A DNA stretch of 64,000 nt, taken from contig JAQOOI010000017.1 of the NCBI GenBank assembly GCA_028554645.1, positions 1,277,000-1,340,999 on the forward strand. The letters run 5' to 3'. Of the stretch, positions 1 to 64,000 are shown one piece after another; the stretch's first letter is position 1; every line of letters begins with the position of its first letter. Position numbers and translations under genes: made by a program. The DNA comes from Omphalotus guepiniiformis (Eukaryota > Basidiomycota > Agaricomycetes > Agaricales > Omphalotaceae). The notes under the pieces are model-generated. The model searched no databases. It was given only the letters and a program-made list of their open reading frames with translations, and was not told the DNA's origin.

Positions 1-196
1 TCTGTTCCTGTTCAAAGGCCATTGTGATAACACATCAAATCCAGTGCCTCCTCACCCAATTTGTACAATACATACAAAGTAGCTACCATATATTTACAAA
101 ACATTAAAAGCATCGGGAATGACAGGACGTTTAGTACCGTTGGTGTTTTTTGGTTTCATCCCTGGTGTGAAAAAAGCAATACACTGGACATATACT

Positions 197-1688
197 TCAA
201 GGGCTATTCATTGATTTGGTGAAATCAAGCTTGCGTGCAATAGAACGGGCCTTGGATTCTTCCAGCGGTGAAGTCAGCTTGCGCTTTAATCTACTCTTGG
301 CCTTTACACCCGGGCCAGTAGACGCCATGTCGACGTTACCATCGACTTCTTCAAGCGGGCGGGGAGCAAGCTGAGTAGAACATTTGGGAAGTTTGGAGGG
401 ATGTGTTGGGTATGGGATGGCAAAGAAATAAGGATGGTTAAGAGCCTATAGGAGAGATTTTGGCGTCATGATTGGACAGAAGACGAAACAAACAGACGCA
501 CTTCTCTAGCGTTAACACGTTTACGAGGCTCGTATATGAGACATTTGCTCAGAAGATTGAGCGTGTCTGCAGAAGCAGCGGTGAAAAGGTCTCGAAGTGG
601 CGTCTTAGGGAATTGTCCTACTGGAACATAGTCAGGTAGTTTCGTATGGCCCTAAAGAGCCTTGTTAGTCTCGATATGTACAGAGATTCGTACAATCTAA
701 CCGGCCAATCCTGTTCCGTTGGTGTCCCTAAAGCGCGAAATATAATCTTCAACTGGTCCATGTCGCTTTCTCCGGCGAGATATGGAGTGCGCAACATCAG
801 TTCTGCAAAGATGCAGCCCACTGACCAGATGTCGACAGCTGAGCTATAGTAGCGGGAACCGAACAACAGCTCCGGTGGTCGGTACCACCTAGTAATGACT
901 TCAGAGAAGTAATGAAAGAAGGCATTGACGCAAGATACCTAGTAATGACTTGACATGTCATTTTGTATCCTGGGTCAGCAAAGTCGCGCGCGAGACCGAA
1001 ATCAGCAATTTTGAGCTGCCCGTCAGACGCTATAAGCAAATTGTTGGGTTTCAAGTCCTGAATGATGGGCAGTCAGTTCTGTGTGGCACAAGTAATTGAC
1101 GTCGGGAAGAAATACTCGATGCAGAATATAATTGCGATGGCAGAACTCTAGGCCACGGAACGTCATTGCCATCCAACTCTTTATATCCGCTGGAAGGAAG
1201 ACTAATGATCTGTCCTTTATTATCATCTCCAAGTCCGAATCTAAGAACTCCAGCACAAGATTGAGATTCGTCTTTGAAGAGAACACGTCCAACAGCTGGT
1301 AAGCCATTCATTGTCAGTAGGGAATAGTTTTGGATGGCATGAACACACAGTTCTATCACATTCTGATGCTTCAGCTCTCTGAGATACTTGACTTCACGAA
1401 TTGCAGACATATCAAGGCCATCCTTGAATTGTCCAACCTTGATCTTCTTGATAGCGACCCTACGGCCGGTTGACACCTCTTTGCCTAGATAGTCATAGGA
1501 GTCAGTGCAATAACTTCATGGAAGAAGCTGATAACCTTGCCTCTATATACGACAGCATAGGTTCCTTCACCGACTTTCTGTTCTTTCGCCCTAAGCAGAT
1601 GATGTGACCTCTTAACAGCCTATTTCAAGGAAACTAGCACCGACCACCGCTTTTGTCGGTCTGCATTTTCTCTTTCTACGGCGTCCAT
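197..1688 (-). CDS. CDK7-type cyclin-dependent kinase (CAK / TFIIH kinase), multi-exon
   Basis: Spliced exons on the minus strand give a complete CDK catalytic domain: glycine loop [21 protein letters not shown] lysine, [17 protein letters not shown] helix in place of a PSTAIRE helix, catalytic loop with DMKPNN, DFGLAR, activation segment [11 protein letters not shown] and APE-equivalent [11 protein letters not shown]. The NxxALREV-like helix and [11 protein letters not shown] segment match the CDK7/Kin28/Mcs6 family, which phosphorylates the RNA polymerase II CTD within TFIIH and activates other CDKs. The start is the ATG at 1686-1688 ([15 protein letters not shown]). The C-terminal tail is basic and ends at the stop at 197-199 after MNSP. 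The intron at 889-938 has a 15-bp direct repeat at its two ends (see findings). The family call is firm; exact boundaries of two small introns near the 5' end are not, one of them being readable as either GC-AG or GT-AG. Confidence 0.88.
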
Positions 1689-1933
1689 GCTTGAAATACA
1701 GTCAAATCGTCATCCAAAACTTGAGAAGAACAATGAGTCTCCTGGACTCTTTCTAATTAGCCTCGAGGCTGCCGGAAATACTCCTACCCAAAATAGTCGC
1801 GCAAGGATCACGTGGATCGTGGCGGCATTACCGGCCCGGATAAGCCCATTCGGATACGTTGAGTTTCGAACAGCTGAAGCGCTTCTCATTATTCTTCTGT
1901 CAGTGAAACGGACTTATTCCTTCTGTCAAGCTC
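1689..1933. promoter_or_regulatory. Shared divergent promoter of the CDK7 and J-domain genes
   Basis: These 245 bp separate the start codons of two divergently transcribed genes, so both promoters and both 5' leaders must lie here. No clear TATA box is visible in either direction. This is an inference from layout only. Confidence 0.45.
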
Positions 1934-2698
1934 ATGGAACCTACTTTTTACGAAATTCTTGACGTGCCAACGAATGCTTCAAACGATGAAAGCAAGTACA
2001 TAATATTCTTACTGCCATTACTCAAACTAAATGTCTAAATTAGTCCGTCGAGCGTATAAGCAGAAAGCACTGGAGACACATCCAGATAAGCTTGAACCCG
2101 GTGTCAGCACAGAGATAAAGCAGGAGGCCGAAAAGAAGTTCCATCAGGTAGATCTTTGCAAGCACTCCAATACGCCGAGTCGGTCTTCACGCCCCTTCTG
2201 CTTAGGTCTACGAAGCATTCGAGGTTCTCAGTGACCCAGATAAACGCAAGGTACGTCTACTAGTTCTGATGCACTCCCTCGTTTTAGTGACGTTTGGTCT
2301 ATTCAGGCGTACGATTTCCGAATGAACATTTCTGCCCACCACACGTCTCGGTATGAATCCGAAGAAGTTCAACGGCGTATGAGAGATAGGGCTGAGTGGG
2401 CACGTCAACAAGCAGAGTCACATAGAGCGAAGATGGAGAGAATACGGGAACAGAATCGCTTAGCTAGGGAAGAAATGCGGGTCAGAGTCCAGGAAGCCGC
2501 TGAGGAAGCAAGAATGGTGGCAAAGATGGTGGATGAGCTGTGTAAGCTGCAGCCGGAATGGGAAGCAAGAAAGATCAGTGTGCAAAAGGTGAGCCGCAAA
2601 TGCACGGTTTTTTATAATCGCAATCATTACTGACTTGCTTGTAGCGCAGGGAAGATCGACTTGGCAAGGGTGTGCGGCAAAGTATCATTCAATCTTGA
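1934..2698 (+). CDS. J-domain (DnaJ/HSP40-type) co-chaperone
   Basis: The ATG at 1934 opens a J domain: MEPTFYEILDVPTNAS, then after a short intron RRAYKQKALETHPDKLEPG with the diagnostic HPD, then FEVLSDPDKRKAYDFRM across two more introns. The J domain recruits and stimulates the ATPase of HSP70. It is followed by a strongly charged helical region rich in Arg, Glu and Ala (2350-2590), likely a coiled coil, and a short last exon ending QSIIQS at 2698. There is no Gly/Phe-rich or zinc-finger region, so it is a class C (J-domain only) protein of about 190 residues. The client or cellular site cannot be told from the sequence. Four or five introns of about 50-60 nt are needed to keep frame. Confidence 0.8.
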
Positions 2699-2824
2699 TT
2701 CCAAGAGCAGATATTTATTGCATTTGGTATTTATGATGACGGATCATTTATCTCCTATTTTGCTGGACTGTATTTCAATGTACTGATCAATGAAGAAATC
2801 GAATTATGCGATTCAGACTTCACC

Positions 2825-3442
2825 TTATTCTACCCCCAGCGCCTTCAAACGACTTTTAGCGATCAGCCCGACATCCTTCACTGCCCTTTCTAATTCTGAC
2901 GACCACTCATCTCCGCCAATCTCTACCGACGTTGTAGCACTAACGGGAGGATGGCAAGGGTCAAGGGAGTGTTCTAGACCCAGCTGATCTTCCAAAATCT
3001 CCGCGACCTCAGCTCTACTTCTCCCGTTCACGAAAATGATATACCTCAGCCCAGGATATCGTGCTTCGTAATAAGCATTCAAGTGAGCTAACCGAGCCAA
3101 CACATCTGGAGGCGTCGGTGTTGCCGAAGCAGCATGCCCTTGCTCCGTGGCACTGAGACTCGATAGGTTCTTGCTCTCCCCGATGCGGGGGTGTCCTGAA
3201 ATGAATTGAGATTGCAAACTTTTGTCCCAGCTGCCAATCTGGGCTATCGCTATGTCAATCAACTGGGCATAGGTTCGCGGAGGTGCCGAATGTTCCAGGA
3301 TCTGGTGCAGCTGGGGCTCAAGTGTTGTCGAAAGAATGGGTGAATACTCGAATAGGATCGAAAGCACTGTGGCCAGCGGTGAATTGGGTCCTGAAGCGCC
3401 ACTGATGACGGCTTTTATAGAAGGCAAAGTGCTCGCTGTCAT
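2825..3442 (-). CDS. OHCU decarboxylase (uric acid degradation)
   Basis: An uninterrupted 205-residue frame with its ATG at 3440-3442. It matches the 2-oxo-4-hydroxy-4-carboxy-5-ureidoimidazoline decarboxylase family: an all-helical protein with the HPRIGE segment holding the catalytic histidine at about residue 85, a following NAYYEARYPG helix and the IIFVNGRSRAEV segment. The enzyme converts the product of uricase and HIU hydrolase to S-allantoin, probably in peroxisomes or cytosol. No introns, which is unusual in this window. It is transcribed away from the neighbouring dehydrogenase gene with only 118 bp between start codons. Confidence 0.85.
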   Translation of the reverse strand: MTASTLPSIKAVISGASGPNSPLATVLSILFEYSPILSTTLEPQLHQILEHSAPPRTYAQLIDIAIAQIGSWDKSLQSQFISGHPRIGESKNLSSLSATEQGHAASATPTPPDVLARLAHLNAYYEARYPGLRYIIFVNGRSRAEVAEILEDQLGLEHSLDPCHPPVSATTSVEIGGDEWSSELERAVKDVGLIAKSRLKALGVE

Positions 3443-3560
3443 ATTTGAAAGAGAAGGTATCTGGGCGCCTATACTCTTGGGTCAGCACCGGGCCGGCGGA
3501 TACAACATATGATCGATGATATTTTGGACTTCATCCTCCGCTCAGCGTCTCACATCCACC

Positions 3561-5147
3561 ATGGCGCAGTCTGTAGTATTCCGATGGGGCATTATCTCTA
3601 CAGGGATGATCGCTACTTCATTTGCTAAGGTACTAGCAAATATTGCTCATCTAGCTCTCCATGCACTGAGAAATTTCCGCATAGGATATGATCGTGGATC
3701 CCAAGACGTTCGGCAGTCTTGTTTTTTATCTGCCAATGCTGATATTCGTATTTAGGCGTGGCGTTGATGATATTGTTCATAAAATTACTGCGGTGGGGTC
3801 CCGCAGTGTTGATAAAGCCCAAGAATTCATCGATACCAAACTTGAAGGCGATAAATCTATCAAAGCATATGGGACATACGAAGAAGTATTCGCCGATAAG
3901 GTATGTATGAGGATACATTTAACTCCGTTGACTTACATTCTTGACAAGGACGTGGACGCTGTCTACATAGGTATATTCATTTCGTCGTTGGCACTGTGTC
4001 ATGTTATTAAGCCACCGTACATTCATAGGCACACCACACACGTATCATTATGAGAATGCTCTAGCTGCCATCAAGGAAAAGAAGCATGTACTGTGCGAGA
4101 AACCAGTCACGTCCAACTGTGCTGAGCTTCGTTCTCTTTTGGCTGCAGCCAAAGAGCACGACGTGTTCTTCATGGAAGCACTCTGGACGCGATTCCAGCC
4201 GCTCAGCCTCGAATTCAAGAAGATATCGGATGGAGGAGAGCTAGGAGCACCGATCGCAGTGCATGCTGATTTGTCCGGAGACTTTGATATCTATAGTAAG
4301 CTTCACTCATGAGAAATCCTACAGAAATAACTCTGATCTTCTCTAAAGATATTCCGAAAACTCACCGAATTCTTGACCCGCAACTGGGTGGCGGAGCACT
4401 ATTGGACCTGTTTGTCTTTCAATAATCATTTCGGTCTGGCAGACACTGACTGCAGGCAACGGTAAACCAGCGGACCTTATCCTCTTGTTTGGGTCAGTCG
4501 GAAACATGTCTAGCTTTTTAACAGTGTTTTAATCCATGGGTTTGGGCAATAATGGCGTTGTACGAAAATCCCGCTAATAATGGAAGTGATCCAACCATCA
4601 CAGGAACAATGCTCAAGACTCCGCTTACCGGTGTCGACTGCAACACTTCATTCGCACTCAACTTTACGGAATCTAAGCTATCAGCCCAGGCCGTACTCAC
4701 CTGCAACATCAATACTAATACGGTTGATCCTGGGGTCATAATTAGATACGAGCGCGGGATAATCAAAGTCGCTGGTCCGATTTACTGTCCGAAATCATTC
4801 ACAGTGCAATATCTGGACAGTAAGAAAAAAGTCGTCAAGGAGGAAAAGAGAAATTTCGAATATGTTGGCGGGTAAGGACAGCTTCGTCTATTTCCTTTTG
4901 GGAAGCGCATCTGAAGTCTTCGTCGACAGAGGTTGGCACTTCCAGGCTGACGAAGTGGCTCGATGCGTTCGAGACGGAAAGAGAGAAAGTGCGCTTTGGG
5001 GCCATATTAAGAGCCTGCTTGAGATGCGTATCTTTGATGAGGTATGTCTTTTATTTGTCTAGCGCCACTTGAGATTAATCTTGAGGTGTTCAGGTTCGTC
5101 GACAAGGCGGTTATGTATTCCCGCCAGGCGTGGAGAAGGTCGAGTAA
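3561..5147 (+). CDS. Gfo/Idh/MocA-family NAD(P) oxidoreductase (dihydrodiol / D-xylose dehydrogenase type)
   Basis: The ATG at 3561 has a good context (CCACCATGG). Spliced exons give an N-terminal Rossmann segment (RWGIISTGMIATSFAK, where GIISTG is the nucleotide loop), KITAVGSRS, DVDAVYIGTPHTYHYE and the hallmark HVLCEKPVTSN with the catalytic EKP lysine. The C-terminal half has FMEALWTRFQP, GGGALLDLGPYPLVW and GGWHFQADEVARCVRDGK, and ends PPGVEKVE at 5147. This is the trans-1,2-dihydrobenzene-1,2-diol / NADP D-xylose dehydrogenase type common in agaricomycetes. About seven short introns. The junction between GPYPLVW and AIMALYENP (4492-4543) cannot be spliced with a normal-length GT-AG intron; see findings. 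Substrate is not determined by the sequence. Confidence 0.82.
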
Positions 5148-5335
5148 AGTATGGATAGTAACCAGTTGTCTGACGCGTCGAAAAGAGTGCTAGTTTGACT
5201 AAAAAATTACGGACGTGTATATTATTGATATCTCGATATAAAAAATGTTGCATTGCTCTTCCAGTTGGACTATTACAGTGGTCATGATAGATACTTCCTT
5301 TTTAGGAGATATCGCGCCTCTTTCTCCGGGATAGC

Positions 5336-6038
5336 ATGGGCAACAGAATACCTCTCTCATCCCGCCCTTTGGACTTGCTTTATTTTACTTTTTTCTTGGT
5401 TCGTACTACTTCTAGGTCAGAAATTGCCGCGTTTGACCTTGAGAACCTCAAAGATACACGTACCTGCCTCACTTCTGATAGACTTTCAGACGTTGTACCC
5501 GTCTTCCCTTGTTCCTGCTCTGTTATTGGATCTGCAAGACTGGTATGTCAGCTTCTCAGGGGATCCACTGATTGGTGGTATGGCTCGCGGTGAAGGGGCG
5601 AATGAGCTAGTATGGTTTGCGTGCTTCGCATGGGTAGAATTGTGAGATTTTTGGATGCATCTCTTTGGGCTTCTTGAGTTTTGCTTATTTGAGGTATTCA
5701 GGCTATTTCAATTTCCAGTATTCTTTCTCGGAATGCGAGGATTATGGAAAGGCGCGTACCTATTACTTACGTGGTTCACAACTTTTTTGAGCTTATGCTT
5801 CGCAGGTTCACCCTCAATATACGTTCTTCTCCTCGCTTATGGCGCGTCCACTGCGACGACTACGCTTCCCTGCATATTCTTCGTGCTCAAATCCAGCGCA
5901 AAGATTACAACTGTGCAAGAGCTCATTCTCTTATCGAGCTATATACCTTTCTTCCTGATACCTCTCATGATGGCTTTGGACATGGGAATACGAATATATC
6001 GAATTATGGCCGTAGCCTCCGAGAGAAAGATGGTATGA
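5336..6038 (+). CDS. TMEM97/EXPERA-domain (sigma-2 receptor-like) membrane protein
   Basis: The spliced reading starts at the ATG at 5336 (MGNRIPLSSRPLDLLYFTFFL), joins to IHVPASLLIDFQTLYP, then DWYVSFSGDPLIGG, EGANELVWFACFAWVEL, FQFPVFFLGMRGLWK, YGASTATTTLPCI and SSYIPFFLIPLMMALDM. Four hydrophobic segments alternate with short loops in the order of the EXPERA domain. Members of this family are ER membrane proteins that handle sterols or sigma ligands (TMEM97, EBP). A 54-nt segment at about 5750-5803 is in frame and could be either coding or an intron with a GC donor; omission restores the family length. No close functional assignment is possible. Confidence 0.72.
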
Positions 6039-6108
6039 CAGGGGATATAAGTTATATACGGGTATAAAGTAGGCATAATGGGTCGTGACTCTCACTCAGC
6101 CACTAAAA

Positions 6109-7671
6109 CTATCTTCTTGCTCTATCCTGGAACCCTGTCCGAACCCAGCTTTTCAGCCGCAGAAACTTCAATTTCATGTCCGATCTGCGGGAGCGCGTAT
6201 GATGGTCAAAGAATGATTTCATGGGAAAGCATGTTTCCTGAGAGGTTGGGTTGTACCAGGTGAATGACAGCAGGGAATTTGTGGCTCGGGCACAAGTCAA
6301 CTTTTCGTTGATGGGGAGATCGGTTCGAGTCGTTTTAGGCATCGCCGGGACATACGGTCGCCAGGGTGCTTCAAGTTTGCGATTTGCCACTGCTTTCCAG
6401 TCACTGTGAAACAAATATGAGCGGATTGACGTAGCGCAGTTGAAAATATATACACACATTCCCGTAAAGAATGGGTGATTCCTGACTTGACAAGGACGTA
6501 GTCGATCACAACGATCTTTCGCTAGCAAGCGACATAGGAAATCTCGAGCGACAGGAGTAATGTCGTTGGGCATCGGGAATGTTAACTCGTCCTCGAGCAC
6601 AGATTTCACCACCTCTCTTCTTCCCGTTGCATCGTTACCGAATGGCATCTGTACCGGAGGGCCAGTCAGTGAAATTGTTCACGACTTGACGTAAAGGATG
6701 GATATTACCTCTCCAGTAAGCATTCTGTACAGGATTACTCCAACCGCCCAATAATCAGCTTCAAAAGAGTAAGGGTCTCCTCTGTGTTGCTCAGGTGACA
6801 TGAAATATGATGTTCCGCAGTCGTCGCTAGTCATGTATGCGGTATCAGAGTCGGAGGAATAGATTTTCGATGTTTCGAGCGCGAAACTGGAATGACACGC
6901 GTCCTGTACGGAAGAGTGTCGATCAAAGCGGCGAGATATTCCAAAGTCGGCGAGTATGATATGTCCATCTGGACGAAGTAAGATGTTACTTGGTTTGACA
7001 TCTCGATGTATTATCCTTCGTGCGTGCAGGTGCTCGAGGGCGATTATCTGCAGATAAATGGTGAGGTTGGTACAAGTTTACCCGATTCTGCCATTACTTA
7101 TGAGTTCAGAAATGTAGAAACGTGCACAGTCTTCGTTCAACTGTCTCTGTGATATGAGTTGCATGGCTAAGTCCCCACCAGCAATATATTCCGATGCGTC
7201 AATTCCATCAATTCATAAGTTCCACATTCAAGACGCTGTCACCTACCGATGCGAGATAAAAGTACGTGTCGTCCTGCCAGCAAGCGACAAGAGGCAGAAA
7301 ATGATCGTCATTTTCTAAAGTCAGGAAGGCGTGTATCTTCCTTTCCGAGAGTATGTTGTCGGTGATGTTGTCATATATTCCTCGCTTTGGCATGATTTTG
7401 ACGGCCAGATATTGTTCTGTGACCTTGTCTTGGGCCAGATACACCTTTCCGCTGCCACCAGTGCCGATGAACTTGATAAAAGCCAAGTCACCAATTTCCA
7501 TCCGCCGGCTGGCGGAGCATAGCGATGGAGGGTAACTTTCTGTTAGATCTGTGGAATAACTATCCCCTTGGTATGACTGTGTAGTAGTATGTTAACGAGC
7601 CGATTGATAGAAACCAAGCCGCAGACGCTTACTGTGCTCGACGTTCCGCTAGTTCCAGTGTACCACGACAT
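6109..7671 (-). CDS. Serine/threonine protein kinase, AGC-like
   Basis: The start is the ATG at 7669-7671 (MSWYTGTSGTSST), followed by an intron and a Ser/Tyr-rich leader into GDLAFIKFIGTGGSGKVYLA, the glycine loop. VKIMPK holds the ATP lysine. HRDVKPSNILL, ADFGISRR and GTSYFMSPEQ follow, then ADYWAVGVILYRMLTG. After the kinase domain come the RNHPFF motif and an exon beginning DWKAVANRKLEAPW, which resembles the AGC C-terminal tail start of PKC/S6K-type enzymes. The protein ends with a basic tail at 6109. All catalytic residues (K, HRD, DFG) are present. It belongs to the lineage-expanded agaricomycete kinases and has no obvious single orthologue. Confidence 0.75.
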
Positions 7672-8491
7672 TTTTAGTAGTGCAGATTGTAGTGAGAAGT
7701 CAACTTGAGTAGAATTGGGGTTTATGTCGAAGTCAAAATGCAGTACTTATAACAACTCGAACATGAGAATACTGAGGTCCGTCCAGGGGAGAAGTCGCAC
7801 TGCATTTCGCCGGGTGCTCGAGACGGTAGTGCTTGCTTCTATGTCCCTTGTATTGATACGATCCTGATGTCACGAGTCTCGTCTGCGTCCTGCCTGCCAG
7901 CGTCGCTACAGAGCGAAGACTGGACGGAAGTTGGGTTCTTAACATCGATTACTGGTTCAATTAGGTCGGGGAGATGCATTCCGGTTATCCACTGAAGCTG
8001 AGACCTTGGTCCAGACTGGAAAAGACTGCAAATGACGCTTGTTTATGAACGCCGTACGTTAAAACGAGGACAGAGAACCCCCAGCGAACCCCAAAGGATG
8101 CCAATGATCAGCGTGCTTTTTTTCTCCGGTATAACTCTTCAATTTTGCACATGTCTCCAAGGAGATGTTCGATGCTCAGCCCCTGATGAAGAAAAGTACT
8201 TACATGTAACAAATAGAGAGAAGGGCCAGGGGCACAGATTCCATATACTGCAATTTTTCATCTTCTGTGATGGTGTTATTGACAGCTTTGCACAGTTCTT
8301 TCCCTAATCTTTCAGTCTTATCCCACACTGCAGCCGCCAGCCCCGACCTCCAAGTCCTACGTTGGTAGATGTTTTTTTCGAGGACATCTTCGCAGAAGTA
8401 AGTCTGCTAAATCGAGCTGAACTGGCCAGATCTCGCACAACAAGCCTCCGCCATCCTTGCATCCTCCTTCAGGTACTCCACGAAGAGTTCT
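7672..8491. other. Intergenic region, no gene recognised
   Basis: Short open frames occur on both strands, but none has a recognisable motif or a convincing splice pattern. It must contain the kinase promoter and the 3' end of the COQ11-like gene. Confidence 0.4.
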
Positions 8492-9817
8492 CTAAGCCAT
8501 CGAATCCACCGAATTCGAACTGGGTTGGCCATCATTCTCAGGCCACCATCCGATCAATTTCCTCATCTGTCTTACCCCCACTACACCTCTGACATCGCTG
8601 TTTTGCAACGCAATAGCAATTGCTTCAGCAACGTGGTCGACATGGATGGGCGGGATGGTCATGGCGTTCGCGACGCTGTTCAATGGAGATCCCAAAGAAG
8701 TTGTGCCGAACGAGGCATTTGTAGAGGAAGACGAAGAGGCAGATAACCCTGAACCCATTGTCCGGAGAATAGATGACGGAGTAGGAAGACCTTTCGGTAA
8801 TTTGGCATGAATCGACGCGGATAAATCAAGAAGTGCAGCGGCAGGTGTAGTCAAGGGGCGATAGTGAGCATGATAGACTAGGCCTGTAGATGGGTATATA
8901 TTTAATACATTGAACCTTGGCAGACAAGGGAGACAGACATACTCGGTCGAATATAAACACCTCGAAATTTATCGGGAGATGTAGATAGCATAGCTTCAAT
9001 TCCAGACTCTGCATCTCGCTTCGTTTCAATATACCTTGCAGGAATCAATGGCCGAAACACATCCTCCGCGGATATGTATACGAATGGTCGTGAAGGCGAG
9101 CCTCTGTCCTGAGCTGTTGACAGAAATGCTTCGCAGACACGTAATGCTGTAGTAGTCAATCAATCAAAGATGAAGTCCAAAGAGAGACAAAGTCTAATTT
9201 AGCTCTATGACAAGTGAAAGCGAACAAAAGACACATACCAGAGTCGCGGTTCAGATACTCGTAACTTCCCTCGGCATTGTTTTGCAGAGGATTTCCACCA
9301 CTGAAAATACCACCCACTACGCTACCAATGATTGTACCCAAATCTCCGTTCTTGATCGCCTTCTTGTACGCGCCTCCGTCCTCGATGAGTGTCCCGAGTG
9401 TATGCACAACGCCATCAGCTTCTGATAACGCGCCTGAAAAGGAGGCTGGGTTATGTGCGGAGCCTTTTAGCCAGGTTACCTGTTGAGTTATCATTAGTTG
9501 GGCATTCGAGAACACCAATGCTCGGGATAAACCACACTTCAGATGTCCACGCCGGAGAGTGGCCTTTCGGTGTAGTATACGGACGTCCTGACGAGCTTTA
9601 AAAAGTACTCCTCAGTTCATGTTTGAGAAAAGCGTAGTAGGGCAAAATCACCTCACGCTTGTGACTTGCATACCCTTGGCTAACGCAGCTCGACATACTG
9701 CAGAACCTGTTTTATAGAAAAATATATTCAAGAATGTCTTTTACATGCTCTATCACGCTTACCGATAAAACCATTTCCTCCAACTACCAGAATTTTCTGA
9801 GCAATAGACGTAGTCAT
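8492..9817 (-). CDS. COQ11-like NAD(P)-binding protein (ubiquinone biosynthesis / mitochondrial, SDR-like)
   Basis: The start ATG at 9815-9817 gives MTTSIAQKILVVGGNGFIG with the Rossmann glycine motif GGNGFIG. Further exons read SSSGRPYTT-type residues, a segment with DGVVHTLGTLIEDGGAYKKA, then ALRVCEAFLSTA, PFVYISAEDVF, PARYIETKRDAES (YxxxK) and a C-terminal exon with IPPIHVDHVAEAIAIAL. This arrangement (atypical SDR with HTLGTL and ISAEDV) matches the NDUFA9-related family containing yeast Coq11 (YLR290C), associated with the coenzyme Q synthesis complex in mitochondria. Four or five short introns. An N-terminal targeting sequence is not obvious. The family is fairly certain; the precise role in this fungus is inferred. 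Confidence 0.75.
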
Positions 9818-10283
9818 CCCGGTCGAAGTCGAAGAGTCGCAGTTTGTTGCCGGCTGTAGCAGCCTGTTAGCCTGGCGCTCGTTCGACAAGCGCTCATAGC
9901 CTTCAGCTTCAAATTCAAACTTAAATTTCTCTTCAATCGAGCATGCTAACCATGTCTGGTCTCATATTTAATTATATACTGTATGTACACAAGTGATTCT
10001 GCCATCGATTCATTCCAGGTATCAAAACGACATAAATATTCGACAGTAAGTACAGAGCGGAAAGAGAAAAATCTATGGAAGGAGAGGAAAGGGTCATACA
10101 ACTACTCAGTGAAATATTGGTTCCAAACGTTAGGTCATGAAACGTAACACTACTTCTATATTATCCTTCCGCATCCGCAAAGTTTGCAAGCCTCAATAGA
10201 TGGTATCAAACCCTAGGTAGATTGAGGCTCAAACCCTACAGATTTAGGAAGGAAGGGACACAAAACAGGAGACCCATGAGCCT
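9818..10283. other. Intergenic region between two minus-strand genes
   Basis: About 470 bp with many stops in all frames. No RNA gene or repeat is recognised. It includes the 5' flank of the COQ11-like gene and the 3' flank of the DPBB gene. Confidence 0.4.
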
Positions 10284-11254
10284 TTAGTCCAAAAACTGCC
10301 ACGTTACTGAAATCGGATAAGTTCTAGTTCACCTGCAAGGTCATTGATGGTACGTACTCTGCAAGATTCCATCACTCAAAGGGGCAAACTGCTGGAATAG
10401 GCCTAAAGACATGTCAAGAGAGTTTTCGTTGTCGCAAGTTGGACAAGCGTCTGCGACAACGGCAGTATGGGTCTTGTATCGTGCGAGGATGTCAGGGTGA
10501 AGTAATAGGTGTGACAATGGTTGGGCATACCTGTTCATTAGCAGTGATTTGAACCCACTTGCCACAATATTGGGATCGTACGTTTAAGTTGCCGTAGCGA
10601 TCAACGTCTGATAACACTATGTTCAATTTGCGTTTCCGAATAGAATGAAGTAAACAAACCTAGGGCTACAATCATGTCGCTGTCACTATGGACCTGTATA
10701 ATCATCAGTCACTCCAAACGGAACGAATCAACGGAAGTAAGTACTTACTGTGCCACAAGCACCCGCGTTGCCATTCTGGTAGTAATATGTACCACTAATC
10801 ACGAATCATTAATAACGACACTAAATCAAGACAGTCGACAGTCGAACGCACACTCCGCCAGTGAACGGTGCATTGGAAGTCAAAGAACTCGGTACATTGG
10901 CCGAAGGTGTACTAGTGGGTTCGGCAGAACTGGAGCTAGAAGAAGGGATGCACCAAGACGGTCGAGCAGACTCTAGATTCTCGGTCGCCTGAAAGATGTT
11001 TAATTAGATAAGAGATAGAACTCGATGAGCATGAGCTGCCTCACCAGCATAGGATGACAACATGTGTTAAAAAAGGAAGCGTTGTTGTGTTGGTTTTCAC
11101 ATCCCAGGGCAAGATACCTGGTATGATACTGCTGATATGGCTCTAGATCATTAGTATCATAACTTGAAGGAGTAGTGTCTCTAGGAACGACGACAAGAGC
11201 GTTCACTGAGGAGATAGCAGCAAGAGCAAGAGACACTGCTTGTACGGCGACCAT
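10284..11254 (-). CDS. Secreted double-psi beta-barrel (RlpA-like / expansin-related) protein
   Basis: The ATG at 11252-11254 starts a clear signal peptide (MVAVQAVSLALAAISSVNA). A Ser/Thr/Pro-rich linker (SSSSSSAEPTSTPSAN) leads to the barrel: FTGG, YYQNGNAGACGTVHSDSDM, VRSQYCGKWVQIT and VADACPTCDNENSLDMS, with the paired cysteines and the catalytic-like Asp of the DPBB fold. The last exon adds ITWQFLD after a 3' intron with a good GT donor and TTTCAG acceptor, giving the family C-terminus. Such small fungal proteins are related to barwin and to papain-inhibitor-like DPBB proteins. Activity on cell walls is only inferred. It is divergent from the SCAMP gene 326 bp away. Confidence 0.78.
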
Positions 11255-11580
11255 GATTGGTGATTGTGGGATGAAGATTGCAAGAACGCAGAGGGGTTTT
11301 ATAGTCCTCGAAGTGCATATTAAGCTTACATATTGGTAAAGTCATACAGAGTTGTATGTAAGGGAGAAACCGAGGAGACAAATTAAGTTGGAGGAGCACT
11401 TTAGGGCCGCCTTACGGCACACGTTGCCCTCACGGAAGATGCCGTGACTGGCAACCCAGAACAGCCGCGGCATTTCGTGTTTGGTTCATCTTCCCTAGCC
11501 AAACAAACGCCGCTCTCCCAATTCCACACTTCACGACCAAACGATGAGTACGTAGCACGCGAACAAAGAGGCTCCATAAT
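11255..11580. promoter_or_regulatory. Divergent promoter region, DPBB gene and SCAMP gene
   Basis: 326 bp between two divergent start codons. Nothing beyond its position marks specific elements. Confidence 0.35.
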
Positions 11581-12859
11581 ATGGCTAATAACATCTATAC
11601 AGGTTTCAACGAGAATCCTTTTGCTTCTTCTCATTCTCTCGACACGAATCCCTTTGATGATCCTCCCTCTCAGCAAGCACAGGATGCTACTAGACTTGAA
11701 GAGCTTCGCAGGCGCGAGGCTGAACTTGAACGTCGCGAACAAGAACTCAATGCAAAAGCAGAGCAGATAATGCATCATGGCAAAAATAATTGGCCATATT
11801 GTAGGTCCGCTCTTCAACCTTCGTGTTCTGCGTCTGATCTTCCGCAGTCTTCCCTCTAATATACCACGACATTTCGGTGGAAATCCCAGAAGCCTCTCGA
11901 CCTCTTATCACACGTCTCTATCAGCTTTGGCTGGTCCTTCTCGGTACCCTTATACTGAATATGATTGCATGCATCTTCATCCTTATTGCTGGGTCCTCGG
12001 ATGGTGGTAGGGACGTGGGCGCATCCATAGGGTATTCAACGTCGTCATTCGCTGACTAGAGCTTGTCTGACACGTCTGATGCAGCTATCTTTTCGTGATA
12101 TCAGTCACCTCCTTCCTTCTGTGGTATCGGTGAGTTGGTGGATATACTTTTGGCCCCTCTGTAATTTAATTCCAGAACATGTAGACCAATCTATAACGGA
12201 TACATGAAGGCATGTACTTCTTAGATTCCCCTTCTCTTTTAAGCTGTCTGATTATTTTTGGGACCGTTCCAGGAACAATCCCTGTACTACTGTAAGATCC
12301 TATGATCCTCTTGTGTCCGCCCTGACGTTTAATACTTTGCTTCGCAAGACCTCTACTTCTTCTTTTGCGGCTTCCACCTCCTCTTCAGTGTATACATGTG
12401 AGCTCATCTTCTGTATCCTATCCCCCATCTTATCTGACTCGGTACTAGGATTATCGGTGTGCCAAGGTATGCAATGCTGACGTTTCCGAGGTGTTGTTCT
12501 ACTCACCCCTCGGTTTTCATAAGCACCGGCTCAGCCGGTCTCATACAGACCATCCAGATGTTCGTGGGTCATCATTGGGTTGCTGCTGTCTTAGGTTTAG
12601 TCGCTACTGTGGGCTGGACCCTTCAGGGGGTTGGTAACGCGTTCTATTATCGCCAAGTACGTGAAAGCCTTCTGGTTGCGTTAGCCTCCCTTTTTAAATG
12701 AACCCCTAAGATATACGCCCATCACACCGCCGCGGGCCACACAATGGAGAAGGTGAGCAGGATTTGAATGTTTGTATGCTACTGCTTTGGCTCATTTTGT
12801 TGCAGGCGAAGTCAGAGCTGGCTACACATGGCGCCAAAGCTTACTTTACACGAGGATGA
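11581..12859 (+). CDS. Secretory carrier-associated membrane protein (SCAMP)
   Basis: The ATG at 11581 gives MANNIYTGFNENPF, then TNPFDDPP. The NPF repeats bind EH-domain endocytic proteins. A charged coiled coil follows (RRREAELERREQELNAKAEQI), then KNNWP and FFPLIYHDISVEIP, the conserved SCAMP entry to the membrane domain. Four hydrophobic segments are spread over short exons: LWLVLLGTLILNMIACIFILIA, FLVISVTSFLLWYRP, FFFCGFHLLFSVYM and HHWVAAVLGLVATVGWTLQG. The end is ATHGAKAYFTRG at 12859. SCAMPs sit in post-Golgi recycling membranes and help vesicle trafficking. At least six short introns, with some boundaries in the middle uncertain. Confidence 0.82.
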
Positions 12860-13554
12860 GTAATAAAGTATGGGTATCGTGACTTAAGTAAGTAGTACAA
12901 TTTGGCCTGGGTCCGAAGCAGGAAGATCTCATGTCAGTGTACCGCGCATGCCTGCGGGATGACATTAGCTTTTCGCGAGCCCCTTTCACTAGTTCTCGGA
13001 TTCAAGCTCAACGTTCAGGCCAGGTCTGAGTTGGACTATTTTTATAGGATATGTTGTTACCTTAGTACGGACTGCGCAGGCATGCCCTTTTCTTGGAGCT
13101 TGTATTTTAGGTTCTCCTGGTATACGGTCTATTTAGCGCCTAAATTTCCATGTCCTCTTCGAAATCACGATTGTGTAATCTTAAAGAGTTACGATATAGT
13201 CACTGTTGGCAAGCAAATGAGGGGCTCCTTGAGACTCGGACAACGGGTGAAATGGATGAGCGCAAAAAGCAGATGTCTGTATCTAGACCACTGTCAAGTC
13301 TGTCAACAATAGGGGTTTACCAAACGCCAACTGACATTAGTACACAATGCGTTCACAAAGTGTGCGCTTGAAATCACTTAGGCTTCACTGAGAAAGTGAC
13401 AAAGGCTCCTCGGGCACAGAAATAATAGTCGTTCCCAAAAGGGGCAACATTTTTTCGCTCCTCTAAAGCGTTTAGTGAGAGTCGAGGCAGACAGAGAATA
13501 CAGAGACAAGCCCGAGGCAAGACTAGTAGCGCAAAGTGGATACCTGGTAGCTAC
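12860..13554. other. Intergenic region between convergent SCAMP and DBP9 genes
   Basis: About 700 bp. A 136-codon open frame on the plus strand (12902-13312) is Cys-rich without motif or splice context and is judged spurious. No repeat or RNA gene is seen. Confidence 0.4.
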
Positions 13555-15815
13555 TCATCGACCAAACTTCTTCAACGGGTCTGATTTCTTCTTTCCTCCT
13601 CTTCCACCGCCACCGCTCCTGCCTCCTCGGCCCCGAGAGCGGCCCCGTTGTCCATTTTTTCTAAAAGGTACAAATCCAGCCGGCTTTTCGCTTGGTGTTT
13701 CTTCCGCAGCTGCTCCAGGTAAAGGCGCAGTACGAGGAAGAAGATATTTCGGAACATGCTTCATATGTGGCTGCACTCTAGTCGGATGTAGAGGCTTGTC
13801 GTGTCGGAGATATTCTAGGTCCAGCGGGTTGTCCTCAAAGTGGGCCTAACCATGAGACGAATCAATCGATCAGTAACTACTGCGAGGCTTGACGGACACC
13901 TTACCTTGAGTTTGTCGGAATTCAAAATCTCCGTTTTCAACTCCTTTATCCTGGCCTCCTTGATGGCGCTCCTCGTCACAGAACGAAGAGCATCTTCCAT
14001 TCTATACCTGAACGCCTCGACCTGCTTCATGTCAAACTTATACTCCTTTATTTTGCTCCCCCTTGCACCCTGCTCTTTTTCTATTCTGCTGAACACGGTT
14101 TCATCGTTCTTCGCACTCGGTAAACATCCAACCACCTTGTTCTTTCCCCACTGGTCCTTGGGTACGACGAACGATAATGCCATGCCTGTTCTTCCGGCGC
14201 GCGCCGTACGTCCAACGCGATGCGTGTATGACCGTGATGAAGACGGGAGGTCAAAATTTAGTACACACGCTACGTCCACAAAGTCGACGCCGCGAGTGAC
14301 GCCGTACTCCTTATCGTTCCCTCCTTTGTGATGTTTTCGTTTGCGAGATTTGCTCGAGTCATTGGCGGGAGGCGCAGGTGATCGCTTACGTTTGCGACTT
14401 GAGCTTTCTGGTTCTGAAGCGGTCGGCTCTTCGCGCTGAGTGGATGTGACTAGAGAAGAATAAAAACCTTAAGAAAAGGTCTTGATCTGAGCGTTCATAA
14501 ACTAAATGCTTACACTCTTCTGCAACATCGCCATCGACTTCCTGTTCTTCTTCTGAGTCCGAGTCATCCTCTGTACCCTGCACCCCGCTCTCATCTGTCG
14601 CGATGATATAGTCGTAAACACCTTTGTTAAACTCCTGGACTGTATGATACCTGAACAGCTTTGAAATTTAGACAAACGACGTAGGCGTGAAAAATCTACC
14701 TTGAATTTAGTGGTAATTCAGAGTTGAGGACGCAACTCTTTATTGAGAACTGCTCAAGGAACAGCTTCAGGCGGTAGCTACGGTCAACATCGTTGACGAA
14801 CAGGATGCATTTCCCTCGTATGAGCCTCAGCTTCAGAACGACATATGTCAGGAGGAACTTGTCGACTTCGGAGCACCTGCAAAGTGATTTAGCCACTGTC
14901 TTTAGGAATTCAGATATTGCTTACTGGACAGCAAATTGACTGAGATGAGCTGCTTCGTCCTCACCGTCTTCGAGCTTGAGGATTGCGGGACTTCGGAGTG
15001 TTAGGCCTTTTAGCAGTTCGACGTCTTCGGTCATAGTTGCACTCATGAGGAAAGACTGAAACACTTTTGGGAGATACGTCCCGCTGAATATGGTCCGTAT
15101 GTCTTCGTCATGACCGTATGAGAGAATCAAGTCTGCCTCATCGATGACTAACGACTCTAATGACGATGCAATTAATGTCTAGTGTAGTGGTCAGATAGTA
15201 GACTTGAAGAGGTCATTGACTGGGCGTACTTTAGATTGAAAAAGGGATAGAGCACGGGATGGTGTGGCTATTACAATGTCAGGCCGATCCGACAGAAGAT
15301 TTCTACAAGCATGGATCAGCCGGCAAAGAGACGGAACGTTGTAGTACTTACCGTTGAAGGTGGGATGTTGCGATCGAAGCTATGTTGGCAATGAAGACAT
15401 CCTCACAGTATTTGCAAAGATCCTTGAGATACGCCGACACTTGTTCAGACAGTTCACGAGTGGGTACGAGAATTAGGGCACGGGTAGCTTGTCTAGTTGG
15501 ATCGTCCAGGTCCAAAGCCTGTGTATACCGAGATCAACTTCCAACATTGCGCGATATCGGTAGTGCGAGCCTCACATTTTTGGCACTCAATATCTTTTGC
15601 ACGACTGGTATACAATACGCAGCAGTCTTTCCGCTTCCTGTCCTGGCGCGCGCGAGAATATCTCTACTCTCAAGAGCTAGTGGTATTGCTTTTGCCTGCA
15701 CCAATGTGGGACGGGCAAAGCCCATATCTGCAAGGGCCCGAAGTAGACGAGCATCGAGAAGATGGGAGAAAGAGGAGAAGGTAGCTTTTGTGTCGACCAG
15801 ATGAGCCTCCACCAT
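13555..15815 (-). CDS. DBP9: DEAD-box ATP-dependent RNA helicase, DBP9/DDX56 type (60S ribosome biogenesis)
   Basis: The ATG at 15813-15815 gives [16 protein letters not shown], the expected family N-terminus with the upstream F of the Q motif, then [30 protein letters not shown] (Walker A), [27 protein letters not shown] (DEAD), [12 protein letters not shown] (SAT), the second RecA domain with [11 protein letters not shown], and [14 protein letters not shown] (motif VI). An acidic insert ([13 protein letters not shown]) sits within the second domain, as in DBP9. The C-terminus is Gly/Arg-rich ([17 protein letters not shown]) and ends KKFGR. DBP9 acts in the nucleolus in pre-60S maturation. 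The start codon is 43 bp from that of the divergent ZNHIT2-like gene. Confidence 0.9.
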
Positions 15816-15858
15816 TGCAGTCCACTTCCAAAAAAATGAGCGGACTTTGAATCCACTC
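15816..15858. promoter_or_regulatory. 43-bp divergent start-to-start interval
   Basis: Only 43 bp separate the DBP9 and ZNHIT2-like start codons. The transcripts must either overlap at their 5' ends or have almost no leaders. Any promoter elements probably extend into coding sequence. Confidence 0.5.
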
Positions 15859-17341
15859 ATGCTTTCTGTCGACCATGATTCCAATGTCGTCTGCAAAATG
15901 CAAGTCTCTCATTTCTTCAGATCGAATTCAATTGCTTAGATCTACAAAAGATGTCGCAGGCAAATTGCGAGATACACTTGTCCAGCTTGCAACCTACCGT
16001 ATTGCTCTTTGACATGTTTTAGATCTTCGGTACGGTTTCTGATGTAATTTATCCCTCGGTTTTTTCATTCTCGTTCTTCGGCCCATACGAATTGCTCCGA
16101 AGCCTTTTACAAGAAAGAGCTGGAGGTTGATATCCGGTCTCAGCCTTCAAAAACAACAGAAGAACGGTCAAGGATGATGGAAATCTTAAAGCGCTTCGAA
16201 GAGGATGACCTTGAGAATAGTGAAGCACTTGAAGATTCTGATGATGACGACGATCTTGTGAGACGATTTGAGGGAATAGACCTTGGTGAGCGCGTTTTAT
16301 CCGACGATTTCCGGAGTAGACTCGAGCTCTGAATAGAATCCGCAACACCTGACGCTCTGTGGTCAATATTGTCCTCCGAAGAAAAAGCGAAATTCGTGAA
16401 AGCGATGGATAATCCTTCCAGTGATCTAGCTCGACAACTCTTAGCCAGCGAGGAACTGCAGAAAGAAACACGTAAACCATGGTGGGAAGCTTCATCTGAG
16501 ATACAGGGTGATTTGAATGTTGACATTGCTGAACGCCATGGCGAGAAGCCCGATTTAATACGCGTACCTTTAAAAATGGTCAAACCGGCTCCTGTCGGCC
16601 CTCCTCTCATCTACAACTTATGTGCTATATGGTCCGTGCGTTTTACTATCCTTGCGACTCCTGCTCATTTGAATATTTAGCGTAGCATACGCGTTTACGA
16701 CGCGCCGTCTTGCTATATCCCCGTTGTGTTCAATTGACCCTGTCAGTTCTGATATTCAAGAGGCGAAGCACCATATATCTCAGCTCGTTCCGTTCCTAGC
16801 AGAGCGGAAAGCAACGACACTGTATACCAGCGTCTCCGCCATGATGACTGATATATGGTCTCGGTTCGACGAAGTGAATGCCTCTTACTTTTCATGCCCG
16901 TCTTGCCAACTGAAGCGCGAATGATAGGACCAGATCTCTCAAACGACTTTCTCCCTATTAATGCGAGATACTGCTACATTAATTCAACCACTCCCCGTTG
17001 GCGAAATATCTACCTCGGAGTTGCCCAAGGAAAATGTCGACATCAACTCACATCCGAACAGGATGCCTGTGCTAGTTCTGTCTGACTTGTATCGGATGTA
17101 CAATCCTCCGAGTCGACGTGAAAGCAAAATCGATCATGTTGCCCATAAGCTACTGTATTATGCTGCACATATCCTGTCCACTCCGCCCATTGTTCTGCGA
17201 TCACTTGCCAACGAGATTGCTGTGAGGTCGATGGATACTATGTCACACGACGCATCCTCAGGCGTAAAAACTGTTCGACCTGAGAACGAAACATTGGTTG
17301 AAGCTGCACACGAGACAAGAGGGCTAATCAGCGAGCTGTAG
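15859..17341 (+). CDS. ZNHIT2-like zinc-finger HIT protein
   Basis: The ATG at 15859 gives [13 protein letters not shown]. Splicing a GC-AG intron at 15900-15950 completes the zinc finger [17 protein letters not shown], followed by [12 protein letters not shown] and then [15 protein letters not shown], giving the C-x2-C, C-x2-C, C-x3-C and H-x3-C ligand set of a HIT finger. An acidic region ([16 protein letters not shown]), [19 protein letters not shown] and [10 protein letters not shown] follow, all typical of ZNHIT2. Later exons encode a helical region ending [11 protein letters not shown] at 17341. ZNHIT2 works with R2TP and U5 snRNP assembly. The intron between FRSS and AHTNC (16030-16080) lacks a terminal AG; see findings. 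Confidence 0.82.
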
Positions 17342-17552
17342 GAGGCTGTAGGATGATATATGTAGCTATGTCGGCAACCAATGAGAATGATTGAAATATG
17401 ACATACAAGACACAAACATAAAGTTGTTGATTGGTTCCGCGAAATGAGCGAGTACCTGCACAGTTGCGATCAAAACATGCTAGGTCAGCATATCTCCGCG
17501 TTCCAAGAAAACTTCTGCTTCAATTCAAGCTCGACGCCCGTAGTCGTCCCTC

Positions 17553-19019
17553 ATGTCTTCTTCCATCCAGCAACCTTCCCCAACTGCTTCAATAATCTCG
17601 AGCGATTCACTCACTGATTGCGGTTCAGCTAGTGGCTCAGATTCTTTCTTAGGGCTGAGAGTTGCCTCGATATTCATTATTCTCATCGGATCCTCATCTG
17701 GTGCTCTCTTCCCTGTGCTGGCCAGAAGATCGAAGTACATCCATGTGCCAAAAGGACTTTTCGAGTGCGTGCTTCAGGATCTGTGTTCATTGTCAATGAT
17801 GACCGATGTCTTTCGCTTTCTTCTCCAAAGTTTTGCAAAATATTTTGGCTCTGGTGTTATTGTGGGTCCCGAATCATTCCGCCGTCAGGTTTCTCTAGTA
17901 ACACGCTCTCGAACGATAGATTGCCACAGCATTCATACATTTGCTTTCCCCAGCACTCGATGCATTAGGTTCAGAATGTTTATCGGAGGCATGGAGTGAC
18001 TACGTATGTCTGCTCAGGTCTCAAATAATTTAATTTCTTGAGCTGAATTGCTTTGCAGCCATACGCCCTTGCTCTCTGTCTTCTGAGCATTTTCTCAATA
18101 TTCATTGTCGAACTCATTGCCTTTCGATGGGGGACAGCAAAACTCGCCCAAATTGGGATGCATCATGGTATATATTCTCCTCTACCATCATGAGGCGGCT
18201 TTTCACAGCTTTTCACTATTGGTCTTCGTTTAACAGATGCACATGGGCATGATATCGGCTCACATGCCGCACATGGTCCGGAAGGCAACAATATTGACTT
18301 GCCTCAAGATCCCGAAAGCGCGACATCTGCGGAGGGACGTGACGAGAAGCATCATCACAGTCGTCCAGTTCTAGATACAGCTAGTGCTCAGATTATCGGA
18401 GTGGCCATCTTAGAATTTGGTGTTGCTTTGCATAGGTGAGAGTTTTCATATCTTCCACACGAAGGTTGCTAAATTGATCCCAGCGTTCTCATAGGGCTTA
18501 CCCTCGCTGTGAATGAAAATTTCAAAATCTTGTTTATAGTCTTAGTTTTCCATCGTAAGTGTCGTCTTTCGTGAATTTATCGCCCAATTAACCCTATCCG
18601 CAGAAACTTTCGAAGGCTTGGGTATCGGTTCACGGCTTGCTTATATGCAACTTCCGCAAAAGTACAATTATGTACCCTTGATAGGAGCAATAATCTATGG
18701 CCTTACGACCCCAATCGGAATAGCCGTCGGGTTGGGTGTCAGAACTTCATATAACCCTGACAGCTCCACCGCGTCAATCGTCAGCGGTGTGCTCGATTCG
18801 CTGAGCTCTGGTATTCTCATATATACAGGTCTTGTCGAGGTAATCACCTTTCGTTTGATAGTATTGCTCTCGGTGCTCATTCGGCTACCCTAGTTGCTTG
18901 CCCATGAATTCCTATTCAACAAAGAGATGATGGAAAGCTCAAATACAAAACTCGCCTATGCACTCGGCTCTATGCTTCTCGGATGCGGGATAATGGCTCT
19001 CCTGGGCAAATGGGCATAA
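17553..19019 (+). CDS. ZIP-family plasma-membrane zinc/iron transporter
   Basis: The ATG at 17553 begins with a Ser-rich cytosolic or luminal leader, then VASIFIILIGSSSGALFPVL (TM1), FAKYFGSGVI and IATAFIHLLSPALDAL-type TM2, PYALALCLLSIFSIFIVELIAF (TM3), a His-rich loop (HHDAHGHDIGSHAAHG and KHHHS) that probably binds zinc, and the signature TM4 ALHSVLIGLTLAVN with TM5 HQTFEGLGIGSRL, whose His and Glu line the metal pathway. TM6-8 end with MLLGCGIMALLGKWA at 19019. The pattern matches fungal Zrt1/Zrt2 transporters. About eight introns. No zinc-responsive element could be identified in the short 211-bp upstream gap. Confidence 0.87.
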
Positions 19020-19413
19020 CAACCCCCTCGGTGTCTCGGCGTATATCTTCTTCGCCGAGTGTTTTCAACAACGAACAGGACACCATTTGATGAATTTTAA
19101 CGCCAATGACTGAACGCTTTCTCGTCGGATCTACTATGGGACAAATGTACGCTGAATCAATCGTTATTTGCTTACGATCGAACATTGTCTGTACGATACG
19201 TGTCTTACATAACATTCTATATCATACTCTGAATGTAATATTTACGATGTACCTGTGGCCAGCCTGAATTGACGCGACGCGAAGGAATGAGGCTGGCAGG
19301 ACGTGACATTCACGTGAACGCACCCTTAGCAATCAGACCTACTCAGAGTTAGAGCATTTCCGTATTCTATGGCTCTTCCCTGCTCAATCTGAGCCTCACC
19401 TTCACTCATAACG
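19020..19413. other. Intergenic region upstream of ERV1
   Basis: About 390 bp with no recognised gene or repeat; contains the ERV1 promoter. Confidence 0.35.
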
Positions 19414-19995
19414 ATGCCAGAGCCCACTACTGAGCAGTCCTCGAAGCAAAATGCTTCTCTACCACCGGGAATGGTGATAGGTCCGGATGGAAAACCCTGC
19501 AAAATCTGTACTGCATTTCGTCACTGGAAAGCCGTTCCTGCTTCTCCCAACGACAAGGAAAAGTCTCGGGAAGGGAAGAAAGTTGCGGCTGTGGCTGCTG
19601 GTACAGCTGCCTTGACTGCTACTAAGACTGCTTCCCGACCAGACTCTCCCCCAGCCAACTGTCCTCCAGACGTTGAACAGCTCGGTCGTGCAACATGGAC
19701 GTTTCTACATACCACTGCGGCGTATTACCCTGAACGACCAACGCCCACGCAGCGTGCAAACATGCTCTCGCTCATCCGCGCGCTACCTCTACTATACCCT
19801 TGCACAAATTGTGCGACTGATTTCGGTGAGGATATGAAAGGCCATCCGCCGGATGTTAGTGGAAGGGTTGGGCTGAGTCGGTGGTTGTGTGAAAGACATA
19901 ATGAGGTCAATTCGAAACTTGGAAAGCAGGCGTTTGATTGTGCGAAGACTGATGAGAGGTGGAAGGATGGTCCGGCTGATGGTAGTTGTGACTAA
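19414..19995 (+). CDS. ERV1: ERV1-type FAD-linked sulfhydryl oxidase (mitochondrial intermembrane space)
   Basis: A single-exon 193-residue frame. Cys29 and Cys32 (KPCKIC) form the N-terminal shuttle disulfide. The flavin domain begins at PPDVEQLGRATWTFLHTTAAYYPE, followed by the redox centre YPCTNCATDF (CxxC) and the FAD-contact region RWLCERHNEVNSKLGKQAFDC, where two Cys 16 residues apart form the structural disulfide. ERV1 reoxidises Mia40 during disulfide import in the intermembrane space, passing electrons to cytochrome c. The Ala/Lys-rich linker (AAVAAGTAALTATKTA) between shuttle and core is low complexity. Absence of introns is unusual here but is seen in small genes. Confidence 0.92.
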   Translation: MPEPTTEQSSKQNASLPPGMVIGPDGKPCKICTAFRHWKAVPASPNDKEKSREGKKVAAVAAGTAALTATKTASRPDSPPANCPPDVEQLGRATWTFLHTTAAYYPERPTPTQRANMLSLIRALPLLYPCTNCATDFGEDMKGHPPDVSGRVGLSRWLCERHNEVNSKLGKQAFDCAKTDERWKDGPADGSCD

Positions 19996-20561
19996 CGGTA
20001 CGATCGTGAGTGTTCGTTCTCTGACTTTCGTTCATGAATGGCTCAGTCCTATTTGGCAGTAATGTTGTATACCTTTGGAATATAGTATATCGCTCTGCTC
20101 AGTTCATAGACAACATATGGGACTCGAACCATTTTGTAGCGCTCGGGTCTTCACTTATAGTAAGCTTCACTCTTTCAGTGGCGAATCACAGTAAGTACTG
20201 CAATGGAAATCTGCAAGGGTAAGTATAAGTAATTCAGTAAGGAGCATATTAAATGAGTTGATATGTAGAACGATTTGTCGATTTGTCGAACTTGAACTGA
20301 ACTGAACGATATTCAGCAAACAAATCAATTCAAATGTAATTTATGCAGACACTATTCTACTCTGACTCTGTGCTTCACGTGCACTGGCAGACATAAATTG
20401 AAAGGATTGTGAAGAAGAGAAGCTTCGGCGGTTGCCATTATTTATTTAATTTTCTGTCAACGACAATATTTCATATAACATACATACAGCTAATACCTCG
20501 GCCCTCCACTTGGCTCTTGCTTGACCGCCACGACATTCACCGTCCTCAGTCGAGAGTCGAG
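19996..20561. other. Intergenic region between ERV1 and GH47 genes
   Basis: About 570 bp, AT-rich around 20220-20460. No gene or RNA recognised. Confidence 0.35.
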
Positions 20562-22992
20562 ATGTTACCGAGTTTTCGTACTCGGTCATCTGCCTATACA
20601 TCTCCGTCTCACCCATCTTTCAGCCAGGCTTTGCAACTGCTGGCAGTTCGGCCTTTACGATGGATACCTCTCGTTCTCGGAATAACAGCTATCATGTGGT
20701 TTCTAGGTGGACCTTTCAAGTTTCATGGACACAGAGGGCCGCCACCTCTACCGCCACTACCACCACCGGATGGGTATGGTTTTGAGGTGTTTCCACCACC
20801 TATAGGTCATCCGCATCGCCCACCATCGTGGCGCCCGCCGGGATGGACAACGTCGGATGCGTGGCCTGGAAGAGCAGAGAAGGTCCGGGAAGCGTTTGTT
20901 CACGCGTACAATGGGTATAGAGAGAATGCGTTTCTATCCGATGAGCTGATGCCTGTTTCGGGCAAGAAAGTTGACAAGTGAGTGTGGAATGGTTGGGTTT
21001 CAGATGAACGGGCCTAATTATGTGCTGCAGTTTTAATGGATGGGGGGTGACGATGTTTGATGCGTTGGATACTATGTGGATCATGGGTCTCGATAATCAT
21101 TTCGATGAAGCAGTGAAGGCGATTGAGAACGCCAATTTCACGTTGCAACCAGTAAGTATGCTCCCCCGCCGTCGTGTTTAAACGTTGTTCATTGTTGGTT
21201 GTCAGCGACAATTCGCTCCTTTCTTTGAGACGGTCATTCGATATTTAGGCGGTCTTCTGTCAGCGTATGCGCTTTCACGAGAGCCTGTATTACTCAAGCA
21301 GGCGGACACCCTTGGGGGGCTTTTACTTCCTGCCTTCGACACTCCGTCTGGCTTCCCGATGTATGCTATCAACCCCTCTACGTGCGTGTCATGTCGTTGT
21401 CTCGTTCAGTCCCCTTTTTGATAGCGTGTTTATACTTTCAGACAGAGAACTCGCGGGGGATGGACAGGGTCTACGCTATGGGCTGAAGCACTCAGCAATC
21501 AGATGGAGTAGTAAGTATCTCTATATTGTTCACATGCACGAGTACACTGCTGAAACAGTCCAATCGTAGCAAGTACCTAGCCCATCTCACTGGAAAACCC
21601 GAATATTTCGAAAAGGTAGAGTTCATTCACTTGACAAAACCAGAGTTATTACTAATAGGTATTGCAATAGGTCGAACGTGTAATGGCTGTCATGTACGAG
21701 GCCAACGTCACCGATGGAATATTTCCCACTCAGTGGGACACCGCAACGGGACAACCAAAGAACAGTGAGTAATACGTTGGATGAAACTCCCACAGATGTG
21801 TTCTAATGTGTTCCCAGCTCAGTTTTCCGTGGGGGCGTTTGCTGACAGTGCACATGAGTATCTGTTGAAGCAATGGCTATTGACCGGTCGGTCAGAACCG
21901 AAGATTAGAGATCTTTGTATGCGTCTTCTCTTTTTCTGATAAGACCATTGCTCATTTGTGATCACCAGATCTGAAAGCCGCAAAGTCAATCATTGAGAAT
22001 CTTCTTTATGTCACCCCGCATCGGGACTTTTTGTATGTTACGGACGCTAACATTTACCATCGTGCTCCCTCTACTTCAAGCGAGGCATCGGAGACGACGA
22101 CGAGAACAACTGCACCACCAGGAACTTCGCGGGTGCCCTCTCACACGTTCGAGCACCTTTCCTGTTTCCTACCCGGTCTGTTTGCGCTCGGGGTGCACAC
22201 GCTAGAGCTACCACCGGAAGATAAGGAACTGCACTCATGGGCAGCCCACGGGCTGGCGTATTCGTGCTGGTTGACCTACGCGGATCAAAAGACGGGTTTG
22301 GGACCGGATGAGATGGTGATGAAGCACTATGCAGAGGATGGAGGGAGGTGGGTGGATCTGGTGAAGAAGTGGAAGATGGATGGGAGGCCAATGGGCAGAC
22401 CGCCTGGGTTGAGAGAGGCGCCTGCGGAGAGCAAGTCTTCGTACAGAGCATACGGATTTAGAAAGAAGAGTTACTTATTGAGACCCGAGGTAATTGCGAT
22501 CGTTGATTCTTGAACCGGCTGGTCTGATATTGCGCTTTTTCTGTAGACCGTTGAGAGCTTCTATATCATGTGGAGAACGACAGGAGACGTTCGATGGCGA
22601 GAGCGAGGCTGGTCAGTTGATGAATGATAATGTATTTTCTTAATATGCTTTATGCTGATGATTGTCACGAGCACAGGGCTGTTTTTGAATCGATAGAGCG
22701 ATACGCAAAGACGCCTCTTGGGTACGCTAGCATCGTAGATGTGGACAAGGACGAGCCTCAATTGAAAGATGAGATGCCTAGCTACTTCCTGGCTGAGACG
22801 TGTGTATCTCATCAAAGTTTCCCCGTGGTGCTGTTACTGATTAGGTATAACAGCCTCAAGTACCTGTACCTTCTTTTCACGGACGAGGAGATAATACCAC
22901 TTGATAAGTGGGTATTCAACACAGAGGCGCACCCGTTGCCGATATTTGAATGGAAAGCAGAGGAGAAGAAAGCATACAATATTACATTGTAA
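20562..22992 (+). CDS. GH47 class I alpha-1,2-mannosidase, type II membrane protein
   Basis: The ATG at 20562 gives a Ser-rich cytosolic tail, a signal anchor (WIPLVLGITAIMWFLGG) and a Pro-rich stem (GPPPLPPLPPPDGYG). The (alpha/alpha)7 barrel follows: AWPGRAEKVREAFVHAYNGY, NGWGVTMFDALDTMWIMGL, FETVIRYLGGLLSAYALS, TRGGWTGSTLWAEALSNQMEY, KYLAHLTGKPEYFEK, SVGAFADSAHEYLLKQWLLTG, VPSHTFEHLSCFLPGLFALG, LRPETVESFYIMWRTTGD and the final KWVFNTEAHPLPI, which carries the calcium-binding TEAHP. These are the acidic catalytic and Ca-binding positions of GH47. The enzyme trims alpha-1,2-mannose from N-glycans in ER or Golgi. About nine introns. The end at 22992 follows EEKKAYNITL. Confidence 0.9.
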
Positions 22993-23229
22993 GATTAATA
23001 GAGGACGAATAAGATGCGGTTACCGCAGTAAACTGAGCAACTGGGCAGAGGGTTTGAGGTCACGTGCTGGAGGACTGAACTCGGCTCACCGTAAAACACG
23101 AGGCGTCCCTGTTAATTTCCGGTCATTATCCCAAAAATTCTCTGTTGTCGAGTCATCATTCCCTTGTACCCTTTGCCCATAATCTTATAAATTCTTCTTT
23201 CTCCCATCCTTTATCGCTGTTCACTACTC

Positions 23230-26200
23230 ATGTTTTCTTCTCATTCATCGCGTTCAGCCCAGGTTCGTCGTCTCTGGGTAGACTTCGAACTCTGGCACGC
23301 CGCACAGCTCGAGCAGATCGAGAAACAAGTCAAAGATGCGATCCGTGACCTCGATACAAAATTTCCTCCTCCCAAAAATCGTCGATTGAAGAAGGAGCTC
23401 GAGCAGCAAAAGGCCGCAGCTCGTTCAGATATCGAGAAATCTTTTGATGGCAATAGAGTCCGGGAGGAGTGGGATACCAGGTTGCGCATCGCAGGTCTTC
23501 GCAGTGACGAGTGGGATGATATCTCCCCCGAGGAGCAGCGGAAAGTCGAGAAGATTCTCGGTGCAGACTTGGAGTTGGATGACCCAGATACTACTGTGCT
23601 CGATACTGCTTCTCCCCCGCAGCCTTCCTCTTTTACAGCCCTTCCATTAACCCATGATTCGCGTTCAAGCAGTACTTCAGATACCTACGCTATCGTAGAT
23701 CCTCATACTTTCAACACATTTGATGAAAATTCATATGACACCTGGGTCGAGGTGGTGAGCGTGGTATCCTGTATCTCGTTATCGCTCGTGGTTTCGCTAA
23801 CTTTGCGTGCGCCCCGAATTGTTGCAGAGGCAGAACGGGCACAAAAGTGATGATGAGTTCAGTCTCGGTGCTTCTACCGCTTCGTCCTTTGGTTGGGGAA
23901 ACAGCGATGCCGCTGCCTATACCTCTTGGTCGTCTGCTCGTTCCTCCACCCAGAGCTCTCAAACAAGCTCACCAGAGTGGTCATCCTCTAAATTTCTCCC
24001 ATCAGAGTCTCTAGTAGCCTCGGCAGCTAAACGTTTGACCGCCGCCACAGAACGTTCTCATGACACAGTTGCTAAAGCCCCCGTGTCCACGTCCAATGAC
24101 CGCATACGTCCGCACTCCCTCCATCCAGATTCTTCAACTTTACTCATGTCGCAGCCCCATGCTCCCCAGGAGCCCACCAATGACTCTCGAGGAAAGTCCA
24201 AGTCGAGAGGAAGCTACGTCGGCCCTCATCTCACTGACTCCTCTGAGGTTAGTGACGAAGAGGCCGAGTTTGAAAAATTTAAAATGTCGATTCGAATTCA
24301 AAAGATTCGCGAATTCCACAACGAAGCTGCTGACGCGGACATCCGCCTTACCCTCGCTTTTGACGAGGCCAGGCGATCCAAGAAATGCAGTAAAGAGGAA
24401 GACGCTAGGCGCGTGCAGGAGCACGAGGCTCTGATGCACGAGCTCAGGCAACGGAAGGAGGAAGAGCGGAAGGAGATCGTCAACGCAGAGCGTCAGAAGC
24501 GACGGGCCGAGTTGAAGCAACGCTCGACGAAAGATCCCCCACCGTCAGCCTCGACATCGTCTGTCCCAAAGGATCCTCACTCTCTCGATACTGGGCCAAG
24601 TGTCACCCAACAATTTTTGAAGGCTTTGCAGGGCTCTACCGACGGGTCACAGTCTAGCAATGCCTCTGATACGCCCACTATACGTCAAACAACTCGACGG
24701 CCACGCAAGCAGTCTTTGCAGGCTGATTGGACCTCCGGCAATGACACGCCAACCCCTACCAACCGTACTTCGGGATGGACGCTCAAACAGTCCATGGCGA
24801 ACGCAAAGACAGCGGAATCCTCTGGCCTGGCAGAGGCTCCTCCACTCAAGAGGCTAGCGACTGCTCCGGCGTCTACTCTTTCTCAGTCTCACCAGTCTAC
24901 CCTATCGTCCGCGAGCGAGCGTACATCGAAGGTTCCTCCTGCCGAAGAATCTACTGTCTTTGGCTCCAAGAAATCCAAGTCAGCGAAGGGTGTTCCAGAG
25001 CCTACAACGGCTCCAGCGCCAGCTCCTGCATCGAATTCTTCCGCTAGTAAAAAGTCCAACGCGACACCGACCGCAACAACTGCAGAAAGCGTTGCGAAGA
25101 ACGCCGTCGTTGAGCCTGCCCCGGCCGATAATTCTGCCACCAAAACAAAAACTGATACTTCATCGAAGTCACGGAAGAAGGCCAAATCAAAGGAGGTGAT
25201 CACGGAGGTCGAGACTGAAGGTGCTAGCTCGTCTAAACAAACACTTGAGCAGATGCCCATTCCTAGCCAACAGCATCGAGTTTCCAAAGCAGAGCCTGCG
25301 CAGGCTTGGGTCCCTCATTCTGATACAACCTCGAAAAAATTCACATCTTCGACCTCTGTATCCTCTTCCGCAATCGCCTCTGCTTCGACTTCCAGCATCA
25401 ACCTTCCCGGTGCTACCCTTCAGTCACAGCTCCCGGATAATCGTCGAGTCTGGATACCGCCCGCTACAGAGAATATTCCGAACACACGAGCTGCCCCGCC
25501 GAGAAAGATGACACTTGATCCGCCGTTGGTGGTTGAAAAGTCGTTGTCTGTACCCCAAGGCTATGCTGATCCTCATGCTGGAGACGAGGTGTTCAGGAGA
25601 GCACGACGGCTATCTGATCCTGTCTCGCCTAGTCCTCGCAGCTTCGAGTTCCCTACCAATCCAGTTGAGCCTTCACCTGCACCTGGGGTGTGGAGAACGT
25701 CCAAGGGCGAAACGAAACAACCGGAGACAGCAGCAGGGCCAGCGGTAGGGGTTTGGAGGACGTCGAAAGGAGGAATCGTACAACCAGAGGCAGCTGCTGC
25801 CGCGCCAACAGCGTCTGGGGCTTGGCGAACGTCAAAGGGTGACACCGTTCAACCAGAGGCGACTCCTGCAGCGGCGCCGTCGAGTATCCTGAAAAAGACG
25901 AAAAGTGACTCGACTACACCGGCCAAGTCTTCGTCGAAGAAGAAGGGGAAGAAGAAGGTGACTATCGAGGAGGTGGATGAGAGTGAAGAAACCAAGGGGG
26001 CGGAGAAATTACCGGTTGACTCGAGGTTCATTATCGAGCCGAAGCCCGTAGTCCCACAAGCAGCGTTTGCGCAGATCTTCGAGTACGGGACGGAGGAGAC
26101 TGGTCTGGGTCATGTGCAAGAGAACGGCAATCGAACGTCATCTTCCGCGCCGGCACACACGCAGCAAGCGCAGTATTCTGCATCCACAAACACTGCTCGA

Positions 26201-26701
26201 CGTAATGAGCCTGCGTCATCTAACGAATACTGGTTGCCGACTAGCGATGGCAATGCTACAGTGGGGAGGGGTGATTTCGAGTGGGGCTCCCTGGGTGACG
26301 TACAGACTGCGTATATGTCAGGAAACTCAACAACCTCTGTGCCGACAATGCAGCAGTCCTCTGGGCAGTTCTCTTCCCAGGAGAAGCATGTGCGATGGAG
26401 ACCTAGTGCGTTGGAATACGAGGGCACTGGCGAAGACCTGTTTCTATCTGCACTTGATTCGCTTGAAGCTATTGTACGAGGGAGCAATGACCAGCCGGAA
26501 AGCGAGGACGACTTGAGTTTGGATATGAGACTTGCGTCGCCTGATGTCCGTGCAGGAACAGCAGCGTGGTCAAGCACCGGAGGTAGGAAAGATAAAAAAG
26601 GTCGTGGTACCGGCAAGGAGCGAGATGGAGAGGATGTATTCTGGCAGCATGCGATGGCTTCTTTAGGAGGTCGAGGGGCTGCCTCTGCCTCTGCGATGTG
26701 A
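23230..26701 (+). CDS. Large low-complexity coiled-coil protein of unknown function
   Basis: Two exons, joined over an intron at about 23758-23826 (VE to RQNGHKSDDEF), give roughly 1,150 residues. The N-terminal 130 residues are charged and helical (RRLWVDFELWHAAQLEQIEKQ, then KKELEQQKAAARSDIEKSF) and look like the most conserved part. A second coiled coil lies at about 24270-24530 (KFKMSIRIQKIREFHNEA onward). The rest is Ser/Thr/Pro/Ala-rich and presumably disordered, with three tandem units starting G(V/A)WRTSKG near 25685-25870. A basic stretch SSKKKGKKKVTIEEVDE follows. No enzymatic motif or signal was recognised. It resembles fungus-specific scaffold-like proteins, but no function is claimed. 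Confidence 0.75.
25682..25873 (+). repeat. Three tandem WRTSKG-containing units inside the coding sequence
   Basis: GVWRTSKGETKQPETAAG, GVWRTSKGGIVQPEAAAA and GAWRTSKGDTVQPEATPA follow each other with unit lengths of about 21-23 codons. The DNA is similar but not identical, so the array is not brand new. Confidence 0.8.
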
Positions 26702-27720
26702 CAGTTTGTTGTATTTATACATTCACATATACCTTTTTACACATAGAGAAGGGGGAGGTTTATGATACGTACGATGTTAATGACCAACGAGCGATGTATT
26801 ACTCCTTTTTATGACTCGAACGGAATCAACGGAATTAATGGAAATGAAGAAGGACTTCGAGCCTTCCAAGCATCATAAGCGAAGTGATGTCTTCGGAGGA
26901 CGATATTTCGAAAGCGGTGGGGAGCGGAGGCTGGTATTTACTTGGGGAAGACTTTAATTGTGCACCTGCACGTTTTGAGGGGTCTGGAGAGCACGGAACT
27001 GGAACTTCAGGTACTTACGGAACGTACTTATACACTTTTCGAATATAGGCAAGTGAGTCGTGCACGGTAAACGTGTATTTGGTTCTTGCATGGTATGATA
27101 GAGATGGATACGATAACTTTTGACATGAGAAAACACTGAGCTTGCGAAGCAATTTCAAATGGCTAGCCAGGTCCATGAGCTTGGGTATATGCTTCACTTA
27201 CTTGCGGAAATGAACATGGGCGTTCAAGCATACTTATCATCGTGTATCGCAAGATGCGGGGCAGAAATCACGCGAAATGCGAAATGCAGCCCATTCTTTC
27301 TTGCAATACATATGTACCACAACGATTAACGTGCCACAGAACTTGTTTATCCCGTGCCCACAAACTCGAAACATTTAAGACGCGAAGCAGAGACGGTGCG
27401 ACATATTAACGAACATAGCTTAAGGTCACAGAGGTGCATCGAGGCAGAGGGGATGGGACCAAATCGTCACAGCACCAGAACTTTCTCCTTCATATCTTGT
27501 CGAGTGTGAGCCTAAGCTTGAATGGATCATCCTGGATCATCACAGTCACAGTGTTGTTCTTCATTTCCGGTCGTCGCAACAAAAATATTTGACCGATTCC
27601 ACGTTATCCGAGCGCGTAGAATATCTGAACATCCCCACCGGCCAGGCAATGACGGTACACTGCCGACCACTGAGCTGCCGCTGGGCTGCGCGTCATAGCG
27701 GCCGACGAGGTCAGGACACG
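26702..27720. other. Intergenic region, about 1 kb, no gene recognised
   Basis: Between the large low-complexity gene and the FAD monooxygenase. No frame with a motif is seen. The distal part (27600-27730) is the monooxygenase promoter. Confidence 0.4.
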
Positions 27721-27769
27721 ATATAAAAGAGCCAGTTGTTCAAGCAAGAGCTTTGTTCAAGCAAGAGCT
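27721..27769 (+). promoter_or_regulatory. TATA box and 17-bp tandem repeat in the 5' leader
   Basis: ATATAAAAG at 27721-27729 lies 55 bp before the start codon at 27776. Between them, TTGTTCAAGCAAGAGCT is present twice, head to tail, at 27736-27752 and 27753-27769, with no mismatch. The TATA spacing predicts that transcription begins inside or just after the first copy. Confidence 0.65.
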
Positions 27770-27775
27770 ATCAAT

Positions 27776-29419
27776 ATGGTGCAATCTTCTCGCGTCCTTA
27801 TCGCTGGTAAGCATCGCCGGACTAAACATTCTGAGATGAATTAACTGAGAGGTCTTCTGGCTCCTAAAACAAGGTGCTGGAATTGGCGGATTAGCCCTAG
27901 CCCAGGGCTTGCGGAAATATGGCATTAAAGTCACTGTTTTCGAGAAAGAGTAGGTGATTTTATTGACGCGCAACACCTTTTGAGGACTCTGATTGTTCAA
28001 TTCATAGCGCCTCGAGCGATTTCCGTGCTCGTAAGTAGTGCATTCGCGACCACCTTCTCTGCTCGCTGATAATAGCACCCTCATTAGAGGGCTATCGCTT
28101 CCGCATGAATGAACAAGGCTCCGTAGCCCTCAAAAAACTCCTTCCTGATGCGCTGTTTACTCAATTTGAGCAAACAGCAGCTACAATCTGTCTTGGGGGC
28201 GCCAGAGCTAAAAGTGATGGAACTATTCTTCAGGAAAACGTTGTAGCCATCCCCGGCCGCATTCCTGGAGTTAACGCTGACGACAAGGGCGTGACACCAC
28301 CTGGTCCTGGAGGATCTGGTCCGGGGCAACATGGCGTTTACACCGTTGACAGGCAAGTAGGCTCCACCACCAAAAAGCTGACCCCTTTATTGACATTCTT
28401 CACAGAACTCTCTTTCGCGCTATTCTCCTCCAGAACCTGGACGTTCAATTTGGTAAAGAGGCCACAGGGTACACCCTTGACGAAGGAAAAGTAACTCTCC
28501 ATTTCGCTGATGGATCGTCAGCGACGGGTGACTTCCTCGTAGGTGCGGAGGGTGTTCGTTCGGCAGTGAGGAAGCAGCTTGTGCCGCATCACATTCCCGT
28601 TGACACGCAAGGGAGAATCATCTACGGGAAGACGCCCATTACGATCGAGTTTTTGGAGAGATTCCCGAAAGAGATGCACTCCGGGATGTCTATGACTAGG
28701 GATGTCGCGGGAGCAACGATTGTTTCCGCTCTGAACGAAACAATCCGTTTCACTGACGAAGCGAAAGCGCTCTCTGCCAGTATCCTACCACAGCCCAGCC
28801 AAGACTACATTTATTGGGTAAGTCTGCTGATTTTCCGCGAGCAGCAACGGATGCCAATTAAAGCTGCTCTCTCCGTTCCAGGTACTGGTGGGTACTCCGG
28901 CTACCTTTGAGCTTCCAGACTCGAAGTTTCTGAAGCTTACGCCCCAACAAGTTGTTGAACATTCCCTCAAGATCACCAAGGACTGGGCGCCCTCCATCCG
29001 AGCTCTCTTCGAGTTCCAGTCCGTCGATCAAGCGGCAGCGTTGCGTATCTCATCCGTTGTCCCTGAGATCCCTGTTTGGCAATCTTCTGATAAGGTGACG
29101 CTTCTCGGCGACGCTGTTCACGTCATGAGCCCTACAGGTGGAATTGGTGCCAACACTACATTGAGGGACAGTGCGGCTCTGTGCGAGGTCATCAGGAAAG
29201 GAATTCTAGGCGGGGGGAAGATTTCGGTGGACGATATTAGAAAGTATGAGGCAGACATGAGGTGAGATTTTTCGCGCTCCTTTGGACCAATAGCGGGTGC
29301 TCATTCTTCTGCATCGTAGACTCTACGCCGGCGAGGCTGTAAGCTTATCGCAGCAAGGCGGAGCAAGGATATATGGCCAGCCGCCCTTCGAGGAATGCAA
29401 GCCTGTGGACTGGCTGTGA
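27776..29419 (+). CDS. FAD-dependent monooxygenase (salicylate hydroxylase-like)
   Basis: The ATG at 27776 gives MVQSSRVLIA, and after an intron GAGIGGLALAQGLRKYGIKV, the dinucleotide-binding GxGxxG. A second exon set has EGYRFRMNEQG, then FLVGAEGVRSAVRKQL (the DG-type motif, here AEGVRS) and the FAD ribityl motif VTLLGDAVHVMSPTGGIGAN. The end is PFEECKPVDWL at 29419. Class A flavin hydroxylase, about 450 residues, soluble. Five or six short introns. It is not a paralogue of the pair at 29.6 and 49.9 kb beyond shared family motifs. The likely role is aromatic or secondary-metabolite hydroxylation; substrate unknown. Confidence 0.85.
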
Positions 29420-29642
29420 CGATTGAAGGCTGCTTGTAGTAGTTGTAGTTGTAGTTGAACTTGTGTTGACAATTTGAATTAGAACGGGTCGTTTGACTCA
29501 TATTTGAATGATCCCGTGACATACACTTGAGTCCTGATGGTCGGAATATCAGCTTGTATTGCGTACTTAGAATTAAATATAGAATTATAGCTGGTGAGCT
29601 GGGAGGTTTAGCTTTATAGCTAGGTTTGCTGATGAAGTGTGT

Positions 29643-31825
29643 TTAGATGAAGATTCTTGCAAAATAAGCCTTCACTCCCTCCAAGCCACCAACAGACGCT
29701 CCGATATATCCGTCAGGTCTCACAATGACAATCGCCAATTCGTCTGTAATCCCATAATGCTGGTACACATATCCTTCTCGGTCCAGGAGTGTGAAGTTAC
29801 CCAGCCCAACCGGAACCGTACCGGCAGCTGTAGACTGAGGAAAGATGAAGACACTTTTCACGGTATTTTTCGGATAGGATGCAAGGACTTGAGCCATCTC
29901 GTTGTTTATGTCAATCTTGTTCGGGTTGCTGAAGATGAGGACTGTGTGGTAGTATGATTTGAATGTATCAAAAAGGCTCGTTGCGGTCGTTTCGCCGTCT
30001 CCTGTGAGCTGTACCAAGCTGGGAGCGTCAGGTGCTCTATCTCCTGCTCTCAGAGTCCCGTCCTCTCCAGCGCGATACGGGTCAAACACCTCACCGTCCT
30101 TCAAGGGGTGTTTCTCATCGATGACGAGTGGACTCCCGCGATAGTTTACACCAAGCTGTCGAAGCTCGTAGTCTCTGGTCCAGCCTTTGTCACTGCCGGC
30201 CACCAAGGTGTGGTTGTACAATACGGTGGTCTTGTTGAGCATTGAGGCAATGACTGGGATACGCTCCTGAGTATAGGTGTCGAGAATATTTCTTGAAGCT
30301 AGGCCCTTTTGGACAAGAGCGAGCTTCCATCCGAGATTGCACTGTCAGTGTATATCCAGTATCAGTTGAGTATATGTTCACTTCATCATCGAGACATACT
30401 GCGTCTTGAAAACCAGAGTTCATTCCTTGACAAATGCGTCTGAGTGAGGGAGTAGGACAACCAATATGAGGGTAACTTACTTGACCGCCAGTGGGTGAGT
30501 GGACATGTGCAGCATCTGGGTTGAGTGTGACACAGATGTAATGAATTACAAAAGAGACTTGACTTGCCTCCTGCAACGAAGACACGTCCTTCGTTCAGTT
30601 TGTTCACCATACGTATGTTGGGCCTGTCGCATACAAGCTCAATAAATGTCTGAAGATTAGGAAATATCTAAAGAGGCTTACCTCCAAATGTTCATACATA
30701 TCAAGTCGCCAAACTCTAGCTCGCTTCTTCCACTGATTTCAAGAATCGCCTTTATCAGCTCTTCTCTAGACGACGCCACTTTCTCAATGTCAATTTTATT
30801 CCCCCCAACCATGAAATTGCAACGGTCGTCTCCAGGAATCTCGTACAGACGCATGATGCACGCTTTCTCAACCACGCTTCCCCAAAAAGCCCAAATCTAC
30901 TCAAGGGTAAGACTATGTAACGGGCTGCAGCGAGAAAATAGTTGCATCACCTTTGGGTCTAGCCCTTTCTTGACGTGAATATCTCCTATAACCATCGCAA
31001 CGTCTGAGGGAGTTTCTCCATCGAATGTGAGGCCAAGTCCCTTGCGCACCACACTACGGGCGCCATCCGCCCCAATGAGCCAATCGAAAGTGGCCGTCTC
31101 GGTAATTTCTTCCATACCAGTCCCACTTGAATTGGATTTTACTAGATGGGCAATAACATGATCAGAATCTTGCTCAAAAGACCTCAACTCTGTCGCCAAT
31201 TCGACTTGACAGTTGTAATCTTCCGAGATGTGACGACGAAGAATCTCCTCTTGAAAATCCTGTCCAAGGATACGCGCATTATGATAGGGAGGGAGAATTA
31301 GCGACTAGAGGTAAACCGAAATGAATGGACAAGATCACAACATACATAGGGACGCGACGGCGTGTCTTCAAGTACCTGATTAAACATCTGTATCTCTGTT
31401 GGAGGAGTGCCGTCTTCTGGGGAGGGGTACTTCAAAACAGTCGGGATTAACACAGAAGCTTTCATTATGTCAGGAAGGATCCCAAGGAACTTATACAGTT
31501 CCAGAATACGAGGCTATTTGAAGTATTACCAGCAGGTCAATCAAAATTTCTCGACCGACAAGACCAGTTGTACCTGTAGGCCGCACCCGCGTGCACCAAC
31601 CTGAAACTTGGAGTGCTTCTCGATAATTCGTACCGAGACTCCATTGCGCAGGAGGGTCAGGGCAAGCGCAAGACCTTGAGAAAACAGATGAGAACGCATG
31701 ACTCTTACTGGGTCAACAAAAGATGTATACCAGAAGGTCCAGCACCGACCTGTCGAGGCAATGAGTGATACGTTGTAGAAAGGGAATTTGCAACTCACTA
31801 TGAGGATGCGAGCGTCTTTAGACAT
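29643..31825 (-). CDS. Phenol hydroxylase-type FAD monooxygenase with C-terminal thioredoxin-like domain, copy A
   Basis: The ATG at 31823-31825 gives MSKDARILI, joined to VGAGPSG and LALALTLLRNGVSVRIIEKH. Further exons give PRILELYKFLGILPDIM, FDWLIGADGARSVVRKGLGL, VFVAGDAAHVHSPTGGQ (FAD ribityl motif) and the C-terminal domain with NYRGSPLVIDEKHPL, DPYRAGEDGTLRAGDRAPDA and VIVRPDGYIGASVGG. The C-terminal domain is the thioredoxin-like dimerisation module of phenol hydroxylase/MhpA-type enzymes. Every exon is open. The GDAAHV codons are split by a GC-AG intron (30516-30567) that the other copy shares. It converges on the monooxygenase at 27.8 kb. Substrate unknown. Confidence 0.88.
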
Positions 31826-32125
31826 CTGAGTGTATGATAGAACAGTGAGGGAGCTATAGATGATCCTCCTTCATACCTCAAACCTCTTTAAGTACAAATT
31901 CGCATAATCGGCGCAAAATGCTGACAGCCGCCAGCGTTCTATTCACTGGTGATCACTGTCAGGATCAGAACTGGAATGGTTCTCGACAGGAGGACCATAT
32001 ACGCGCGTTCAGACGGCAAGATGAGTATTAGATAAAAATAACAAAATCTTATCAGATAAAACAAATAATACTCAGAATCAGATGTCTATGAGGAGCCCGG
32101 TTGCCCCAAATCTTCGTCAGCTTTA
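29643..32125 (-). repeat. Inverted duplication, left arm (copy A and its 5' flank)
   Basis: The copy A gene and about 300 bp upstream correspond to the region 49605-52072 in reverse orientation. The outermost recognised match is TTGCCCCAAATCTTCGTCAG at about 32100-32119, which reappears reverse-complemented at about 49608-49627. The coding parts match strongly, the upstream part only in blocks. Confidence 0.75.
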
Positions 32126-32700
32126 GTCAGCTTGCTTCCCTCGTCGATCTGTTCTGGCACGTCCTGTCCAGCTTCTCGCGTGTCGCTCGATCTTTCGCGT
32201 GGTCCCCGACTGTGCTCGATTTGGACACCCACCGACGTTTGGCTGAATGCGGAAACGGAGAGTCGGGGCTTCTGGTACTTCTCGAACTCCTTGAACTTCT
32301 CGTACTTCTCGGGATCTTCGCCAAGGATTTCAAGTTTAGACATGACAGAAATCAAAGTAAGTCTGAAATAGTTCTGTGAAGTTGTAGAACTGGCAGATCA
32401 GCGCTTGTCAGCTCTTTGGAAGGAAAACGAATGGCTTCATGGGTTTCGTCCGGACTGTGCTCGAGCGGATAAAAAGCCTTTCGAGGTTCCCTTTCAGACC
32501 CAAATACTCTTTCAGCGCGCCCCCTCCAACACTTTTTCTTGCCCCAAATGCCTGCGTTCATGATTTCGGCTGACTCTTGGGGACGCGACTTCTTCTCCCT
32601 GCCCACTGGCGACGAACAAGGCCGATCTTGCGAAATCCCTTAGTACGTACTCTGTATCCGGATAGGGGTTTCTTTTCATTGATCATCTGTTTTGTGTTAG
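32126..32700. other. Stretch without a recognised gene; Ser/Leu/Phe repeats
   Basis: Contains short imperfect repeats of CTTCTCG-type units at about 32270-32320. Open frames on both strands are low complexity. It may hold 5' exons of the gene interrupted by the retrotransposon. Confidence 0.3.
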
Positions 32701-35700
32701 CCCCTGCTACGCCAGCGGCGTTCCCGTTTCGCCCAACCTGATCTGGAGGCAGGTGCAGCAAGGACCGGTATCTCTCCGCTGCTGGCATGGCTTGCGAGCT
32801 AGGACCTGGACCGTTCCTGCCAGCCTCCGGTCTAGCCCTTACGCTGGAAAATCGTTTGCAGGATGTGCTCTGACTCAAAAGAGGCGTCAATGCACCTATA
32901 AAGGTAAGTTAACTGCTCAACACTACCACCTTGTCTAACTGACCCGCTTCCCATTGTTAGCGACCCGAGTTATTACTCAAGTAACTTCACACAGAATCTA
33001 ACTTCTTACAAAGAAGATAAGAAGACGAAGCAAGAGAGATAGAATTGAGAAGAGAGAATAGCTAAGTACAGGTTTAACTCGAGGAGATTAAACTAGATCG
33101 AAGCTAAAGAAATATTCTAAAAAGAAGTGTTCTTATATACGTAAATAATACCCTAAACCCTGGGTTGTAACCCTTGACTAATTAATGTGTGTCTACCATG
33201 ATTTATCCATGAGTTACGATCGCCTCAGGATATACGTATTGTGATCTCGATCGCCTTGTGTTCTGTGTGTGTCTAAGATCATCATGCTGTCTACATGCAT
33301 AATTAATATAACCCTAGATCTAAGTAATACGATACTATCTACTGATAATAAAAGTGTCTACATGTACAAACAGTTGATAAGATAAGATGAAAAGAAAAAG
33401 AATACATTGTTCATAACATTACCCCCTCCTTAGGCACGATGTCCCCATCGTCCTAACTTCACTGCTAAGGCCTCAGTTGGCATTTTCTTTTGATCTACTA
33501 CTTCGGTATAGGTGTCGTGTTTAGGCATTGGTCGAAATAATGATGTCGGAAATAAGGAAATGGGTATTTCGAGTTTACGAAGTCGGGGTTTATCGGGGAA
33601 TTTCTTGTGGAAATCCTCAATTGCCTCTTTCGCATTTGTTAGATTCGCTAACGGCTCCCATGTCTGCTCGTGTCGCGAATATCCTTTCCAGTGCACTTTG
33701 TATCCAAATTTTCCTCCCCTGTATTTTCCTGAGTCTACGATCTTTTCTACTTCAAACTCCGGTTCTTTTCCTTCTATCACAGGCGGGGGTCGATCGTTCT
33801 TAGGTTGTTCCGGAAATTGCGGTTCATGATACGGAGTAAGCAGTACTTCATTAAACACGGGATGGATCCGTTTCCAGGTCTTTGGCATCTTAAGGCGATA
33901 GGATGTGGCGCCTACTTTTTCTACGACTTCGAATGGACCAAATCTTTTATCATCCAGTTTTTTCATTGGACGATCAGAAGTTAGATTTGTTGCTTCAAGC
34001 CAAACTTTGTCTTTCGGCTTGTATTCTATTGAAGCTGTCCGCTTCTTGTCGTAATGTCGTGCCATGTCCGCTTTTGCCTTCGTCAATGCCGATCCTACTT
34101 CTTCTCTGATCTTCTTCATTGAGTCCGCAAATTCCTGTGCTGTTGGGTTTGATGACGTCTTAACCGGCGCTGTCCCTTTATACGGATGTCTTCCCATATC
34201 CGCAAAGAATGGAGACACTTTTGTAGCCGAGTGTACTCTATCATTCAATACGAATTCCGCTGTTGGCAGCCACTCGTGCCAGTCATTCTGATGCTGATTA
34301 ATGAAAATCCTGAGATAGTGTTCTATCTCTTGGTTTATTCGTTCAGTTTGACCGTTACTCTGTGGGTGGTACGCCGTTGTGAAGCTACCCTGAATTCCCA
34401 ATAGTCGGTAAAGTTCCTTCATGAATTTAGAGTGATATTGTGGACCTCTATCATGAATGATTTTTCGTGGTAATCCGTGTATTGGGAAGATCCTATCTCT
34501 ATAGATCCGGGCCATTCCTTCCGACGTTAATGACATATGCGTGGGAATTAAGCGTGCCCGCTTTGTGAAATGATCCACGGTTACGCTTATTGCATTAAAT
34601 CCGCCAGCTTCCGGTAGTTCGCCAATTAAGTCCGTTCCGATTGTCTGCCATGGTCCGTCTGGAATCTCATTCGGTACCAGAGTTCCAGTTGGTTTGGTTC
34701 GATGACTTTTAGTAGCCTGACATTTTTCACAACCCTTGACGTACTTCCGTACATCTTGAGTGATTCCTGGCCACCAATAGTTCCTTGTTACCAACTCCAT
34801 GGTTTTAAATTGTCCCGGATGTCCCGCAAGAACCGAGTCATGATGGATGCCAATGATCTTTCCTCGTAACCTATTGTCAATAGGTACGTAGATTCGATCT
34901 TGCCATGTGACTATTCCTTCTGATGACTCGACCCAACCCTGATCTTTTCCTTCTAAAGCCTTATTGACTAGATTATCCCGTACTTTTGACTTCTTTTTGA
35001 TAAGATCTAAGATCTCATCTTCGGGCATTTCCAGTTTGTTGATCGAAAAAAGTTCCGGCTTCAGAAGTACTACGTTCGCATTGTCATTTTCCCCCGTCTC
35101 ATGATTGGCCATCCTGGACAATGCATCAGGCTTCCCCATTGACTTTCCAGGTTTATGGATCAAGGTAAAATCGTATTCTGATAATTCCGTTATCCATCGG
35201 GCTTGTCGGCGGTTCAACTTCTGGGGCTTCTTGAAATACTGCAGATTTTGATGATCTGTGTAAATCTCGAAGGATTCTGCTGCTCCCATTAGGTATTGTC
35301 GCCAATCTGCAAGGGAATCCATGATAGCCATCATTTCCTTATCGTAGATCTCATAATTACGTTCCGTTTCATTAAGAGATCTCGACCTAAAGGCGATTGG
35401 CCACCATTTACCGTCTATTTTTTGTGATAGCACGGCTCCATTTGCATAATCCGATGAATCCGCTTCTACACGGAATTGTCCCTGATTCCTGGGTATGGTC
35501 AAAACTACTTCCTCGGCAATTCTACTCTTGAGTTCTTCGAATGCCTGCAGTTGTAGCTCTGTCCATTCCCATTTCGTGTTCCCGGTAAGTGAAGACAATG
35601 GTTTGGCTATTTGACTAAACCCTCGAATGAATCGTCGGTAAAAGTTGCAGAAACCCAAGAAAGATTGTACTTCTTTCTTGTTTCCCGGCACTTTCCAATC

Positions 35701-38700
35701 TTTTACCGCCTTAACTTTCTTCGGGTCCATGCGTACTTGTCCGTTTCCCACAAAAACTCCCAGATACTCAACGACATCTGTTTCGAATTCACATTTCTCG
35801 GGTCTCAGATATAGTTTATGTTCTCGTAATATATCTAATACCCTTTTTACAATTGATCGATGTTCTTCGATTGTATCCGTGAATACTAAAATGTCGTCTA
35901 AGTATACCATGACATGACCTTCGTTAATCAAGTCTCTCAATATGTGATTCATGAAAGCTTGAAAGGTCGCGGGAGAATTTGTGAGTCCAAAGAACATAAC
36001 CGTTGGCTCAAAGAGTCCCCGATTAGTTCTAAAGGCCGCCTTCCATTCATCACCGTCCTTGATCCGGATATTGTTATATCCCCATCGGACATCCATTTTA
36101 GAAAAAACCTTGGAATCTTTTAGTTTATCGATGAGTTCCTGAATGAGCGGCAACGGATATTTGTTCTTTATCGTTGCTTCATTCAGTTTCCGATAATCCT
36201 GGACTGGTCGAAGTTTCCCGTCCTTCTTTTTAACGAAGAAGAATGGTGACGCCATAGGTGACTTCGACGTTCTGATTCGTCCAGATTTCAGGTTTTCCTT
36301 GATGAACTCATCCAATACTATTTGTTCCGCAGGGTTTAATGGATATACTTTGCAATTAACCGGTGTGAAGTCCGGCTTTAATTCGATCGCATGGTCCCAG
36401 GGTCTACGTTCCGGTAGATTTTGGAAATCGGCTTCGTCAAAGACATCTTTGTACTCATTGACATACTTGTCTGCCTTTGACTCTGTCTTTTTTCCTTTTC
36501 CAAAAGTCATACTCCGGAGATATCCGTCCCAGTTCAGGTAAAACAACCTGTCACCTTCTTCGAGTTCTTGGATCTTAGCCTCAGATTCGGGTTTTAGGTA
36601 AAACGGAATATAGCCGCACTTCTTTGGACACCGGTCAAAGTTCAAGATTGAGTCATTCCAATCTATGTTTGGATTATGACGTCTTAACCAGTCTAGTCCT
36701 AAGAAAATGTCCGTTTTTCCTAAATTGGTAACAGCAAGTTCAATGCGTTCCGCATGATCTCCTATTGCCAATCTGACTTCCACGAATCCTTCGATTGAAC
36801 CGTCTTCGTTTAAGGTACCATCTGCATTATATACCGGCATCCTGATTGGTAGTTTCTTGACAGTTAAGCCGTGCTTCTCTACGAATTCTTTGTTTACGCA
36901 AGAACCCGTGGCTCCACTATCAAGTAATGCCGACGTCTCAATTTGTTTGCCACTTTCTATGTCTTCGATTGTGACCGACAATTTGAGATCTCGTCCCTTA
37001 GTACCTTTCACGAAGCGTAAAGACTTTTTGAGCGTCTTTACGGCTGATACGGCTTCGCTAATATCCAATGACCTGATTTGGGCAACCGTTGCTTCCGATG
37101 CTTCCCTGGCCCGACAGGTTGGCATCCACGTTCTCAAGATTCCCACCGCTCGTTCTGACTCATCCTCTCTTACTCTCTGCGCTATCCATTCTGGTGAATT
37201 CGGCGGATATCTCTCTCTCACAGGTTTTGAATCGGTCTTTGTAGATGCTGATGCAAATTTATTCTCAGGGTGCGTAAATACAAAATGAAATTTGCTATCT
37301 ATGTGATCTACACTAGATTGTTCCGATTCTGACTCAGAAGGACCTGTAATCACTTCTGAGTCTTGACAAAACCCGTGTCCGACTTCAACCAGTTTAGGAA
37401 CCAGCTCGGTGGCTGTTCCTCCTTCTTCTCTTCCTCTGTCACATTTATCTGCCGCACTCTCTGTTCCTTCTTCAATGGGCAATCTCGGGACATGTGTCCC
37501 TTGACTCCGCAATTGAAACATAACCCGGTCTTTCGGGCTACATCCAGATCCATGGGTTTACCTATGCCCCCAAAGGTTGTTCCTGTGGCGTCTTTACGGT
37601 CGCCACCACGTGCCGCGTTCTGCGGGCTTGTTTCTCTTGGCACAAAGGCCGATCGATTCTGTCCGAGATGCTTTCGCATCTCTTGGCGCCTGCGCCATAA
37701 GTGATCAATTTTGATCACTTTGTCTTTCCATGTTGCATAATCCACCGGCAACGTATCTTGTGAATAGATTGCATCAATGATCTTGTCACTGATGCCCTTC
37801 TCGATAATCCTGACTACATAGGGATCATCCTTCTTGTACTCGGCCTCGGTCAACAGTATTTCCAATTGCTGGAAATACTCTTCAGCCGTTCCAGTGCCCT
37901 GTCTGAGCACTTCGATCTTCTCTTGGGCTGCTCGCTGCAAACCCGAATCCAAGAACGCGGTGTTCAAATCTTGTTTGAACTCAGCCCACGTCTTTTTCCA
38001 TTTCTCTTCTTCTTCGTTGTAATGGGTCTCGTAATAATTTTGAACCCATCCGTCTGTGTTCTTGCCATTCATGTAAGAAATAGCAACATCTATTCTCTCG
38101 TCATCAGAGTTGATGTTGTTTTTCTTATCACGAATGAACATGAACAACCTTCTTCGCCATATCTTGAATTCACCTTTAGCTCCGGTGAAATTCTCAGGCT
38201 TGTTCAAAAGGGATCTTCCTTTTTGTGATTCGTCGGACATTCTGATCGGTGATGGAGGTCGGGTGGAATATGGGGATGATGTAAGGGATCTGTATGGAGG
38301 TGTGGTAGGTGATGCGGGATTCGAATTGAAAAGGTCGTCAAGGTCGTTTGAAAACCAAGACGTGGTGATTTGTTCAAAGTCGTACCGTCAGTAACCTCAC
38401 GAAGAGATTTCGGGTACTTGTTTGAATAGGAATGATGATATTTGGTTCTAAAACCACACTCTTCTTGATAGTTCAACTGGGCCCTCCTTTCTAGGATTGG
38501 AGCGACGTCCCCAGCACAAAGACCCGTCTCCGAAGATCAGGAATCGATGTCTTATGTCTGCCAGTACACAGTCGGACTCAACGTTACTGTTTTGTACTAT
38601 AGGCGACGTGAACTGGACTGAGTGTAGTTTTCTAACCGAACAGGAACTCGGTATCAAAGGCAAATGCCCAAGGAAAAAGGTTTTTAGCGTATGAAGGTCG

Positions 38701-40106
38701 GGATTCACTTACAAGTCGTAAAACGACGTGCAAGGGCAAGCTTGATGAAAATAGTATGTGAAGTCGGGTGAGTTTGTTTGAAGCTTCGATCTTATGTTAG
38801 CGACCCGAGTTATTACTCAAGTAACTTCACACAGAATCTAACTTCTTACAAAGAAGATAAGAAGACGAAGCAAGAGAGATAGAATTGAGAAGAGAGAATA
38901 GCTAAGTACAGGTTTAACTCGAGGAGATTAAACTAGATCGAAGCTAAAGAAATATTCTAAAAAGAAGTGTTCTTATATACGTAAATAATACCCTAAACCC
39001 TGGGTTGTAACCCTTGACTAATTAATGTGTGTCTACCATGATTTATCCATGAGTTACGATCGCCTCAGGATATACGTATTGTGATCTCGATCGCCTTGTG
39101 TTCTGTGTGTGTCTAAGATCATCATGCTGTCTACATGCATAATTAATATAACCCTAGATCTAAGTAATACGATACTATCTACTGATAATAAAAGTGTCTA
39201 CATGTACAAACAGTTGATAAGATAAGATGAAAAGAAAAAGAATACATTGTTCATAACACCCATAGTATGTTTCAACGACTATTATCCGCCGCCCAACTTC
39301 TTGCCACCCAACGTCACGCTGCCTGAGCGCACACCTCCGCTTCCATTGCCTACCTGCCCCGACTATACTCATTGGGATGACAGCCTTCCTCCTCTCCCTC
39401 CCCAGGCCCAGCTTAGCGACAAAAAATACAAGAGTAAGGGCCTTCATACTACTGTTTTTCCCTCACTCACTGCTTGCAGAACTCGTCAAATTCTTCGCTG
39501 ATTGCCCGGGTGTATCAGTCAACCGCTTCGGAGAGATTTCGTTCATTCCCTCTGGTACGATTCTACCAGGATGCTTGGCACAGTACTCACTTTGTTAGCA
39601 GGAGACGACAACACGGCTGGTAGCACCACAAGTAAGCCTGAGGTTGCGTTACCCCCTGATGTTCGCAAGGGATCCTCCGGCGAGCTCCACTATGACCCCA
39701 CGGGGCGTTTCTATTACTTCGGTAAGCTCCAATAATAATTACAGTAAATTTGCTTGAGCTTGATACATCTACCTACTACAGATGACGATGAAGGTGACGA
39801 GGTCAAACCTTTGAAGAAAGAATCGACCGGTCGGTGCTACTATTTATTTTTCCTTGGGCCTTCAGTTAACATTTGGATGACCAGTCGGAAATACAGCTAT
39901 GAACCCCATCGACTTGACTAAGGATGACCGCCACTCTTTCTCGACTGCTTTCTCTCCCAACGGTAAGCCCTCATAGCTTCATTTGCAGCCCTACCACTCA
40001 CCTGTTACTATTAGAGATTATACCTGGCCCTCTCCGTCTGTGTCGTACCTGCGACCTATTGGACACCGGTGTGAACCACGTTTGCGACCTTACCATAGAG
40101 GTGTAG
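32700..40106 (+). CDS. Hypothetical gene interrupted by a retrotransposon in an intron
   Basis: An upstream exon ends at 32903 with QKRRQCTYK and a GTAAGT donor. The downstream exon begins at 39266 after CCCATAG and continues in frame as V-CFNDYYPPPNFLPPNV, a Pro-rich segment with PTCPDYTHWDD. Later exons read ELVKFFADCPGVSVNRFG, EVALPPDVRKGSSGELHYD and a Cys-containing end CRTCDLLDTGVNHVC, with stop at 40106. Without the element the intron would be 53 nt, the usual size here. The protein is not recognised; the spaced cysteines in the upstream exon are suggestive of a small metal-binding region. The true start was not found and may lie upstream of 32700. Confidence 0.5.
32950..32954. repeat. 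Target-site duplication CCCAT, left
   Basis: CCCAT directly precedes the left LTR and is repeated directly after the right LTR at 39259-39263, as expected for a 5-bp integrase cut. Confidence 0.9.
32955..33418 (-). repeat. LTR, left copy (3' LTR of the minus-strand element)
   Basis: 464 bp starting TGTTAG and ending ATAACA, with TGTTA/TAACA terminal inverted repeats. I compared it line by line with 38795-39258 and saw no difference. Confidence 0.95.
33421..33429 (-). other. Polypurine tract
   Basis: Read on the minus strand, GGAGGGGGT lies 2 nt before the 3' LTR and just after the pol stop codon (33430-33432). This is the expected place for plus-strand DNA priming. Confidence 0.75.
33430..37521 (-). 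CDS. pol: Retrotransposon Pol polyprotein (PR-RT-RH-IN-chromodomain)
   Basis: A single open frame of 1,363 codons counting from the first ATG, although translation is expected by -1 frameshift from gag. Domains in order: aspartic protease (LLDSGATGSCVN, about residue 205), reverse transcriptase (FFVKKKDGKLRPVQDYRKLN and catalytic VMVYLDDILVF, about 540), RNase H (RVEADSSDYANGAVLSQ), integrase HHCC zinc finger and core (IGTDLIGELP, HDRGPQYHSKF and HPQSNGQTERINQE supply D, D, E) and a C-terminal chromodomain (EVEKIVDSGKYRGGKFGYKV, then WKGYSRHEQTWEP). The chromodomain usually targets integration through histone marks. No stop or frameshift is seen inside the frame. Confidence 0.95.
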   Translation of the reverse strand: MFQLRSQGTHVPRLPIEEGTESAADKCDRGREEGGTATELVPKLVEVGHGFCQDSEVITGPSESESEQSSVDHIDSKFHFVFTHPENKFASASTKTDSKPVRERYPPNSPEWIAQRVREDESERAVGILRTWMPTCRAREASEATVAQIRSLDISEAVSAVKTLKKSLRFVKGTKGRDLKLSVTIEDIESGKQIETSALLDSGATGSCVNKEFVEKHGLTVKKLPIRMPVYNADGTLNEDGSIEGFVEVRLAIGDHAERIELAVTNLGKTDIFLGLDWLRRHNPNIDWNDSILNFDRCPKKCGYIPFYLKPESEAKIQELEEGDRLFYLNWDGYLRSMTFGKGKKTESKADKYVNEYKDVFDEADFQNLPERRPWDHAIELKPDFTPVNCKVYPLNPAEQIVLDEFIKENLKSGRIRTSKSPMASPFFFVKKKDGKLRPVQDYRKLNEATIKNKYPLPLIQELIDKLKDSKVFSKMDVRWGYNNIRIKDGDEWKAAFRTNRGLFEPTVMFFGLTNSPATFQAFMNHILRDLINEGHVMVYLDDILVFTDTIEEHRSIVKRVLDILREHKLYLRPEKCEFETDVVEYLGVFVGNGQVRMDPKKVKAVKDWKVPGNKKEVQSFLGFCNFYRRFIRGFSQIAKPLSSLTGNTKWEWTELQLQAFEELKSRIAEEVVLTIPRNQGQFRVEADSSDYANGAVLSQKIDGKWWPIAFRSRSLNETERNYEIYDKEMMAIMDSLADWRQYLMGAAESFEIYTDHQNLQYFKKPQKLNRRQARWITELSEYDFTLIHKPGKSMGKPDALSRMANHETGENDNANVVLLKPELFSINKLEMPEDEILDLIKKKSKVRDNLVNKALEGKDQGWVESSEGIVTWQDRIYVPIDNRLRGKIIGIHHDSVLAGHPGQFKTMELVTRNYWWPGITQDVRKYVKGCEKCQATKSHRTKPTGTLVPNEIPDGPWQTIGTDLIGELPEAGGFNAISVTVDHFTKRARLIPTHMSLTSEGMARIYRDRIFPIHGLPRKIIHDRGPQYHSKFMKELYRLLGIQGSFTTAYHPQSNGQTERINQEIEHYLRIFINQHQNDWHEWLPTAEFVLNDRVHSATKVSPFFADMGRHPYKGTAPVKTSSNPTAQEFADSMKKIREEVGSALTKAKADMARHYDKKRTASIEYKPKDKVWLEATNLTSDRPMKKLDDKRFGPFEVVEKVGATSYRLKMPKTWKRIHPVFNEVLLTPYHEPQFPEQPKNDRPPPVIEGKEPEFEVEKIVDSGKYRGGKFGYKVHWKGYSRHEQTWEPLANLTNAKEAIEDFHKKFPDKPRLRKLEIPISLFPTSLFRPMPKHDTYTEVVDQKKMPTEALAVKLGRWGHRA
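37350..38240 (-). CDS. gag: Retrotransposon Gag with CCHC zinc knuckle
   Basis: The ATG at 38238-38240 opens a 296-residue frame. The capsid-like region (NTDGWVQNYYETHYNEEE, AEEYFQQLEILLTEAEYKKD) is followed by a basic region and the nucleocapsid zinc knuckle CFNCGVKGHMSRDC. The frame overlaps pol, which is in the -1 frame. The gag stop lies five codons after a slippery heptamer. Confidence 0.93.
   Translation of the reverse strand: MSDESQKGRSLLNKPENFTGAKGEFKIWRRRLFMFIRDKKNNINSDDERIDVAISYMNGKNTDGWVQNYYETHYNEEEEKWKKTWAEFKQDLNTAFLDSGLQRAAQEKIEVLRQGTGTAEEYFQQLEILLTEAEYKKDDPYVVRIIEKGISDKIIDAIYSQDTLPVDYATWKDKVIKIDHLWRRRQEMRKHLGQNRSAFVPRETSPQNAARGGDRKDATGTTFGGIGKPMDLDVARKTGLCFNCGVKGHMSRDCPLKKEQRVRQINVTEEEKKEEQPPSWFLNWLKSDTGFVKTQK
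37368..37374 (-). promoter_or_regulatory. Candidate -1 ribosomal frameshift heptamer GGGTTTT
   Basis: On the minus strand the gag frame reads ACG GGT TTT GTC, so the sequence G-GGT-TTT has the X-XXY-YYZ form with gag-frame phasing. A -1 slip continues as TGT CAA GAC TCA, which is exactly the pol frame (CQDSEV). Confidence 0.8.
38782..38792 (-). other. Primer-binding site, self-priming type
   Basis: Two bases inside the 5' LTR edge, the sense sequence AGATCGAAGCT is an 11-nt perfect complement of AGCTTCGATCT at the predicted 5' end of the element's own RNA (38945-38935). No tRNA-like TGG follows the LTR. Confidence 0.75.
38795..39258 (-). repeat. LTR, right copy (5' LTR of the minus-strand element)
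   Basis: Identical to 32955-33418. It contains the element promoter: a TATATAAG box at 38979-38972 and a predicted start about 30 nt downstream at 38945. Confidence 0.95.
38972..38979 (-). promoter_or_regulatory. LTR TATA box
   Basis: TATATAAG on the minus strand, 27-34 nt upstream of the base where the 11-nt self-complementary segment begins. The spacing is that expected between TATA box and start site. Confidence 0.65.
39259..39263. repeat. Target-site duplication CCCAT, right
   Basis: Matches 32950-32954 and is followed by AG, which together with it forms the 3' splice site of the host intron. Confidence 0.9.
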
Positions 40107-40272
40107 AGAAAGTAGTACCGAATTTTTAGCTCCAGTTTTAATTCGCTCTCGTTGCTCAAGAAGTTCGCGTTACCTGTATCAATTGTAAATCCAGTCTCTA
40201 GTCTCGCACCGCTTGCAAGTTCCTATGTGTAAAGTAGAAATAAATTGCCAATCAGAAATGTTTACAACCAAT

Positions 40273-41975
40273 CTACAGGGACTCTTCAGTCTGGGTAGTC
40301 ACTAGCTCATCAAGTAGAGAGAAATTTTTAACTCGGCGCAAGTGCGCATCCTCTTTCCTGGTCTGCGCTTCCTCCCACTTCTTAGGATCTACTTCGTATA
40401 GTTCTTTTTCAGTCAAACAGCCGTTTTCCACCCAGCGAAAGATGGCGCCAGCTGCGTATTGTGTAAACGAGATGCGTTGGTCACCTGAAAAGACCTGTGA
40501 GCCTCAGTCTTGTACAAAATAAAACTTCTCATACCAGGAGCAATCCGCGTGTTTGAATGGGTAACAACGGCGGAAGGAATAAGGACCGTACTTCCAGGTG
40601 GAAAGTCCACAACTAGCTTCCACTCCCACAATATGAGCTGGGCGCTCTTCTTGGGATCAAAGTGACCTAGCGCTGTGATAGCGCAAAGGCCAAAAGCCCA
40701 GTTCATAGAGTCGCGGTGCTTGAACGAGCGAACAGCAAGGCCAAAATTGAAGGCTGCTGCTGTAAAGACGACGGCTGGAAAATTGGGAGGGGGGAGTTCA
40801 GGCCGGGCCTGATACATAGCTGCGACGGTCTTTTGATACTCAGCGAAGACTCTCGGCGCCCATTTTTTCAACGTCGCTAGTGAAACCATAAGATTGGGTG
40901 AAACAGGAAGAACCGGTAAAGTAACTGACAATTTTGGTAACGAGCCATCCGCTTGATGGGAGTATGCTTCACCAGTCGGTCCAACACTTCATCCATCCCT
41001 TTGTTCTTGAGAACCACAGGGCGTTTGTTGCCCATACCCATGGAAATGCCCCGGTTGAAAGCTGGAAAAGCGCCGCGGTTGTGAGGAATTGAAGCCTTTG
41101 CACCAAGGCCTGCTGCTTGACCCTCGCGGGTCATGATATGAAAAGCTTCTTCCATTGCAGCATCGTAACCGGGGTCTCGGGGCTTCCCTACGAACCCTCC
41201 AACAATGCGTTTCTTGGCGTCGACAATGGGGATGGGAACGCTGCCAAACAGGTTTAGAAAAAACTCTAGAGACAACAGAGAAGGAATCTCACTCTCCCTC
41301 CCATACCACATGGCGGAAACCCTGCTCCACTAACTCCACAGCAGTCCATTCTCGCTGCCGATCCAGCTCTTCACCTAGCTCAGCCTTAGTGCCCCGCTTG
41401 CCAGTGTGAGCGCCGTAAGCTGCACCCAGCTCCTCTGCTTCCATGGCCAACGCGACAGGCGACGCTGCACGCGCGTATAGTGTTTGAAGAGACCCCTGGG
41501 TTGGTTCCGGCAAAACTTCCTGGTCTAGCCTCGCGTGTTTGGTTTCCTTCCGACCCTCCTGACGGCCCCGGCGACGCTTTGCGTGTCGATTAGGAATGAC
41601 GGTGTGCTCTTCCGACGACGGGTGCAAGCCATTAGCACCAGAATTCAGCGTAACCTCACCGTTGGGGGCTAAATCCGCCCGGCCAGTTGGAGGGGGGTTC
41701 GTAGGCTGGTGGGAGTACCCTTCTGCGGCCGTCGAATCGCTATCCAGGCCAATGCCCTCCCCAAGATCCTCCTGTAAAGAGATTTCAGGGGTGGTAGATA
41801 GGGCGTCGCTAATTAGCTCTGAGAAATCGAATGCAACGGGTGGGAACAGCGGTGATACGGGGGTTGCGGGAGTGGGGGGAGATGTAGAGCTTTGTTTAGC
41901 CTGCTACTTGCACGAATAAGCAAACCGAGAAGTAGCCGAAAAAGAAACACGTACCGAGCGTAAGAAGTACCTCAT
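40273..41975 (-). CDS. TET/JBP-type 2-oxoglutarate/Fe(II) dioxygenase homologue (fungal expansion)
   Basis: Spliced minus-strand exons give a Pro/Ser-rich leader, a basic region (PNRHAKRRRGRQEGRKE), GFRHVVWEGD joined to VPIPIVDAKKRIVGG, then GKPRDPGYDAAMEEAFHI. The catalytic core reads AVRSFKHRDSMNWAFGLCA, with H and D of the HxD iron site, then LWEWKLVVDFPPGSTVLIPS and VVTHSNTRIAPGDQRISF, with the distal iron His and the Arg expected to hold 2-oxoglutarate. The core ends QYAAGAIFRWVENG. This order matches the TET/JBP-like proteins expanded in agaricomycetes, which oxidise 5-methylcytosine or thymine and are often linked to transposons. The start at 41975 is tentative; in-frame upstream exons to about 42300 are possible. 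The family call is from memory of motifs. Confidence 0.68.
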
Positions 41976-42062
41976 TCCAGGGCCTTTCTTGTCTGCCAGG
42001 GAATAATAGCGACGAGGATCGACGAGGGCGACGAGAAAACGCGTCAAGACCGGCTGCAAGCT

Positions 42063-42092
42063 CAGTTGGACCCCACCGGGAGGTTAAGTCCG
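42063..42092 (-). repeat. 30-bp direct repeat, copy 1
   Basis: This 30-bp sequence, starting CAGTTGGACC and ending TTAAGTCCG on the plus strand, is repeated exactly at 42253-42282, 190 bp away, upstream of the TET/JBP-like gene. Confidence 0.9.
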
Positions 42093-42252
42093 CTACCTGT
42101 TTTTACAGAGGCTGTCTCGCGATAATCGCACCGTTATTTGTATGTGCACTGAGGGGGTGGGGTGATGAAAGGCCAGGTGTTGGTGGCGGGTTGGTGGTGG
42201 TAGCCGAAATAACGACAGGGACTCGAGCGATTGTTTGCACTGTCCGAAAACC

Positions 42253-42282
42253 CAGTTGGACCCCACCGGGAGGTTAAGTCCG
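42253..42282 (-). repeat. 30-bp direct repeat, copy 2
   Basis: Exact second copy of 42063-42092. On the minus strand both copies can encode the same DLTSRWGPT peptide. Confidence 0.9.
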
Positions 42283-42364
42283 TGACCTGAGTAGTTGGCA
42301 GAGGAGGGGGAGAGAAGCTCGAAGGACTAGAAGGTGATTGATGGTGGTAAAAGAGGAAAACGCG

Positions 42365-42375
42365 TTCTTTATATA
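42365..42375 (-). promoter_or_regulatory. Possible TATA box upstream of the TET/JBP-like gene
   Basis: TTATATAAAG on the minus strand, upstream of the duplicated 30-mers. It would start a transcript with a long 5' region before the first usable ATG at 41975. Confidence 0.35.
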
Positions 42376-42399
42376 ATTCGTTACAACAGGTTCGTTGCT

Positions 42400-45300
42400 A
42401 AGGGCCATTGTTCTGAGTCTGGGCCACCCGGAGTCCCCTTTCGAGTTAGCCGCCGGGTAGCGCTTGCCACTACCAATGCGGGTACCATTGTGCTCCTTGT
42501 ATCACTGATAACCATCCGCTAGCGGTTCCCTCAGCCTTCGTCTTTGACTGCAAACCCATTCTCCGTGACACCGTCGAGAAAAATATGTTAGGGGACTCGG
42601 AAGACATGGGAAGAAAGAAGTAAACACGGATGTGAGGGGTCGTAACTTACAGCACAGGTACAAATGTGAGTTTCACTTACAGTCTTGAAGCCAAGCACAG
42701 TGGACTAATTGATATCGAGGTAAGCGCAATGTAGACGACGAAAGCACAGTTCCATTGTACGAACCTTGCGTTCCTAGCGTTCCATCAGGTACCAAGCCCT
42801 GACATTCATCATCTCCGCCTGCACCTACAATCCGGTTTGGCTAGGGCGCTTTGTGCCAGGGGTAAAGCTGAAGGTTCCAGAATCAATGTGAGTATTAGGA
42901 CTGTTTTTTTAACCCGGATGTCTATAGCCTGTGGCTGAAGTGACGACTCGGGGGGTGGTTCGTGCGGTAAGGCTTGATACATTCCATGTTCTTGCCGCCT
43001 GATCTCGTTATTGGGTCGTATATATCTGGGATGGGTATCAAGGACGAGTGTGAGGAAAGGAGATAAATGATTCGATACCTCAAGGCCTCATGAACCGTGC
43101 ACACGCTGAAGAGGGTGGTTGGGGTATGAGTAGTTCAATGTTCTAGGCAAATGTCCCACTTTACCCATTTAACAGTCGATTTCCATTCGTCTTTAGCACT
43201 GCGCTCAATTATACTTCTCTACGTCTTCTTGGCGTTCCCCCTGACCACACTGTCTGCGTCAGAGCACGTTTTGGCTTTTCCTGCTAAATGGATACGACTG
43301 GGCAGGTGTTAATCCTGTCCTGCCCGAACTCTGGCTCCTCCCATCCTCGCTTCCTTTTCACCTAGCCGGTGGTGGATCCACACTCGCAACGTCTATGTCC
43401 TATTCTGATGGAGGAATTCGTAGCGACTTGGGACGTTACGCTCAACGAGTTTCAGACGAGATACGAGTGAACACGTTTCTAAAAGTAGAGTCCCATGAAG
43501 CCTGTTTATTGTACCAAAAAAGCTAATGTACATGGCCAATCTATCACTTGAAAAGGAGGGTAAGTAGGGAGACAAGGTGGACAAAATTGAACCTACGTTG
43601 ATTCTACTCGCGGAGGTTCTAGGGAAGGTGGCTATGGGAAGTACGGCGCTTTTGGCGCTGTTCAGGGGACGGCGGTCGGAGAATGGGCCTTATCGTGGTA
43701 GCTTTCTGCTTCGAAATCGATTGGGAAGTACTGACATCAGGTGTAGTAGAGGGAACTGGCGTAGGATTCAGAAGAGTGGTGATGGCCATACGGGTGCTTG
43801 ATGGAGTTGGACTGCGAAGTGTGAGCTCGGAAAGAGTCTGAACAGTGGAGATTAGAACTTGGTTAAACTCCTCCAATTCAGCGTCCATTTCGAGCGAATT
43901 CAGTTCTGAAAGTGAATTTACCACCCCGTTGTTGCGTCAAAAAGCCTTTCAGTACTGAAATCTATCAGATTGAAGTAAATATGGAATGTTCAAGCATTGG
44001 AAACTGAACATAAAGGATTAGAGTCACCCCAGACTGCTAGTTAAGACATGAAACATACTTGTACTCACAATACCTAAGTGTAGTGTTTGCTACAGTACTG
44101 AATCTGGTACTAAGCAACTGTGACCAATGGGTTATACAAAGAGATACTAGTTATGCCTCTCCAGATGTGTTGGAATTCCAATGTTCCATACCAGATTGAG
44201 TTGGTCAGACCCACCCTCTAATAACTAGAGACTCTACCAAGTGTTGTTGACTGTAATCCAAGGGGTTGATGGATTTTCACTTCAATTGATCAACTATCTA
44301 AGTCCTTTGGACTGATCAAAAGTTCCAGCTGGTCTTGCTAACTAAGTTGGCACTATAAGATTGAATGCTGAGAATATGGGCAATCTTGAAGATTGTATTA
44401 CCAGAGAAATATTGTACATTGAGTACTATGTGGATATAATGTCACTGAGATGAAATGCCAATCTGTGTAATAATGGAAGTAGATTCAAAAGTTACATCTG
44501 CACAAATGAGTTAGATACTCAATACTCATGCTGGAAGGAGTTAGATACTGAAAATGAGTATCTCTCTGGATCTGAGTATCTCTCTGAAATTCAGTAACCC
44601 TCTGAACTTGATGAAAGACAAAGGCACTCTAATTGGAGGTTTTAGACGAAACTATGGGATAGAATACTGTCCTAGGAGAAGCTGAGAGCTATCCTAAACA
44701 AGAAATGTAACCTGAGTACAAATCTGACCAAAAAGAGATGTATAGGGGTAAAACTTGAAATAAACAGTTACTGTACCTTACTGTGGCTGATAGAAACGAT
44801 GAAGCATGGTCTAGATAAGCTCTAGAGCTTCTACACAACTCCTAATGCTGCCCTAGTAGAGGAGGATGTGCCAATTTTGGAGAAACTTATAGGGGACCAG
44901 ATTTGCAATGCACTAAGGAGAATGTCACCTGTCAGGATACTGGTTGCTATTTACAGGTTCTGGACCTTTATTTAGGTACCCTGGGTACGCCCTAACACAC
45001 CTAGAACGCGGACAAAGCGATATATTTCTGTTTTTATACCAATCTATACCCAAAGTTCCTTCATTTTGACTATCTAACTGGAAAATTACCTAGAAAACTA
45101 CCTAAAAAGAATCCAATCTCTGCTCAATTGATACTTACTTACTTTTGACTCATTTACTGTTCAGATTACTCTTTTAATTTCGAGATATATGTTTGATTTT
45201 ATGATTTAGTATATATAGTTTACAGAGTATCTATTTAGATTTTCTTAAGCAAGTACTGCCCAAAGCTCCAAGCCAAAGCAGGAAACCCTTCTTAGACGAA

Positions 45301-45863
45301 ATATAGCCTGGCTCTTTAGAGTTCAGTTCGAGAAATATCCAGTTGTGAAAACTTCTGTAAAGTCCCTTGTGGCAGATAAATTGAAAGAGATACTGAATCT
45401 TTGCTGAAACTGCTGTTCTGTCTGTGCTGAATCTGCCTGCTGAAACTGTCTGTGCTGCATCTGAAACTGTTCCCTGCATTGTCTGACCATTGGATCGAGT
45501 TTAAACATCGAGATTGATTGTCCTGAATCCCTCCTGAACCCTGAAAACCACCCTTACCTTCTGTCTGAATCTTGTGTTCTGAGATACCCTCTGCCATTTT
45601 TCACCCAGATTGAGATAAAGACATCTGTAACCCTGCAGATTTGAAGTTCAATTGTTGCGTCTAACTGTGCGGAATCTCTGACAACGCCAGTCACACCTCA
45701 CCCTACATCACTTTGATTTGAGTTGGATTGTGCTCATTTGAGTATCTCTCTCGTACATTTCATAGTCACTACACCGTGAAGGCGGGGAAGTAAGCTGGAT
45801 ACTTCATGTTTAATCCTGTTCTTGACTTGTTGCGCTATCGCGAGCTCTTGTCCCCCGGTCAGA
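42400..45863. other. Gene-poor, AT-rich, relic-like stretch
   Basis: About 3.4 kb without a supported gene. From 43,930 to 45,250 it is AT-rich with short imperfect repeats such as GAGTTAGATACT and GAGTATCTCTCTG near 44,500-44,600 and again near 45,745. A minus-strand fragment at 45,310-45,597 starts MAEGISEHKIQTEG and is Gln-rich (FQMQHRQFQQ), resembling a decayed gag start. No LTR pair or terminal inverted repeat could be matched. Confidence 0.4.
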
Positions 45864-48751
45864 TCAGCCTATTATTTCCAGCTGGTTAACCTCGTTATTT
45901 AGCAGAGCATATAAGAAGCTTACAGTTGAGGATTGGTTTGTGCGAAGGGCTTTCAGCTGCTCCTGTTCCATTTCGGAATCAGAGTCAACGGTGGTGTCCT
46001 CAATTGCAGGGTCTTCCGACAGTTCGTCGTCTTCAGGTCCTCCTAGAGTAGTGGGATCCGTACCAATCGCTTGAACAAGCGTCCAGTCCACATGTGGTTT
46101 GTTGGAAAGAGAGGCGCCGCCAGTAGAGTCCTCAGCTGTTGGATGAACGGGACGACTCTCCTGGGGACAGGATGGATAGATAAAAGGGTGGTTTTCACCT
46201 CTCGAGACAGCTCCATCTATATACACCCTCATCGCCCGTAGGTGTTTACAAGCCCCTCCGTTTCTTTGAAAATCTTGGCACTGACAAGATGCTGCGCCAT
46301 TTCGGTTCATATAGAGACGGTAAATGGTATTGTTGGCTTTTGATGAAATACAGGTGGCTTGGTAGCTATCGGCATCGGGCCTGGCAGAGGAAACTACAAT
46401 GCGCTGTAGGTCGACGATTTGTTTTGCATGGAAGTCTCGAGATTCATCTACTGTCCACCAGCACATGGGAGGGCTATTCAGTGCTTCCCGTCGCTCTCGA
46501 AGCGTTTGTTGGTGTGCCTCAACCAGATTGTTTCCTCCGGCGTGATTGCGAAAGCGGTCAACCAGCCACTCCAAATAATTCTTGCGGATCTGGTACTGAT
46601 GGTAGATACTGGGCATGACTTGAGTAGTTAAGATCAAGATAAGGAAGTCGAATCGAAGTCGATGACCGGAGTGTAACCAGGAAGCCAAATGCTTGCGCTT
46701 CAGAACGGCATTAAACGATTCCAAGTGGTTTGTAGTGGGAATGACTTCCTCGACTGGAATGCCAATACGAGCCGCTGCTCCTATGCGCCCCAATTCAGAC
46801 CAACTTCTCCACATAACCGGTGACATCCAGTTCGCATTGAGATAGGTGAGGTGCGAGATACCTGCTTGAGCAGCTAACTTCGCTGCAGGGCCTATATTTG
46901 AAATGTTCAGGAAATAGGAATTGAGTTGCTGTACAAGTTCAACAGCGGCTGAATGCTCCGTTGTCGATATTAACCTGAGGATGAAGGTGTAAGAAAGCTG
47001 CTTAAAATGACGAAAGAAGTATCACCCGTACTGAGTTTCAAGCCCTTGAAGAAGTCCACGGGTATGATCTTTCCAGAAATTGGCCTGGGATGCGAGCTTT
47101 CCTGATCCTAAAGCCTTCTTACGATGGTTTGTCCAGCATTGGCGTAGATGAAACTTGCATAAAAGAAGCAAGATATCACTCCAGACTGCTAGCAAAGCCC
47201 CTCGTTCCTTCGTGTCCGTATCAGTGATAGCAGAGTAAGGGGTAAAGGGCTCGGCTGCATTTACTGTCCCGGGGCGATGTTGGCCTAAATGTCGCTTCCA
47301 GGACGATAGCAGTTTGGTCAGTATTTCAGTATTGTATCCAGCGTGAGTAGCCCGGGTTCCTGTTGGGGCAGAGAACAAGAAAAGAGCCACCGGAAGCCCT
47401 TTTTTCTCCTCATCAATTGTCAATGCTATAAAGAGTAAAAGACGGGTGCTGCAGACTCCGAATGTACCGTCAAGAACCAGCTGTGAATGATGAGCATACT
47501 TCCAAGCCATTGCATCCATCTCGGGTGTAGAGATGCAGATCTCGAAGCGATCTTCAGCCTGAGCGCGCGCTGAATAGTGAAATACAGCGCGATAGACCTG
47601 CGGATTGAAACTGGGTGACCCAGGTCTCAACCAATCATCTACGTTGTACTGAGGTGGTACCCGGACATTGACGCCTAGTTTTTGACTGAACTTCCGGTAT
47701 AGAGTGCTGTTATCAGTTGGGAGAATGTTGTACCGTACATTTGCAGTCTTCAGGTCTATCTCATGCATGCCTTTGTATTTGTGTTCCGCTATCATACACC
47801 GATTTTGATCTTGAATAGCATGTAGACTATGAGAAGGGTCTTAACTCCAAGGTGATGGTAAAAAAGGCGAGGGAAATAACAAACCTAGCTCCGTGTTCTA
47901 GCTGTTCAATCGCAACAACATACACATGATCGTGCAAGGGAACCCGGGGAATACGTTCCATTATCGCTTCTTCGCATTGCTTGTTGTGCTCAAAGACACC
48001 CGAGATACGGCTGATGCGACCACTAGTTTGCTCTTCCCAGACTTCAGCGTGCGCAAGACACTCTGTGAATGGATAGGGAACATGACGTTCCCACTGCATC
48101 TTGGTCAAGCCCTGCTGTGGATATACTTTCCTCTGATTTTCAAGACGTTGCTGTCGAGAATGTGGGTCATAGCCGCAGCAACTAGACACAATGCAGTAAG
48201 TATGGTATTCAGCTCAAGATAGTGCCCTTACCATTGATATAAAGTACGCCTTTGTTGTTCCTGATTGTTATCCTCACCCAGTGCTTGCCAGGAGGTAGAC
48301 CATTGCTTGACCCATCGACTTTCTAGTGCTTCTCGAGAAGGCCTGTCAAGGCTCAATTCCGCCAACTTTAAATGAGCTTCCCTCTGCTCATCAACACCGT
48401 ACTTATGCTTAACGTGCTTCATAGACCCGTATATCTGCTGAATAGTTTCCCGTTGGGCCTGATTAAGATGCAGCTGACGGATAATAGTCTGAAAGATGGT
48501 GTTAGCAAGTCTATTATCCCCTGTGCCTTGAACCGATGGCTACGCAAAATACAAACTTTCTCTCCTGTCTTCGAGGGACAAAGAGGCGGAAGTGATTCCG
48601 CTGCTTCCCGTAAGCTGGACACCGATATTCCCAGTGCATGAGGGGGGTTTCCGTACGGAGGGCGGAGAGGCGGCAAAGATTCAACCGTGTCCCGCAAGCT
48701 GAAAGCTGATATATTGGGCACAGATGGTCGACTTTCCTCCTGTGTACTCAT
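45864..48751 (-). CDS. MULE-type transposase with SWIM zinc finger, multi-exon, apparently intact
   Basis: The ATG at 48749-48751 begins MSTQEESRPSVPNISAF. Exons continue with TIIRQLHLNQAQRETIQQIY, a Cys/His region (CSSCCGYD, RHVPYPFTECLAH), and then the catalytic core: HHSQLVLDGTFGVCSTRLL (first Asp), SDILLLLCKFHLRQCW (CxxH region and second Asp) and TTNHLESFNAVLKRKHL (Glu in the TNxxES box). A C-terminal SWIM finger reads CQCQDFQRNGGACKH. The end is an acidic tail. This order is that of Mutator-like element transposases. The first exon contains a two-fold SLRxxxESLPPL repeat. All exons are open. No terminal inverted repeats were identified, so it may be an autonomous element with divergent ends or a stranded or domesticated gene. 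Confidence 0.78.
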
Positions 48752-49604
48752 AGGGAACGACTAGAACATTTCAATAAAATTCTTTATTGACAGGGTTTTC
48801 GTTCTTACCCTACTACGCAACGGTACTAAAGGTGGGAGACTCCGTCCTGCTTCAACCCATGAGATGTGTGAATCCTTCGCACCAGCGGAGTCCATCTTGT
48901 AACTCTGTTCGCGAAAGGTAAGACCAAAGAAACTTGTTTCTACGAGATTTCAAAGAAAGACTTACCGCTGCTGGAAATACCCGACAAGTTTGGTTCTAGT
49001 CCCCAGTTGGAAATGGATTGAACGGTTTCGAAGTCGGAGGTCTGGGTCGATATCAGCGGGATGATGGGATACAAGTAAATTTCCTTCTTTATTGTTCGGT
49101 TTGTGAAGTGTCAGGTCTGTACCAGTCTATCGAAGCTTCTCCGGGACTCCTGGTACTCGTTAACCACTGCGTATAGGTCTTGAATATCCATCTCAAGCGA
49201 ACATCCGGTCTGTGATGTGATATAAAGCCTTGTCACGGAAGATATCAAGCGAGAAGCTAGGTACATTTGGTCTGGTACGTCGGTCACCTGGGATCTTCGC
49301 TCCGCTGAATACAGCCTGAGTACAGCTATCTAGGTCGTCTTCTTGACCAGAAGGAACCGTTCTTCACAGGATATATCTCGGGTCCGACCCTGTCCGACGT
49401 CTTTGTAAATGGCTGACAGGGAGGTACAGCGAAGATTTTTAGGGAAGCAAACATGTTCCAAAAACGGAAAGAGGCGCTGGAAGGCAGGCGGGCAGAAGAG
49501 GGCGGGGGAGCTCGATCGTTCTGCTGTCGTTCTGTATCCATTGCCGCCGGCAACGCCCGTTTTGGTTCGTATCGTATTTCCAGATCGTCTTCGCCTGACT
49601 AATG
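48752..49604. other. Gap between transposase gene and right arm of the inverted duplication
   Basis: About 850 bp with no recognised gene. It presumably carries the right end of the MULE and the edge of the duplication. Confidence 0.35.
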
Positions 49605-52072
49605 CTGACGAAGATTTGGGGCAACCAGGACACCCGATGTCTATCTGACTAATAACGCTTATCCTGTTCTGCCGTTGTCCCATCTGACTAATGACGCTTA
49701 TTCCTATTCTCCCGACCCATGGAAACTCCAGGTCAATGTCCGCTATATACTTAGCTACCAGCCTTTGCCAGCCTGCAATTTGTGATGAAATCGGGTATAA
49801 GAGGTTGGAAGTGTATCTGTCTGAAACGGTTGAGGGAAGGTATAAAGGAAGATTGTATCGAGCTCATTGTGTATCACTGTCCACGAATTTCAAAACATGT
49901 CTAAAGACGCTCGCATTCTCATAGTAAGCCGTGATTAGCTTTTGTACAACGTTTGCTGATTGCTTCGACAGGTCGGTGGTGGACCTTCTGGTATAACATT
50001 CATTGTATCCGGATGAGTCGCGAGTTCTCAAGCTTTGTTTTTTGAAGGTCTTGCTCTTGCGTTAACCCTCCTGCGCAATGGAGTCTCGGTACGAATTATC
50101 GAGAAGCACCCCAAGTTCCAGGTTGGTGCACGCGGGTGCGGCCTACAGGTACAACTGGTTTTGTCGGTCGAGAAATTCTCGGATTGACCTGCTGGTTAGC
50201 CTCGTACTCTGGAACTATACAAGTTCCTTGGAATCCTCCCCGACGTAATGAAAGCTTCCGGTTTCGTGCCGGCATTAGTGAAATACTCTTCGCCAGAAGG
50301 CGACACTCCTCCAAAGGTGATTACGCCTCCTAATCTGATCGTGGAAGACACGCCGTCGCGTCCCTGTGTATGTTGTGATCTTGTTCATTCATCTTCGGTC
50401 TACATCAATCACTTACCCTCTTGTCTAAGCATAATGCACGCATTCTAGGACAAGATTTTCATGAGGAGATTTTTCGTCGTCATGTTTGGAATGATTACAA
50501 TTGTCAAGTCGAGCTGGCTACAGAACTTCGGTCTTTCGAGCAGAATTCTGATCATGTCGTCGCCCATCTAGCCAAAACTAATGCAGGTGAAGATGGGGTA
50601 GAAGAAGTTACCGAGACGGCCACTTTCGATTGGCTCATTGGGGCGGACGGTGCCCGTAGTCTAGTGCGCAAGCACCTTGGCCTGACATTTCTTGGGGAGG
50701 AGCCCTCAGCCCCAGCCGCCGCAATGGTCGTAGGAGATATACACGTCAAGAAAGGTCTGAACCCAGAGGTGATGCGAATTCGCTACAGTCCTGTACATAG
50801 TCTAACTCTTGAGTAGGTTCGAACTTTCTGGGGAAGCATGACTGAGAAAGCGTGCATCATGCGTATGTATGAAATTCCTGGAGACGACCGTTGCAGTTTC
50901 TTCCTTGGAGGAAGTGAAGTTGACGTAGAGAAAGTGGTTTCGTCCAGAGACGAGCTCATTAAGTCGATCTACGAGATCAGCGGAAGAAACGAGCTAGAGT
51001 TTGGCGAACTGATACGCATGAGCATATGGAGGTAAGCCTCTTAAAATCTTCCCTAATTGTCGAGGACTTTCTAAGCACACACAGGCCCAATGTACGTATG
51101 GTGAATAAACTCGACGAAGGCCGTGTGTTCGTTACAGGAGGCAAGTGAATTCTCTTTTCCCCTACATTTCATTAGGCTACATCTGTAACTCAGATGCTGC
51201 ACATGTCCACCCACCTACCGGCGGCCAAGTAAGTCTTCTTCACGTAGATTCATGCCCTCGCTCACTCAGACGCACTCGTCAAGGGGCTCAACTCTGGTGT
51301 TCAGGACTCAGTACGTCTTGTTGCTGAAATACACGTACACACAGCTGATATGGATACTGTATAGATCAATCTTGGGTGGAAACTTGCCCTTGTCCAAAAG
51401 GGCCTGGCTTCGAAGGATGTCCTCGACACGTATACACAGGAGCGCCTCCCAGTAATCGCCTCAATGCTCAACAAGACTACCGCGTTCTTCAAGCGCAGTT
51501 GGGTGACCGGCAATGATACCGAAAAAGGCTGGGCCAGAGACGATGAGTTCCGACAGCTTGGTGTAAATTATCGCGGGAGTCCACTCGTCATCGATGAGAA
51601 ACATCCCTTGAAGGACGGTGAAGTGTTTGACCCGTACCGCGCTGGAGAAGACGGGACTCTGAGAGCAGGAGATAGAGCACCTGACGCTCCCGGCTTGGTG
51701 CAACTCACAGTAGACGGCGAGCCAACCGTAACAAGTCTCTTCGATACATTCAAATCACACTGCCACACAGTCCTCGTCTTCGGCCACCCGAGAAAGAACG
51801 ACATGAACAACGAGATGGCTCAAGTCCTTGCATCCTATCCAAAAGGTACGGTGCAAAGTGCCTTCATCTTTCCTCAGTCTACAGCTGCCGGTACGGTTCC
51901 GGTTGAGGAGTTGGGCAACTTGACCGTCCTGGACCGGGAAGGGTATGCGTACCAGCATTACGGGATCACAGAAGAAGGGGCGATTGTCATTGTGAGGCCC
52001 GACGGATATATTGGAGCGCTTGTTGGCGGCTTGGAGGGAGTGAAAGCTTATTTCGGTCGAATCTTCCTCTGA
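49605..52072 (+). repeat. Inverted duplication, right arm (copy B and its 5' flank)
   Basis: Reverse counterpart of 29643-32125. The two arms point outward, with 5' ends facing the 17-kb island between them. Confidence 0.75.
49897..52072 (+). CDS. Phenol hydroxylase-type FAD monooxygenase with C-terminal thioredoxin-like domain, copy B
   Basis: The ATG at 49897 gives the same MSKDARILI start as copy A, then VGGGPSG, LALALTLLRNGVSVRIIEKH, PRTLELYKFLGILPDVM, FDWLIGADGARSLVRKHLGL, VFVTGDAAHVHPPTGGQ and VIVRPDGYIGALVGG. The exon pattern is the same as in copy A, including the GC-AG intron (51141-51193). It differs at scattered residues, with two short indels in the C-terminal domain. Residue identity in the last 200 residues is high, with the segment from NYRGSPLVIDEKHPL to RAGDRAPDAP identical. 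All exons open, so it is probably functional. Confidence 0.88.
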
Positions 52073-52668
52073 GCGTGGCGGCGAGACACATTTCAGCATA
52101 CTTGACTATATTCCCAGCTCATCAGATATGTATATGTATACCCAGTTGTAGACATGTAATACAATATACCTGACTCCTTCATGAAAATATCGAGAACAAG
52201 AGAATGACCTGCCATCTGACTCGTTGCGTAAGTGCAGTCATAGTAAAGCTATTCCGAAGTTACGTTCTTTAAATTTGCTTGTATAGACACGCCATTGAAA
52301 CTTCAGGGATACAGCGCGTGGACGTAGGATTGCTGCGTATTCGTCGTCTCGGCTTGTTTGGTAAATATAGACACAAAGGTGGTTGTTGTGTAAGTCTAGA
52401 TGGGCCCTCTATGCATGCACCACAGTCCCCGCTCCGTACTGACAGGGTTAAGTAAAGTTGTATTGCATCCGGCTCTCGCTGAACAGTCTGGCCGCCGGCA
52501 TCCGAGATGGTTGTATACAGTATTTAAGCGGTTCGCAGTATTCATCTGGCATTATCAGTACCCGCCTCTACTGAAGTATCCGAGGAAAATGCGAGATTTT
52601 ATGACACAGGGGTTGAAACGTTGAACAGTATAAAGAGAGACCTTTAGTGCTGGCAAGATGCAGCAACA
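52073..52668. other. Intergenic region upstream of the GH45-like gene
   Basis: About 600 bp with no gene recognised. GTATAAAGAGAG near 52628 could be the TATA box of the GH45-like gene, about 40 bp before its start codon. Confidence 0.35.
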
Positions 52669-53472
52669 ATGACCATGAAGACGTTTGCATTCTTGACTAT
52701 CATTGGAGGTCTTAACGCCGTAAAAGGTTACGTCCAACAGCCATCCGGCACAGCGTCCTTCACAATGTATAGTGGTTGCAACGCTCCGGGTACGTGCTAC
52801 ACTTGCGTTGCGACTGGGTAATGGAGAATTGACTCTATGCAAAAGCTTGCGGAGTATCTGCGTCAGGCTATACAGCAGCTATCAACCAACTCGCCTTTGG
52901 CTCCGCCCCCGGACTGGGTCCCGGTGATGCTTGCGGTCGTTGCTTCCGACTCACAGGCGCTGCTGATCCGTACTCGCCTGCCTACACTGGGCCATTCAAC
53001 TCCATCATTGTCAAGGTTACGGACTTGTGCCCAGCCGCAGGAAACCAGGTGAGCATGTGATCTGCTGTCCGAAAGAACCAAAGAGCTAAGGCCGATGATA
53101 GGAATGGTGCTCACAAACAACCTCCAACCCCACCAACCAACACGGACAAGAATTCCAGTAAGTCCCTCACAGCCTTACTAGATCCCAAACGCTGAGATTC
53201 GATACAGCTTTGATATTTGCGAAGACACAGGAGGATCCAGCGCTTTCTTCCCCTCTGGCCATGGTGCATTGACTGGAACTTTTACAGAAGTAAGTTGCAG
53301 TGAATGGTCTGGCTCGGACGGAGGGTCTCTCTGGAATGGGTCATGCATTAAAGGAGAATCCGCGGCGTTATGGCCTGGAGGCGTGGGATGCGGAAACCAA
53401 GGTACGCGCTCAACACGATGTTGTTTGCAAGGAGACTCTGATTTATCGATAATTTCAGGAACTTCCCTGTGA
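52669..53472 (+). CDS. Secreted GH45-like endoglucanase / DPBB protein
   Basis: The ATG at 52669 starts a signal peptide (MTMKTFAFLTIIGGLNAVKG). After it come FTMYSGCNAP joined to ACGVSASGYTAAINQLAFG, GDACGRCFRLTGAADPYSP, IIVKVTDLCPAAGNQ, EWCSQTT, HFDICEDTGGSSAFF and a Cys-rich end WNGSC to GCGNQGTSL. The VTDLCP and HFDIC segments correspond to the Asp-bearing strands of basidiomycete GH45 (subfamily C) enzymes of the double-psi barrel fold, which cut beta-1,4-glucan or lichenan. Four introns of about 50-70 nt. Signal peptide and spaced cysteines support secretion. Whether it is hydrolytic or loosenin/expansin-like cannot be decided here. Confidence 0.8.
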
Positions 53473-53677
53473 ACCAAGTTTGAATAGGGCGTGGTCTGGT
53501 GTAGTGGGTAGAATCACGGTCACACCCGGCTCGCCTGTATAAGCTTGTATGGGCCTTATAGCCGATAGGCCTGCCGCCTGTATCGCCACCGAATGTCACT
53601 ATTTGTTTATTCCTTAAAGCCTCCATGTCAGCCCATCAGCCTCTCAGCCAGATTGAGCTGTTGTTCGCCACCATCAA

Positions 53678-54394
53678 ATGCCAGCTTTCCCCGCCTCAAG
53701 ATGGCAGACCGCACTTCAGGCGACTAAACTTTCCACTGCTAGTTATGCGGGCTTGAAACTCGGAAAGGCTAGCCTCATCGTTCCTCGTGTGTACCTTTCC
53801 GACTATTTCACCGCCAAAGATAACGCAGAGCTGGTTAAACTCGGCATAACACATATCGTGTCGATACTTGACGATGAACCGGACCTTCCTGAATCCATTC
53901 TACCCTCGAACAGACTGCATATCACTTTATCAGACCGGGGAGAATGTGATATCCTTACTCACTTGGATGGTACAACAGAGTTCATTAAGGCCGCTCTCGC
54001 AGAGAACGCTGAGAACAAAGTATTGGTACGCTCCTCGCTGTGTAGAGCAAGTCTTTGATCCTAAACATCGTTACAGGTTCATTGCTACCAGGGAGTGAGT
54101 CGCAGTGCCACCGTCGTGTGCGCTTATCTCATCGCGACAGCTGGTATGCACGCTGAAGACTCGGTAGCATTCGTGAAATCCAAACGAGGTATTGTGAGCC
54201 CCAATTTGGGGTTCAGGAAGCAACTAGAGGCATACGGGACGCGGCTTTGGGGGGAAGGTGGCTATCGGGCTGAGGAACGCAATGCTATCTCCAGACAAGT
54301 CAATAAGATTAGCGAAGGGATAGCAGGGCGATTAAGACAATTCAAGCACAGAAAAGGTGTTGGGAGTGATACGAAGCATTTGGCTTCCCGGTAA
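53678..54394 (+). CDS. Atypical dual-specificity protein phosphatase
   Basis: The ATG at 53678 leads to KASLIVPRVYLSDYFTAKD, ELVKLGITHIVSILDDEPD and RLHITLSDRGECDILTHLD, in which the Asp before the Cys loop is the general acid candidate. After one intron comes the active site VHCYQGVSRSATVVCAYLI, a perfect C-x5-R P-loop followed by Ser. The family helix KSKRGIVSPNLGFRKQLEAY follows. The C-terminus is basic (GRLRQFKHRKG). About 220 residues, cytosolic or nuclear. One intron only. Substrate unknown. Confidence 0.88.
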
Positions 54395-54516
54395 TTTGGG
54401 ATTCTTGTTGATTTAGGAGGTCCGGTCTAGCCATTGTTGTTTAACCTTTACCAATTGTCCTCGAAGGAAGTAATGCATTAAGGAATGATACAGTGATAGT
54501 GATACAGTAGGTGATT

Positions 54517-55396
54517 TCATAGATCAGGATTCAAATCCAAATCCAGGTCAAAGATTTGTGGTTGAGGAGCCCGCAAATCATGTCGATAAGGATTGGCACC
54601 GCCAATGTTCTGGCTTGCATCCGCTCCTTTTGGTGAAACGGTCGGAGCTGTTTTCAAGACGAGCGTTAGCTATGAAGATTCCTCTACGCGAGACCAGATC
54701 ACCATACCTCTTCCCACGGAGTGAGTTTCTCCAAGTAGACCAAGAGGTGCCTCAGCGTTAAGGTGGCCGCGACGCATTTTCTCTTCGTTAGGGAACGGAG
54801 GGAAGAAAAGAGGAGGTGGTGGTTGACCAGGAAGGCTGAGATCTGGCATGTTCGGCGGGGCAGATGTAAATGCGCTCAGACTCTGAGCGTAGGCAAGAAG
54901 CTCAGGATAAGGTATTGCCGCTATAATTTACGATAATGAAATATACCACTGTCCAAGAAGAGACAGACGCACCTTTTTTCGCCTGCTCTATTGCGTCTAT
55001 TCTCTCATCAGCCTCTTCAATCATGCTTTCCAGCTCCTTCCTCTCATTCTCCAATTCCATACATATATATCGCCACCTGGCGTCGATCTCCAAGATCTCC
55101 GCCTTCAGAGCCTCGATTTTCCGCTGTTTCAATTGATGCTTATATGCCAAATTAACGGCTTCAGAGAGCGCATGATCGCAGGCCAAGAAGGTAGACAGGG
55201 GTGGGGGCGGTGGAGGTTTGGTTTGAGCGGGTGAAAGAGATAAAAACAGAATTTGTGCTAATGTTTGTAGTTCGTTGAGAGGTGCAAGCAAGATTGAAGA
55301 CATGGAAGCATCATCCTGGCCACCGTTCGAAGGAGCCCCGACGACGACGCTGCTGGGCGCAGAAGACATTGAACTCGCGTTGTTTGGCTTCTCCAT
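54517..55396 (-). CDS. MED4: Mediator complex subunit 4
   Basis: The ATG at 55394-55396 gives a Ser-rich start (MEKPNNASSMSSAPSSVVV), LLAPLNELQTLAQILFLSL, a long coiled coil (KIEALKAEILEIDARWRYI, then ELESMIEEADERIDAIEQAKKG) and after an intron the diagnostic Med4 segment PYPELLAYAQSLSAFTSAPPN and PPLFFPPFPNEEKMRRG, LNAEAPLG. The C-terminus ends DLDLDLNPDL at 54517, typically acidic. MED4 belongs to the Mediator middle module and couples activators to RNA polymerase II. Its start is only 42 bp from that of the divergent CLC gene. Confidence 0.82.
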
Positions 55397-55438
55397 TCAA
55401 ACCAAACTTCTATCCTTTCCCGCTCACTTCCATGTCAG
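55397..55438. promoter_or_regulatory. 42-bp divergent start-to-start interval with an upstream ATG
   Basis: Between MED4 and CLC start codons lie just 42 bp. An ATG at 55432 opens an 18-codon out-of-frame reading frame (MSDVRTPSSILLGFVGHH) overlapping the CLC start at 55439. Confidence 0.5.
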
Positions 55439-58400
55439 ATGTCCGGACACCGTCCTCAATCCTCTTGGGGTTCGTGGGGCACCACTGATGCTCACGACGG
55501 TGAAGAATACGAACTGGGTGAAAATGGGGATCTCAGAAGCCCGACCAAGGTGAAATTCGCGACGCAGTACAAAGACGGGACCTCGATTGATTGGCTGCAT
55601 GAAGAAGCCTTGGAAAGGGAGAGAATTAATGCTCAGAGAGCGGAAAAGAGTATTCGAGGTTTGCTTCTACTATGGACGGACTCTGCGCGGATGTGGCTTG
55701 TGGTCGTCGCGACGGGTATTGGTATTGGATTGGCAGGCGCCTGGCTAGATATGTTGGTCAAATGGTATGGATTTTTGGCAGGTTCATTCGACTTCCTCTT
55801 GAGCAAGGGCTTAGGCTAGGAGACTTGCGCGAAGGGCGATGTCAAGCTGGGTTCTTTTACAACCAGGTCAGCTGCTGTAGTGGTCTAGATCGTACGCACA
55901 AGTCCTTCATGTATCATTATACTATAAATAACGTTCTTCCTTTTCAGCTGGAGAACTTTGTACAGATTGGCAAACTTGGAGTGAATATCTCGGTGTTCGA
56001 TTCGTATTCGTGCAGTCGATTTTGCAAACCAGTATCTACGTAACCTTGGCTGTATGTATAAACGCGCAACTTGCCAGCCTAGGTTGACTGTGATTCCCTA
56101 GGTCGTATTCTCAGGTAGTGCGGCAATACTCGTCAAAACATACGCGCCATAGTAAGTTCTGCTCTTTTCTTTGCGAAACCTGAGTTGATTAATTCCCGAA
56201 TAGCGCGTTTCATACTGGAAGTACGTACCCATTTCAGAAGTCTGCTATCATATCTGATTGATTCGATTTACAGTACCAGAAATTAAAGCTGTGCGAACAT
56301 AACTTTTTCGACAGTCTTCAACGCATCTCACTCTATTCATGACAGATTCTCGGTGGATATGTGTTCGATGCATTCCTCACTCCCTGGACACTCCTGATCA
56401 AGGCACTGGGCCTGGCACTGGCGGTAGCTTCCGGGTTATCTCTGGGGAAGGAGGTTCGTGATGTATCCGATGTAATTCCAGCAATGTGGCTGAACTCGTC
56501 CCAGGGACCTTTGGTGCATGTAGCGTGCTGCATGGCTTTCTTATTGTCCCGGTTCTTCAAGCAATTCAGACATAGCGAAGGTAAGTTCTTGTTTGGAGGG
56601 TTGTTTAACTACAGCTCAAGCGTGCATCATAGGCCAGAAACGTAAATTATTGGCCGCGTCCGCGGCTGCTGGTGTATCTGTCGCGTTTGGTAGTCCTCTC
56701 GGAGGTGTTATCTTCTGCCTCGAAGGTGAAGCACTGCGCTTCTTAAGCACCCATCCACTAACACTGCGAAACCAGAACTTGATACTTTTGCTCTCGAGTC
56801 CGATGTCATGTGGCGTGGATTCGTCGCATCTGCCATCGCAGCTGTATCGTTGCAGTATGTTGATCCATTTGGGACCTCGAAGCTTGTGCTTTTCCAGGTA
56901 ACAAATGGCAGTGATACATGGCGAGCGTTCGAAATGGTATGACTATGGTCTTTGTATTGAGAGTTGTTATCTGAACTCTCTTGACAGATTCCGTGGTTAG
57001 GTCTTGGGGTTGTCGGGGTAAACCGCTTTCTTTGCTGTAATGTTCATCTCATTGAGCAATGGATTCCAGGGTGTTTTGGGATCGTTGTTAATCAAGCTCA
57101 ACGTCGAAATTGCACTTTATAGAAGGAATAGCGCTCTCAATGACTGGCCGGTGTTAGAAGTTGTTGTTGTCAGCGCAGTTACAGCAGCTATAAGTTATCT
57201 CGTGGTCTTTGCACGGTATGTGACATGACTTTGTTCTTTCAGTCTCATCTCATAAATGGGTAATAGAGCACAATCATCCGAACTAGTAGCTAACCTGTTC
57301 CAGGAATGTGACCTTGCTAAAGGCGATTTTCATGGTTTATGCAAGTAAGGCAATCTCTAATGCTTCTCGGAAGGCATTCATTGACCTCGATATTTAAAAG
57401 TCCTACTGCCATGGCAGAGAACGTCTTCCTTCTCCTCATCACTGCTGCAATCAAATTCGTGCTCACTGCATGGACCTTTGGAATGATGGTAAGTCGCAAA
57501 GTCCTACGAGGTTTCCGTCACTCATAGGCAAATCTGTCATATAGATACCGGCTGGGATCTTCTTACCTACCATCGCCATTGGTGCATGTCTCGGGCGTGC
57601 GGTAGGAATGATGACGTGAGCAAGTTGTCTCTTGGTTTTGGAATTTACTTGAGAACGGCATGGAATAGGCAAACATTGCAGACCTCGAACCCGACGACAT
57701 GGTTGTTCCTTTCTTGTCCCCCAGACCCGTCAATACGATGCGTGTCTCCGGGTTTCTATTCCGTGATTGGAGCTTCTGCAATGCTCGGTGGGGTGACGCG
57801 AATGACGAGTAAATCAGCTTATCAGTTTTCTGGTGTTGGTGATATTCTGACGTATATCTCCTAGTCTCCCTCGTAGTCATCCTCTTTGAGGTGAACCTCT
57901 TGTGTGTCAGTTAGCTTCTCAACTAATTTTCTGATTTCCTAGTTAACTGGAGCACTGTCTCATGTTCTGCCTATAATGGTCAGTGTAATGACTGCAAAGT
58001 GGGTCGGAGATGCTCTCGGTCAAGATGGAATATATACTGTTTGGATCTCCATGAGAAAATATCCGTGGCTTCCTCCAATCGATTACCATGACAAAGGCGA
58101 AGTTGCTGCTGGTATCATGAGACCTATAGACAAGCTGGTAGTGATAGAGGACGGAGAATACACGGTGCGGGATATGGGCAAGTACATCTTCAAAATGGAC
58201 AAGTCCATGTCCTTACGGGGTCGCTTGACAGATCATCTTATCGAGGGCCACGAGTATCACGGATTTCCCGTTGTTTGGCAGCAAGAATTTCTGGGTTATA
58301 TTACGCGAGACAAACTTCGAGCATCGATAGGTCCGTGCCTGATTTTCAGATCTTCATACGAAGTAAAAGCCTCACCTTGTCAATAGTGCCCCATCTCGCT

Positions 58401-58752
58401 TCGCTGGAAACCAGCTCCAAAAAGTGTACATTCTCTCCTAAATCCGGATTGCCTACAGATAGCTGCCTCGATCTATCTTTCTGCCTGGAGGAATCAACAA
58501 TTCAGCTGCGAAAGGAGGTTCCGCAAGAGCTGGTTGTACGCATGTTCCAGAAAATGGCAAGTGCATTTTTTAATTTGCCAGATTCCTATGACTCATACCC
58601 AACAGAATCTGCGCCAGATACTATTTACTCGTAATGGAGTACTAGAAGGGCTCGTAACAAAAACTGATGTAGCTGCGTTGCTGTCGATGCATTTCCCTCA
58701 TACTGGCGCGCTTTCTTCAGACAATGCTCGATATGATAGGCATCCAAACTAG
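55439..58752 (+). CDS. CLC-family chloride channel / Cl-H exchanger
   Basis: The ATG at 55439 gives MSGHRPQSSWGSWGTTD and a cytosolic leader with DGTSIDWLHEEALERER, typical of fungal ClC-3-like proteins. Membrane segments follow over many exons: MWLVVVATGIGIGLAGAWLD, VVFSGSAAILVKTYAPYAF, GGYVFDAFLTPWTLLIK, ALAVASGLSLGKE joined to GPLVHVACC (GKEGP motif), GVSVAFGSPLGGVIFCLE, FALESDVMWRGFVASAIAA and IPAGIFLPTIAIGACLGR (GxFxP motif). The C-terminal half has two CBS domains ending NLRQILFTRNG and VTKTDVAALLSM. The first selectivity motif reads HTG-IPEIK instead of GSGIPE; see findings. The last intron is GC-AG (58557-58605). Likely in endosome, vacuole or Golgi membrane. Confidence 0.85.
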
Positions 58753-58934
58753 AATATTTATTGTACTTATGCTACTAATTATAATTTATGATGGACTTTT
58801 TGACCACTGTCGGTTCTTGCCGAGAGCTTACCACTTTAACCGGTTGTAAACAACTCAACGCGTAAACAGGAGCCGCGTTCACTTTGTAACTCTGACCACC
58901 TTCAACGTTGGCACCCGTGTATATCTAAATTAAA

Positions 58935-60325
58935 ATGACCTACGACAATCCCGATGTTTTCAGCTCTGATTCTCAATTTCTTTCTGCCGCCGGTTCTGCG
59001 CCACGACGGTCACCTTCGCGACAAAGCATCAATACACGTCGATCCACTGCTTCTCTACGAGGTTCTTCTAGTTTAGCTCACACCATGGACCAAGATGCAG
59101 GCAATGCCCGCTTCTCGCTAGCTCATGAGCTCGCCGCAGCTCTCATGCCCGAGCCTAGTGCTGGCTCTAGGTTACTCGCAGAGGAATTTGGTATAGAGTA
59201 TGATGAGGGCGCAGAAGGAATCGACGCCGAGTTTCCAAGCGATGGTGGCCCGCAGGTTGTGGTCGGCCATGAGACTCCGTCCTCTTTCGCAGCGGAATTA
59301 GAAACGAATGCACATGCACTAGATGACTCGTTCCAAGATACCCCAACGCGCCATTCAGTACAACAAGATCAGACTGAATATGACCCTGTCTTTGGTAGTC
59401 CCTCTGCCCGGCAGAAGAAACCTAAAAGGCAGGAACAGGATGCAATGGAGGCTCTCTCTCAGGACTTGGAGTTCACAGAACAGTTCCTTTCTCATCTTCG
59501 CCACATTGACAGCGAGTCGGGGTCGCAGGCGGCCCAACAACCCGCATTGGAGAAGATAGCTTCCGATGTCATTCGACGAATAGACGACACTATTAGAGAT
59601 AGAGAAGGACAGGTCCGGGAGTTACTGGAGTATGAAAGGGAATTTCGGAAGATTGCTGGAGAGGTTGGGGGAAACGACGTGCTAGGACAATTAGAAGGAC
59701 TTACGTCGATGAGCGATCTGCTAGAGGACGGGAAACAATCTGCTTCTACCCAATCTGCCCCTGTTCATCACCGTCTACCCTCCACAGAAGAAGAGCTTTC
59801 GCTATCCGCACAATCGCAGGAATGGGAAGTTGACCCTCATCGCCTACATCTTGGTGACGAGGAGGAAGAGGAGGATAACTTCAGTGCTGAACCGTCACCT
59901 ATTAAAGACACATTTCCTCCTCCGCCACCTTTGCTGGGTCCCCCGACACCAGCTACTACCATCCCTCAGCTTGCTCACTTCCGCTCTTTCACAACTTCCC
60001 TAGTCGCTTCGCTCACCACAATTTCTGAGCACGCGCAGGTGAATGGTGCTGCAACGACTGAGGCTGGGCGGAAAATACGTGCATTAAAGAACAGGTTGGG
60101 AACATGGAGGACAGATTGGGACAGTGCAGAGCGAAGCAGAATCAAAATAGAAAGGTGGGAGGCAGGCTTGTTGGATGGAACTGATACCCCAGAGGGAGAC
60201 GCCCCGTCGAGCGGCTCCAAAAGAGTTGACGGAAGACAATTCGTTTACAGGAGCACTTACAGGCGTTTGAACGCGCATTAGCGGATGCTGGAACAAAGAC
60301 AAAGGCTATCATGGCATCGGGATGA
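58935..60325 (+). CDS. Acidic coiled-coil protein of unknown function, possible 3' frameshift
   Basis: An uninterrupted frame from the ATG at 58935 to 60281 encodes 448 residues: a Ser-rich N-terminus, SLAHELAAALMPEPSAGSRL, acidic stretches, a coiled coil at about 59440-59690 (DLEFTEQFLSHLRHID, DRIRDREGQVRELLEYERE-like), an acidic run of Glu and a Pro-rich segment, then RKIRALKNRLGTWRTDWDS and KIERWEAGLL. After KRVDGRQF the frame ends in an unconvincing tail. In the next frame the sequence reads QEHLQAFERALADAG and ends KTKAIMASG at 60325, much more protein-like. No family was recognised. Intronless along the confirmed part. Confidence 0.65.
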
Positions 60326-60548
60326 GATTGCGATGTCGTTTTACTTTCAGGATTATATATCTACTTAGGAGGAGGTTTAATTACATGTTTATCTAAGTAT
60401 TCACGCTTTCGCACTGTATCGCCCTCAAGATTTACGAACGCAAACAAAATAAAATGTGACATAGTGGCTACATAGAACACTTTAGCCGTTACATTTGAAC
60501 CTGTTGAGAGCCTCAATGGCGAAACTTTAGTAATCGGTAGGGGATATC

Positions 60549-63500
60549 TTACCAGCTTGTCCTGAAAAACATCAGAGACTCAGTTATGAACTGGATAATC
60601 CAAGATCAAGTAGGGAACATACCTTGCATCTACAGCCTCTTTTCTGACGGACCGTTTAGGGTCATCCAAAGCCTTCGCCAGCTCTCTTATTACAGTCGCC
60701 TTATAAGGATGCAGAATGTCGTATCTGACGATGCCTGGTAGAACAGCAAGATATTGCAGAGCAGCGGTTCGTACTTTCTGCAGTAGTAAAAGCCATCAGA
60801 ACCATCTCTCGCAGTTGTCGGCAGAAGAAACGCACAACGGACGGCATCTCTTGCACGAGACTATTCCTGAGCATTGTCGTTACCAAAAGAGGGTGCGTGA
60901 TCAGATACCAAACTCTTATCGGGCGAGTCGCCCTCGGCCACAGCCAGGAAAGTATTGATGACTTTGGAACGAATATTAACTTCTGGTAGATCGAGACCTC
61001 TTATGAGAAGAGGAATCAGCTAGATTCCGAAAGACGTTAATGCTGGGGTTGGGGACGTAAATGATATTCAGTCCAGCGAAGGCATTTCGTGCACGTATAA
61101 GGCTTTGGGAATTGCACTGATCAGTGATGTCAGTGCTACTAAATATGCCATTTGTTCCGTAGGTTTCTAGCAGACGAGAGATGAGAGTCGCTCAAGACGT
61201 GAAAAGATACAACTCACTGGTTGAATCCGCGGCACCTGCAGTGATGCGCGGAAGGATCCCGTTCACAAATCTTTGTGCATATAGTAGCTAAACGGGATGC
61301 TATCAGTAACAAATTCCATAGGAGATATATCTTGAAACTGCGACCTTTATCACAGCATGATTCCTTTTGGTCAGTATATTGCCTACACTAACGATATCAC
61401 CAAACGCTTTGGCAGCCTCTACGTTGATCGCCTCGTCGCTGAAGGCCTCAAACAGACAACCAGTGAACTGTGAGGTCCGTGCATGATTGCTAACAAGGAG
61501 AGCCTTCGTGATCTAAACTCCGAGTTTGAACAAACGTATGAGGCCGGAACAATTTTCCGCTAGTCTTACCCACACCCATGCTCTGATCGCCTTTTGACGT
61601 GTTGCTAGAGGTGACGAGGTATTTGCTGATTAACGTAGGCCAGAACTCCTTGAGTCGACTCTCGAGGAATGCAGGTGCATCTGCCAAAGAATTAAAGCTA
61701 GGAAAGGTAGTGCGGCTGTTGGCACGTACCAGCTGAACGCTTATTTAGAATGGCAGCAATCATTTGCCAACCAGCCTCTCTTTGAAGACCATCATCTGCA
61801 ATGTCAATGCTCCAGGTTGACAAAGTCGCGAGAAAAGAGTTCAGGTCAGAAACCGGTAGACGAAGCTTTTCAATGCGTCATACGTTAGTCACCCAGCGAA
61901 AATCCCACAGAACATTACCGTGGTTCTCACCTCCTTGTGAAGTGCTACAACTGCAGCGGCAAGAAGGATGACTAGGTTTCGTTGCGCGGCTGGAGCCGAC
62001 ACCTTCAACATATAACTGTCAGGAGCCGCGTGTAGATAATGAGGGAATGATTTGGACTTTACATCGAATGGATTGAATTTGACTGTAGTTGGAATACTTT
62101 GCTGCCCCTCTGCAATACGTCTCACGTTACCTTCCAGAAAGGCAGAGAACAGGGCCTCCGTGTAGGCTTCTTGTCTCCTATTACAATTTCCTATCAGATT
62201 AGTTTTCAATTGAGGGAGTAGAAGGGCGTACTGTAGTGATAGTGCTTGGACTATGGTGGTAATGATTCTTTCCCGCGACGACTACGAGACGCGGGTCGGT
62301 AGCGATGGAGTAAGCAACATTGGAGTTCAAAGCTGCATAAAGAAAGATGTTGAACAAGCGGGGCACGAGACTTTTCAATGTATTTGGCGACATCGACGTG
62401 CGCTTTCCTCGACCTTGGCTAACAAAGTCTGGTGAATGATGAGCAGGATAGAGTGTGCGTAGGCCGATTTCGGCTCAGTGTCTGCTGTGGCGGTAGACTC
62501 CAAAGGAAGGCAAAGAAATTCCACTTTTCGTCGTGAGACGTATGACAAAGGTTTCGAATAATTCCGGCTGACGACATAGTGTGTTGAGTGCAGAGAGAAT
62601 CCGCCATGACTTGGTTTCGTTCGGTCACAGCGTCTCTAGCTGGGGCTTGGTCGTGAAGTGAGGCGAAAAGTAGCGGTAACGTCTGCTCCTTGATGTGATG
62701 TGGTGCTGATAAGGAGATGGTCGACAACAGCTGAAGTGCTGGTGCGCTGTGGAAGAGCTCGTGAATTCAGAAAACGCGAACAAATGCAAATGCTCACCTT
62801 GCGTCTTCCCCTTCATCAGAATCATCCTGTAGAATTTCGTCTACACTATGTACGATGAACCCCAACTCTTCATCGGATAGTAAATTCTTCGTCGACACTA
62901 AGCCCAATAAACAAGCCAGGGCAGGATGTCGTGTTGCTGGAGTTTTTCAAAGCAGAGGTCACAATACCCAAGACTTCATCTTTGAATGGGAGCAAAGGTA
63001 GTTCAGACGATTCTGCACCAGCACGTCCTACAGTAGACATTGAATCCCTTGCCGCTGCAATAAGGTCGGATAGGAGAAGTAAAACCGAAGGCCGAGCTGC
63101 TATGTCATCTGGGCTAGTATAGAGTTTTCAACAGGTGAGGCACAGCTTGCGCCAAAGTAAAGCGAGAAACAGAGGCTGGGCAGAGGCAATATTAATTAAC
63201 ACGGCGAGGGGAAAAGATGAACCACGGACGAGTAGTCGACATGAAAGCACTGAGTACTTTTGATGGCAGGTTTTGCCTGGCTTTTCTCAGGTTCTCGCAG
63301 AATCATGATACATTCTTCACAGGCGTCTCTTGCGAGACCCTGCATGGCATCTTCGTTGGAGTCATGTAAGTCTTCAGGGTGAATAACCTTGATAAGATCC
63401 TGAGTGGTTTTAAGTGCTTTTCTCTTCGGTTAGTGAGTCTGTCGGTTGAAAAATCTGTCCAGAATAAGTATTTAATGTTTGGTATATGTACCATCTGTCA

Positions 63501-64000
63501 CTGAAGGGACGCTACCTCGAGCTTTAGCGGCGTTCCAGAGATTTCGGGCATTGCTACGGGCGACTGCAGGACCGTAGATAGGGAGGCAGTGGGACATTGT
63601 TTCAAGTGTATCTCGCTGATATACGTCAAGACTGTTTATTTCGTTCTACGATGGTGAGATGCGCTGATGACAACGTACCTTTGTCACCGGAGATCCTGCA
63701 GCGAGTTTTTCGAGGAAAACAGGGATGGCCAAGAGACCAAAAGACGGTGTGGCACTCAAGCAAACTACGGAGAGCGATCCTTGAGGTCGTCCGTAGAGAT
63801 TCCATAGGGATCATTTGGGGGAGGACGGAATGTGATTGGAAAATAACAAAAAGTTATGTCGAACAGTGGACTAGAAGAGCGTCAGTGACAAGTAAACCTC
63901 AAGTGGACTCTGTCACCTCTACAGATTCTGAAATGTCGAATTCTATTAGAATGACCCGGGCTATGGCGAAGGCCACGAGAAGGTTACGAGGATCTTTTTC
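60549..64000 (-). CDS. MMS19: MMS19-type HEAT-repeat protein (cytosolic Fe-S assembly / NER), 5' end outside the window
   Basis: Reading from the right edge on the minus strand: EKDPRNLLVAFAIARVILIEF, then CYFPITFRPPPNDPYGIS, the diagnostic MMS19 segment, and CHTVFWSLGHPCFPR-type HEAT repeats through many short exons (EQTLPLLFASLHDQAP, EAYTEALFSAFLEGNVRR, LFEAFSDEAINVEAAKAFGD, LTKRNHAVIK, EQMAYLVALTSLISAIPKAL, LIPLLIRGLDLPEVNIRSKV). The C-terminus is LPGIVRYDILHPYKATVIRE, KEAVDARTSW with stop at 60549-60551. MMS19 (Met18) delivers Fe-S clusters to DNA polymerases, helicases and TFIIH XPD. Two defects are apparent: an extra base at 60885-60888 and a donor without GT at 61073. These may be errors or pseudogene decay. 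Confidence 0.82.

Follow-up and report, generated by a model that had tools for sequence, protein, structure and literature searches.

Self-priming of reverse transcription has been demonstrated for Tf1, an element with one ORF, and has elsewhere mostly been proposed from sequence; the 2001 paper by Goodwin and Poulter, which deals with retrotransposons of Cryptococcus, is reportedly a source on both self-priming and the folded RNA called the 'pretzel'. Published work describes self-priming as common to elements of the Tf1/sushi group, in non-seed plants as well as in fungi and vertebrates (PMC6317226, PMC10085805, PMC4600332). In Tf1 of Schizosaccharomyces pombe, as set out there, the 5' end of the mRNA is the primer and pairs with a primer-binding site (PBS) after the 5' LTR, two further duplexes connect sequence next to the PBS with parts of the LTR that follow the primer, and Tf1 and several of its relatives are able to form this three-duplex 'pretzel' (PMC10085805). 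Self-priming has likewise been proposed, from complementarity between the PBS and the 5' LTR, for Tj1 of S. japonicus and for Tosmo and Tcry of fission yeasts (PMC4600332, PMC10085805). Basidiomycete chromoviruses have been divided into the clades MarY1, Laccy, Tcn1 and Tcn2, which carry a chromodomain, and the same source states that no self-primer was found in SM-Tcn1 (PMC2864245). The dictyostelid Skipper elements, also chromoviruses, are described as mostly having a PBS without TGG, with a polypyrimidine stretch and no LTR complement (PMC5006619). In the open-access literature, as far as titles and abstract openings show, we found no basidiomycete described as having several R/PBS groups that covary.

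The element analysed here lies in a stretch of 64,000 nucleotides from Omphalotus guepiniiformis (the window). It shares with Tf1 a candidate mRNA 5'-end self-primer with its PBS after the 5' LTR and a chromodomain, the latter of which it also has in common with the basidiomycete clades, and it may resemble Tf1 in two further predicted duplexes between PBS-adjacent and LTR sequence. Unlike Tf1, it has gag and pol as two overlapping ORFs, and its sequences and its host group are different. With Skipper it shares chromovirus membership and the missing TGG, and it differs in its LTR complement.

A candidate self-primer in the window element

The element is a young, apparently intact chromodomain Ty3/gypsy retrotransposon (Table 1): gag and pol are both open, and the insertion looks recent, since the LTRs are identical and CCCAT is found on both outer sides. 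The chromodomain was detected at the C terminus of the integrase (PF00385, E 2e-14, residues 1256-1307; PF24626, E 2.1e-15), and the rve and zf-H2C2 matches in pol are under their curated cut-offs.

Table 1. Features of the element in window coordinates, with RNA positions counted from the proposed start.
Feature	Position	Strand	Remark
Chromodomain Ty3/gypsy element	39258-32955	-	both LTRs, apparently intact
5' LTR, 464 bp, TG...CA	38795..39258	-	0 differences from 3' LTR over 464 positions
3' LTR, 464 bp	32955..33418	-	sequence identical to 5' LTR
Target-site duplication CCCAT, 5' LTR side	39259..39263	n/a	
Target-site duplication CCCAT, 3' LTR side	32950..32954	n/a	
TATA box TATATAAG	38972..38979	-	sole TATAWA in LTR
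Proposed self-primer AGCTTCGATCT, RNA nt 1-11	38935..38945	-	PBS complement, 34 nt after TATA start
2-nt spacer TA, LTR end to PBS	38793..38794	-	
Putative primer-binding site AGATCGAAGCT, RNA nt 154-164	38782..38792	-	complement of LTR segment
P2 helix 5' arm CTCGAGTT, RNA nt 23-30	38916..38923	-	one pair with double-sided change, 5/18 rows
P2 helix 3' arm AACTCGGG, RNA nt 135-142	38804..38811	-	shortly 5' of PBS
P3 helix 5' arm TGTGTGAAGT, in LTR, RNA nt 113-122	38824..38833	-	three pairs change on both sides
P3 helix 3' arm ACTTCACATA, in leader, RNA nt 182-191	38755..38764	-	crosses P1 and P2 (pseudoknot)
gag ORF, 296 aa, CCHC zinc knuckle	37350..38240	-	
pol ORF, 1363 aa: protease, RT, RNase H, integrase, SH3_Tf2-1, chromodomain	33430..37521	-	
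Presumed polypurine tract AAGGAGGGGG	33422..33431	-	3 nt (TAA) upstream of 3' LTR; by eye

Just past the 5' LTR end and its spacer stands AGATCGAAGCT, which we found to be the exact reverse complement of AGCTTCGATCT inside the LTR over 11 nt, as the sequence-only reading had claimed; its letters and coordinates for the PBS, the LTR segment and the box all hold. The LTR segment starts 34 nt past the first T and 27 nt past the last G of TATATAAG, reproducing the distances previously given, and because of this spacing we take it as the probable 5' end of the RNA. The 11-mer occurs three times in the window (5' LTR, PBS and 3' LTR) compared with a mean of 0.07 in shuffles, and 2/3000 dinucleotide-shuffled LTRs yielded an 11-nt complement beginning 0-3 nt past the LTR end. 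When the RNA was folded computationally from its proposed start to a point 60 nt beyond the PBS, the prediction contained 11/11 primer:PBS pairs at a mean probability of 0.97. The base adjoining the duplex is unpaired on both sides, so that the claim of pairing over exactly 11 nt stands for the window element; it does not extend to the sister family D, in which pairing continues for one more nucleotide on each side. No TGG tRNA-type site was seen after the window 5' LTR, in agreement with the earlier statement that a tRNA-like PBS is missing. Three independent features had been counted in favour of self-priming, and all are present, but the count is slightly generous, since the missing TGG and the self-complement concern the same 11 nt.

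Searching the genome (42.5 Mb, 80 contigs) with the window LTR and leader gave 42 listed matches, 18 of which span the LTR plus the leader at 87-100% identity; two more diverged matches reach 72% (query 11-750) and 75% (query 20-496), and most others stop at or near the LTR end. We read 21 of the 42 places, and both segments were readable in 20, belonging to the window family and near relatives: primer and PBS pair perfectly in 17, with one G-U in two and with one C-A mismatch in the last (L071). One copy (L074) retains perfect pairing through a double-sided change, C-G to U-A, and another (L076) has a TATA box without 3 nt. The changes inside the 11-mers of the window-family copies are all C-to-T or G-to-A at a CpG, and alone they therefore carry little weight.

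Matching primer and PBS in other families

From 150 scored RVT_1 places we chose 14 further 5' regions (one from a separate search), plus extensions and other copies. LTR ends were set by a matching second LTR in families A, G2, C, K and G1 (L039/L041), by eye in family I, where L103 and L094 have equal LTRs with AACAT outside both, and by homology in D, B, G4 and G6. Two regions (L096, L098) had no LTR in the stretch, so that L104 and L103 were taken to represent their families; L111 and L112 were left out, no LTR having been located.

These families revealed four unrelated R/PBS groups in the genome, namely the window family with D (W/D), A, G and B/C. Each PBS is complementary to its own LTR, over 11 nt in W, 13 nt in D (L092), 10 nt in A, 10 nt in G1, G2, G4 and G6 and 12 nt in B/C, whereas exact PBS-LTR matches between groups reach at most 8 nt. 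The sequence-only reading had named, as evidence that would speak against self-priming, relatives in which the PBS varies without a matching change in the LTR; when we looked for this among the families of the host, all four PBS groups matched their own LTRs. The PBS arm begins 1-2 nt past the LTR end in all four groups, and a TATA-like box starts 31-34 nt upstream of the 5' arm in W, D, A, G1, G2 and C. Between G1 and G2 a single base has changed in the primer segment and a compensating one in the PBS, and the G2 primer/PBS pair is repeated in L097. In five other families, 0-7/3000 shuffled LTRs gave a complement at offset 0-3, and none of the 15-nt leader windows at least 20 nt past the LTR end reached the PBS value in 9/9 self-complementary rows, a comparison to which G4 contributed just 39 windows and G6 just 43. 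Pseudoknot-free MFE folds of A, B, C and G4 did not contain the primer:PBS duplex (0/10, 0/12, 0/12 and 0/10 pairs, respectively). Families K and I have PBS-LTR matches of 5 nt only and thus do not appear to self-prime in this way. Separately, 10-nt inverted pairs in L090 and L099 were rejected as chance, being inside open reading frames, and a candidate in L100 was dropped, since its region is itself a dispersed repeat that has inverted copies close to the end and is probably a DNA transposon.

Among 120 listed relatives of the reverse transcriptase (RT), named ones with high identity come from mushroom-forming fungi, including Lyophyllum, Armillaria, Mycena and Trametes (64-68%, query residues 390-800), the protein P0005 reaches 78%, and amphibian and fish proteins at 40-47% stand among the top rows by E-value. 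Within the genome, RT identity to the window element is 94% for D, 49-56% for A, C, G1 and G2, and 42-43% for I and K. In a tree of 25 rows, which contains no Tf1, leaves its deep branches without resolution and includes a misread B row that we disregard (5 stops, no match to the window RT), the element groups with D and seven further rows (six basidiomycete, one unnamed) with a support of 99/100. No related element was found in viral contigs in one of eight scans, from which near records may be missing.

The proposed three-duplex RNA

We consider it highly likely that the window element is a Tf1/sushi-type self-primer, and we infer the start site, the fold in vivo, the cleavage and the priming by analogy. 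The RNA would probably start at 38945, and its first 11 nt would fold back on the PBS 2 nt past the 5' LTR to form P1, accompanied by P2 between early and late LTR and by P3 between LTR and leader, crossing P1. By analogy with Tf1, the RNase H of the element would cut after nt 11, where the primer boundary would be marked because base 12 and the nucleotide preceding the PBS form no pair; the 3' end released in this way would then prime minus-strand DNA, the first two added bases copying the TA spacer. The spacer would leave two extra bases at the cDNA end, and integrases commonly trim extra bases there. In the general scheme of LTR elements, the plus strand copies the primer when the PBS is remade, and self-priming should therefore keep PBS and RNA start matched. 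Such copying could account for the exact match within each group even if selection played no part, and covariation in P2 and P3 would need selection.

Helix covariation was assessed for P1, P2 and P3 together in an alignment (A1) of 18 distinct sequences; the figures are not probabilities, because these sequences are relatives of one another and one of them supplied the structure. Paired cells amounted to 95.0%, compared with 90.9 +/- 0.6 after shuffling and 25.9-45.8% after a shift of 1-3 columns, cells with a double-sided change numbered 20 against 5.8 +/- 2.1 (0/500 shuffles as high), and the covariation score was 0.176 against 0.098 +/- 0.010 (0/500). Two of the five measures were not above shuffles, namely double-change pairs (5; 113/500 as high) and pair types (13; 375/500). 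In P2 a UA pair becomes AU in five sequences, in P3 a GC pair becomes AU in five sequences and UA in three, and P3 of the three D-type sequences shows AU to UA and AU to GC. As aligned, 4/8 P2 and 4/10 P3 column pairs fail in the rows of these three sequences. Inspection by eye shows P2 to be shifted by one column in them, the arms matching perfectly as CTCGAGTT/AACTCGAG, and P3 to require a bulge of one base.

The duplex energy of P3 gave p = 0.002 in W, 0.05 in D and 0/500 in B and C, where this helix covers the gag start codon, and was not significant in A, G1, G2, G4 and G6. Shuffles were as good in exact matching in 185/1000 (W P2), 74/1000 (W P3), 40/1000 (D P2) and 16/1000 (C P3). Since single-sequence shuffles lend it little, the case for P2 and P3 comes mainly from covariation. 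By P3 energy and exact-match shuffles, the three-duplex layout was not found in A, G1 and G2. The predicted layout of P2 and P3 in the window and sister families matches the 'pretzel' of Tf1, with each helix singly only moderately better than shuffles and uneven elsewhere.

Other explanations and significance

We compared the PBS sequences with a set of tRNAs, which is incomplete (40 of 63 scored places, 35 of them distinct, out of 1950 first-look candidates) and includes some sequences from small, probably mitochondrial contigs; ARAGORN labelled 20/40, and the labels were not relied on. Under ordinary tRNA priming, a tRNA would anneal to the PBS by its 3' end or by an internal piece released by cleavage, and the LTR match would be incidental. 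An 8-nt internal match of the window PBS (GCTTCGAT) to a tRNA labelled Arg speaks for this, as does a complement to the end of a tRNA-Val in G2, G4 and G6, a resemblance that the window family does not share. However, among the 40 tRNA sequences the window PBS finds a CCA-end complement of at most 1 nt and a CCA-less-end complement of at most 5 nt, TGG is absent in 11/11 rows, and complements counted from the last base of the tRNA reach at most 2 nt, so that a tRNA would have to be trimmed before its 3' end could be extended. Priming by tRNA would also leave unexplained why four PBS groups match their own LTRs at the same place after the TATA box, and we regard it as highly improbable.

The same regularity of position relative to LTR end and TATA box in four groups, together with the shuffled LTRs of the window family and of the five others, excludes for practical purposes an 11-nt inverted match that arose by chance and has no role, even though 10-nt inverted pairs do arise in coding sequence, as L090 and L099 illustrate. 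An RNA stem with another role, in dimerisation, packaging or translation control, with priming by something else, would fit the fact that covariation points to pairing and not to priming, and the position of P3 over the gag start codon in B/C speaks for it as well. The 3' arm of the stem nevertheless occupies the very place required of a PBS, 1-2 nt past the LTR, and no alternative PBS candidate was seen at that place, which makes such a stem very unlikely as the whole explanation. Tf1-like self-priming is the reading supported by the group-wise covariation of PBS and LTR, by the TATA spacing and by the lack of a fitting tRNA end.

The tRNA-Val resemblance is an unexpected observation, on the G group alone. 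The PBS of G2, G4 and G6 has a 10-nt complement in a tRNA identified by eye as Val(AAC) (L146), at its 3' end without CCA, with GTT in place of TGG and 9/12 positions matching when CCA is counted, and the RNA start of the group (GTCGAATCAA) likewise resembles the 3' end of tRNA-Val. About 0.0014 such 10-nt matches would be expected by chance (calculated by hand with uniform bases for 7 groups or families, 6 offsets and 35 tRNAs); this PBS may have a tRNA origin or role. It is conceivable, if unlikely, that self-priming can arise by tRNA capture, the LTR having gained a copy of a former tRNA-Val PBS that then became the start of the RNA. If true, a tRNA-primed element would have turned self-primed, with later cycles keeping start and PBS in step, and the exact matches seen class by class within the window family would find an explanation as well.

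From its sequence, the window element is very probably a well-supported new example of the known Tf1/sushi self-priming. The presence of several primer/PBS groups, unrelated in sequence, within a single fungal genome would provide comparative support independent of S. pombe, including double-sided changes in the primer duplex and the flanking helices. Annotation that seeks a tRNA-type PBS alone would miss such elements. The families form a ready set for asking how primer and binding site stay matched while both change, and the same set suits the question of how elements may pass from tRNA priming to self-priming.

Other families of the host genome and features of the window

In two further LTR retrotransposon families of the host genome, K (L095; LTR of 341 bp) and I (L103; an element of about 11 kb with AACAT flanking both sides), both TGG and a self-complementary primer-binding site (PBS) were absent. 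Within the window, the ORFs matching a SWIM zinc-finger and, below cut-off, a MULE transposase are probably fragments of a MULE-type DNA transposon. Because the gag and pol ORFs overlap in different frames, the arrangement suggests frameshifting or re-initiation, not a single polyprotein.

Minus-strand coding features of the window
Feature	Positions	Strand	Remark
ORFs matching SWIM zinc-finger	45864–47795	minus	MULE transposase below cut-off
gag/pol ORF overlap	37350–37521	minus	172 nt, different frames

Substitutions and the LTR–leader helix

Where the 11-nt segments differ among host-genome copies of the window family (L071–L074), the substitutions replace C by T or G by A at a CpG, a pattern resembling that left when cytosines are deaminated in older copies. 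In families B and C (L101, L102), a long predicted helix between LTR and leader (energy −30 to −32 kcal/mol) adjoins the PBS and spans the gag start codon, an arrangement that could couple priming with translation.

Likeness to a tRNA end in families G2, G4 and G6

The PBS of families G2, G4 and G6 (L094, L104, L105), TGATTCGACC, has a 10-nt complement to the 3′ end, without CCA, of a host tRNA (L146) assigned by eye to Val(AAC); GTT stands where TGG would be. Their proposed RNA start, GTCGAATCAA, is itself similar to this tRNA end. Judged from sequence, the tRNA-Val likeness of both segments is possibly the trace of a switch from tRNA priming to self-priming.
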